From positions 1-35,274 of the forward strand of contig CALVJJ010000011.1 in assembly GCA_944332185.1 (NCBI GenBank): a DNA stretch of 35,274 nt, read 5' to 3'. The position numbers and the translations under genes are program-made. Positions 1 to 35,274 of this stretch are shown one piece after another; positions within the stretch are counted from its first letter, which is position 1; every line of letters begins with the position of its first letter. The DNA is from an uncultured Clostridia bacterium (GTDB taxonomy: Bacteria; Bacillota; Clostridia; Christensenellales; UBA1242). Below the pieces are notes generated by a model. The model was not told the origin of the DNA, searched no databases, and was given only the letters and a program-made list of their open reading frames with translations.

Positions 1-313
1 AAAATGCTAGAAGTTGGATTAGATCTGCACTTTGACGGAATCCGATCACTCTTTCTACTTCAGCCCCATTCTTCATAACAACCAAAGTTGGTATACTCAT
101 CACACCGAATTGTTTTGCTAGATTTCTATTTTCATCAACATCAATCTTAACAACATCAGCATATTCTTGTACAGATTCTGCTACTTTTTCAAGTTCTGGA
201 GTAAGCATTCTACATGGACCACACCATGTTGCAAAAAAATCCACTAAGACAAGTTTGTTGTTTTTCACAACCATTTCTTCAAAATCTTTTTCTTCTATAT
301 GTTTTAAACTCAT
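1..313 (-). CDS. trxA: thioredoxin (3' end cut by window edge)
   Basis: Thiol-disulfide oxidoreductase of the cytoplasm. The reverse-strand translation from the ATG at 313 gives about 104 residues with the classical thioredoxin active site WCGPC near residue 31, preceded by the VDFFATWCGP strand-turn. The cis-proline motif SIPTLVVMKNG follows near residue 75, where the family expects it. A full thioredoxin is about 105 residues, so only the last few codons and the stop are missing. Its ATG overlaps the upstream tcdA stop as ATGA, and a GAGGGG SD lies just before it, so it is the last visible gene of the comM-to-trx operon and is probably translationally coupled. It could be one of several thioredoxin paralogues; the gene symbol is by family only. 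Confidence 0.93.
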   Translation of the reverse strand, partial: MSLKHIEEKDFEEMVVKNNKLVLVDFFATWCGPCRMLTPELEKVAESVQEYADVVKIDVDENRNLAKQFGVMSIPTLVVMKNGAEVERVIGFRQSADLIQLLAF

Positions 314-1029
314 AATTTCCCCTCACTTTTTATTATGTTTTTATTTTGTTCTTTGACTGCAATCAGTTGTTGAATGACATAGCTTGCAATTACACACCCA
401 CACATCGCAGGATAATATGCAATACTACCAATCTCCGTCCCGGTATCTATTGGTAAACTTTTGGTGGCAACAACTGTATGATGCATCATACCATATTCTT
501 TTAATTTTTTTCGAACAACTTTGGCAAGTCCATCATTCGTTGTTTTTGCAATATCCATTACTTCAAAAGAAGGGATATCCATACGTCTTCCAGCTCCCAT
601 TGCACTAATACATGGTATGTTCTTTTCGTGACACATATGTATTAAGTAACATTTATCTTTAACAATATCAATAGCGTCTACGACCATGTCATACTGAGAA
701 AGCAACAATTCTTCTGATGAACTTATCGTAAATCTTTGATCTTTGCATATTACATTGCATTCTGGATTGATGTCTAAGATTCTTGCCTTTAATACGTCAA
801 CTTTTTTCTTTCCAATAGTACTATGCAAAGCAATAATTTGTCTATTGATATTCGTGACATCTACAACATCAAAGTCAATCAGTGTCATTGTCCCAATTCC
901 TGTACGAGCCAACATTTCTGCGACATAGCCACCTACTCCTCCACAACCAAAGATTGCTATATGCTTTTCCTTTAGGATATGCATATTTTCTTCTCCTAAA
1001 AGTCTTGTTGTTCTTTCTAAAAATTGCAT
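310..1029 (-). CDS. tcdA: tRNA threonylcarbamoyladenosine dehydratase (TcdA/CsdL, ThiF-E1 family)
   Basis: ATP-dependent enzyme of the E1/ThiF/MoeB superfamily that cyclises t6A37 of ANN-decoding tRNAs to ct6A. The 239 residues carry the nucleotide-binding glycine loop FGCGGVGGYVAEMLARTG from about residue 27, followed by the LIDFDVVDVTNINRQI segment typical of this family. A mid-protein DAIDIVKDK segment and a C-terminal AMCGCVIASYVIQ helix also fit. Length suits TcdA (about 240-270), and no rhodanese or C-terminal ubiquitin-transfer domain is present, which argues against MoeB or ThiF proper. AAGGAG lies 8 bases before the ATG. It begins 12 bases after aspS and overlaps trx by four bases (ATGA). 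The aspS-tcdA adjacency is a common clostridial arrangement. Confidence 0.9.
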   Translation of the reverse strand: MQFLERTTRLLGEENMHILKEKHIAIFGCGGVGGYVAEMLARTGIGTMTLIDFDVVDVTNINRQIIALHSTIGKKKVDVLKARILDINPECNVICKDQRFTISSSEELLLSQYDMVVDAIDIVKDKCYLIHMCHEKNIPCISAMGAGRRMDIPSFEVMDIAKTTNDGLAKVVRKKLKEYGMMHHTVVATKSLPIDTGTEIGSIAYYPAMCGCVIASYVIQQLIAVKEQNKNIIKSEGKL

Positions 1030-1041
1030 ACCTTTTGCTCC

Positions 1042-2325
1042 TTATGGCATAATTCGATTTGGACCACGGAAAATAAATGTTGCTTCTTTGATATTTGGTA
1101 ATCCTAATAGTTTTGCCACGAATCGATTGATTCCAATAGCATATCCACCATGAGCTGGACAACCATAACGGAAAAAGTCAACATACCCTTTCATATTTTC
1201 TGGGTTGATACCCTTGCTAGCAATATTCTCGACTAGTTGTTGTACTCTATGCTCTCTTTGTGCCCCACTGGTGATTTCTTGATCTTTCCAAAGTAAATCA
1301 TAAGATTTTGAATTCCCGTTCTCAGATTGCATGGTATAAAATGCTCGATTTGCAAATGGGAAATCTGTGATAAAAACAAATTCACTGCCATAGTGCTTCA
1401 TAGCATATTGGCAAAGCAATTTTTCACTTTCTGGATCAAAATCATCTTTTTTTGGATAGTGGTATTCTTTTTCTAGTATGTCCATAGCTTCTAAAAAGGT
1501 CAATCTTGGGAATGCCACTGTAGGCACCACCACATCTACCCCAAAGACTTCTTTAATCTTGTCACCGTACGTATCATGAACTCTTTTTAAGACATATTTT
1601 AGCATATCTTCTTCCATATCCATGACATCATGATGATTGTCAATATAACTCATCTCCACATCAAAAGACATGAATTCTGTGGCATGTCTAGAAGTAAAAG
1701 ACTGTTCTGCCCTAAAACATGGCCCAATTTCAAATACTTTTTCAAATCCACTTGCCATTGCCATTTGTTTGTATAATTGTGGACTTTGTGTTAAGTAAGC
1801 TGTTTGACCAAAGTATTCTGTTTTAAATACTTCACTTCCCCCTTCGGTAGATTGCGCACTAATCTTTGGGGTGTGAATTTCAATAAATTGATTTTGTAAG
1901 CAATATTCTCTCATTGCCATTTCAGCTACTGTTTCTACTTCAAAAATAAAACGTTTTGCATCGTCTCGTAGATCAATCCATCGATAGTCTAGTCTTTGGT
2001 CGATATTTGCCTTATCTGTAATTGGCATAGCTTCTGCATAACTCACCACTTCTACTTTGGTAGGAATCATCTCAATTCCTCCCATTTTTACATATTCAGA
2101 TAGATGTGCTACACCATACACATTGACTACTGATCCAGCAATCACGCCTTCTAAACTCTTTACAATCTCTGGCATTTTTTCTTTTTCAATAGTTACTTGA
2201 ATATGTCCTGATCTATCTTTCACCACCATAAAAATCATATATTTGCTATCTCTTAATCGTTCCACCCAGCCACTGATTTTGCTTTCTGTTTCTGGAACAA
2301 TATGTGCAATCATTGTTCTTTTCAT
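1042..2325 (-). CDS. aspS: aspartyl-tRNA synthetase, archaeal/eukaryotic type (AspRS2-like)
   Basis: Class IIb synthetase that charges tRNA with aspartate. At 427 residues it is far shorter than the bacterial AspRS (about 590), because the bacterial GAD insertion is absent. It has an N-terminal OB-fold anticodon domain ([11 protein letters not shown]...GHIQVTIEK), motif 2 around [21 protein letters not shown], and a motif 3 region [20 protein letters not shown]. It ends RIMP, as archaeal AspRS do, rather than like AsnRS. Such enzymes are often non-discriminating and feed the GatCAB Asp-tRNA(Asn) route; specificity cannot be read from the sequence here. The start overlaps the hisS stop by one base (TAATG). 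hisS-aspS is the normal Firmicute order, so an archaeal-type enzyme occupies the usual bacterial aspS slot. Confidence 0.9.
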
Positions 2326-3563
2326 TATTTCCTCACAATTTCTTCTAATGTCATTTTCTTTTCTTCGTGGTTTTCCATATTTTTAACCGTTAGTACACCA
2401 CTTTCGTACTCATCTTGTCCAATCACAATAACATATTTTGATCCTATCTTATTAGCATATTTGAACTGTGCTTTTAGTGATCTACTAAGCAAATCAAAAT
2501 CTACATTGTAGCCTTGATTTCGTAATTTTTGGACTGTTTGCAAAGTATATTGCATATCATCAATCACACTGACAACAAAGTAATCAACCGTTATGTCTTC
2601 TGGTAGTGCAATCCCTTTGTTTTCTAGATATAACAAGATTCTTTCTATTCCAATTCCAAAACCTACGACTGGAACACTTTTGCCACCGAGTTCGGCAATC
2701 AAATTATTATATCTTCCACCTGCTCCTAATGCATTTTGTCCAAGTTTTTTATCCTCATCAATAAACTCAAATACAAGATTGGTATAATAATCTATACCTC
2801 TAACCAACCTATCATTGATTTTATAAGGAATATGCATGGTATCCAGCAGTTTTAAAATGGTATCGAATTTTGTTTTACAATCTTCGCAAACATAATCTCG
2901 AACTACTGGTGCATTTTTTGTAATTTCTTTACAACTTGGAACTTTACAATCTAGAATACGCAAAGGGTTCTTCTTAAATCTGTCTTGACAATCTGGACAC
3001 ATTGCATCAAGGTGTTGGGCATAATATTTTTTTAATGCATCAATATAATTTGCTCTACAATGTTCACACCCTAAAGTATTGAGTTCTACTGTTGGTTGAA
3101 TACCCATTCTTACATAGAATTGATAGGCAATACTAATGGCTTCAACATCGGCAAGCACACTATCCGATCCATAGATTTCCACTCCAAATTGATGGTGTTC
3201 TCTCAGTCTTCCTGCTTGTGGTCTTTCATATCTAAAACATGGCGTCACATAATACATTTTAATTGGCAAAATATCATTATCAAGATTGTTTTCAATAAAT
3301 GAACGTGCTACCCCTGCTGTCCCTTCTGGTTTTAATGTGAGACTTCTATTGCCCTTATCTAAAAATGTATACATTTCTTTTCGAACAATATCACTACCAT
3401 CACCTACTCCTCTTTCAAATAATTCCGTATGTTCAAAAGTTGGAGTCATAATTTCTTTTAAGTGATATTGGTCACGTAATACTGCAATAATATCATATAC
3501 TCTGTGCCACTTATAACTATCTTTTGGCAATACGTCTTTTGTCCCCTTTGGTATCGTAATCAT
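2325..3563 (-). CDS. hisS: histidyl-tRNA synthetase
   Basis: Charges tRNA-His. The 412 residues are close to the family norm (about 420). The N-terminus has the HisRS hallmark IPKGTKDVLP, followed by class II motif 2 within CFRYERPQAGRLREHHQFGVE. The histidine-specific segments LVRGIDYYTNLVFEF (HisA) and ALGAGGRYNNLI follow, then motif 3 GFGIGIERILL. The C-terminal anticodon-binding domain begins near residue 325 (DYFVVSVID). Four cysteine pairs between residues 165 and 232 (CEHC, CPDC, the CKVPSC region, CEDC) form a possible zinc-binding insertion, which occurs in some clostridial HisRS. It starts 14 bases after hslU with GGAG as SD, and its TAA is shared with the ATG of aspS. Confidence 0.96.
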   Translation of the reverse strand: MITIPKGTKDVLPKDSYKWHRVYDIIAVLRDQYHLKEIMTPTFEHTELFERGVGDGSDIVRKEMYTFLDKGNRSLTLKPEGTAGVARSFIENNLDNDILPIKMYYVTPCFRYERPQAGRLREHHQFGVEIYGSDSVLADVEAISIAYQFYVRMGIQPTVELNTLGCEHCRANYIDALKKYYAQHLDAMCPDCQDRFKKNPLRILDCKVPSCKEITKNAPVVRDYVCEDCKTKFDTILKLLDTMHIPYKINDRLVRGIDYYTNLVFEFIDEDKKLGQNALGAGGRYNNLIAELGGKSVPVVGFGIGIERILLYLENKGIALPEDITVDYFVVSVIDDMQYTLQTVQKLRNQGYNVDFDLLSRSLKAQFKYANKIGSKYVIVIGQDEYESGVLTVKNMENHEEKKMTLEEIVRK

Positions 3564-3577
3564 ACTTTACTCCTATT

Positions 3578-4885
3578 TTACAACATGTATTTTTTCAAAT
3601 CATATTTCTTTGTTGTTTCTTTCAATGCTTGGTCTACATACTCTTTGTCAATTTTCACATCTAACATTGGGTGTCTACCATTGGCATTAAATGATATATC
3701 TTCTAATACTGTTTCTAATATCGTATGCAATCTTCTTGCACCAATATTTTCACTGGTTTCGTTCTCTTTTTCCGCAATACTTGCAATTTGGTGCAAAGCA
3801 TCTTCTGTGAATTGCAAACGAATATTATCCACTTTTAAAAGTTCTTCATATTGTAGTGTCAGCGCATTCTTTGGCTCTGTCAAAATACGATAAAAATCTT
3901 TTTCTGTTAAAGATAGCAATTCCACTCGAATTGGGAATCTACCTTGAAATTCTGGAATAAGGTCTTCCACTTTGCTAACATGGAATGCACCTGCAGCAAT
4001 AAACAAAATATAATCTGTTTTAATCGTTCCATATTTTGTGGTTACTGTACACCCTTCTACCAGTGGCAAAATATCTCTTTGCACACCTTCACGGCTAACA
4101 TCAGGGCCTTTGGTAGATCCCTTGCTGGCAATTTTATCAATTTCATCAATAAAGACAATACCTTCTTGCTCTGCACGTCTAATGGCTTCTGCATTGACAG
4201 AATCATTATCAATAAGCTTATCAGCTTCTTCGCTCATCATGATTTCTCTAGCTTTAGAAACTGGCAAGGATTTTTTCTTTCTTTGTTGTGGGAAAATACT
4301 GCCAATCATTTGGGAAAGATCAATATCAGCTCCCATGCCCGGCATGATTCCAATAGCTTTTGCTCCTCCATCAGAAACACCAATTTCTACCGTTTCATTT
4401 TCTAGTTTGCCGTCAGCAAGATCTTGTTTGATAGATTGACGAAGTTGTTCAACATCTACACCTTCTGTTCTTTTCTTCGCAACCAAAATGTCTACCAATC
4501 TACTATCCACGATTTCTTTAGCTCTTGCTTTGACTTGAGCAATTTTTTCTTCTTTTACAAGTCTAACACTGATATCGACTAGATCACGTATCATGCTTTC
4601 ACAATCTCTACCTACATATCCTACTTCGGTGAATTTTGTAGCTTCTACCTTAATGAATGGTGCATTGACTAGTTTTGCTAGACGTCTAGCAATTTCTGTT
4701 TTTCCTACACCGGTTGGTCCTTGCATAATAATATTTTTTGGTGTGATTTCATCACGAATTTCTTTTGGAACTTGACTTCTACGGTATCTATTCCTAAGAG
4801 CAATAGCTACTGCCCTTTTTGCTTTGTCTTGTCCAATAATATATTTATCTAGTTCGCTAACAATTTCTTTTGGTGACCACTCCAT
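3578..4885 (-). CDS. hslU: HslU / ClpY, ATPase subunit of the HslVU protease
   Basis: AAA+ unfoldase that feeds substrates to the HslV peptidase. From the ATG at 4885 the protein is 435 residues. It has the N-terminal segment PKEIVSELDKYIIGQDKAKR, Walker A GPTGVGKT (56-63), pore loop GYVG (89-92), Walker B IVFIDEIDKI, and the C-terminal helix ending KKYDLKKYML, whose tail docks into HslV. The frame stays open to a start at 4942, but that would add 19 residues overlapping hslV. The ATG at 4885 has a perfect AGGAGGT SD and begins one base after the hslV stop, so it is preferred. The I-domain (about 110-220) holds the Lys/Glu-rich region normal for HslU. Confidence 0.95.
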   Translation of the reverse strand: MEWSPKEIVSELDKYIIGQDKAKRAVAIALRNRYRRSQVPKEIRDEITPKNIIMQGPTGVGKTEIARRLAKLVNAPFIKVEATKFTEVGYVGRDCESMIRDLVDISVRLVKEEKIAQVKARAKEIVDSRLVDILVAKKRTEGVDVEQLRQSIKQDLADGKLENETVEIGVSDGGAKAIGIMPGMGADIDLSQMIGSIFPQQRKKKSLPVSKAREIMMSEEADKLIDNDSVNAEAIRRAEQEGIVFIDEIDKIASKGSTKGPDVSREGVQRDILPLVEGCTVTTKYGTIKTDYILFIAAGAFHVSKVEDLIPEFQGRFPIRVELLSLTEKDFYRILTEPKNALTLQYEELLKVDNIRLQFTEDALHQIASIAEKENETSENIGARRLHTILETVLEDISFNANGRHPMLDVKIDKEYVDQALKETTKKYDLKKYML

Positions 4886-4886
4886 C

Positions 4887-5420
4887 TTACACCTCCTCAC
4901 ATATAATGTTATGATTGGTATATATACAAATATCTGCAGCAATATTCATGGCTTTTAAAGCAATTTCTTTTGCACTTAAATTGGTATTTTCCTTTAATGC
5001 CAAAGCTGCTGCATGAGCATAATTTCCACCAGAGCCAATAGCAATGACACCTTTTTCACATTCATAGACATCACCCATACCAGATACAAGCAACAGATGG
5101 TCTTTGTCTGCGACAATCATCATTGCTTCCAGTCTTCTTGGATACTTGTCTTCACGAAATCCATTGGCAAGTTCTACAGCACTACGCATTAAATTACCAC
5201 TAAATTTTTGCAATAATTCTTCAAAATGTGCCTCTAGTGCAAAAGCATCAGCAGCACCTCCTGCAAACCCTATCACAACATTATCATTATAGATACGTCT
5301 TACTTTTCTTGCATTGCCTTTGGATATAGCCTCCCCTAAGGTTACTTGGCCATCTCCAGCAAGTGCCGTTACACCATCTTTTTTAACTGCAACGATGGTA
5401 GTTGCTCTAAATTGTTCCAT
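4887..5420 (-). CDS. hslV: HslV / ClpQ, threonine peptidase subunit of HslVU
   Basis: Proteasome-like peptidase of the HslVU complex. The 177 residues carry [23 protein letters not shown] near the N-terminus, the conserved nucleophile and substrate-site segment, and [14 protein letters not shown] and [15 protein letters not shown] further on. The predicted nucleophile Thr7 follows a six-residue leader, MEQFRA. B. subtilis ClpQ (CodW) was reported to use an N-terminal serine instead; here there is no serine in residues 2-6, so removal of the leader to expose Thr7 is the simplest expectation (inference). It lies four bases after trmFO and is followed directly by hslU, as in the B. subtilis clpQ-clpY pair. 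codV/xerC, which precedes clpQ in B. subtilis, is missing. Confidence 0.95.
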
Positions 5421-5424
5421 ATAT

Positions 5425-6738
5425 CTACTCCCTCTCTAATGATTTCATAATCTGACATACAGTCGTAATGCCACGATTCGCATATAGAGTATATCTTTCT
5501 TTTTTATCTTTGATTCTTTTTTCTATGGGTGCAACAATTCCCATATTACTACTCATTGGTTGAAAATGTTTTGGATCAGCTTCGGCAATATAATGTAATA
5601 GTGCCCCACACATGGTAGTATCTGGAAATTCTATCATTGGCAAACCCTTAACATATTGTATCATATTGAGTGCACAAAGTAAACCACTGGCTATACTTTC
5701 TATGTATCCTTCCACCCCACTTAATTGTCCAGCCACAAATACATTAGGACATTTTTTTACTTGAGAATAACAATTAAGAACACTAGGAGCATTGAGATAA
5801 GAATTTTTGTGCATGACTCCATATCGATAAAATTCTGCATTTTTTAAAGCAGGAATCAAAGAAAATACTCTTTTTTGTTCTTTATACGTTAAATTGGTTT
5901 GGAAGCCCACTAGGTTATAAAGATCGTCTTTTTTTGTTTCCTTCCTTAGTTGTACTACAGCAAAATCTTTTTTCCCTGTTCTAGGATTGATCAGTCCTAC
6001 AGGTTTTAGTGGACCAAAAAGAAGACTTTCTCTTCCACGTTTTGCTAATACTTCTACAGGCATACACCCTTCAAAAACTTTGCTATTTTCAAAGTCTTTT
6101 AGTTGTACAATTTCGGCATGAATCAGTTCTTGATAAAACAGATCATATTCTGCTTCATTCATAGGACAGTTGATGTAATCTCCCGATCCTTCTCCATATC
6201 TATCAGCAATGTAATACTTATCAGGATCAAGACTTTCTTTACTCACAATAGGTGCAATGGCGTCAAAAAAGTAAAATTGTTCTTGCCCTAAAAATTGTTG
6301 CAACCAATGACTAAGGTCATCACTTGTGAGTGGTCCTGTCGCAAGAATGGTAGGAATAGAAGTATCCACGTTTTTTATTTCTTCTTCATGAATGATAATA
6401 TTAGAAAAAGATTTGATCGTGTCTGTGATTTTTTGACTAAAAAGCTCTCTATCTACAGCTAATGCCGATCCAGCTGGAACTTTTACTTCATCAGCAATTT
6501 TGATCACTAAACTATCCATGGCACGTAGTTCGCCTTTTAACATTCCTCCAGCACTGGCTAGCAAATCACTTTTTAAAGAATTGCTACAGACAAGTTCTGC
6601 AAAATTTGGGTTCTTATGTGCAGGCGAAAATTGTTTTGGCTTCATCTCATATAGATGTACTTCTAATCCTCGTTTTGCTAATTGATAACAAGCTTCACTT
6701 CCAGCAAGCCCTGCTCCAATTACATTTACTCTTATCAT
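5425..6738 (-). CDS. trmFO: TrmFO, folate/FAD-dependent tRNA (uracil-54-C5)-methyltransferase
   Basis: Makes ribothymidine at position 54 of tRNA using methylenetetrahydrofolate and FAD. The 437 residues match the family length. The N-terminus has the dinucleotide-binding loop [19 protein letters not shown] followed by VHLYEMKP, a TrmFO/GidA-like signature. [13 protein letters not shown] follows near residue 46 with the catalytic-region cysteine. The C-terminal half has [22 protein letters not shown], the second FAD-contacting segment, and [10 protein letters not shown]. Its ATG overlaps the topA stop as ATGA. The order topA-trmFO-hslV-hslU is conserved in Firmicutes, which supports the assignment over the related MnmG. 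Confidence 0.96.
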
Positions 6739-8861
6739 ACTGATTGATTTTCTTCCTTTTTCTTTTCTTTTTCTTCTGTTCTTTGATAATCACATTGCGC
6801 ATTACTACATTTGATGCGAATTTTCCCATACAATTCTTTCTTTGTCATGTAGGATCCACATTTTGGACATTTTTCTTCCACAGGAATTTCCCAAGAAACA
6901 AAGTCACATTTTGGATAATCGCTACACCCATAAAAAACTTTGCCTTTTTTACTCTTTTTCTCGATCACATCTTTGCCACATTTTGGACAAACACCAACCG
7001 TTTTGACAATATTAAGAATGTTTTTACATTTTGGAAAATTACTACAAGCGATGAATTCTCCAAATTTTCCTGTACGAATCACCATTGGACTACCACATTT
7101 GTCACAAATATAATTCGTTGGTTTTGGCTCTACTTTTATTTTGACACTATCTTTATCTGCCGTATATAAAAGTTTTTCAAACTCTGCATAAAATTCTTTG
7201 ATAATTTGATGCCAATCAATACCTTCTTCTGCCACTTGGTCGAGTTTTGATTCCATATCAGCTGTGAATTTTACATTGATAATAGAACCAAAGAATTTTT
7301 CTAGCATAGCACTGACAGCTTCTCCTAATTTGGTAGGAACAAGATACTTTCCTTCTTTTTCTGTATAATTACGACTGGCTATCGTACTTAAAGTTGGAGC
7401 ATACGTTGCTGGTCTTCCAATTCCTTTATCTTCCATCTCTTTAATCAAAGTTGCTTCTGTATATCTACTTGGTGCTTTGGTGAATTTTTGCATAGGATTG
7501 ATCGCAGATACTGTCAAGATATCCTGTTCTGCCATCTCTGGTAAAAGTCCATTTTGACTTTCATCTTCTTCTATTGTTTCTTCTATTTTTGGCTTCTTAT
7601 CTTTTGCATACACAATGGTAAAACCATCAAATAATGGAGTCTTACCACTGGCACGAAATTCACATTCGCCACAACTAATATCTGCTACAACACTATTATG
7701 TGTACTATCAGCCATTTGACTTGCCAAGAATTTTTGATAAATCATACGATATAGTTTGTAATTATCTGGACTTATTAAATTCTTCACACTTTCTGGTGTA
7801 CGATTGAGATTGATAGGACGAATGGCTTCGTGCGCATCTTGTGCAGAAGATTTTGTCTTATAAATATTCTGTGTTTTTGGCAAATATTTTTCTCCAAAAT
7901 TCTTCTTGATATATTCCTTTGCCATTGCCATTGCTTCTGGTGCGACACGTGTAGAGTCAGAACGAATATAGGTCACTAAAGCAATTTTCCCTTCGCTTCC
8001 TAGTTCCACCCCTTCATACAATGCTTGCGCACAAGCTGTGGTCTTTTTTACACTCATACCTAGTTTGTTTAAAGCATCTTGTTGCATGGTACTTGTGGTA
8101 TAAGGCGCTGTTGGGTGTGTTTTTCCTACACTTTTTTTCACATTCTTTACCACAAATGGATATTTTTGAAGATAGGCTACTATTTTATCCATATCTTCTT
8201 TGTGCTCAACTGTATGTTTTTTACCTTTGATTTTGGTCAGTGTTGCTTTAAAAATTTGTTTTGGATCTTTATTATAGAGTTGTGCAGTTAGTGTCCAATA
8301 TTCTTTAGGAACAAAGTTACGAATTTCGTTTTCACGATCAACAACCATTTTAAGTGTCGTACTTTGTACTCTGCCGGCGCTCAATTTTGGTTGAATTTTT
8401 CTACACATAATCTCGCTTAATTTGTACCCTACAAGTCTATCTAGCACACGTCTTGTTTGCTGTGCGTCTACTAGATTGAGATCTAGTGATCTAGGGTGAT
8501 GCAATCCATTTTGCACAGCATCATGCGTGATTTCATTAAAGGTAATTCTAATAGGATCTTTTGGATTCAGTCCTAAAATATAACACAAATGCCAAGCAAT
8601 AGCTTCCCCTTCTCTATCAGGGTCAGTCGCTATGTAGATTTTGTCTGCTTTGCTTGCTTTTTTCTTTAATTTTTCTACAATATCTTTTTTGTCTGGTAAT
8701 ATAGCATATTCTGGTTCAAAATTGTTACGAATATTGACTCCTAATGTTTTTTCAGGCAGATCTCTAACATGCCCTTGAGAAGCCACAACTTCGTAATCCT
8801 TTCCCAAATATTTTTGTATGGTATCTTTTTTACCAACACCTTCGATTATGACTAAATTCAT
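6735..8861 (-). CDS. topA: DNA topoisomerase I (type IA)
   Basis: Relaxes negative supercoils. The 708 residues begin with a Toprim domain (about 1-110) containing the DPDREGEAIAW acidic motif at 81-90, with DxD at D80/D82 and E84. The active-site tyrosine is Y298 in LVTYIRSDSTR, with the companion arginine R300. Three C-terminal four-cysteine zinc ribbons are intact: ICDKCG...CSNFPKC, VCPKCG...CSDYPKC and KCPKCG...CSNAQC. The end is a Lys/Glu-rich tail. The first Toprim motif, ESPAK in most TopA, reads EGVGK here; the catalytic Glu (E7) and the Lys (K11) are kept, so activity is expected. GGAGG precedes the start, and it sits 11 bases after dprA. Confidence 0.96.
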   Translation of the reverse strand: MNLVIIEGVGKKDTIQKYLGKDYEVVASQGHVRDLPEKTLGVNIRNNFEPEYAILPDKKDIVEKLKKKASKADKIYIATDPDREGEAIAWHLCYILGLNPKDPIRITFNEITHDAVQNGLHHPRSLDLNLVDAQQTRRVLDRLVGYKLSEIMCRKIQPKLSAGRVQSTTLKMVVDRENEIRNFVPKEYWTLTAQLYNKDPKQIFKATLTKIKGKKHTVEHKEDMDKIVAYLQKYPFVVKNVKKSVGKTHPTAPYTTSTMQQDALNKLGMSVKKTTACAQALYEGVELGSEGKIALVTYIRSDSTRVAPEAMAMAKEYIKKNFGEKYLPKTQNIYKTKSSAQDAHEAIRPINLNRTPESVKNLISPDNYKLYRMIYQKFLASQMADSTHNSVVADISCGECEFRASGKTPLFDGFTIVYAKDKKPKIEETIEEDESQNGLLPEMAEQDILTVSAINPMQKFTKAPSRYTEATLIKEMEDKGIGRPATYAPTLSTIASRNYTEKEGKYLVPTKLGEAVSAMLEKFFGSIINVKFTADMESKLDQVAEEGIDWHQIIKEFYAEFEKLLYTADKDSVKIKVEPKPTNYICDKCGSPMVIRTGKFGEFIACSNFPKCKNILNIVKTVGVCPKCGKDVIEKKSKKGKVFYGCSDYPKCDFVSWEIPVEEKCPKCGSYMTKKELYGKIRIKCSNAQCDYQRTEEKEKKKEENQSV

Positions 8862-8872
8862 TCAGTCCTCCG

Positions 8873-9955
8873 TTATTTTCGATAATAATTCCCCGGTAAT
8901 TTTGTGATCATACCTCGCATTTCCATACGGAGCAACAAGGTATTCAGTTCTTTGGCACTTTTCTTTGTTTGTGCCAAAATTTCATCAAAATGCAATTCAT
9001 TTGTACTTAATACATCTAGAATGATGCTCTCATCTACAGTCAGTTGTACAATATTTTGCTTTTCTTTTTCCTTTTGTGCGATTGGATAATCACGTAAAAT
9101 ATCATTAGAACTAAGCACTACGCTTCCTTGTAATTCTTGAATAGTTTGATTGCACCCTGCCGAATATATATCTGTAATTCTAGCAGGCACAATATACAAA
9201 TTCTTACCATATTCCAAAGCATATTTTTTAGTATGCATACTTCCACTATTGCAAGTAGCTTCTGTGATTAAGACACCTTGACTTAGTCCAGCAATGATAC
9301 GATTGCGAATAGGAAAATAATACACTTTTGCTTTTTCTTCTGGTAGATATTCACTGATAAGCAGTCCATCATGTTCTATAATTTGTTGAGCAAGTCCAAT
9401 ATTCGTAGATGGATATACATGATGCAACCCACTTCCAAGTACTGCAATGGTTTTGCCTTTGACAGCAAGAGCACTACTATGTGCTTTGCTATCTACTCCA
9501 TCAGCTAGACCACTGATAATCGTAATGCCATTACAAGCTATATCTTTAGCAAACATTTCTGTTACTTCTGCTCCATATTTTGTCATTCTTCTAGTGCCAA
9601 CAATGGCAAGCATGGGAGTAGATAATAGTCTAATATTACCCATGCAAAATAACACGGTTGGTGGATCACTGATATTCCGTAATTGTTCTGGATACAGTCT
9701 ACTATACCAAGTTAGGACAAAAATTCTTTCTTTGTCACACTGTGCTAAAAATTGGTTAACATCTTTTTCTTGTATACTATTTGCTTTTTGATATTGTGCT
9801 TGTGTCAAAATTTTTTGCATATGTACTTTATCTTCTACCCAACACATTTTGACTTTGCTAATATCTTGATAATAGTCTATTAGTTCCATTTGTTTTTTTG
9901 ATGGTATACCAGATAATGTCCACCATACTACAATTTTTTCTTCTTGTTGATACAT
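8873..9955 (-). CDS. dprA: DNA-processing protein DprA (Smf)
   Basis: Binds incoming single-stranded DNA and loads RecA during natural transformation; it is also present in many Firmicutes not known to be competent. The 360 residues contain the Rossmann-like DprA core from about residue 115: MLAIVGTRRMTKYGAEVTE, then IISGLADGVDSKAHSSAL, AVLGSGLHHVYPSTN, and the late segment TEATCNSGSMHTKKYALEYGKNLYIVPA. The last 60 residues look like the small winged-helix DprA C-terminal domain (VDESIILDVLSTNELHFDEIL...). The ATG lies one base after the comM stop without a strong SD of its own, suggesting coupling to comM. The operon pairs it with ComM, another transformation factor. Confidence 0.95.
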   Translation of the reverse strand: MYQQEEKIVVWWTLSGIPSKKQMELIDYYQDISKVKMCWVEDKVHMQKILTQAQYQKANSIQEKDVNQFLAQCDKERIFVLTWYSRLYPEQLRNISDPPTVLFCMGNIRLLSTPMLAIVGTRRMTKYGAEVTEMFAKDIACNGITIISGLADGVDSKAHSSALAVKGKTIAVLGSGLHHVYPSTNIGLAQQIIEHDGLLISEYLPEEKAKVYYFPIRNRIIAGLSQGVLITEATCNSGSMHTKKYALEYGKNLYIVPARITDIYSAGCNQTIQELQGSVVLSSNDILRDYPIAQKEKEKQNIVQLTVDESIILDVLSTNELHFDEILAQTKKSAKELNTLLLRMEMRGMITKLPGNYYRK

Positions 9956-9956
9956 T

Positions 9957-11504
9957 TTAATTATCCCAATATTTGTGATCTAAATTTCGGTAAGATATTG
10001 CTTCCATGATATGTTCTTCCATAATATCTTGACTACCTTCCAAATCTGCAATAGTCCTAGCCACTTTTAAAATTCTATTGTATGCTCTGGCACTCAAATT
10101 GAGTTTTGTAAAAGCCATATCCAATAACTGCATACTATCTTCACTAATTTTACAATATTTTTTCATCATTGTCTGTGTCATCTTACTATTCGCATAGATC
10201 CCATCTGCATTCTTATATCTTTCTAGCTGAATGGCTCTTGCTTGATTGACACGATGTTTGATCTGATCACTAGATTCTTCTAACACATCATTTGTCAAAT
10301 CTTGATAAGTTACACTATCTACCTCAATATGCATATCTATTCTATCCATAAGTGGTCCGCTCAATTTTGACAAATATCGATGAATTGCTTGTGGAGTGCA
10401 TCGACATTCTTTATCTCTGCTCCCGTAATTGCCACAAGGACAAGGATTCATACTAGCAATTAAGGTAAAATTAGCAGGATATTCAATGGTTGCTTCATTC
10501 CTTGCTACCGTAATCACACCATCTTCTAGTGGCTGTCTCATACATTCTAGCGTACTTCTATTATACTCTGGTAATTCATCTAAGAATAAAACACCATTAT
10601 GTGCCAAACTTATTTCTCCAGGTTTTGCATATTTGCCTCCACCCGTTAATGCAACTAAAGTCGCTGTATGGTGTGGGGCACGAAATGGTCTTGTAAACAC
10701 AATTCCTTTGGTAGGATCCAATATTCCTGCTATACTATGTATCTTTGTCACTTCTAGTGCTTCTTTAAATGTTAAATCAGGTAAAATAGTTGGAAAACAT
10801 CTGGCAAGCATAGTCTTTCCACTCCCCGGTGGGCCAATCATCAAGACATTATGTCCCCCTGCTGCCGCTATTTCTAAAGCACGTTTTGCTCTACTTTGTC
10901 CTTTTACATACTTAAAATCTACATCTGTATGTTGTTTTGTTCGCATACTCTCAAAAGAATGTGCTTCAATAGGGGGAATATGTATTTTGTGATCTAAAAA
11001 GTCCACAACTTCTTTCAAACTTTTAACAGGATACACTTCTATACCTTCAATAAAACTAGCCTCCATTGCATTATCTTTAGGCAAAATAAATTTTGAATAC
11101 CCTAATTCTTTTGCACTAATTAGCATTGGCAAAACACCATTGATTTTTTTAACTTCTCCACTTAAAGACAATTCTCCTAAAAAGACATATTGCTTTAAGT
11201 CTTGTAATCTATCGACACAAACTTGTTGTGTTGCACCTAATATTGCAATGGCAATAGGCAAATCATACATTGCCCCTTCTTTTTTAATATCTGCAGGAGC
11301 CAAATTGACAGTAATGGATTTGATGGGAAATTGCATTCCACTATTCTTAATCGCACTTCGAATACGTTCTTTACTCTCTTTAATGGAGGTACTGACCATT
11401 CCTACAATATCTAATTTTGGAAGTCCAGCATTGATGTCAATTTCTACTTTGACAGCATACCCATCAATACCTTTTATTCCAAATCCATTCACTATTGTCA
11501 GCAT
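9957..11504 (-). CDS. comM: ComM / YifB, AAA+ Mg-chelatase-family helicase
   Basis: Proteobacterial ComM is a branch-migration helicase that extends integration of transforming DNA; YifB in Firmicutes is its orthologue. From the ATG at 11504 (GAGGG SD) it has 515 residues. It has an N-terminal Lon-like ChlI domain (MLTIVNGFGIKGIDGYAVKVE; ITVNLAPADIKKEG), Walker A GPPGSGKT (224-231), Walker B GVLFLDELPEY, and the cysteine cluster NPCPCGNYGSRDKECRC. The C-terminal Mg_chelatase_C helices contain LNLSARAYNRILKVARTIADLE. The frame is open to 11594, but those extra 30 codons lack an SD and do not match the family start. It heads the operon, with a -10 of TATAAT about 70 bases upstream. Confidence 0.95.
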   Translation of the reverse strand: MLTIVNGFGIKGIDGYAVKVEIDINAGLPKLDIVGMVSTSIKESKERIRSAIKNSGMQFPIKSITVNLAPADIKKEGAMYDLPIAIAILGATQQVCVDRLQDLKQYVFLGELSLSGEVKKINGVLPMLISAKELGYSKFILPKDNAMEASFIEGIEVYPVKSLKEVVDFLDHKIHIPPIEAHSFESMRTKQHTDVDFKYVKGQSRAKRALEIAAAGGHNVLMIGPPGSGKTMLARCFPTILPDLTFKEALEVTKIHSIAGILDPTKGIVFTRPFRAPHHTATLVALTGGGKYAKPGEISLAHNGVLFLDELPEYNRSTLECMRQPLEDGVITVARNEATIEYPANFTLIASMNPCPCGNYGSRDKECRCTPQAIHRYLSKLSGPLMDRIDMHIEVDSVTYQDLTNDVLEESSDQIKHRVNQARAIQLERYKNADGIYANSKMTQTMMKKYCKISEDSMQLLDMAFTKLNLSARAYNRILKVARTIADLEGSQDIMEEHIMEAISYRNLDHKYWDN

Positions 11505-11574
11505 AAAGCCCTCGCTTATTTGTATTGTTCCTATGTACACCAATTTTATCTTGTGATACATAAGACACAATTTC

Positions 11575-11603
11575 ATTATAGCAATGAGAAGCAATATTCA
11601 CAA
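11575..11603 (-). promoter_or_regulatory. promoter of the comM-to-trx operon
   Basis: On the minus strand, -35 TTGTGA (11598-11603, 4/6 to consensus), 17-base spacer, -10 TATAAT (11575-11580, perfect). The predicted start near 11568 leaves a leader of about 64 bases before comM. The rest of the 309-base gap between comM and rplS is AT-rich; apart from this promoter and the rplS terminator, nothing is recognisable in it. Confidence 0.6.
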
Positions 11604-11775
11604 GTTTTTTTTAGATAATTTGTAAAACTTTTTAAAACTTTCTATATATGTAATATCATATAGATAATATATAATAATATTATAATAGAAATTTTTTTAC
11701 ATTTTTTACATTATTTTATGATCTTATTCATCACTATATTATTGTCATTTTTATTTTTCTATCATGTCATAACTG

Positions 11776-11805
11776 TAAAAAAAATTGAGGTCAACAACCT
11801 CAATT
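11776..11805 (-). terminator. intrinsic terminator of rplS
   Basis: Nine-base perfect stem AATTGAGGT/ACCTCAATT (11783-11791 with 11797-11805) with a five-base loop. On the minus strand it is followed by a run of eight or more T residues. It begins nine bases after the rplS stop and isolates rplS from the comM promoter region. Confidence 0.88.
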
Positions 11806-11813
11806 CTTTTTTC

Positions 11814-12155
11814 TTACTTCTTTTCTTTAATTTTTGCTGCTTTACCAGACAAATCGCGTAGATAATACAATTTTGAACGTCTAACTTTACCTTTTTTAAC
11901 AACTTCAATATGATCAATTCTTGGACTATGAAGTTGGAAAGTTTTTTCTACGCCAACACCGAAGGATACACGTCTAACGGTGAATGTTTCACGAACGCTA
12001 GAATTACGTTTTGCGATAACTACTCCTTCGAATACTTGAATTCTTTCTTTTGAACCTTCCACAATTTTAACGAATACTTTGATGGTATCACCCACATTAA
12101 AATCGGTAACTTCAGGTTTTAAGTTTTCTTTTTCAATTGCTGCAATTAAATTCAT
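11814..12155 (-). CDS. rplS: 50S ribosomal protein L19
   Basis: Large-subunit protein at the 30S-50S interface. The 113 residues match L19 throughout: [93 protein letters not shown]. Usual length is about 115. The ATG has an AGGAGGT SD. In B. subtilis rplS follows trmD directly; here it sits alone after yraN, with its own promoter, hairpin-containing leader and terminator, so it appears monocistronic. Confidence 0.97.
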
Positions 12156-12221
12156 GACTTTACCTCCTACTTTACTAGATGTTCATGTGGATTTACACAG
12201 CGGACCATCCGAGTCACTGTG
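12156..12221 (-). promoter_or_regulatory. structured 5' leader of rplS (possible L19 autoregulatory leader)
   Basis: Between the predicted start site (about 12218) and the rplS ATG the RNA can fold a hairpin. The outer arm CACAG (12217-12221) pairs with CTGTG (12196-12200), and the apical arm CGGA pairs with TCCG (12201-12211) around a UGG loop, with five unpaired bases (UGACU) on the 5' side. L19 leaders are a known class in low-GC Gram-positives, but membership of that class cannot be confirmed by eye. If transcription starts inside the 5' CACAG arm, the lower stem would be lost. Confidence 0.4.
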
Positions 12222-12223
12222 AT

Positions 12224-12252
12224 ATTTTATCACATATTTATAAATATTTCAA
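12224..12252 (-). promoter_or_regulatory. rplS promoter
   Basis: Minus-strand -35 TTGAAA (12247-12252, 5/6), 17-base spacer, -10 TAAAAT (12224-12229, 5/6) preceded by an extended-minus-10 TG. The -10 lies inside a small inverted repeat, GTGAT/ATCAC (12219-12233). Confidence 0.62.
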
Positions 12253-12295
12253 GCATTTTATACAAAATATTTGAATAATTTTTGTAGCTATTTTT

Positions 12296-12637
12296 TTAGG
12301 AAAAAGCATTGATAATATGCTCTATTCCGTCATAATCTACACTTACCACATCAAATCGTACATTACTTTCATATAAATGATGTTGCAACAAATAGACTTG
12401 AGCAACTTTTTTAATCTTTTGCTGTTTTGCAAAGGTAACAGCTTCCAACCCTAATCCATAGACTTTTGTTGTTCTTGTCTTTACCTCGACAAAAACAATA
12501 TACTCTTGGTCTTTTGCGATGATATCTATTTCGCCAATTTTATTTTTATAATTTTGCTCTATGATAGTATACCCTTTTTTCTTAAGATACTCTGCTGCTC
12601 TTTTTTCACCAACTTGTCCTAATACGATATGTTTCAT
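12296..12637 (-). CDS. YraN family (UPF0102) endonuclease-like protein
   Basis: Small PD-(D/E)xK-fold protein of unknown exact role, widespread beside rnhB. From the ATG at 12637 it has 113 residues with the nuclease-like core GEIDII (35-40) and VFVEVKTRT (49-56), preceded by GEKRAAEYLKKKGYTIIEQNY. The ATG shares one base with the rnhB stop (TAATG), the same coupling seen at hisS/aspS and at the amidohydrolase/micro-ORF junction. A GTG six bases further upstream (12643) could also serve, giving 115 residues. The rnhB-yraN-comM-dprA neighbourhood is a recurrent bacterial cluster, suggesting a nucleic-acid role (inference). Confidence 0.9.
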   Translation of the reverse strand: MKHIVLGQVGEKRAAEYLKKKGYTIIEQNYKNKIGEIDIIAKDQEYIVFVEVKTRTTKVYGLGLEAVTFAKQQKIKKVAQVYLLQHHLYESNVRFDVVSVDYDGIEHIINAFS

Positions 12638-13230
12638 TACCACCTATCCAAATGGGTAAGAAAACTTTTTCGGTGCATAGCAGTAGGTCCATACATTTTT
12701 AATTCTTGTCTATGTTTTGCTGTCCCATATCCTTTATGTTTTACTAGGTCAAATTGGGGAAATTGATCTGCAATTTGTTCTATATACCTATCTCTTGCTA
12801 CTTTTGCAAGGATTGACGCTGCTGCAATATGATAACTTGTAGCATCTCCATGTACAATATTTTGTGTAGGTACACCTAGATCCACAGGATTGCCATCTAC
12901 CAAAATATTTTCTACATGGGTTTTTAATGATTGTACGCACTCTTTCATACCTAAAATAGTTGCCTGCAGAATATTGATTTTGTCAATGGTGTCTACATCT
13001 ACAAAAGCAATATGATACTCTATGGCATTCTTGATGATTTGCTCATAAAGTTGTTCTCTTTTTTTTGCTGTCAATTTTTTACTATCATTGATACCTTGTA
13101 TGATATGAGCTTCATCTAAAGGTAATACCACAGATGCTACCACAACTGGTCCAAACAATGGTCCTCTTCCTGCTTCATCTATCCCACAAAGTAACCCACC
13201 ATGACTCATGGATTGATCAAATGTAATCAT
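12637..13230 (-). CDS. rnhB: ribonuclease HII
   Basis: Removes RNA from RNA-DNA hybrids and single ribonucleotides from DNA. The 197 residues contain GIDEAGRGPLFGPVVVASVVL (16-36), with the first catalytic Asp/Glu pair D18-E19. KKLTAKKREQLYEQI, ILVDGNP, and HGDATSYHIAAASILAKVARDRY carry the remaining acidic residues and the lysine typical of RNase HII. The C-terminus has the conserved HKGYGTAKHRQ segment. Its ATG overlaps the rbgA stop (ATGA). An internal start MSHGG at residue 8 is possible but not needed. Confidence 0.96.
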   Translation of the reverse strand: MITFDQSMSHGGLLCGIDEAGRGPLFGPVVVASVVLPLDEAHIIQGINDSKKLTAKKREQLYEQIIKNAIEYHIAFVDVDTIDKINILQATILGMKECVQSLKTHVENILVDGNPVDLGVPTQNIVHGDATSYHIAAASILAKVARDRYIEQIADQFPQFDLVKHKGYGTAKHRQELKMYGPTAMHRKSFLTHLDRW

Positions 13231-14132
13231 TTTTCTTCCTTTGTTTGTTTTCTATTTGCTCTATGATTGACTGTCAATTTCTTTAGATCTGATACTTTCT
13301 CTAGGGTAATACAGCCTAATTTCCCTTTATTAAAATCTGTCATCAAAGCATACGCCCCTTTGTCATAGTCGTATTCCCCACCTTTCATAAGCAGTCCTCG
13401 ACTTTTACAAATATTCTCTAATACTTCCAGATTGGACATACCCTCTTTAACTTCAAAATTATATCTTTTTGTCAATATCATAGGATCCATATCTATAATT
13501 TCTGCAATAAAATCCAGAGATAATTCGGGAATATCTAGTACCTCTTCTTTAATGCTACCAATATAGGCTAAATGTTTTGCTACCAAGTCGTTATCAAATG
13601 CTGGCCAGAGTGTTCCCGGTGTATCCATGATTTCAATCCCGCTGGCAATACGAACCCACTGTTTTCCTTTTGTCACCCCTGCTTTGTTGCCTGTCACCGT
13701 CCTTGCCTTGCCACACAAATTATTGATCAAGGTACTTTTACCACAATTCGGCACACCGACCACCATCGCACGTAACGTGGTTGTCACATTCTTGGCGAGA
13801 TATTTTTCTATTTTATTTTGACAAGCAGTGCGAATAGCACTTTCGATTTTTTTAGCAGCACCAGACAAAGTAGAATTCAAGATGACCACTGTATTGCCCT
13901 TTTTTGAAAAATATTCTGCCCATTCTTTGACTTTTTTTTCTTCTGCCATATCAATTTTATTGATGGCATAAATAATAGGTTTGTCTCCAATCACAGAATG
14001 TAATTTTGGATTCATACAAGAAAAAGGAGCTCTGGCATCTAAAACATAAATAATGCAATCTACCACAGCAATTTCTTTTTCCATCATTCTTAGGGCCTTG
14101 GTCATATGCCCCGGATACCATTGTATGATCAT
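13227..14132 (-). CDS. rbgA: RbgA / YlqF, circularly permuted ribosome-assembly GTPase
   Basis: GTPase needed for late maturation of the 50S subunit in B. subtilis. The 301 residues start with WYPGHMTKALR, the YlqF signature. Motif order is permuted: NKID (58-61, G4) comes first, then the P-loop GVPNCGKS (126-133, G1), then DTPG (170-173, G3). The C-terminal domain (about 195-301) carries the helical RNA-contact region and a Lys/Arg-rich tail. It follows trmD by seven bases with AGGTGA as SD and overlaps rnhB by four bases. In B. subtilis the order is trmD-rplS-ylqF-rnhB; here rplS is absent from the middle. Confidence 0.95.
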   Translation of the reverse strand: MIIQWYPGHMTKALRMMEKEIAVVDCIIYVLDARAPFSCMNPKLHSVIGDKPIIYAINKIDMAEEKKVKEWAEYFSKKGNTVVILNSTLSGAAKKIESAIRTACQNKIEKYLAKNVTTTLRAMVVGVPNCGKSTLINNLCGKARTVTGNKAGVTKGKQWVRIASGIEIMDTPGTLWPAFDNDLVAKHLAYIGSIKEEVLDIPELSLDFIAEIIDMDPMILTKRYNFEVKEGMSNLEVLENICKSRGLLMKGGEYDYDKGAYALMTDFNKGKLGCITLEKVSDLKKLTVNHRANRKQTKEEK

Positions 14133-14139
14133 ACTTCAC

Positions 14140-14814
14140 CTACTTTTGATCCAATAGATCTGGTCTATATTTTTTGGTTTCCTCTATTTTCTTTTCTTGT
14201 TTCCATGCCTCAATTTTTGCATGGTTCCCACTAAACAACACCTCAGGAACAGCTAATCCTTGAAATACTCTTGGTCTTGTGTATTGTGGATATTCTAATA
14301 GATTATCATGAAAACTTTCATCTACCACGCTGGTAGCACTACCAAGTACATTAGGAATATATCGCAAGACACTATCTACAAGTGCCATGGCTGGTATCTC
14401 TCCACCAGTTAAGACAAAATCACCCAAACTGATCATTTCATCTACACAAAGCTCTATCACCCTTTCATCGATTCCTTCATAATGTCCACACACAAGGATC
14501 AAATGGGAATAGTTCTTTGCTATGTATTCCACTTTTTTTTGAGTGAGTCTTTGTCCTTTTGGAGAAAAATAGATGACATGACTATCTGTTTTTTTAAAAT
14601 GCATAATCGCATCATACAAAGGTTGTGGAGTCATTACCATACCATCTCCTCCACTATAAGGATAATCATCTACTTTACCATGTTTTTCTTTAGAAAAATC
14701 TCGAATATTGGTAATCACCACTTCGGCACAATTCTTCTCTAATGCTCGTCCAATCATACTAGAATATAATGGTGCAAACATCTCGGGAAACAAAGTCAAA
14801 ATATCAATTCTCAT
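14140..14814 (-). CDS. trmD: tRNA (guanine-37-N1)-methyltransferase TrmD
   Basis: SPOUT-class enzyme that methylates G37 next to the anticodon and prevents +1 frameshifting. The 224 residues have the N-terminal MRIDILTLFPEMF, the substrate loop DDYPYSGGDGMVM, and the trefoil-knot cofactor site LVCGHYEGIDERV, followed by SLGDFVLTGGEIPAM, with the catalytic aspartate region in VDSVLRYIPNVLG. The C-terminal helix (QYTRPRVFQGLAVPEVLFSG) is intact. It overlaps rimM by four bases (ATGA), so the two are probably translationally coupled. Confidence 0.97.
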   Translation of the reverse strand: MRIDILTLFPEMFAPLYSSMIGRALEKNCAEVVITNIRDFSKEKHGKVDDYPYSGGDGMVMTPQPLYDAIMHFKKTDSHVIYFSPKGQRLTQKKVEYIAKNYSHLILVCGHYEGIDERVIELCVDEMISLGDFVLTGGEIPAMALVDSVLRYIPNVLGSATSVVDESFHDNLLEYPQYTRPRVFQGLAVPEVLFSGNHAKIEAWKQEKKIEETKKYRPDLLDQK

Positions 14815-15299
14815 AGAAGCACCTCATCTAGTTTTTCTTTATTGACAACAATGACTTTATGATCAAGATCCACCTTTTCTATTAAAGCATCTACACAAGC
14901 AAACATTCTTTCTTGTCCATTATGGTGCAAGGTATATACATCTTTACTGCCAAAATTTTCTATTTTACTCACCATGCCATATTCCTGTCCGTACTGATCT
15001 ATCACCTTACAGCCCACGACATCATCAATAAAATATTGGTCATCTTGTAAAGGGATTTCCTGTTTTAATGCAAACACATTTTGCCCACGAAAACCTTCCA
15101 CATCTTCTATCTTGTCATATTGATAGAGTTTTAAGAATAAAAAGTTTTGATACACTCTACTTTTTTCGACAAGAAACTGTCTGCCCATCATAAATACTTT
15201 TGTCAAATGCAAATACTCTGTTGCTTGATCACAAGCAATTTTGATTTCTCCACTGATTCCTTGTGGTTTTACCACTTGTCCAATTTTTATTCTATCCAT
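14811..15299 (-). CDS. rimM: 16S rRNA processing protein RimM
   Basis: 30S assembly factor that binds S19 and helps fold the 3' domain of 16S rRNA. From the ATG at 15299 it has 162 residues. The N-terminal barrel begins IKIGQVVKPQGISGEIKI, the family signature; the PRC-barrel half contains FIDDVVGCKVIDQYGQEYGMVSKIENFGSKDVYTLHHNG. The frame is open to a TTG at 15338, but that extension is unlike RimM and has no SD. The chosen ATG also lacks an SD, because the preceding bases are pyrimidine-rich. A weak hairpin lies between it and khpA, so its translation signal is unusual for this window. Confidence 0.93.
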   Translation of the reverse strand: MDRIKIGQVVKPQGISGEIKIACDQATEYLHLTKVFMMGRQFLVEKSRVYQNFLFLKLYQYDKIEDVEGFRGQNVFALKQEIPLQDDQYFIDDVVGCKVIDQYGQEYGMVSKIENFGSKDVYTLHHNGQERMFACVDALIEKVDLDHKVIVVNKEKLDEVLL

Positions 15300-15318
15300 A
15301 AAAATGAAAAAAGAAGTA

Positions 15319-15561
15319 TTACGCTTCTTTTTCTCCAAATTTTATAATATATTTTTTACCAGATTGCGCAGTTGCAGAACGCACGATGGTACGAATACTA
15401 TCTGCCACTTTGCCATTCTTACCGATAACTTTGCCCAAATCTTCTTTTGGAACACGAACAAAAACCACAAAGACAGAATCTGATTCTGCTTTTGTTTCTA
15501 GTTCAATTTGGTCTGGTTGGTCGATTAAAGAACCAACGACGAATTTTAAAAGTTCTTCCAT
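15319..15561 (-). CDS. khpA: KH-domain RNA-binding protein KhpA (YlqC)
   Basis: Small RNA-binding protein that in streptococci and other Firmicutes partners KhpB (Jag/EloR) and affects cell elongation. The 80 residues are a single KH domain with the GxxG loop GKNG inside VIGKNGKVADSIRTIVRSA. Length and position between rpsP and rimM match YlqC. ylqD, which follows ylqC in B. subtilis, is absent. An AGGAGAGG SD precedes the ATG. The stop lies in the loop of an AT-rich hairpin (15308-15332). Confidence 0.94.
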   Translation of the reverse strand: MEELLKFVVGSLIDQPDQIELETKAESDSVFVVFVRVPKEDLGKVIGKNGKVADSIRTIVRSATAQSGKKYIIKFGEKEA

Positions 15562-15594
15562 CTTCCTCTCCTACTTATGTGTATTTGTTACTAA

Positions 15595-15888
15595 TTACTT
15601 ACTTTCTTTTTTCTTTTTGTCAGTTTTAGGAGCAGTTTTCTTTTCAGGAAGTAATCCTTCTTTTACCAAAATGGTACGCATGGTTTCTGTTGGTTGTGCA
15701 CCATTTTTAAGCCATTTTGCTGTATTTTCTTTGTCTAATTGAATGGTTGCTGGATTGGTAAGTGGGTTGTATGTTCCCAATTTTTCCAAATATTGTCCAT
15801 CTCTTGTCTTTCTAGCATCTGCTACGATAATACGATAGAATGGATTTTTCTTATCTCCTAGTCTTGTTAATCTAATTTTTACTGCCAT
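15595..15888 (-). CDS. rpsP: 30S ribosomal protein S16
   Basis: Small-subunit assembly protein. The 97 residues show the S16 pattern [43 protein letters not shown] at the start and the Lys-rich tail after [13 protein letters not shown]. Typical length is 80-95. AAAGGAG is nine bases before the ATG. It follows ffh by 36 bases and precedes khpA by 33, the standard ffh-rpsP-khpA order. Confidence 0.97.
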
Positions 15889-15924
15889 AATTTTTTTCTC
15901 CTTTTGTTTTTTAAAATTTTTGTA

Positions 15925-17256
15925 TTAGAAAGGTAGTCTAAAACCACCAAATTTCTTACCATTACTAAATTGTTTCATCATTTCTTTTGTTTGGGAAAAT
16001 TGTTTTAATAATTGATTGACTTCTTGAATGGTTGTTCCCGAACCCATCGCAATTCTCTTTTTTTGACTGCCTTTGATACTATCAGGATTGTTTCTTTCTT
16101 TCCTTGTCATACTAAGAATAATTGCTTTAGTTCTTTCAATTTGTTTTTCATCAATTTCTGCATTGTTTAGTGCTTGTTTGATTTTTCCTGCTCCGGGTAT
16201 CATACCCAGCAAAGAAGATATACTGCCCATTTTTTTCAGTTGTTCAAATTGGTGCAAATAGTCTTCCAACGTAAAACTATTTTCACGCATTTTCTTTTCC
16301 AACTTCTTGGCTTCTTCCATACTGATATTTTCTTGTGCTTTTTCAATCAGTGTCAGCACATCACCCATATCCAGTATTCTACTTGCCATTCTGTCTGGAT
16401 AAAATGGTTCAATATCGTCCATTTTTTCGCCAGTTCCACAAAACTTAATTGGTTTTCCAGTCACAGCTTTAATGGACAAAGCAGCACCACCTCTTGTGTC
16501 TCCGTCAAGTTTTGTAAGGATCACTCCTGTAATATCCATGGCTTCATTAAAACTTTCTGCCACAGTCACTGCATCTTGTCCTGTCATAGCGTCGACTACA
16601 AGCAAGATTTCATCTGGGTGTGTTACTTTCTTAATGTCTTTTAGTTCTTCTAGCAATTCTTCATTGATATGAAGTCTTCCTGCTGTATCAATAATGACGG
16701 TATCATACCCCTTTTTTTCTGCATAAGACAAAGCATTCTTGCTTGTCTTTTGAGGTTTGTTGGTTCCCTCATCATAGACTTCGACACCCACTTGTTTTCC
16801 AACCACTTTAAGTTGGTTGATGGCTGCTGGACGGTATATATCACAAGCTACCAGCAATGGCTTTTTGCCTTGTTTTACAAGCAACTTAGCCAACTTGCCA
16901 CACATAGTGGTTTTCCCAGCACCCTGCAAACCACACATCAAGATAACTGTTGGAGGTTTAGAAGATACTGTGAGTTTTGAATTGGTACTTCCCATTAAGG
17001 CAGTCAATTCTTCATTGACAATTTTGATGACTTGTTGTCCTGGAGTTAAACTCTTTAGAACTCTCTCTCCTACTGCTTTCTCACTAATTTTTGTCACCAA
17101 ATCTTTGACAACTAAGTAATTCACATCGGCTTCGAGCAATGCCATTTTGATTTCTCGCATGGCATTTTTTATCTCTAATTCTGTGAGTTGTCCACGTTTT
17201 GTAAGTTTTGAAAAAATGTGTGAAAGTTTTTCTGATAAACTACCAAATACTGCCAT
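15925..17256 (-). CDS. ffh: signal recognition particle protein Ffh
   Basis: GTPase of the SRP, which binds signal sequences and 4.5S/6S RNA and delivers nascent membrane proteins to FtsY. From the ATG at 17256 it has 443 residues: an N-domain (MAVFGSLSEKLSHIFSKLTKRG), and a G-domain with GLQGAGKTT, DTAGRLHI and TKLDGDTRGG. The methionine-rich M-domain carries the RNA-binding SMTRKERNNPDSIKGSQKKRIAMGSG and a tail KQFSNGKKFGGFRLPF. A TTG at 17274 would add six residues unlike the family and is rejected. The ATG lies two bases after the ylxM stop. Confidence 0.97.
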   Translation of the reverse strand: MAVFGSLSEKLSHIFSKLTKRGQLTELEIKNAMREIKMALLEADVNYLVVKDLVTKISEKAVGERVLKSLTPGQQVIKIVNEELTALMGSTNSKLTVSSKPPTVILMCGLQGAGKTTMCGKLAKLLVKQGKKPLLVACDIYRPAAINQLKVVGKQVGVEVYDEGTNKPQKTSKNALSYAEKKGYDTVIIDTAGRLHINEELLEELKDIKKVTHPDEILLVVDAMTGQDAVTVAESFNEAMDITGVILTKLDGDTRGGAALSIKAVTGKPIKFCGTGEKMDDIEPFYPDRMASRILDMGDVLTLIEKAQENISMEEAKKLEKKMRENSFTLEDYLHQFEQLKKMGSISSLLGMIPGAGKIKQALNNAEIDEKQIERTKAIILSMTRKERNNPDSIKGSQKKRIAMGSGTTIQEVNQLLKQFSQTKEMMKQFSNGKKFGGFRLPF

Positions 17257-17258
17257 CT

Positions 17259-17588
17259 CTATGCCCCCACACAATCAATGATTTCGTTTAGTTTTTTTCT
17301 TTTTTCTTTTTCAGAAAAATCACCATACAATACATCATTGACCAATGACAAAATTTCTTGATATTTTTCATTGAGTTTTAATTTTAATTCATAGTTTTGC
17401 AAAATTGCTTCTGTTCGTTTAATCAGGTCACTAACTGCTTGTCTAGTTGTCCCGTATTCTTCTGCAATCTCTGACAAACTATTATCATAATAGTAAAACT
17501 TTTGCAAAATATCTCGTTGCTTGTTCGTGAGCAATCTTTCGTAAGTATCTATTAAATTACATATTTGAATATTCTTTTCTATATCCAT
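17259..17588 (-). CDS. ylxM: YlxM family, SRP-associated helix-turn-helix protein
   Basis: Small helix-turn-helix protein always encoded beside ffh; in streptococci it modulates SRP pathway activity. From the ATG at 17588 (GGGAGA SD) it has 109 residues, with the YlxM signature LIDTYERLLTNKQRDILQKFYYYDNSLSEIAEEYGTTRQAVSDLIKRTE forming a sigma-like HTH, then a helical C-terminus. An ATG four codons earlier (17600) has no SD and is less likely. It heads a nine-gene operon to yraN and lies directly below a perfect consensus promoter. Confidence 0.94.
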   Translation of the reverse strand: MDIEKNIQICNLIDTYERLLTNKQRDILQKFYYYDNSLSEIAEEYGTTRQAVSDLIKRTEAILQNYELKLKLNEKYQEILSLVNDVLYGDFSEKEKRKKLNEIIDCVGA

Positions 17589-17608
17589 ACATTCTCCCAT
17601 ACAAATGT

Positions 17609-17628
17609 GTAAAGTAAAAATACTTTAC
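17609..17628. promoter_or_regulatory. inverted repeat over the ylxM transcription start (operator or 5' hairpin)
   Basis: Perfect eight-base arms GTAAAGTA/TACTTTAC separated by four bases, lying four bases below the -10 and spanning the predicted start site. On DNA it is positioned like a repressor operator; in RNA it would form a hairpin at the extreme 5' end, which could stabilise the transcript. Which applies cannot be told from sequence. Confidence 0.5.
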
Positions 17629-17632
17629 GGCT

Positions 17633-17661
17633 ATTATAAATGATTTTTGACACCTTGTCAA
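17633..17661 (-). promoter_or_regulatory. consensus promoter of the ylxM-ffh operon
   Basis: Minus-strand -35 TTGACA (17656-17661, perfect), 17-base spacer, -10 TATAAT (17633-17638, perfect). The predicted start is near 17626, about 38 bases before ylxM. Such a full match predicts very strong constitutive transcription unless repressed. Confidence 0.88.
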
Positions 17662-17677
17662 CTACTTTTTCTATTTT

Positions 17678-18502
17678 TTATTGATTTTCACAAGTTTCTT
17701 CTTGTTCTTTTTTTTCTTGTGCTTTTTTGATGATTTGTTTTAGTTTTGGCAATGATTTTTGCATTGCTTCCCTACCTGCTTTAATGCTTGCTATACAAGT
17801 TTCTTTATTAAACACAAACTGTTTGAGTCCAATTTGACTAGGTTTGATCATAAGATCAGCGTGTCTTGGTTTTAACAAGTTATAATTGCGTTGTAATAGA
17901 AAATAAGCATACATAATAGGATCAATCATTCCTTTGACTTTACCATACGTCTGGTATTCGCTGATAGGATCGATCGCAATGACCACATCAGCACCCATTT
18001 TTCGTACCACATCATCAGGAATATTATTGAGTACCCCACCATCTACATACTCCTTTCCGTTAATCGTCACTGGTGCAAAAATAGATGGCACAGACAAACT
18101 TGCCCTTACAGCAAGGCATGCATCACCCTTTGTAAACACTTTTTCTTTTCCCTCTAGAATATCCACAGCAACACAAGCAAAAGGAATTTTTAAATCTTTA
18201 AAATGTGCATCATTAGTTAATTTTCTTAACCATCTAAGGAGTCCCGCTCCACTAGATAATCCGTTAAGTTTTATATTCGGGGAATACAGATGCAAAGTTC
18301 TTAATTTTTGAGCCTCTTTTTCCATGTCTTTTAAAGGCATATTCGATGCATATAGTAGCCCTACAACAGCTCCCATACTCGTTCCTGCAATCATATCAAT
18401 AGGAATATGGTTTTCTTCTAGCACTTGCAAAGCTCCAATATGAGCAAGTCCCAATGCTCCACCTCCTCCTAGTGCCAATCCTATTTTAATTGATCCTTTC
18501 AT
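17678..18502 (-). CDS. patatin-like phospholipase family protein (RssA/YlbK type)
   Basis: Predicted serine acyl hydrolase with a Ser-Asp dyad. The 274 residues contain the oxyanion loop LGGGGALGLAHIGALQVLEE, the nucleophile elbow GTSMG (Ser42) and the catalytic Asp154 in VDGGVLNN, the expected patatin motifs in order. No signal peptide or membrane segment is seen, so it is cytoplasmic. The C-terminus is Lys/Glu-rich. It is divergent from ylbJ, and in B. subtilis the patatin gene ylbK is also next to ylbJ, which supports orthology with YlbK. Its substrate is unknown. GGAGAG precedes the ATG. Confidence 0.92.
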   Translation of the reverse strand: MKGSIKIGLALGGGGALGLAHIGALQVLEENHIPIDMIAGTSMGAVVGLLYASNMPLKDMEKEAQKLRTLHLYSPNIKLNGLSSGAGLLRWLRKLTNDAHFKDLKIPFACVAVDILEGKEKVFTKGDACLAVRASLSVPSIFAPVTINGKEYVDGGVLNNIPDDVVRKMGADVVIAIDPISEYQTYGKVKGMIDPIMYAYFLLQRNYNLLKPRHADLMIKPSQIGLKQFVFNKETCIASIKAGREAMQKSLPKLKQIIKKAQEKKEQEETCENQ

Positions 18503-18514
18503 ATTCTCTCCATT

Positions 18515-18543
18515 TTTACAATATACTATTTTATCAATATTAT
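18515..18543 (+). promoter_or_regulatory. possible vegetative promoter of ylbJ
   Basis: Plus-strand -35 TTTACA (18515-18520, 5/6), 17-base spacer, -10 TATTAT (18538-18543, 5/6). The start near 18550 leaves an SD-like AAGGTGG at 18558. ylbJ of B. subtilis is under sporulation sigma-E; no convincing sigma-E site was found here. Confidence 0.42.
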
Positions 18544-18567
18544 AACAACATCTTAAAAAGGTGGCAA
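18539..18567 (-). promoter_or_regulatory. promoter of the patatin-like gene
   Basis: Minus-strand -35 TTGCCA (18562-18567, 5/6), 17-base spacer, -10 TATAAT (18539-18544, perfect). Start predicted near 18532, about 30 bases before the ATG. Its -10 overlaps the -10 of the divergent ylbJ promoter. Confidence 0.68.
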
Positions 18568-18578
18568 CAAATTAGAAT

Positions 18579-19559
18579 ATGAAAGCAAATAAAATGAAAA
18601 TAATTTTGTCTATAGTATTACTGACAGGTATTTTTTTGTTTGTACTAAGTCCAGAAGAAAATATCAAAGCCTGTCTAAAAGGTCTGATTGTGTGGGCAAC
18701 GGCACTTGTGCCTGCCTTACTTCCTTTTTTCTTTTTTACAAAACTATTATCTCAACTAGGTGTTGTCACAGCAATTAGTCAATACTTGGCAAAGTGGACA
18801 AGCAAATTGTTTCATACTTCGGGTATTAGTGCTTACATATACTGTATGAGTATCTTGTCTGGTTATCCAATGGGAGCAAAACTCACAGCTGATTATTACA
18901 CTATGGAGCTTATTGATCGTGGACAAGCACATAGAATTACCACTTTTACCTCTACCAGTGGTCCTCTCTTTATTATTGGAACAGTAGGGATTGGAATGTT
19001 TCAAGATATCAAAATCGGCATCATTGTCTTACTTTCTCATTTTATTGGCGCGATATGTAATGGCATAATATATCGTAACTATATGTATTCCCCACAAACT
19101 ACCCTAACCCAAAGCACAGTTCCTCAAACAGAAAAAAATGTTTTAGAAGAAAGTATGCTCTCTACCATTCAAAGTATGCTTGTGATTGGTGGCTATGTTG
19201 CCCTATTTTTTACGATCATTACCATGCTAAATAATTATCATATCCTTACCCCCATTCAATTATTTTTAAAAACTCTACTTGATCTATTTCATTTACCTAC
19301 AGGTATTGCTTATGGTATCTCTAATGGCATGATTGAAATTACTCGTGGTTGTCTAGATCTCGTAGGCACAACGAGAAATACTGCCATCGCTTGCATTACC
19401 CTATCTGGTATTATATCTTTTGGAGGATTATCCGTTGCTTGCCAAGCACTTACTTTTTTAAGAAAATTTCGTATCAAAGTTTCTTTTTTCTTTTTACAAA
19501 AAACAACACATGCAATATTTAGCATGTGTGTATGTGCAATTTTATTATTCTTGTTGTAA
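18579..19559 (+). CDS. ylbJ: sporulation integral membrane protein YlbJ
   Basis: Polytopic membrane protein of the nucleoside-transporter/Gate superfamily, needed for normal spore cortex formation in B. subtilis. The 326 residues have about eight hydrophobic segments and the family signatures: VWATALVPALLPFFFFTKLLSQLG, then LSGYPMGAKLTADYY, TSTSGPLFIIGTVGIGMF, and the late GISNGMIEITRGC and GGLSVACQAL. YlbJ proteins are usually 380-410 residues, so this is a compact version. The first ATG is used; an SD-like AAGGTGG lies 14 bases upstream, which is long, and the in-frame Met6 is an alternative. It marks the lineage as spore-forming or recently so. Confidence 0.93.
   Translation: MKANKMKIILSIVLLTGIFLFVLSPEENIKACLKGLIVWATALVPALLPFFFFTKLLSQLGVVTAISQYLAKWTSKLFHTSGISAYIYCMSILSGYPMGAKLTADYYTMELIDRGQAHRITTFTSTSGPLFIIGTVGIGMFQDIKIGIIVLLSHFIGAICNGIIYRNYMYSPQTTLTQSTVPQTEKNVLEESMLSTIQSMLVIGGYVALFFTIITMLNNYHILTPIQLFLKTLLDLFHLPTGIAYGISNGMIEITRGCLDLVGTTRNTAIACITLSGIISFGGLSVACQALTFLRKFRIKVSFFFLQKTTHAIFSMCVCAILLFLL
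19506..19529 (+). other. perfect stem-loop inside the 3' end of ylbJ
   Basis: Eight-base perfect arms ACACATGC/GCATGTGT with an eight-base AT loop, ending about 28 bases before the ylbJ stop. The downstream bases are T-rich (ATTTTATTATT) but not a clean T run. It may contribute to termination, since no other hairpin is seen in the 164-base gap before the next gene. Confidence 0.35.
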
Positions 19560-19723
19560 AATGGTCAGTCCTTCTTTTCTTTTTTGATTTGTATGACAAT
19601 ATTTACATTCGTAATTGATATTAGGTCATTTTTACAAGAGAATATTTTAATCCTAGTTGTATGATGACATTATGTAAAATCGTATTCTATTTTAGACTGT
19701 CTTCTGCCAAATTTTAGTTAATT

Positions 19724-20428
19724 TTAGGAATAATAATAATGAAACACTGTTTCCTTAATTTGATTATACGTAGAAGCCACGGTTTTTTCTTTTTCTAACA
19801 GCAGATCTAAAGATATAAGAAGTCCATTGATAATTTTCCAATTTTTTAGATTGATTGCTTCCATCATGGCATCAATTACCATTTCTACTGACTCTATATT
19901 TTTCATACGTCTAGACTGTCTTACATTTTCTCGTAAAGAAGCTAGTAAATACCTTAAATTTTGATAAATTGGCTCTTCTTGTGGCACACTTTCTTCATTC
20001 TCTTCTGTTTCTTCTCCACTCAGCAATGCCAACACATTTTCTTTAAACGGAACCAGTACTGTCAAAGCAAAATTTTGATAACTACGATTGTATCCTTCTT
20101 TATGGTAAAAATGATCATTGACAAAATTTTGTAAAGAGATATGTTTGTTGTCTATCTCCAGTAAAAAACAGAATACAAAAGCAACAACTTTTTCTTTACC
20201 TTCGGGCATAACAAAACCATCTTTTGTTGCAGATTGCAACTCTTGTTTAAAATTAAAACCTACTAAACATTGTCCAAATAACTGATACAAATGAGAACTG
20301 GTTGCAATGCATTTTAGAATCTTTGCCACTTTTGTGTCGGACAAAATAAATTTTCCTGTAATCATTTCATCACAAGCTACTAAAAATTCATTCAATTTTT
20401 CATTTTCTTCTTTTGTCCAGCCTTCCAT
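19724..20428 (-). CDS. conserved-looking helical protein of unknown function
   Basis: Not recognised. From the ATG at 20428, which has AAAAGGAG seven bases upstream, it has 234 residues; an ATG at 20449 lacks an SD. It is almost entirely helical by composition, without signal peptide or membrane segment. The N-terminal half (MEGWTKEENEKLNEFLVACDE... through VVAFVFCFLLEID) looks like a globular helical domain. A very acidic linker with runs of Glu (around residues 147-163) follows, then a second helical domain rich in Arg, Met and Leu ending HYYYS. It lies between ylbJ and DUF4364, convergent with the former and divergent from the latter. Coding looks real from the SD, length and composition. 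Confidence 0.75.
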   Translation of the reverse strand: MEGWTKEENEKLNEFLVACDEMITGKFILSDTKVAKILKCIATSSHLYQLFGQCLVGFNFKQELQSATKDGFVMPEGKEKVVAFVFCFLLEIDNKHISLQNFVNDHFYHKEGYNRSYQNFALTVLVPFKENVLALLSGEETEENEESVPQEEPIYQNLRYLLASLRENVRQSRRMKNIESVEMVIDAMMEAINLKNWKIINGLLISLDLLLEKEKTVASTYNQIKETVFHYYYS

Positions 20429-20542
20429 TGCCCTACTCCTTTTGATCATTATACATGATTTTTTTTGTTTTGACTACTAAATACACTTTGATTTATAGAA
20501 TATTTGATCATTTTATTTTCTTGATAATCTTTTCTTAGTTAG

Positions 20543-20571
20543 TTGGCAAAACATAATTTTTATGGTATACT
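20543..20571 (+). promoter_or_regulatory. promoter of the DUF4364 gene
   Basis: -35 TTGGCA (20543-20548, 5/6), 17-base spacer, -10 TATACT (20566-20571, 5/6). Start near 20578, 25 bases before the ATG. Confidence 0.65.
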
Positions 20572-20602
20572 TTTGCTGACTTTATAAGTATGAGGAAGAA
20601 AC

Positions 20603-21139
20603 ATGGAATTTACACCAGATGAAACTGTTAACAAGTTAATTTTACTTTTTGTCTTGGACAAAATGGAGATCCCTTTGACAGAAAATAGTATATTAGATAT
20701 TTGTACGAGTAGAAATAATTGGCTCAACGGCATAGATTGTATTTTAATTTTACACGAACTCATGGAAACCAGTTTTATTTATAATGCTAGTGTGGAAGGC
20801 GATGAACCAAGGTATGGGATTACCTATCAAGGAAGAGAATGTTTAAGTCATTTTTTTGCAAGAATTCCACAAAGTTTTAGAGAAGAAATTACAGCTTTTG
20901 CTAGAGACAAACGTTTGGAATTCAAAAGAAGCCAAGAATATGTGTCAGAATATGCAAAAAATGAAGATGGTTCCTATACCGTGACCTTAAAAATCAAAGA
21001 ACCATCTTTGCAACAACCTTTGCTTGAAATTCATATCAAAACCCCAAACAGAAATACGGCTATCTTAACTTGTAAAAAATGGGGAAATCAAGCCCCTAAT
21101 GTATTTGAATATCTATACGATAGTTTGATTGAAGACTAG
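20603..21139 (+). CDS. DUF4364 family protein (probable winged-helix DNA-binding protein)
   Basis: The 178 residues match the clostridial DUF4364 pattern. The N-terminal helical part is ETVNKLILLFVLDKMEIPLTENSILDIC, then WLNGIDCILILHELMETSFIYN, then YGITYQGRECLSHFFARIPQSFREEI. A beta-rich C-terminal half follows (DGSYTVTLKIKEPSLQQPLLEIHIKTPNRNTAILTCKKW). The first half reads like a winged helix (helix-turn-helix, then a YGITYQGRECL wing), so a regulator is inferred, not shown. A GAGGA SD precedes the start. It has its own promoter and a shared bidirectional terminator, so it is monocistronic. The target is unknown. Confidence 0.85.
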   Translation: MEFTPDETVNKLILLFVLDKMEIPLTENSILDICTSRNNWLNGIDCILILHELMETSFIYNASVEGDEPRYGITYQGRECLSHFFARIPQSFREEITAFARDKRLEFKRSQEYVSEYAKNEDGSYTVTLKIKEPSLQQPLLEIHIKTPNRNTAILTCKKWGNQAPNVFEYLYDSLIED

Positions 21140-21192
21140 ATCATAGTAGATAAACAATAACGACAATATTAGCCACAATATTTTGATATAAC

Positions 21193-21231
21193 AAAAAAGC
21201 ATATAAGAAAATTCTCTTATATGTCTTTTTT
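21193..21231. terminator. bidirectional intrinsic terminator between DUF4364 and the BspA-like gene
   Basis: Nine-base perfect stem CATATAAGA/TCTTATATG (21200-21208 with 21215-21223), six-base loop, TCTTTTTT on the plus side and an A run on the minus side (AAAAAA at 21193-21198). It serves both convergent genes. Confidence 0.82.
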
Positions 21232-21287
21232 ATGTTGTTTTTTCATATCATATCTGACTAAAAATTGATCATAAATATATTTAATGT

Positions 21288-22457
21288 TTAAGCTTCTTTT
21301 GCGTAAGTGCAATAAGTTGTTTTTAATTCTTCTAATGCTGTATCAAGATCGACAGGAATTGGATACTCTTTTAATTCATCTGTTTCTTCGTATTTTACCC
21401 AACCAATTAGATCTTTAAACTCTATAACATTTAATCTGGTACATTGAGCAAAAGCATTTGGTCCTATATAGTTTACATTTTTGCCAATTGTCATATCTTC
21501 AAGTTCACTACACCAAGCAAATGCACCATCTATAATGATTTCTACACTTTCTGGTAAAACCACTCTTCCAGAAGCTGTTGGATAGCTATACAATTTTGTT
21601 TTGTCTTTATTATACAATGCTCCATTGACTGCAGTAAAATTCAAATTATTTTCACTTACTGTTAAATTTTGTAATTCACTACAACCCATAAACATACAAA
21701 ATTCTTTTTGATAAGATGAAGAACTTCCTCCCATGGACACAACACTTGCAGGAATTGTAAGATTTGTTAGTTGACTACACATAGCAAATGCTCCATCTTT
21801 AATGGATAACAAACCTTCACTTAAAGATACTGATTCCAAGTCTTCACACATATTAAAAGCAGCAGAGCCAATTTCTATAATGGTATTAGGAATCACAATG
21901 CTTGTGATCGTACTACCAGAAAAACCTTCTTCTTCTATATACGCAACTGTTTGTGTGTATTCATTCGTAGCATCGCTAACTGGTATATTCCCTTCTCTTA
22001 CATAAGTATATTGTTGTGGAATCACAACTTCTCCAGTGATTCCTTCTGCTGCTGAAACAGACCATCCAAAACCTCTTTCAGGATAATCGAATTGTAATTT
22101 GTCTAAAGTAGCCTTTTTTGTATATAGTGTCGTATCTTCTGTAATTTTTGTTGTAGATAAGAAAGGTTGTGTTAACCCTTGATCCAAATACCAACCACAG
22201 GTATATTCTGCATTGGAATAAGAACTATTGATTTGTGGAATTTGAGAAGTTTGTAACGTATTTCCTTCCACTATTGCTTTTGTTGTAAGTGCTTGATTGT
22301 TCACCATGAATGTTACTTCATATGGATCATCTTCTACTGATGTGGTATTATCCATAGAACAAGCAGTTGGTATCATAACTGCTGCAGCTAGTGTTAGACC
22401 TAAAGCACATTTCATCATCACATTTTTAAAATGTGATCTTTTTTTGATTTCTTCCAT
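21288..22457 (-). CDS. BspA-like leucine-rich repeat surface protein with an InlB-type B repeat
   Basis: Predicted exported protein. The 389 residues begin with a basic N-terminus and a hydrophobic stretch (about 15-30) ending IPTAC-S. This resembles a lipoprotein signal, but proline at -3 departs from the usual lipobox, so lipid attachment is uncertain. Residues about 47-115 look like a Listeria-Bacteroides (Flg_new/InlB B) repeat: VTFMVNNQALTT...CGWYLDQGLTQPF...ITEDTTLY. BspA-type LRR_5 repeats follow: SIVIPNTIIEIGSAAFNMCEDL, SVSLSEGLLSIKDGAFAMCSQL, LTIPASVVSMG, VVLPESVEIIIDGAFAWCSEL and MTIGKNVNYIGPNAFAQCTRL. Such proteins are common on gut Clostridia and often bind host or neighbour surfaces. 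The SD is weak (AGAAG). Confidence 0.88.
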   Translation of the reverse strand: MEEIKKRSHFKNVMMKCALGLTLAAAVMIPTACSMDNTTSVEDDPYEVTFMVNNQALTTKAIVEGNTLQTSQIPQINSSYSNAEYTCGWYLDQGLTQPFLSTTKITEDTTLYTKKATLDKLQFDYPERGFGWSVSAAEGITGEVVIPQQYTYVREGNIPVSDATNEYTQTVAYIEEEGFSGSTITSIVIPNTIIEIGSAAFNMCEDLESVSLSEGLLSIKDGAFAMCSQLTNLTIPASVVSMGGSSSSYQKEFCMFMGCSELQNLTVSENNLNFTAVNGALYNKDKTKLYSYPTASGRVVLPESVEIIIDGAFAWCSELEDMTIGKNVNYIGPNAFAQCTRLNVIEFKDLIGWVKYEETDELKEYPIPVDLDTALEELKTTYCTYAKEA

Positions 22458-22587
22458 TTTTTTCTTCTTTGATACTTTATTTTATTTGTCAGATATGCCA
22501 CCAAATTGTAACACATTTTTGTTATATCATACTACATATAAGTATGTTAATCAATATGGTACAATTATTTATTTTTTTACTCAAGAA

Positions 22588-22630
22588 TTAAAAAAACAAC
22601 AACAAAGACTACCTAGGTCTATTGTTGTTG
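22588..22630 (-). terminator. intrinsic terminator of tRNA-Gln
   Basis: Long stem CAACAACAA/TTGTTGTTG (22597-22605 with 22622-22630) extended by AGAC/GTCT with one bulged A and a seven-base loop, followed on the minus strand by seven T residues. It starts six bases after the tRNA end. Confidence 0.9.
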
Positions 22631-22636
22631 AATACA

Positions 22637-22711
22637 TGGCTGGAGTAGTAGGATTCGAACCCACGCATGGAAGAGTCAGAATCTTCTGCCTTACCACTTG
22701 GCTATACTCCA
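22637..22711 (-). tRNA. tRNA-Gln (anticodon CUG), CCA encoded
   Basis: The reverse strand folds into a full cloverleaf: acceptor TGGAGTA/TACTCCA (7 bp), D-arm GCC/GGC with AAGTGGTAA loop, anticodon arm GAAGA-TTCTGAC-TCTTC giving anticodon CTG (Gln, codon CAG), T-arm GTGGG-TTCGAAT-CCTAC, discriminator G and encoded CCA. It is 75 bases with CCA. It is a lone tRNA gene with its own promoter and terminator. A CTG anticodon is usually a second glutamine tRNA beside TTG. Confidence 0.97.
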
Positions 22712-22725
22712 TTAAAAACATATTC

Positions 22726-22754
22726 ATTCTAGATCATCTAACCAACATTGTCAA
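22726..22754 (-). promoter_or_regulatory. promoter of tRNA-Gln
   Basis: Minus-strand -35 TTGACA (22749-22754, perfect), 17-base spacer, -10 TAGAAT (22726-22731, 5/6). Start predicted near 22719, eight bases before the mature 5' end. Confidence 0.75.
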
Positions 22755-22777
22755 GTAATTTATTTAGGTGTACAACA

Positions 22778-22813
22778 CAAAATAAAAGAAAAGGTAAGAT
22801 TTCCTTTTCTTTT
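22778..22813 (-). terminator. intrinsic terminator of the subtilase gene
   Basis: Eleven-base perfect stem AAAAGAAAAGG/CCTTTTCTTTT (22784-22794 with 22803-22813), eight-base loop, T-rich on the minus strand. The stem begins directly after the stop codon. Confidence 0.75.
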
Positions 22814-23962
22814 TTACGATCTAGTAGGTAAAAAGCTTAAATACCCATACCCTTCTTCATTTCTATTATGTGTAAGAGGGTGACAATAACTTAATAACAC
22901 TCTTTTTACCATGTCTGGTGTATAGGTAAGATGATTCTGTAAAATGTGACATACCACCCCTGCGACAACTGGTGTCGCAATACTCGTACCACTCATAGTA
23001 CTATAAGATTTTTTTAACAAATGATAAGCGCAACTGGTTTTTACTTCTACTCCTGATACAATGAGATCTGGTTTATAATTGCCATAAGCTGGGCCACGAC
23101 TCGAAAAATCTGCCACTTTGAATCTATGTGGATCATATTGATCACCCACCCTCCCGTCATCCATGGCTCCAACTGTAATAATTTTCGTGCTAATTCCAGG
23201 AGATTTGACGGACTTTTCTTTAGGACCACTATTCCCACAAGCAGAGACTACCACAATACCCTGATCCCATAAAACTTCTGCCCCTAGAGCCATAGGATCT
23301 AATTTTTCTAATGGCATACTGCCAAAACTCATACAAACAACTCTAATATTATATTGTTTTTGATGATCAATGACCCATTGCATAGCTTTTAAAATGGTAA
23401 AAGATGATGTCTCTCCATTTTTATCTAAAGCTTTGATCATAATACAAGGGATACCTTTCGCTATACCACTATATTTTCCTCCTGATACAGTTCCTTGACT
23501 TGTAATAGCACTCACAACCATGGTTCCATGACCATTATCATCATACATTTTATCTTTTGCGTTTACAAGATCTACAAAATGAATGATGTTTTTATACGGG
23601 ATATTTAAGTCGATGACTGGATCACAACCTGTATCAATGACAACACAAGAAAATTGTCTATTGGTACTAAAATCTGGTAATCCAATAATTTGTTTTGTTA
23701 CATTCATGCAAGTAGCTACTTTTGTAGAAGATGTCATATATTCTACTAAAGCAAATTGTGCAATTTGATTTAGATTTTCTCTAGGAATTTGCATTTGACA
23801 GGCTTGAATAAACGGATACTCTGTAAGAATGGTGCCTAACTGATACTTTTCTACCATATATTTTAATTGTTTTAAACGATTGGAATACACAAGGCATTGC
23901 AAAGGATTATCTGTCGATAAAGTTGCGATCTTGTATAAACTTTGATCAATTTTTTGTTTCAT
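22814..23962 (-). CDS. S8 family subtilisin-like serine protease, cytoplasmic type
   Basis: The 382 residues carry a complete subtilase catalytic set: Asp110 in VVIDTG, His145 in NGHGT, oxyanion Asn244 in CGNSG and Ser327 in SGTSIATP. The first 100 residues have no signal peptide but resemble an I9-like prodomain (ALVEYMTSSTKVATCMN just before the catalytic domain). That suggests an intracellular, AprX-like protease that matures by self-cleavage. Its ATG overlaps the stop of the 93-residue gene upstream (ATGA). A role in spore formation or protein turnover is only inferred. Clostridial Csp germination proteases are related subtilases, but they are longer and show a different layout. Confidence 0.92.
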   Translation of the reverse strand: MKQKIDQSLYKIATLSTDNPLQCLVYSNRLKQLKYMVEKYQLGTILTEYPFIQACQMQIPRENLNQIAQFALVEYMTSSTKVATCMNVTKQIIGLPDFSTNRQFSCVVIDTGCDPVIDLNIPYKNIIHFVDLVNAKDKMYDDNGHGTMVVSAITSQGTVSGGKYSGIAKGIPCIMIKALDKNGETSSFTILKAMQWVIDHQKQYNIRVVCMSFGSMPLEKLDPMALGAEVLWDQGIVVVSACGNSGPKEKSVKSPGISTKIITVGAMDDGRVGDQYDPHRFKVADFSSRGPAYGNYKPDLIVSGVEVKTSCAYHLLKKSYSTMSGTSIATPVVAGVVCHILQNHLTYTPDMVKRVLLSYCHPLTHNRNEEGYGYLSFLPTRS

Positions 23963-24240
23963 ATTTTGTTTTTCAAATCCTTAAACAAATTTTTTTGTTC
24001 ATCGTTTAAATATGGTAGTAATGTCTGGTATATTTGATCTAGTTTTTCATAACTTAATTCCCCATTAGCCATTTGCATTCTTGCTATATGTAAAAATTCA
24101 TCTACTAATTCTGTTTGAGAATAATTTGCATATTTATTCATAGTTTTTTTAGTTTCTTCTTCCAATTTTTTTTCAAAATCGTCATCAATTTTTTGTTGTT
24201 TTGGTTCAATTTTGCTTTGTGAGAACTCTCGAAAATCCAT
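23959..24240 (-). CDS. small helical protein coupled to the subtilase, function unknown
   Basis: Not recognised. From the ATG at 24240 (AGGGGG SD eight bases upstream) it has 93 residues; the frame is open to 24345 but that region holds the promoter. It is highly charged and helical: a Lys/Glu/Asp-rich coiled-coil-like stretch (about 12-33), then YSQTELVDEFLHIARMQMANGELSYEKLDQIYQTLLPYLNDEQ. No membrane segment or cysteine is present. It overlaps the protease gene as ATGA. It may be a chaperone, inhibitor or adaptor of the protease, or simply a co-expressed spore protein; this is inference from the coupling alone. Confidence 0.8.
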   Translation of the reverse strand: MDFREFSQSKIEPKQQKIDDDFEKKLEEETKKTMNKYANYSQTELVDEFLHIARMQMANGELSYEKLDQIYQTLLPYLNDEQKNLFKDLKNKI

Positions 24241-24276
24241 AATTGTACCCCCTAATAACAAGTCATTCACTAATTC

Positions 24277-24306
24277 ATTATATGTTACATATAAATATAA
24301 TGACAA
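24277..24306 (-). promoter_or_regulatory. promoter of the small-protein/subtilase operon
   Basis: Minus-strand -35 TTGTCA (24301-24306, 5/6), 18-base spacer, -10 TATAAT (24277-24282, perfect). The -35 overlaps a plus-strand TATAAT (24296-24301), making an inverted repeat CATTATAT/ATATAATG (24276-24283, 24295-24302). Confidence 0.55.
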
Positions 24307-24331
24307 TGTTATCATACTAGAGGTAATCTTT

Positions 24332-24793
24332 ATGCAAAATTCCATATATCCGGATCAAAACTCATACCCTTATGGACAATTTCCATTCCAATACACAAAA
24401 GCAGGTCAAGCAAAATTAAAAGAAGAATTATTGAAAGGTGAAAATTTATTCCCTGATGCTGTAACAACGATGGATCATAGTAATGAAAACACAGCTTCTC
24501 ACCAAACCCAGAGCGACAATCCAGTCAATACCCAAAGCACATCTTCCAAAAACAATCTATTAACCAGTCTTATGCCATTACTGACCACCATGAACAATCC
24601 AAAATCCAATATGAATGATATGTTAAAATTACTATCTCCTTATGTCAATCAAAGTGGATTGCCAGTAACTGATCTAATTAAACTGATGAGTCAAATGCAA
24701 AATACATCTTCTAAAGAAGAATCTCATTCAAAGAGTCAATCTTCTGTCAGTTCTACAACGTGCAATATTGACAATTATGAAAAAGTAAAATAA
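24332..24793 (+). CDS. Gln/Asn/Ser-rich protein of unknown function
   Basis: Not recognised. From the ATG at 24332 (AGAGG SD eight bases upstream) it has 153 residues; the open frame before it is non-coding leader. The N-terminus is Tyr/Pro/Gln-rich (YPDQNSYPYGQFPFQY), followed by a short helix (AGQAKLKEELLKGENLFPDAV). A low-complexity Ser/Thr/Asn/Gln linker comes next. An amphipathic Leu/Met region, NNLLTSLMPLLTTMNN...NDMLKLLSPYVNQ...VTDLIKLMSQMQN, is followed by another Ser-rich tail. There is no signal peptide. Composition is reminiscent of spore coat proteins, but no coat family was identified. It is divergent from the small-protein/subtilase operon and has its own terminator. Confidence 0.8.
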   Translation: MQNSIYPDQNSYPYGQFPFQYTKAGQAKLKEELLKGENLFPDAVTTMDHSNENTASHQTQSDNPVNTQSTSSKNNLLTSLMPLLTTMNNPKSNMNDMLKLLSPYVNQSGLPVTDLIKLMSQMQNTSSKEESHSKSQSSVSSTTCNIDNYEKVK

Positions 24794-24794
24794 A

Positions 24795-24824
24795 AAAAGA
24801 GCTATTGCTCTTTTATTTTTATTC
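24795..24824 (+). terminator. intrinsic terminator of the Q/N/S-rich gene
   Basis: Eight-base stem AAAAGAGC/GCTCTTTT with a TATT loop (24795-24814), followed by a T-rich tail. It starts one base after the stop codon. Confidence 0.82.
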
Positions 24825-24841
24825 GCATTTTTGCATATTTA

Positions 24842-25192
24842 TTAAACTTGAAAAGAGTTATAAATGAGTAGCATATTCACAAATACAATAGCTTCTTTAA
24901 AAACTCTTATATCTAGGCCTATCATCTTTTTTATTTTTTCAATTCGATATATTAAAGTATTGCGATGCATATACCCCATCTTACTTGCTTCGCTAATATT
25001 AAGACTGTTTTCAAATAAAATTTTTGCACTCTGCACAATGTCTTGATTATTTAAAATATTTTGAATATTTTCTTGTGAAAAAAAATCATGATATCTTTCA
25101 ATCACATGGGTGGTAGAATTATTAAAAATATTGCCTGTATCAAATAGTTCCATGGCCGTTTGTTTAATTTTTTCTGCTTGATCTACACTCAT
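24842..25192 (-). CDS. PucR/CdaR-type helix-turn-helix protein
   Basis: From the ATG at 25192 (GGGGGTG SD) it has 116 residues; a TTG at 25216 is rejected. The last 60 residues match the PucR C-terminal HTH (HTH_30): SAKILFENSLNISEASKMGYMHRNTLIYRIEKIKKMIGLDIRVFKEAI, with the diagnostic HRNTLIYRI core. The first half (MSVDQAEKIKQTAMELFDTG...) is helical and has none of the usual PucR sensing domains, so this is a stand-alone DNA-binding module, unlike full-length PucR or CdaR (350-550 residues). It overlaps the degenerate ABC ATPase gene by 29 bases, so the two are surely co-expressed. The target is unknown. Confidence 0.85.
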   Translation of the reverse strand: MSVDQAEKIKQTAMELFDTGNIFNNSTTHVIERYHDFFSQENIQNILNNQDIVQSAKILFENSLNISEASKMGYMHRNTLIYRIEKIKKMIGLDIRVFKEAIVFVNMLLIYNSFQV

Positions 25193-25811
25193 TGACACAC
25201 CCCCATTTGAAGTCAATCACATTACTATTTGGTAATACTTTTTGATGAGTTGCCATAATTAAAAGATGTTTTGGTGGTTTTATCATAGATAGACATTCTT
25301 GTATCTCGTTGTTTGTCAATCCTTCCCATATATCTTCTATCAATATTATGTTTCGCTCCACTAAATTCATACGCAAAATAGCCAATTTTATTTGTTGAAG
25401 TCTGGACAAATCTTTTATTTTTTTGTCCTTTAATTCTAACCAATTCATAGATTGTAAAGATCTGTTGATTTGTTCCATTGCCATTGTTTTACTTATGTTA
25501 CGAATTTTTAATACATAATATAAATTACGAAAAACACTGCTATGACGCAAAAAATTCAAATCTTTACTAAGGTACCCAATTCCTCTATCTTTGATAGGTA
25601 TTTCATCAATATTTTTTTGATCTAAAAAAATATGTCCATTGGTGATTTTTTCTAATCCACCTATTACTCGTATAAGCATCGAACTTGAACTTAAATCATC
25701 TCCCACAATTTCATAAACATGTCCATCTAAAAATTGTAGATTTACATCATGTAATACATATTGATCTTTTACGTATTGCAAAGATACATTTTCTAATACA
25801 ATCAAGCCCAT
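25164..25811 (-). CDS. degenerate ABC-type ATP-binding domain protein (probable pseudo-ATPase)
   Basis: The 215 residues follow the layout of a MalK-like ABC ATPase: LENVSLQYVKDQYVLHDVNLQFLDGHVYEIVG at the start, then IPIKDRGIGYLSKDLNFLRHSSVFRNLYYVLKIR, with H-loop His189. The nucleotide motifs are eroded. The Walker A position reads G37-DDLSSSS, without the glycines and lysine; the Q-loop glutamine is missing; the signature is LSRLQ instead of LSGGQ; Walker B ends in Glu159-Asp160 instead of Asp-Glu. ATP hydrolysis is therefore unlikely. No permease gene is adjacent. The AGGAG SD is only one base from the ATG but seven from a TTG two codons on (25805), which may be the true start. It overlaps the HTH gene. 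Confidence 0.85.
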   Translation of the reverse strand: MGLIVLENVSLQYVKDQYVLHDVNLQFLDGHVYEIVGDDLSSSSMLIRVIGGLEKITNGHIFLDQKNIDEIPIKDRGIGYLSKDLNFLRHSSVFRNLYYVLKIRNISKTMAMEQINRSLQSMNWLELKDKKIKDLSRLQQIKLAILRMNLVERNIILIEDIWEGLTNNEIQECLSMIKPPKHLLIMATHQKVLPNSNVIDFKWGCVNECRSSRKN

Positions 25812-25826
25812 ACTCCTACTATATCT

Positions 25827-25855
25827 AGTATACTAAAATATTACTATGATTTCAA
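25827..25855 (-). promoter_or_regulatory. promoter of the pseudo-ABC/HTH pair
   Basis: Minus-strand -35 TTGAAA (25850-25855, 5/6), 17-base spacer, -10 TATACT (25827-25832, 5/6). The start near 25820 leaves a very short leader, with the SD almost at the 5' end. Confidence 0.62.
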
Positions 25856-25897
25856 ATCTTTTTGACATTTTTTAAAAATTCTATATACCATAGCACA

Positions 25898-25926
25898 AAA
25901 ATAAAAAGCAACCTAAGTTGCTTTTT
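25898..25926 (-). terminator. intrinsic terminator of hpf
   Basis: Ten-base stem AAAAAGCAAC/GTTGCTTTTT with a four-base loop (25903-25926), followed by ATTTTT on the minus strand. It lies eight bases after the hpf stop. Confidence 0.85.
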
Positions 25927-25933
25927 ATTTTGC

Positions 25934-26479
25934 TTAATCTTGATCAATTTCGATCAATCCTAAATTTTTATCATTTCTACGATACAGAATATTGATTTCA
26001 TTCGTAAAAATATTCTCAAAAACATAAAAGGTATGACCTAATGCTTCCATGTGAGCTTCTGCATCTTCTACTGTCATTGGTTCTAATGCAAATCGTTTTG
26101 TTTTAATGAGTTTTGATGGAACAAACTCTTCAAACAAATCTTCCATGTAGGCATTCATATTGGTAAGATCTTTATCTTTTTCTCTCTTTTTACTCTTTGC
26201 TCTTGCTTTTGCCCCTATTCGCACAACTTGTCTTTCTAGTTTTGGTAATGCTAAATCGATATTGTTATACATATTATCACTAATTGCTTCACCTTTAAAG
26301 AAATATGAACCACTGCTAATGGTTAGTTCTAATTTTTCACGTGTATCTTGACTGGTACAATTCACTTTGACTTGTACATCAGTGTCAAAATAGCGATTCA
26401 ATTTTTCCAATTTTGACTCAAGTACATCTTTGAATCTCTGTGAAATTTCATAATTCTTTGCAACATAACTTATCTTCAT
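25934..26479 (-). CDS. hpf: ribosome hibernation-promoting factor, long form (HPF/YvyD)
   Basis: Binds stationary-phase 30S subunits and dimerises ribosomes into 100S particles. The 181 residues have the S30AE N-terminal domain (MKISYVAKNYEISQRFKDVLESKLEKLNRYF) and a charged linker (about 95-120). The C-terminal dimerisation domain of long HPF reads IKTKRFALEPMTVEDAEAHMEALGHTFYVFENIFTNEINILYRRNDKNLGLIE. Length matches long-form HPF (180-190). The SD is GGGGGA. It lies downstream of clpC with no terminator visible between them, but has its own good promoter. Confidence 0.95.
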   Translation of the reverse strand: MKISYVAKNYEISQRFKDVLESKLEKLNRYFDTDVQVKVNCTSQDTREKLELTISSGSYFFKGEAISDNMYNNIDLALPKLERQVVRIGAKARAKSKKREKDKDLTNMNAYMEDLFEEFVPSKLIKTKRFALEPMTVEDAEAHMEALGHTFYVFENIFTNEINILYRRNDKNLGLIEIDQD

Positions 26480-26529
26480 ATCTCTTTCCCCCTTCTTTAT
26501 GAAGTTATCGTAGGTTTCCCTACACTAGT

Positions 26530-26558
26530 ATTATACCAAATTTTCTATATATTGTCTA
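26530..26558 (-). promoter_or_regulatory. hpf promoter
   Basis: Minus-strand -35 TAGACA (26553-26558, 5/6), 17-base spacer, -10 TATAAT (26530-26535, perfect). A small hairpin GTAGG/CCTAC (26510-26523) falls at the predicted 5' end of the mRNA. Confidence 0.7.
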
Positions 26559-26575
26559 ACGAACTACTTATTTTT

Positions 26576-29074
26576 TTACAATTCCCTATCTTCAACTTTT
26601 AAGACCAATCTTTCACCATCAGAGGAAATATATACAACATCTCCACTCTTTAGGCTATTTTGTATGATATTTTCCGCAATAGGATCTTCAATTTCTTGTT
26701 CAATGAGTCTTCGTAAAGGTCTTGCTCCATATTCTGTATCATATCCTTTTTCAATCAAATATCTAAGTGCACTTTCCGTGACTTTAAGTCCTATGCCTTG
26801 TTTGGATACACGCTGATACAAATTACTAATAAAAATTTTACATATTTTTTCTAATTCTTCATAATGCAAAGGATGAAATACAGTAATCATATCAATACGA
26901 TTCACGAATTCTGGTTTAAAAGTACTTTTGAATGCTGTAAGCAAAGTTTCTTTAATCATTTCATAAGGGATTTCTTCTTGTAATTGCCCTACAGTTCCTT
27001 TCTGTTTTGGTAGATTACTCACGCCAATATTACTAGTAAAGATGATAATGGTATTTTTAAAACTTACAGTTCGACCTTGACTATCTGTCAGTCTGCCATC
27101 ATCTAAGACTTGCAACAACAAATTGAATACATCTGGGTGCGCTTTTTCAATTTCATCAAATAAGACAACACTGTATGGTCTTCTTCTCACAGCTTCTGTA
27201 AGTTGTCCACCTTCCTCAAAACCTACATAACCAGGAGGTGCTCCGATTAGTCTGCTAACACTATGTTTTTCCATGTATTCACTCATATCCAATCGAATCA
27301 CGAAATTCTCATTGTCAAACATAGCTTCCGCAAGTGCTTTACATAATTCTGTTTTACCGACACCTGTTTGACCTAAGAAAGCAAAACTTCCAATTGGTCT
27401 ATTATTATCTTTAAGTCCTGTACGATTCCTGCGAATAGCTTTACAGACAGCACTGACTGCTTCATTTTGACCAATGACTCTTTTGTGCAAAATTTCTTCG
27501 AGATTCATCAGTCTTTCTAGTTCTGATTCATTGAGTTTTGATACTGGGATATGTGTCCAATCACTTATTATATCTGCAATATCACTATCCACAACTGTAA
27601 TGGTATGATCTTGTTCTTCTTTACGTTTTATTTCATCTCGTATAAAATATGCTTTTTTCAGTTGTTCTCTACATTCACTTGCTTTTTGAAAATTCTGTAT
27701 GGTAAAAAACTGTTGTTTTGCCTGTTCTAGTCTTGCTATTTCTTGTTCTATCACCCCTAGTTCTTCCGATTTTGTACGATTTCTCACTTTAGCTCTTGCA
27801 CTAGCCTCATCAATCAAATCAATGGCTTTATCTGGTAAAGATCGATCCATAATGTATTTATCGCTTAATACTGCTGCTGCTTGAATAGCAGAATCATCAA
27901 TGACTACATGATGATAATTTTCATAACTGGATCGAATTCCTTTTAGAATCGCAATCGTATCTTCTACTGATGGTGGATTGACCATAATAGGCTGGAATCT
28001 TCTTTCCAATGCTTTATCTTTTTCTATATATTGTCGATATTCATTGATGGTTGTGGCTCCAATTGTTTGGAACTCCCCTCTAGACAAATATGGTTTTAAG
28101 ATATCAACAGGACTAATTTCTCCTTTGTCTCCCCCCATTTGCATTAACGTATGAATTTCATCAATAAAAATAATTACATTTTTATGATTTTTGATAAAAT
28201 CAATCAGTTTTTTTAATTTTTCTTCTAGTGCTCCACGATATTGTGTTCCAGACATCATGCTTGCTAGATCCAAACTAAAAATAATTTTGCCTTGTAATTC
28301 ATCAGGTACATTCCCTTTGACAATCGCAAGAGCCAAACCTTCCACAACTGCACTTTTCCCAACGCCAGCTTCTCCAATCAAAATGGGATTATTCTTTGTC
28401 TTTCGGCAAAGAATTTCAATCATTCTATCTGTTTCTTCTTTTCTACCAATGATTTTATCAATTTTTCCTAATCTAGCTTTTTCTGTAAGATCTATACCCA
28501 TTTGTAAAATTTCTGCTGGTAATGGGCTGCTAGATTGTTGCGTACTACTAGCAATATTCGTTGTATAAGATTTGTAAGTTTCAGATGTTGTAGAAGATAC
28601 ATTGTTTGTCTTTTTAGGTGTTGGATTATTTTTCTGTAATAAGGACAATATGGTATTTTTTAAACTGTCAATTTTTATATGAAAAGCCTTTTCTAGTATT
28701 TTGACAGCATAACAGTCAGGTATCAATAGTAAAGCTATCAAAACATGCTCTGTAGTTATATAATTTTGACCGATTTGCATGGCAAATTGATTCGCGATCG
28801 TAAAAACTTCTTTTGTTCGTGGTGTCAGTTCTATAGAAGGATTCAAACTAACACTTAGATTTTTTTCACCATTTTTGCCAAAAACTTTATCAATTAGATC
28901 AGCTGTCACTCCATATTGTTGTAATATTTTTGACGCAACTCCATTGGTCACACAAGCCAAACCATACAAAAGATGCTCTGTTCCTACTTGTGCACTATGG
29001 TAAGAACATGCAATATTATTTGCATACGTGAGAGATTTGTTGACATTATCTGTAATTTTCATTCCTAACGACAT
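26576..29074 (-). CDS. clpC: ClpC, AAA+ protein unfoldase
   Basis: Unfoldase that partners ClpP and, in Bacillus, degrades arginine-phosphorylated proteins marked by McsB. The 832 residues show a double Clp_N domain (about 1-150), a linker rich in Ser/Thr/Asn, and AAA-1 with GEAGVGKS and VIIFIDEIHTL. A middle domain with a UVR-like segment (FQKASECREQLKKAY) and AAA-2 with GQTGVGKTELCKAL and VVLFDEIEKAH follow. The C-terminal D2-small domain includes YGARPLRRLIEQEIEDPIAENI. Length suits ClpC (810-850). AGGAG precedes the ATG. It is the last gene of mcsA-mcsB-clpC. Confidence 0.96.
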   Translation of the reverse strand: MSLGMKITDNVNKSLTYANNIACSYHSAQVGTEHLLYGLACVTNGVASKILQQYGVTADLIDKVFGKNGEKNLSVSLNPSIELTPRTKEVFTIANQFAMQIGQNYITTEHVLIALLLIPDCYAVKILEKAFHIKIDSLKNTILSLLQKNNPTPKKTNNVSSTTSETYKSYTTNIASSTQQSSSPLPAEILQMGIDLTEKARLGKIDKIIGRKEETDRMIEILCRKTKNNPILIGEAGVGKSAVVEGLALAIVKGNVPDELQGKIIFSLDLASMMSGTQYRGALEEKLKKLIDFIKNHKNVIIFIDEIHTLMQMGGDKGEISPVDILKPYLSRGEFQTIGATTINEYRQYIEKDKALERRFQPIMVNPPSVEDTIAILKGIRSSYENYHHVVIDDSAIQAAAVLSDKYIMDRSLPDKAIDLIDEASARAKVRNRTKSEELGVIEQEIARLEQAKQQFFTIQNFQKASECREQLKKAYFIRDEIKRKEEQDHTITVVDSDIADIISDWTHIPVSKLNESELERLMNLEEILHKRVIGQNEAVSAVCKAIRRNRTGLKDNNRPIGSFAFLGQTGVGKTELCKALAEAMFDNENFVIRLDMSEYMEKHSVSRLIGAPPGYVGFEEGGQLTEAVRRRPYSVVLFDEIEKAHPDVFNLLLQVLDDGRLTDSQGRTVSFKNTIIIFTSNIGVSNLPKQKGTVGQLQEEIPYEMIKETLLTAFKSTFKPEFVNRIDMITVFHPLHYEELEKICKIFISNLYQRVSKQGIGLKVTESALRYLIEKGYDTEYGARPLRRLIEQEIEDPIAENIIQNSLKSGDVVYISSDGERLVLKVEDREL

Positions 29075-29083
29075 GTTCTTCTC

Positions 29084-30088
29084 CTAATTGTAAATTCTTT
29101 GATTTCTTAAGGTTTCAGCTACTAATTCTGCTCTTTTTATTTTTTGTTCTTCTTCTGTTAAATGTTTTCCATATTTTTGTAAAATATGAAAAGGTTTTAT
29201 ATCAGTATCTAATTGGGTAAAAACTTCTGAATTTTTCAATTTTAACACCCCAAAGACTTCCCCTAATTTTACTTTTGCAGATAGCGAAAAATATTCTTCG
29301 ACAGATAACATATAACTATTGGTTAGTATACCAAACGCTCTATAACAATCATCTATCAAGGTATCATTGTTCTTTTTAAACATTTCTTTCCTGCTAGATT
29401 GCTCTAGTTCATATATTTTATTCACCGTTCTTTCCACTAAAGCAATAATATCTTTTTCTGTCTTTCCTAGTGTCACTTGATTGCTCACTTGATACAAATA
29501 TCCTGAAGCCTTGCTACTTTCTCCCCCAGCACCTCTTACAGTGATTCCAAGTTTGTTCACAGCATCAATCACATCTCTCATCATATTGGACATCGTCAAT
29601 GCTGGTAAAAACATCATAACGCTTGCACGAATCCCCGTGCCTACATTGGTAGGACATGCTGTCAAATACCCTAATTCTTTGGTGTAAGCATAAGATAAAT
29701 ATTTGGATACTTCTGCGTCAATATCACTCATAATATCATAGGCTTTTTCTACACTAAGACCTTTGACAATACACTGCATACGTAAAGTATCTTCTTCGTT
29801 GACCATGATACTTACAGTCTCATCTTCACTTTTAATGAGACCTGCTCTCATATTGGCTTTGACCAAATCTTTACTAATTACATTTTCTTCTAAAAACAAA
29901 TTGGCTTGATTATAACTCAAATTTTTTAATTTGTAATAAGCAAAATTTCCTACTTTTGAGAATGCTTGAAACACTTCATCAATAACATCATTACTTTCTG
30001 CCAAACTTTGCATATGCGGGAAAGCATGTTGTTTTAAATTACGTGCCAATCTAATTCTAGATGAAATAATGACTTCACTTAGATCCAT
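29084..30088 (-). CDS. mcsB: protein arginine kinase McsB
   Basis: Phosphorylates arginines of damaged proteins, marking them for ClpC-ClpP. The 334 residues have phosphagen-kinase motifs in order: SSRIRLARNLK (9-19), nucleotide and substrate contacts in NEEDTLRMQCI (97-107), the catalytic-cysteine segment TACPTNVGTG (143-152, Cys145) and GAGGESSKASGYLYQVSNQVTLG (187-209). It is somewhat shorter than B. subtilis McsB (363), mainly at the C-terminus. It overlaps mcsA by 14 bases, with AAGGAG before its ATG, and is nine bases from clpC. Confidence 0.94.
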   Translation of the reverse strand: MDLSEVIISSRIRLARNLKQHAFPHMQSLAESNDVIDEVFQAFSKVGNFAYYKLKNLSYNQANLFLEENVISKDLVKANMRAGLIKSEDETVSIMVNEEDTLRMQCIVKGLSVEKAYDIMSDIDAEVSKYLSYAYTKELGYLTACPTNVGTGIRASVMMFLPALTMSNMMRDVIDAVNKLGITVRGAGGESSKASGYLYQVSNQVTLGKTEKDIIALVERTVNKIYELEQSSRKEMFKKNNDTLIDDCYRAFGILTNSYMLSVEEYFSLSAKVKLGEVFGVLKLKNSEVFTQLDTDIKPFHILQKYGKHLTEEEQKIKRAELVAETLRNQRIYN

Positions 30089-30545
30089 AATTTTCTCCTT
30101 TTAAAAAATCTAATTGCTTTTTTAAAAAGGCTGCTTTTTCGTATGCTTCTTGTTGTACACATACTTGAATTTGTTGTTCTAATTTTTGAATCTGCTCTTC
30201 CATGTTATCATGATCTTGAGATAAAGGTTTTCCCATGTACCGAGTAGAACCCTGTATCTTTTCAATAATAGGCAATAGTGCAGAACAAAACACTTCATAA
30301 CAATGCCCACACCCCAATAAGCCCGTACGTTTGAAATCATCAAAACTTGCCCCACATTGATCACAAACTTTAGACGCTTCTTCTTGCATGATTGGACTCT
30401 GCACTGATTCTAAAAAACTACCCAAATGGAATAATTGTTCTTCTTGATTGTCTTGGTAACAATCCAAGCACACATACTGCACTACCCCATTATGACTAAT
30501 GATTTTATATTCCTTAGTGTCTTTCCCACATTGTTGACAAATCAT
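30075..30545 (-). CDS. mcsA: McsA, zinc-finger activator of McsB
   Basis: Adaptor that activates the McsB kinase. The 156 residues contain two zinc-ribbon half-site sets: Cys3/Cys6 with Cys26/Cys29, and Cys61/Cys64 with Cys79/Cys82. A C-terminal UVR motif (LEQQIQVCVQQEAYEKAAFLKKQLDFLK) matches the McsA layout. GAGGG precedes the ATG. It is the first gene of the operon; ctsR, which precedes mcsA in Bacillus and many Clostridia, is not present here. Confidence 0.93.
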   Translation of the reverse strand: MICQQCGKDTKEYKIISHNGVVQYVCLDCYQDNQEEQLFHLGSFLESVQSPIMQEEASKVCDQCGASFDDFKRTGLLGCGHCYEVFCSALLPIIEKIQGSTRYMGKPLSQDHDNMEEQIQKLEQQIQVCVQQEAYEKAAFLKKQLDFLKGENYGSK

Positions 30546-30632
30546 GTTTCCCTCTTTTAAAACTTTTCTTACTGAAGTGTTTGCCGTTTGAAATCATTTT
30601 TATCTTAAAAAATCAGCATATTCTTTATATTT

Positions 30633-30661
30633 ATTATAAAAATATTTTATGTTATTGTCAA
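30633..30661 (-). promoter_or_regulatory. consensus promoter of mcsA-mcsB-clpC
   Basis: Minus-strand -35 TTGACA (30656-30661, perfect), 17-base spacer, -10 TATAAT (30633-30638, perfect). Leader of about 80 bases. No tandem CtsR heptamer box or CIRCE element was found around it; only a single TTTGACA half-site overlaps the -35. Confidence 0.85.
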
Positions 30662-30686
30662 ACTATTCATGTCAGTTATTGAGAGA

Positions 30687-30718
30687 ATAAAAAAAGGTAA
30701 GAATGCACTCTTACCTTT
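30687..30718 (-). terminator. intrinsic terminator after the amidohydrolase/micro-ORF unit
   Basis: Ten-base perfect stem AAAGGTAAGA/TCTTACCTTT (30693-30702 with 30709-30718) and a six-base loop, followed on the minus strand by seven T residues. It starts nine bases after the stop of the 21-codon ORF. Confidence 0.9.
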
Positions 30719-30727
30719 CATTTTAAG

Positions 30728-30793
30728 TCAAGCACTTTGTATAAAAAACAAAATTCCAAATAAAGAAAATATAATTAGTAAAATAATTTCCAT
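30728..30793 (-). CDS. 21-residue hydrophobic micropeptide, one membrane helix
   Basis: A short ORF starting at the ATG at 30793, which shares one base with the amidohydrolase stop (TAATG) and has AGAGGG five to six bases upstream. It encodes Met-Glu, a hydrophobic stretch of about 16 residues rich in Ile, Leu and Phe with one Ser and one Gly, and a Gln-Ser-Ala tail, then TGA. It ends nine bases before a strong terminator, so it fills the space between gene and terminator. The same TAATG coupling is used for hisS/aspS. A membrane-inserted microprotein is inferred; there is no family assignment. Confidence 0.55.
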   Translation of the reverse strand: MEIILLIIFSLFGILFFIQSA

Positions 30794-31950
30794 TATTCCC
30801 TCTCTTGATTGTGATATACAATATTTCCATCGATCATAGTCCAGACAATATAGTCTTGGATATGGAACAACCACTGATCATCTTGCATATCTATATTTTT
30901 ATCTAGTAAAAGTATATCAGCAAAAAAACCTTTTTGCAATACCCCTATGTGATATTGCTGATAATTTTTGGTACACATAGATAGCAACTCCATAGTGGAA
31001 ATAGCATTAGGATTGTGACTATGCGTATTGCAGAGCATTTTCACTGTTTTTAATTCATCTACCATAGCATCTCCAAAAGTTGCATAACCTGTGCCTAAAC
31101 ATAACGGAATATGCTTTGACAGATATGCCATAATAGGTGTTATACCATATCCAAAGAGCATATCTTCTTGTGGACAAATCGTTAGACTAGATTGATTACA
31201 TTTTAAAAAATCCATATCTTCCTTATCCATATTCGTACCATATATAAGCTCATGAGGAAATTGTAAAATACCAAGATTATCTAAAAAAGCAACTGGAGAA
31301 CACTCTACCTCTTTTATACTTTGTCCAATGTCTAATAGTGACCTATGAATTGGAAAATGAATGGCAATATCCTGTTCTTTTAGAAGTTGCACCATCGGTA
31401 GTAGTTGCTCATCTGTCAATGCATACGTATCTACACTGTATAAGAAAGGTTTTGTCAGTTTTCCCTGCAACCAAAGACTTTGTTTTTTTAAAGCATCTAA
31501 GGATGTAACTTGTCCTTTATCAAATATACCAAATCCAATCCAATTCCTTATGCCAGCATTTTGATAAGCTTCTTTGCATTCTTTAGCATATCCACTGTAG
31601 TCAAAAATGGTTGTCACACCATTTTGAATCATTTGTTTTGCAAGTTTTTGAGCCTTATGTTTTACCTCTACAGGAGACTGCTTTTGTTGTTGTAGCAATA
31701 TGCTTTGTTCCAAATCTTCTAGATCTTCTATATGATTTTCAATAAAATAATCGCCAATTTTCACATATCCGTTGATAAGCCCGGGCATCAATATATTGCC
31801 ATGACAATCTATTTCTTTATCACATATATCAATGTTTTTGTCACCAACATATATAATTTTGTCATTTTCTATGATAATAATTCCATTATTTATAATTGTG
31901 TTATTTTCATCAAATGTCCAAATCGTAGCATTCTTTAATTTTACTTTCAT
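30793..31950 (-). CDS. amidohydrolase-superfamily protein lacking most metal ligands
   Basis: The 385 residues follow the MtaD/TrzA-like (cytosine/adenosine deaminase-related) layout: a beta-sandwich N-terminus (LKNATIWTFDENNTIINNGIIIIENDKIIYVG), then GNILMPGLIN, an (alpha/beta) barrel, and a C-terminal KGFFADILLLD...IVWTMIDGNIVYHN. The metal residues are mostly gone. The HxH after PGLIN reads Tyr62-Val-Lys64, the Glu of HxxE is Ile201 (His198 is kept), the next His is Tyr237 and the GTD aspartate is Gly288. Deaminase or hydrolase activity is therefore unlikely, yet the frame is intact with an AAGGAGAGGT SD. It probably acts as a pseudo-enzyme or binding protein. It is preceded by a terminator-like hairpin and followed by a coupled micro-ORF. 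Confidence 0.85.
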   Translation of the reverse strand: MKVKLKNATIWTFDENNTIINNGIIIIENDKIIYVGDKNIDICDKEIDCHGNILMPGLINGYVKIGDYFIENHIEDLEDLEQSILLQQQKQSPVEVKHKAQKLAKQMIQNGVTTIFDYSGYAKECKEAYQNAGIRNWIGFGIFDKGQVTSLDALKKQSLWLQGKLTKPFLYSVDTYALTDEQLLPMVQLLKEQDIAIHFPIHRSLLDIGQSIKEVECSPVAFLDNLGILQFPHELIYGTNMDKEDMDFLKCNQSSLTICPQEDMLFGYGITPIMAYLSKHIPLCLGTGYATFGDAMVDELKTVKMLCNTHSHNPNAISTMELLSMCTKNYQQYHIGVLQKGFFADILLLDKNIDMQDDQWLFHIQDYIVWTMIDGNIVYHNQERE

Positions 31951-31960
31951 ACCTCTCCTT

Positions 31961-31985
31961 AAAAAAAGGTGTCTTTAGACACCTT
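31961..31985 (-). terminator. terminator/attenuator between degV and the amidohydrolase gene
   Basis: Perfect stem AAGGTGTC/GACACCTT (31966-31973 with 31978-31985), four-base loop, followed on the minus strand by seven T residues. It overlaps the degV stop, and the amidohydrolase SD begins immediately after the T run, so the downstream gene depends on read-through or an internal promoter. Confidence 0.82.
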
Positions 31986-32850
31986 ATCTATTTTTTGCAT
32001 GGAAGACAACAGCAAGTGTTCCTTGTCCACAATGTGTTCCAATGGTTGGCCCAATTTGTTGAACCCATATTTCTGCATCTTTTCCAACAACTTCTTCTAT
32101 TTTTTGTTTTAATATCAAAGCATCTTCTTCGCAATCACCATGCATTATTCCAATAGGATAATCAGCAACATTGTATCCTAATTTTTTTACATAATTCACT
32201 AATTCTAGAATAGATTTTTTTCTTCCACTAATCTTGCCAACTGCTTCAATTTTTCCTTCTGGACTTACTCTTAATATAGGTTTGATATTGAGTAGTCCAC
32301 CAAAGAAAGCCTGTGTACTACTTAACCTACCACCTCTTACCAAATGTTTTAAATCATTCACGGTAAAGTACGTTGCATAATGTTCTCTTTCTTTTTCTAC
32401 ATAACTAATAATTTCATCATCAGTTGCTCCACGTTTGTGCATAATTGCTGCTTCATAGACTAAAATCCCTGCACCTAAAGAAATACTTAATGTATCTACG
32501 TGTCTAATATTTTGATGTGGATATTTTACTTTCAATTCTTGAATAGCTTGTTCTAAAAAATTAAATGTACCACTAAGACTACTACTAAAATGAACATATA
32601 GAATATCTTGTCCGTTTTCGAGATAAGGAGTAAAGATATCAATATAATTTTGTGGATTCAGCGCACTTGTAATTGGCATTTCTCCAGCTTTTACTTCTGC
32701 AAAAAATTCTTTAAAATTATGATTTTTCCCTAAGTCATAATTATATTGTTGATCTTTTAAAGTGTATGGCATACTAATATATTCAATGCCTAATTTTTCT
32801 GCTTTATCCCACCATAATTCACAATTACTATCAGTAAAGAAAACGCTCAT
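31984..32850 (-). CDS. DegV family fatty-acid-binding protein
   Basis: DegV/FakB proteins bind single fatty acids; in Firmicutes with FakA they supply acyl chains for phosphorylation. The 288 residues match the family: FFTDSNCELWWDKAEKLGIEYISMPYTL at the start, the head-group contact region MPITSALNPQNY, HFSSSLSGTFNFL, and VDTLSISLGAGILVYEAA. VRGGRLSSTQAFFGGLLNIKPILRVSPEGKIEAVGK and a late IGPTIGTHCGQGTLAVVFHA follow, the last holding the conserved cavity loop. GGAGAG precedes the ATG. It lies 13 bases after lysS and is likely co-transcribed with it. Confidence 0.94.
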   Translation of the reverse strand: MSVFFTDSNCELWWDKAEKLGIEYISMPYTLKDQQYNYDLGKNHNFKEFFAEVKAGEMPITSALNPQNYIDIFTPYLENGQDILYVHFSSSLSGTFNFLEQAIQELKVKYPHQNIRHVDTLSISLGAGILVYEAAIMHKRGATDDEIISYVEKEREHYATYFTVNDLKHLVRGGRLSSTQAFFGGLLNIKPILRVSPEGKIEAVGKISGRKKSILELVNYVKKLGYNVADYPIGIMHGDCEEDALILKQKIEEVVGKDAEIWVQQIGPTIGTHCGQGTLAVVFHAKNR

Positions 32851-32863
32851 ACTTACTCTCCTT

Positions 32864-34345
32864 CTATTTCATATTTGGGAATAATACAACATCACGAATA
32901 GTTGGTTGATCACACATTACGGTCATGAATCGATCAATACCAAATCCTAATCCACTCATTGGTGGCATACCATGTTCCATAGCAAGTAAGAAATCTTCAT
33001 CAAGTTCAAAAGCTTCTTCATCACCTTTTAATTTATTACGCATTTGTTCTTCAAAACCTGCTCTTTGAATTTGTGGGTCTACAAGTTCACTATAGGCTTT
33101 GACTAATTCAATCCCGCATACTAATACTTGGAACATTTCTATAATTTTCTTATTCGCATCACTTGGTCTAGCTAAAGGAACAAGGTTTGGATAATTATAT
33201 ACAATAGTTGGTTTTATAATATTTGGTCTAATTTTACGTTTGTACATATAATCATATAGACCACCAAGTCCTACCACAGCATCAATTTCTTTATTATCAA
33301 AAATGTTAAGTGCTTTCACTTTTGCTTTTAATTCTTCTACATCATCGTAATCTAGAATATTTAGACCTAACAAATCATTTAATGATTGAATATAATCTAC
33401 TCTATCCCATTCTGCACCAAAATCTAATTCTGTGCCTTGGTAAGTTAATTTTGTAGATCCGTTACATTCCATGAGAATGCCTTTAATAAATTCTTGCACA
33501 AACTCTATATTCTTTTTATAATCCCAATAACTTGCATACCATTCTAGCATTGTGAATTCTTGTAAGTGAGAGCTATCCATTCCCTCATTTCTAAAATTCT
33601 TAGCAAGCTCAAATACTCTAGGAATTCCTCCTGCTACTACTTGTTTCAAATAAGTCTCTGGAGATATTCTTAAGTTATAAGTTTTATCTAGCGCATTGTG
33701 TTTGGTTACAAATGGTTTTGCAGCAGCCCCACATGCTACAGATTGTAAAATTGGAGTTTCGACTTCAATAAAGCCATTTTCACCTAAAAATTTTCGAATA
33801 TAAGCTAACATTTTACTTCTTTTTAAGAAGACTTGTCTATGTTCTTCATTGGTAATAAGATCAAGATATCTTTGACGATAAATGGTTTCTATATCAGTAA
33901 GACCATGGAACTTTTCAGGCAATGGTCTCATTGCTTTTGATAATAGATGTAATTTATGAACTCGTACAGTGAGTTCGCCTGTATTAGTATGATAAATTTC
34001 TCCATCGACACCAATATAATCTCCTGTATCTACAAAATCCTTAAAGAATTTGTATTCATCAGCATTTAATTCATTCACTCCAATAGAAACTTGCAACATT
34101 CCAAAAATATCACTAATTTTTACAAAAGAGAATTTTCCAAATACACGTTTGAAGATCACTCTGCCTGCGACACTTACTTTATCTCCATCTTTTCCACTGG
34201 ATAAAATTTCTTGAATAGAACGTGTTTGATCGAATTTTGGTGCATATGGGTTGATCCCATTTTCTTTTAATGTCTGTATTTTTAATTTTCTAATATCTGT
34301 TTCTTTATATAAATTTTTTAAATTGTTATCAAATTCAATTGCCAT
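32864..34345 (-). CDS. lysS: lysyl-tRNA synthetase, class II
   Basis: Charges tRNA-Lys. From the ATG at 34345 (GGAGA SD) it has 493 residues; an ATG four codons upstream (34357) has a poorer site. It has an N-terminal OB-fold (SVAGRVIFKRVFGKFSFVKISDIFGMLQVSI), MRPLPEKFHGLTDIETIYRQRYLDLI, and motif 2 region ELAKNFRNEGMDSSHLQEFTMLEWYASY. Motif 3 GLGFGIDRFMTVMCDQPTIRDVVLFP follows at the C-terminus. Length is normal (about 495-500). No T-box structure is recognisable in the 107-base leader region. Confidence 0.96.
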   Translation of the reverse strand: MAIEFDNNLKNLYKETDIRKLKIQTLKENGINPYAPKFDQTRSIQEILSSGKDGDKVSVAGRVIFKRVFGKFSFVKISDIFGMLQVSIGVNELNADEYKFFKDFVDTGDYIGVDGEIYHTNTGELTVRVHKLHLLSKAMRPLPEKFHGLTDIETIYRQRYLDLITNEEHRQVFLKRSKMLAYIRKFLGENGFIEVETPILQSVACGAAAKPFVTKHNALDKTYNLRISPETYLKQVVAGGIPRVFELAKNFRNEGMDSSHLQEFTMLEWYASYWDYKKNIEFVQEFIKGILMECNGSTKLTYQGTELDFGAEWDRVDYIQSLNDLLGLNILDYDDVEELKAKVKALNIFDNKEIDAVVGLGGLYDYMYKRKIRPNIIKPTIVYNYPNLVPLARPSDANKKIIEMFQVLVCGIELVKAYSELVDPQIQRAGFEEQMRNKLKGDEEAFELDEDFLLAMEHGMPPMSGLGFGIDRFMTVMCDQPTIRDVVLFPNMK

Positions 34346-34402
34346 AATTTTCTCCATATTATTATTTGAATCCTTTTTTAAGGATCCTTTTACATCATAG
34401 TT

Positions 34403-34431
34403 ACTATATCATAAATATCCCAAAAAAGCAA
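34403..34431 (-). promoter_or_regulatory. possible lysS promoter
   Basis: Minus-strand -35 TTGCTT (34426-34431, 3/6), 17-base spacer, -10 TATAGT (34403-34408, 5/6) with an extended TG one base upstream. A ten-base palindrome AAGGATCCTT (34380-34389) lies in the leader between start site and lysS. Confidence 0.42.
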
Positions 34432-34450
34432 CAAATCTACCAAAAAATAC

Positions 34451-34478
34451 AAAAAAGCAAGACGTTAAAATCTTGCTT
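34451..34478 (-). terminator. intrinsic terminator of the lytic transglycosylase gene
   Basis: Eight-base stem AAGCAAGA/TCTTGCTT (34455-34462 with 34471-34478), eight-base loop containing the stop codon, followed by six T residues on the minus strand. Confidence 0.78.
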
Positions 34479-35001
34479 GATATACTCTATAATTATTATT
34501 TACCTTTTCAATATACTCATTAGTTTCTGTATATGGTGTACTGATCAGTGTCACACCGTTATAGGAATATTCTGGATCCATCAGCCAATCGTTTACATTA
34601 TTAAATCCGGCATTATAACTTGCCAATAATACTGTTAGATCTGTTCCTACTTGAGTCGTTAAATATTTTAGATAGTAACAACCAAATTGAATATTGGTTT
34701 CAGGTGAAAACAAATCATAACTATCTAGATCTAATTTTTCAGCTACTTCTTGGGCTGTGCTAGGCATGAGTTGCATGAGCCCAACAGCACCTTTAGAACT
34801 TACTTTTGTAGGTTTGAATCTGCTTTCTACGTTGATAATAGATGCAACTAATGCCGGATCTAGTTGATATTCTTCAGCATATTTTTCAATATACGTTTTA
34901 TACTCTAGTGGATACACAAAACAATATAATGCCACTGCTCCACCTAGAATACCTACTAATGCCAATAAAATAATTCCAAATACAATTAAATTTTTTTTCA
35001 T
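34465..35001 (-). CDS. membrane-anchored lytic transglycosylase (SLT/GH23 domain)
   Basis: Peptidoglycan-cleaving enzyme on the outer face of the membrane. The 178 residues start with a Lys-Lys then hydrophobic segment (about 5-30), an uncleaved anchor or signal peptide. The SLT domain follows: ALVASIINVESRFKP with catalytic Glu59, then SSKGAVGLMQLMPSTAQEVAEKL (68-90), FSPETNIQFGCYYLKYL, LLASYNAGFNNVNDWL and TNEYIEKVNNNYRVYQ, a full Slt70-like core. It is monocistronic, closed by its own terminator. The SD is weak (TAAGAG), and a TTGACA at 35027-35032 has no well-spaced -10. Confidence 0.92.
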   Translation of the reverse strand: MKKNLIVFGIILLALVGILGGAVALYCFVYPLEYKTYIEKYAEEYQLDPALVASIINVESRFKPTKVSSKGAVGLMQLMPSTAQEVAEKLDLDSYDLFSPETNIQFGCYYLKYLTTQVGTDLTVLLASYNAGFNNVNDWLMDPEYSYNGVTLISTPYTETNEYIEKVNNNYRVYQARF

Positions 35002-35210
35002 ATATTTAGTATACTCTTACATCTGATTTTATTTCATTTTTATCTTTGTCAAATCCTAAATAAAGTATACCTATTTTGTCGATAAATTGATTTTTATTCC
35101 CTATTTTATTTGTAATAAAAATGTTATATTATGAATATTTTTTGGTTTATAGTATTACTTATAGGATTGGTAGCAAAAATTTTCTATGATATAATTTTTA
35201 TTTTTTAAAC

Positions 35211-35250
35211 AATAAAAAAGAGAGGTAAGCTTGGCTTATTCCCTCTCTTT
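35211..35250 (-). terminator. intrinsic terminator for a gene beyond the right edge
   Basis: Stem AAAGAGAGG/CCTCTCTTT (35217-35225 with 35242-35250) extended by TAAGC/GCTTA with a three-base loop and a three-base bulge, followed by TTTTTT on the minus strand. It implies a minus-strand gene ending at or beyond the window edge. Confidence 0.75.
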
Positions 35251-35274
35251 CTTACATAGGAAAGAAGAGCTACC

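Follow-up and report, generated by a model that had tools for sequence, protein, structure and literature searches.

A stretch of 35,274 nucleotides from the genome of an uncultured Clostridia bacterium (hereafter, the window) encodes a stand-alone MalK-type ABC nucleotide-binding domain (NBD) with eroded catalytic motifs, whose gene overlaps that of a small PucR-type helix-turn-helix (HTH) protein. We tentatively regard this pseudo-ATPase as the remnant of a locus that paired a MalK-type ATPase with a PucR/CdaR-type regulator, kept in a non-transport role and probably regulating together with the HTH protein. Such a regulatory partnership is the single most likely reading, although it falls somewhat short of an even chance. 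The features of the locus are as follows:

25164..25805, minus strand: pseudo-ATPase, stand-alone MalK-type ABC nucleotide-binding domain, 213 aa from the likely TTG start
24842..25192, minus strand: stand-alone PucR-type helix-turn-helix protein (HTH_30), 116 aa, matching Pfam HTH_30 (PF13556) at 5.9e-12
25827..25855, minus strand: promoter-like TTGAAA-N17-TATACT upstream of the pair, from a consensus scan only
25898..25931, no strand assigned: terminator-like hairpin separating hpf from the pair and flanked on each side by A/T runs, from a consensus scan, scored on the plus strand
24795..24814, no strand assigned: two-way terminator-like hairpin after the HTH gene, from a consensus scan

A MalK-like fold with erased nucleotide motifs

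The reading frame of the pseudo-ATPase is intact. Translation from ATG 25811 would give a protein of 215 aa (25164-25811, minus strand), but TTG 25805 is the more likely start, because the resulting N-terminus, MIVLENV, fits the family start MIxxKNV and the codon lies 7 nt from an AGGAG. GC content by codon position (0.39/0.25/0.22) resembles that of adjoining genes, and the probability of an open frame of this length arising by chance is ~8e-8. The protein matches Pfam ABC_tran (PF00005) at 2.1e-12, its top match among solved structures is E. coli MalK (1.1e-17), and its best NCBIfam matches are UgpC, sulfate, WtpC, MalK and spermidine ATPases, all far under the cut-offs. No OB_MalK/TOBE domain was detected by Pfam in the 213-215 aa, and scanning the contigs of the genome with the window ABC protein returned distant matches only. 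The single-sequence AlphaFold model has a pLDDT of 37, too low to be informative. Neither the pseudo-ATPase nor the HTH protein matched anti-phage defence models.

In place of the Walker A consensus GxxxxGK[ST], the window protein has GDDLSSSS, in which Gly37 is retained and the Gly-Lys pair is replaced by Ser42-Ser43. The Q-loop Gln has become Lys83, the signature reads LSRLQ (135-139) instead of LSGGQ, and the Asp and following catalytic Glu of Walker B are replaced by Glu159-Asp160. The A-loop Tyr13 and an H-loop-like His189 (IMATHQ), not noted in the sequence-only reading, are present. Judged by these motifs, the protein can no longer hydrolyse ATP. The open reading frame, the Pfam match and the motifs thus bear out the sequence-only reading, which described an intact MalK-like frame with Walker A, Q-loop, signature and Walker B all lost.

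Loss of catalytic motifs and purifying selection across the family

The motif census covered 116 distinct homologues from the bacterial family of the window organism (f1), a family of many genera with genomes mostly of 0.6-1.4 Mb. LSGGQ is intact in none of them, the catalytic Glu is present in nine (lost in ~92%, with Asp in 61 and Asn in 38), the Q-loop Gln in seven, and the H-loop His in a single one, the window protein. By contrast with the expectation that Walker A would be lost across the clade, its Lys is kept in 105 of the 116 homologues (with Arg in 3); Walker A has been lost too in the window member and in those of G020, G011, G021, G022 and G047. The census therefore shows early loss of the hydrolysis motifs with a P-loop mostly retained, and the ABC-like proteins of the family look hydrolysis-dead but mostly still ATP-binding. 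They form one clade in two trees (98/94 and 100/100), and, by a manual table count, homologues stronger than ~1e-39 occur in roughly four fifths of the 297 family genomes. Pairwise dN/dS within close groups of catalytically dead relatives ranges from 0.02 to 0.28, the window copy having no close relative in the set, and these relatives are under purifying selection.

The length of the ABC gene varies. In some HTH-bearing genera it is longer, ~290-390 aa, without a recognisable OB/TOBE domain. In genus g7, the space between clpC and the HTH gene is occupied in one genome by a 159-aa ORF without any match (L148:1924-2403) and in another by a 178-aa ORF that matches the pseudo-ATPase profile only weakly (4.7e-11; L206:1415-1951). 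These ORFs perhaps represent an extreme stage of erosion at which the HTH partner has been retained.

Stepwise erosion of motifs with Walker A going last, the shrinkage of some members to 159-178 aa, and the loss of the HTH gene in many genera, down to a stop-containing fragment in G151, are what one would expect if a transporter ATPase were simply leaving a shrinking genome and the window copy were a remnant still unbroken. Such ordinary decay could account for the window copy on its own but does not fit the family: it is at odds with the dN/dS values of the catalytically dead relatives, with the wide distribution of strong homologues, and with the open frame and coding composition of the window gene itself. 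We consider it improbable.

The HTH partner and its linkage to the ABC-like gene

The HTH gene of the pair is the only HTH_30 match in the window genome. Its start, ATG 25192, is preceded by an SD-like GGGGGTG, and given this start the two genes overlap by 29 bases, as had been noted from the sequence. The product has the C-terminal HTH_30 of PucR/CdaR regulators, and Pfam found no upstream sensor or GGDEF_2 domain in the 124 aa searched. Its structure model has a pLDDT of 68, and a fold search with this model produced no significant match. The pseudo-ATPase and HTH genes likely constitute a two-gene operon, since the pair is bracketed by consensus matches to promoters and terminators. A promoter-like TTGAAA-N17-TATACT and an AGGAG, in line with the promoter and SD proposed earlier, are present, but promoter-like matches at the locus are no commoner than in shuffles; terminator-like matches are commoner (3 vs 0.3). 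When the region upstream of the pair was compared by eye across six genera, no conserved operator could be discerned, only promoter-like boxes among the sequences listed. Genes for a subtilase, a small acidic protein and, on the opposite strand, an Asn/Gln-rich protein adjoin the pair across genera (window 22814-24793; L003, L004, L007, L011, L160-L163); the small acidic and Asn/Gln-rich proteins have no significant Pfam match.

In the family, the HTH gene was found in 93 of 297 genomes, one copy being a fragment with a stop. The 92 intact frames are 103-168 aa long, and their N-terminal sensor/GGDEF_2 region is gone. Four loci are truncated by the end of a contig; at 85 of the other 88, the HTH gene is immediately preceded on the same strand by an ABC-like gene, with gaps from -89 to +157 nt, and this includes genera with a heavily diverged ABC gene (e.g. 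L206). Linkage of an ATPase gene to a regulator gene is thus nearly complete where the HTH gene exists, as in MalK-MalT-like co-regulation. The three exceptions are in G006, G061 and G014; in G061, a 159-aa ORF with no detectable match occupies the ABC position. On the other hand, at least 11 genera that keep the ABC-like gene, the largest (g50) included, have no detectable HTH partner, and over half of the genomes of the family lack the HTH gene while keeping the ABC gene. The pairing put forward in the sequence-only reading is therefore conserved but not obligate, and the many genomes with the ABC gene alone count against the HTH protein as co-regulator. In G151 (L216; contig C6, around 26950-27030) the HTH gene is a fragment with a stop codon and other species of the genus keep or lack it; judging from these sequences, the HTH partner is being lost in this genus.

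In ABC-only genera, a gene for a lipoprotein-like protein of 165-171 aa and no known family is located directly upstream (L160:4955-5458, L161:3495-4001, L162:4774-5289, L165:2183-2680), and this protein is a possible alternative partner of the pseudo-ATPase there.

These genera also bring close behind the co-regulator reading an alternative, to which we assign a lesser but substantial probability, that the pseudo-ATPase does a job independent of the HTH protein, for example scaffolding at the membrane or in association with a small lipoprotein, and that the operon is merely inherited gene order. Consistent with such a job are the number of genera that have dispensed with a detectable HTH gene, the strong selection seen also in g20 and g50 pairs, and the placement of the lipoprotein-like gene directly upstream in these same two genera. 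However, it does not readily explain why linkage outlasts strong divergence of the ABC gene, nor why the same types of protein are linked in other families, and the window locus has no lipoprotein gene.

Near-absence of permeases

The window genome (0.96 Mb, 97% complete) has no ABC permease near the pseudo-ATPase, as the sequence-only reading had stated, and only one BPD_transp_1 permease overall, which is adjoined by its own NBD with intact motifs. Partner sugar permeases of the kind expected for a MalK/UgpC ATPase are thus missing from this genome. OB_MalK was detected in none of 35 genomes of the family, whereas 15 of 24 from other families have it. Purifying selection in the relatives, the lack of OB_MalK/TOBE and the near-absence of permeases together make a non-transport role of a retained pseudo-ATPase probable, in agreement with the original proposal.

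Degenerate NBDs are a known component of heterodimeric ABC transporters, such as BmrCD, in which the catalytic Glu and the signature are lost while the fold is kept. The pseudo-ATPase shares these losses and the kept fold, and Walker A is retained in most of its relatives, so that it might still serve as the inactive member of a heterodimeric NBD pair whose active ATPase and permeases are encoded elsewhere. We find this very improbable: the locus has no permease gene in its vicinity, the one BPD permease encoded in the genome already has an intact-motif NBD alongside, and the family lacks OB_MalK ATPases of the permease type. Moreover, NBDs of the BmrCD type share a chain with membrane domains and have an active NBD as partner, whereas the pseudo-ATPase stands alone.

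Possible origin from a MalK-PucR locus

In the order outside f1, regulator-bearing genomes have one homologue of the regulator each, mostly as frames of 310-450 aa. GGDEF_2 and HTH_30 were found in all four of those tested, with GGDEF_2 under the cut-off in one. In several other families, a ~373-aa ATPase adjoins the regulator (L135, L137, L139, L140, L220, L221, L224, L114); two such ATPases were tested and possess ABC_tran, OB_MalK and TOBE_2. Other families of the order do have homologues with intact motifs, which together with adjacent permeases had been named beforehand as a sign of ordinary transporter decay, but these homologues, too, often lie beside the regulator; as the pairing within f1 also persists where the HTH gene does, the outcome of that check is mixed. 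At the class level, the order MalK - regulator - FtsE-like gene recurs (L238-L250, L253; within the order, L135, L137, L139, L221). Among the best 30 class loci, an ATPase of 369-390 aa with LSGGQ precedes the regulator in 14, and a shorter ABC gene, FtsE-like by sequence, follows it in most. Judging by this neighbourhood, a multitask sugar ATPase and a PucR/CdaR-type regulator may be linked. In a limited literature search, we found no paper describing a MalK-PucR pair or an ABC pseudo-ATPase regulator.

Genus g38 of family f15 (L133, L141, L142, L146) has the same regulator shortened to 113-134 aa, apparently separately from the shortening in f1. There, the short regulator is followed not by an ABC gene but by a gene for a ~445-aa protein with an N-terminal membrane segment.

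MalK and FtsE were compared as possible ancestors of the pseudo-ATPase. FtsE is similar to it in length, and an FtsE-like gene follows the ancestral regulator. The tree does not separate MalK from FtsE ancestry, profile scores are tied, and the MalK profile outscores that of FtsE in only 39 of 116 homologues; that the tree leaves MalK origin unsettled counts against a MalK-PucR remnant. Nevertheless, the pseudo-ATPase family has an inter-motif spacing of 22-23 residues (22 in the window protein, which is also MalK-like in sequence), compared with 22 in MalK and 27 in FtsE, its consensus is identical to MalK at 55 of 161 positions vs 47 of 161 for FtsE, and the pseudo-ATPase is located on the other side of the regulator from the FtsE-like gene. 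Descent from FtsE is thus disfavoured by spacing and position, and position, motif spacing and consensus identity favour a MalK-type ancestor.

A proposed regulatory role

E. coli MalK, when transport is absent, binds and inhibits the activator MalT (PMC10427625). MalK (like the multitask ATPases MsmX/UgpC) has the same NBD type and motif spacing as the pseudo-ATPase and is likewise linked to a transcription regulator, but it is an active ATPase with OB/TOBE and permeases, whereas the pseudo-ATPase lacks catalytic motifs, OB/TOBE and permeases. The partners differ as well, MalT being a STAND protein and the HTH protein here being PucR-type. The latter shares HTH_30 with PucR/CdaR-type regulators (GGDEF_2 plus HTH_30) and is homologous to the full-length regulators of the order and class, yet is reduced to the HTH and a short helical N-terminus.

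On the co-regulator reading, a MalK-type ATPase would once have adjoined a PucR/CdaR-type regulator, and the window gene would represent a late stage. The small-genome family presumably lost the sugar permeases, the OB/TOBE domain of MalK and the sensor domain of the regulator, and the NBD fold and the DNA-binding domain would have stayed together after these losses. We infer that the NBD may act through contact with a protein partner, like MalK on MalT, holding or releasing the HTH protein. A two-protein transcription switch, as suggested in the sequence-only reading, is possible. In most species the signal might be ATP binding without hydrolysis, while in the window species the protein would be a nucleotide-independent scaffold. 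The more specific proposal is that stand-alone ABC pseudo-ATPases sense ATP without hydrolysing it, or perhaps a different signal in the window species, and act directly as the switch of a minimal PucR-type HTH protein, a sugar importer's regulatory arm having outlived the importer itself; we regard it as less likely than not.

If the co-regulator reading is correct, the family would be a natural experiment in which an ABC NBD lost catalysis early and yet was kept by selection without a transporter, in many cases next to a bare DNA-binding domain. The family would then allow a test of whether MalK-like ATPases can exert their regulatory function on their own, and would illustrate how transporter parts are converted to other uses in reduced genomes.
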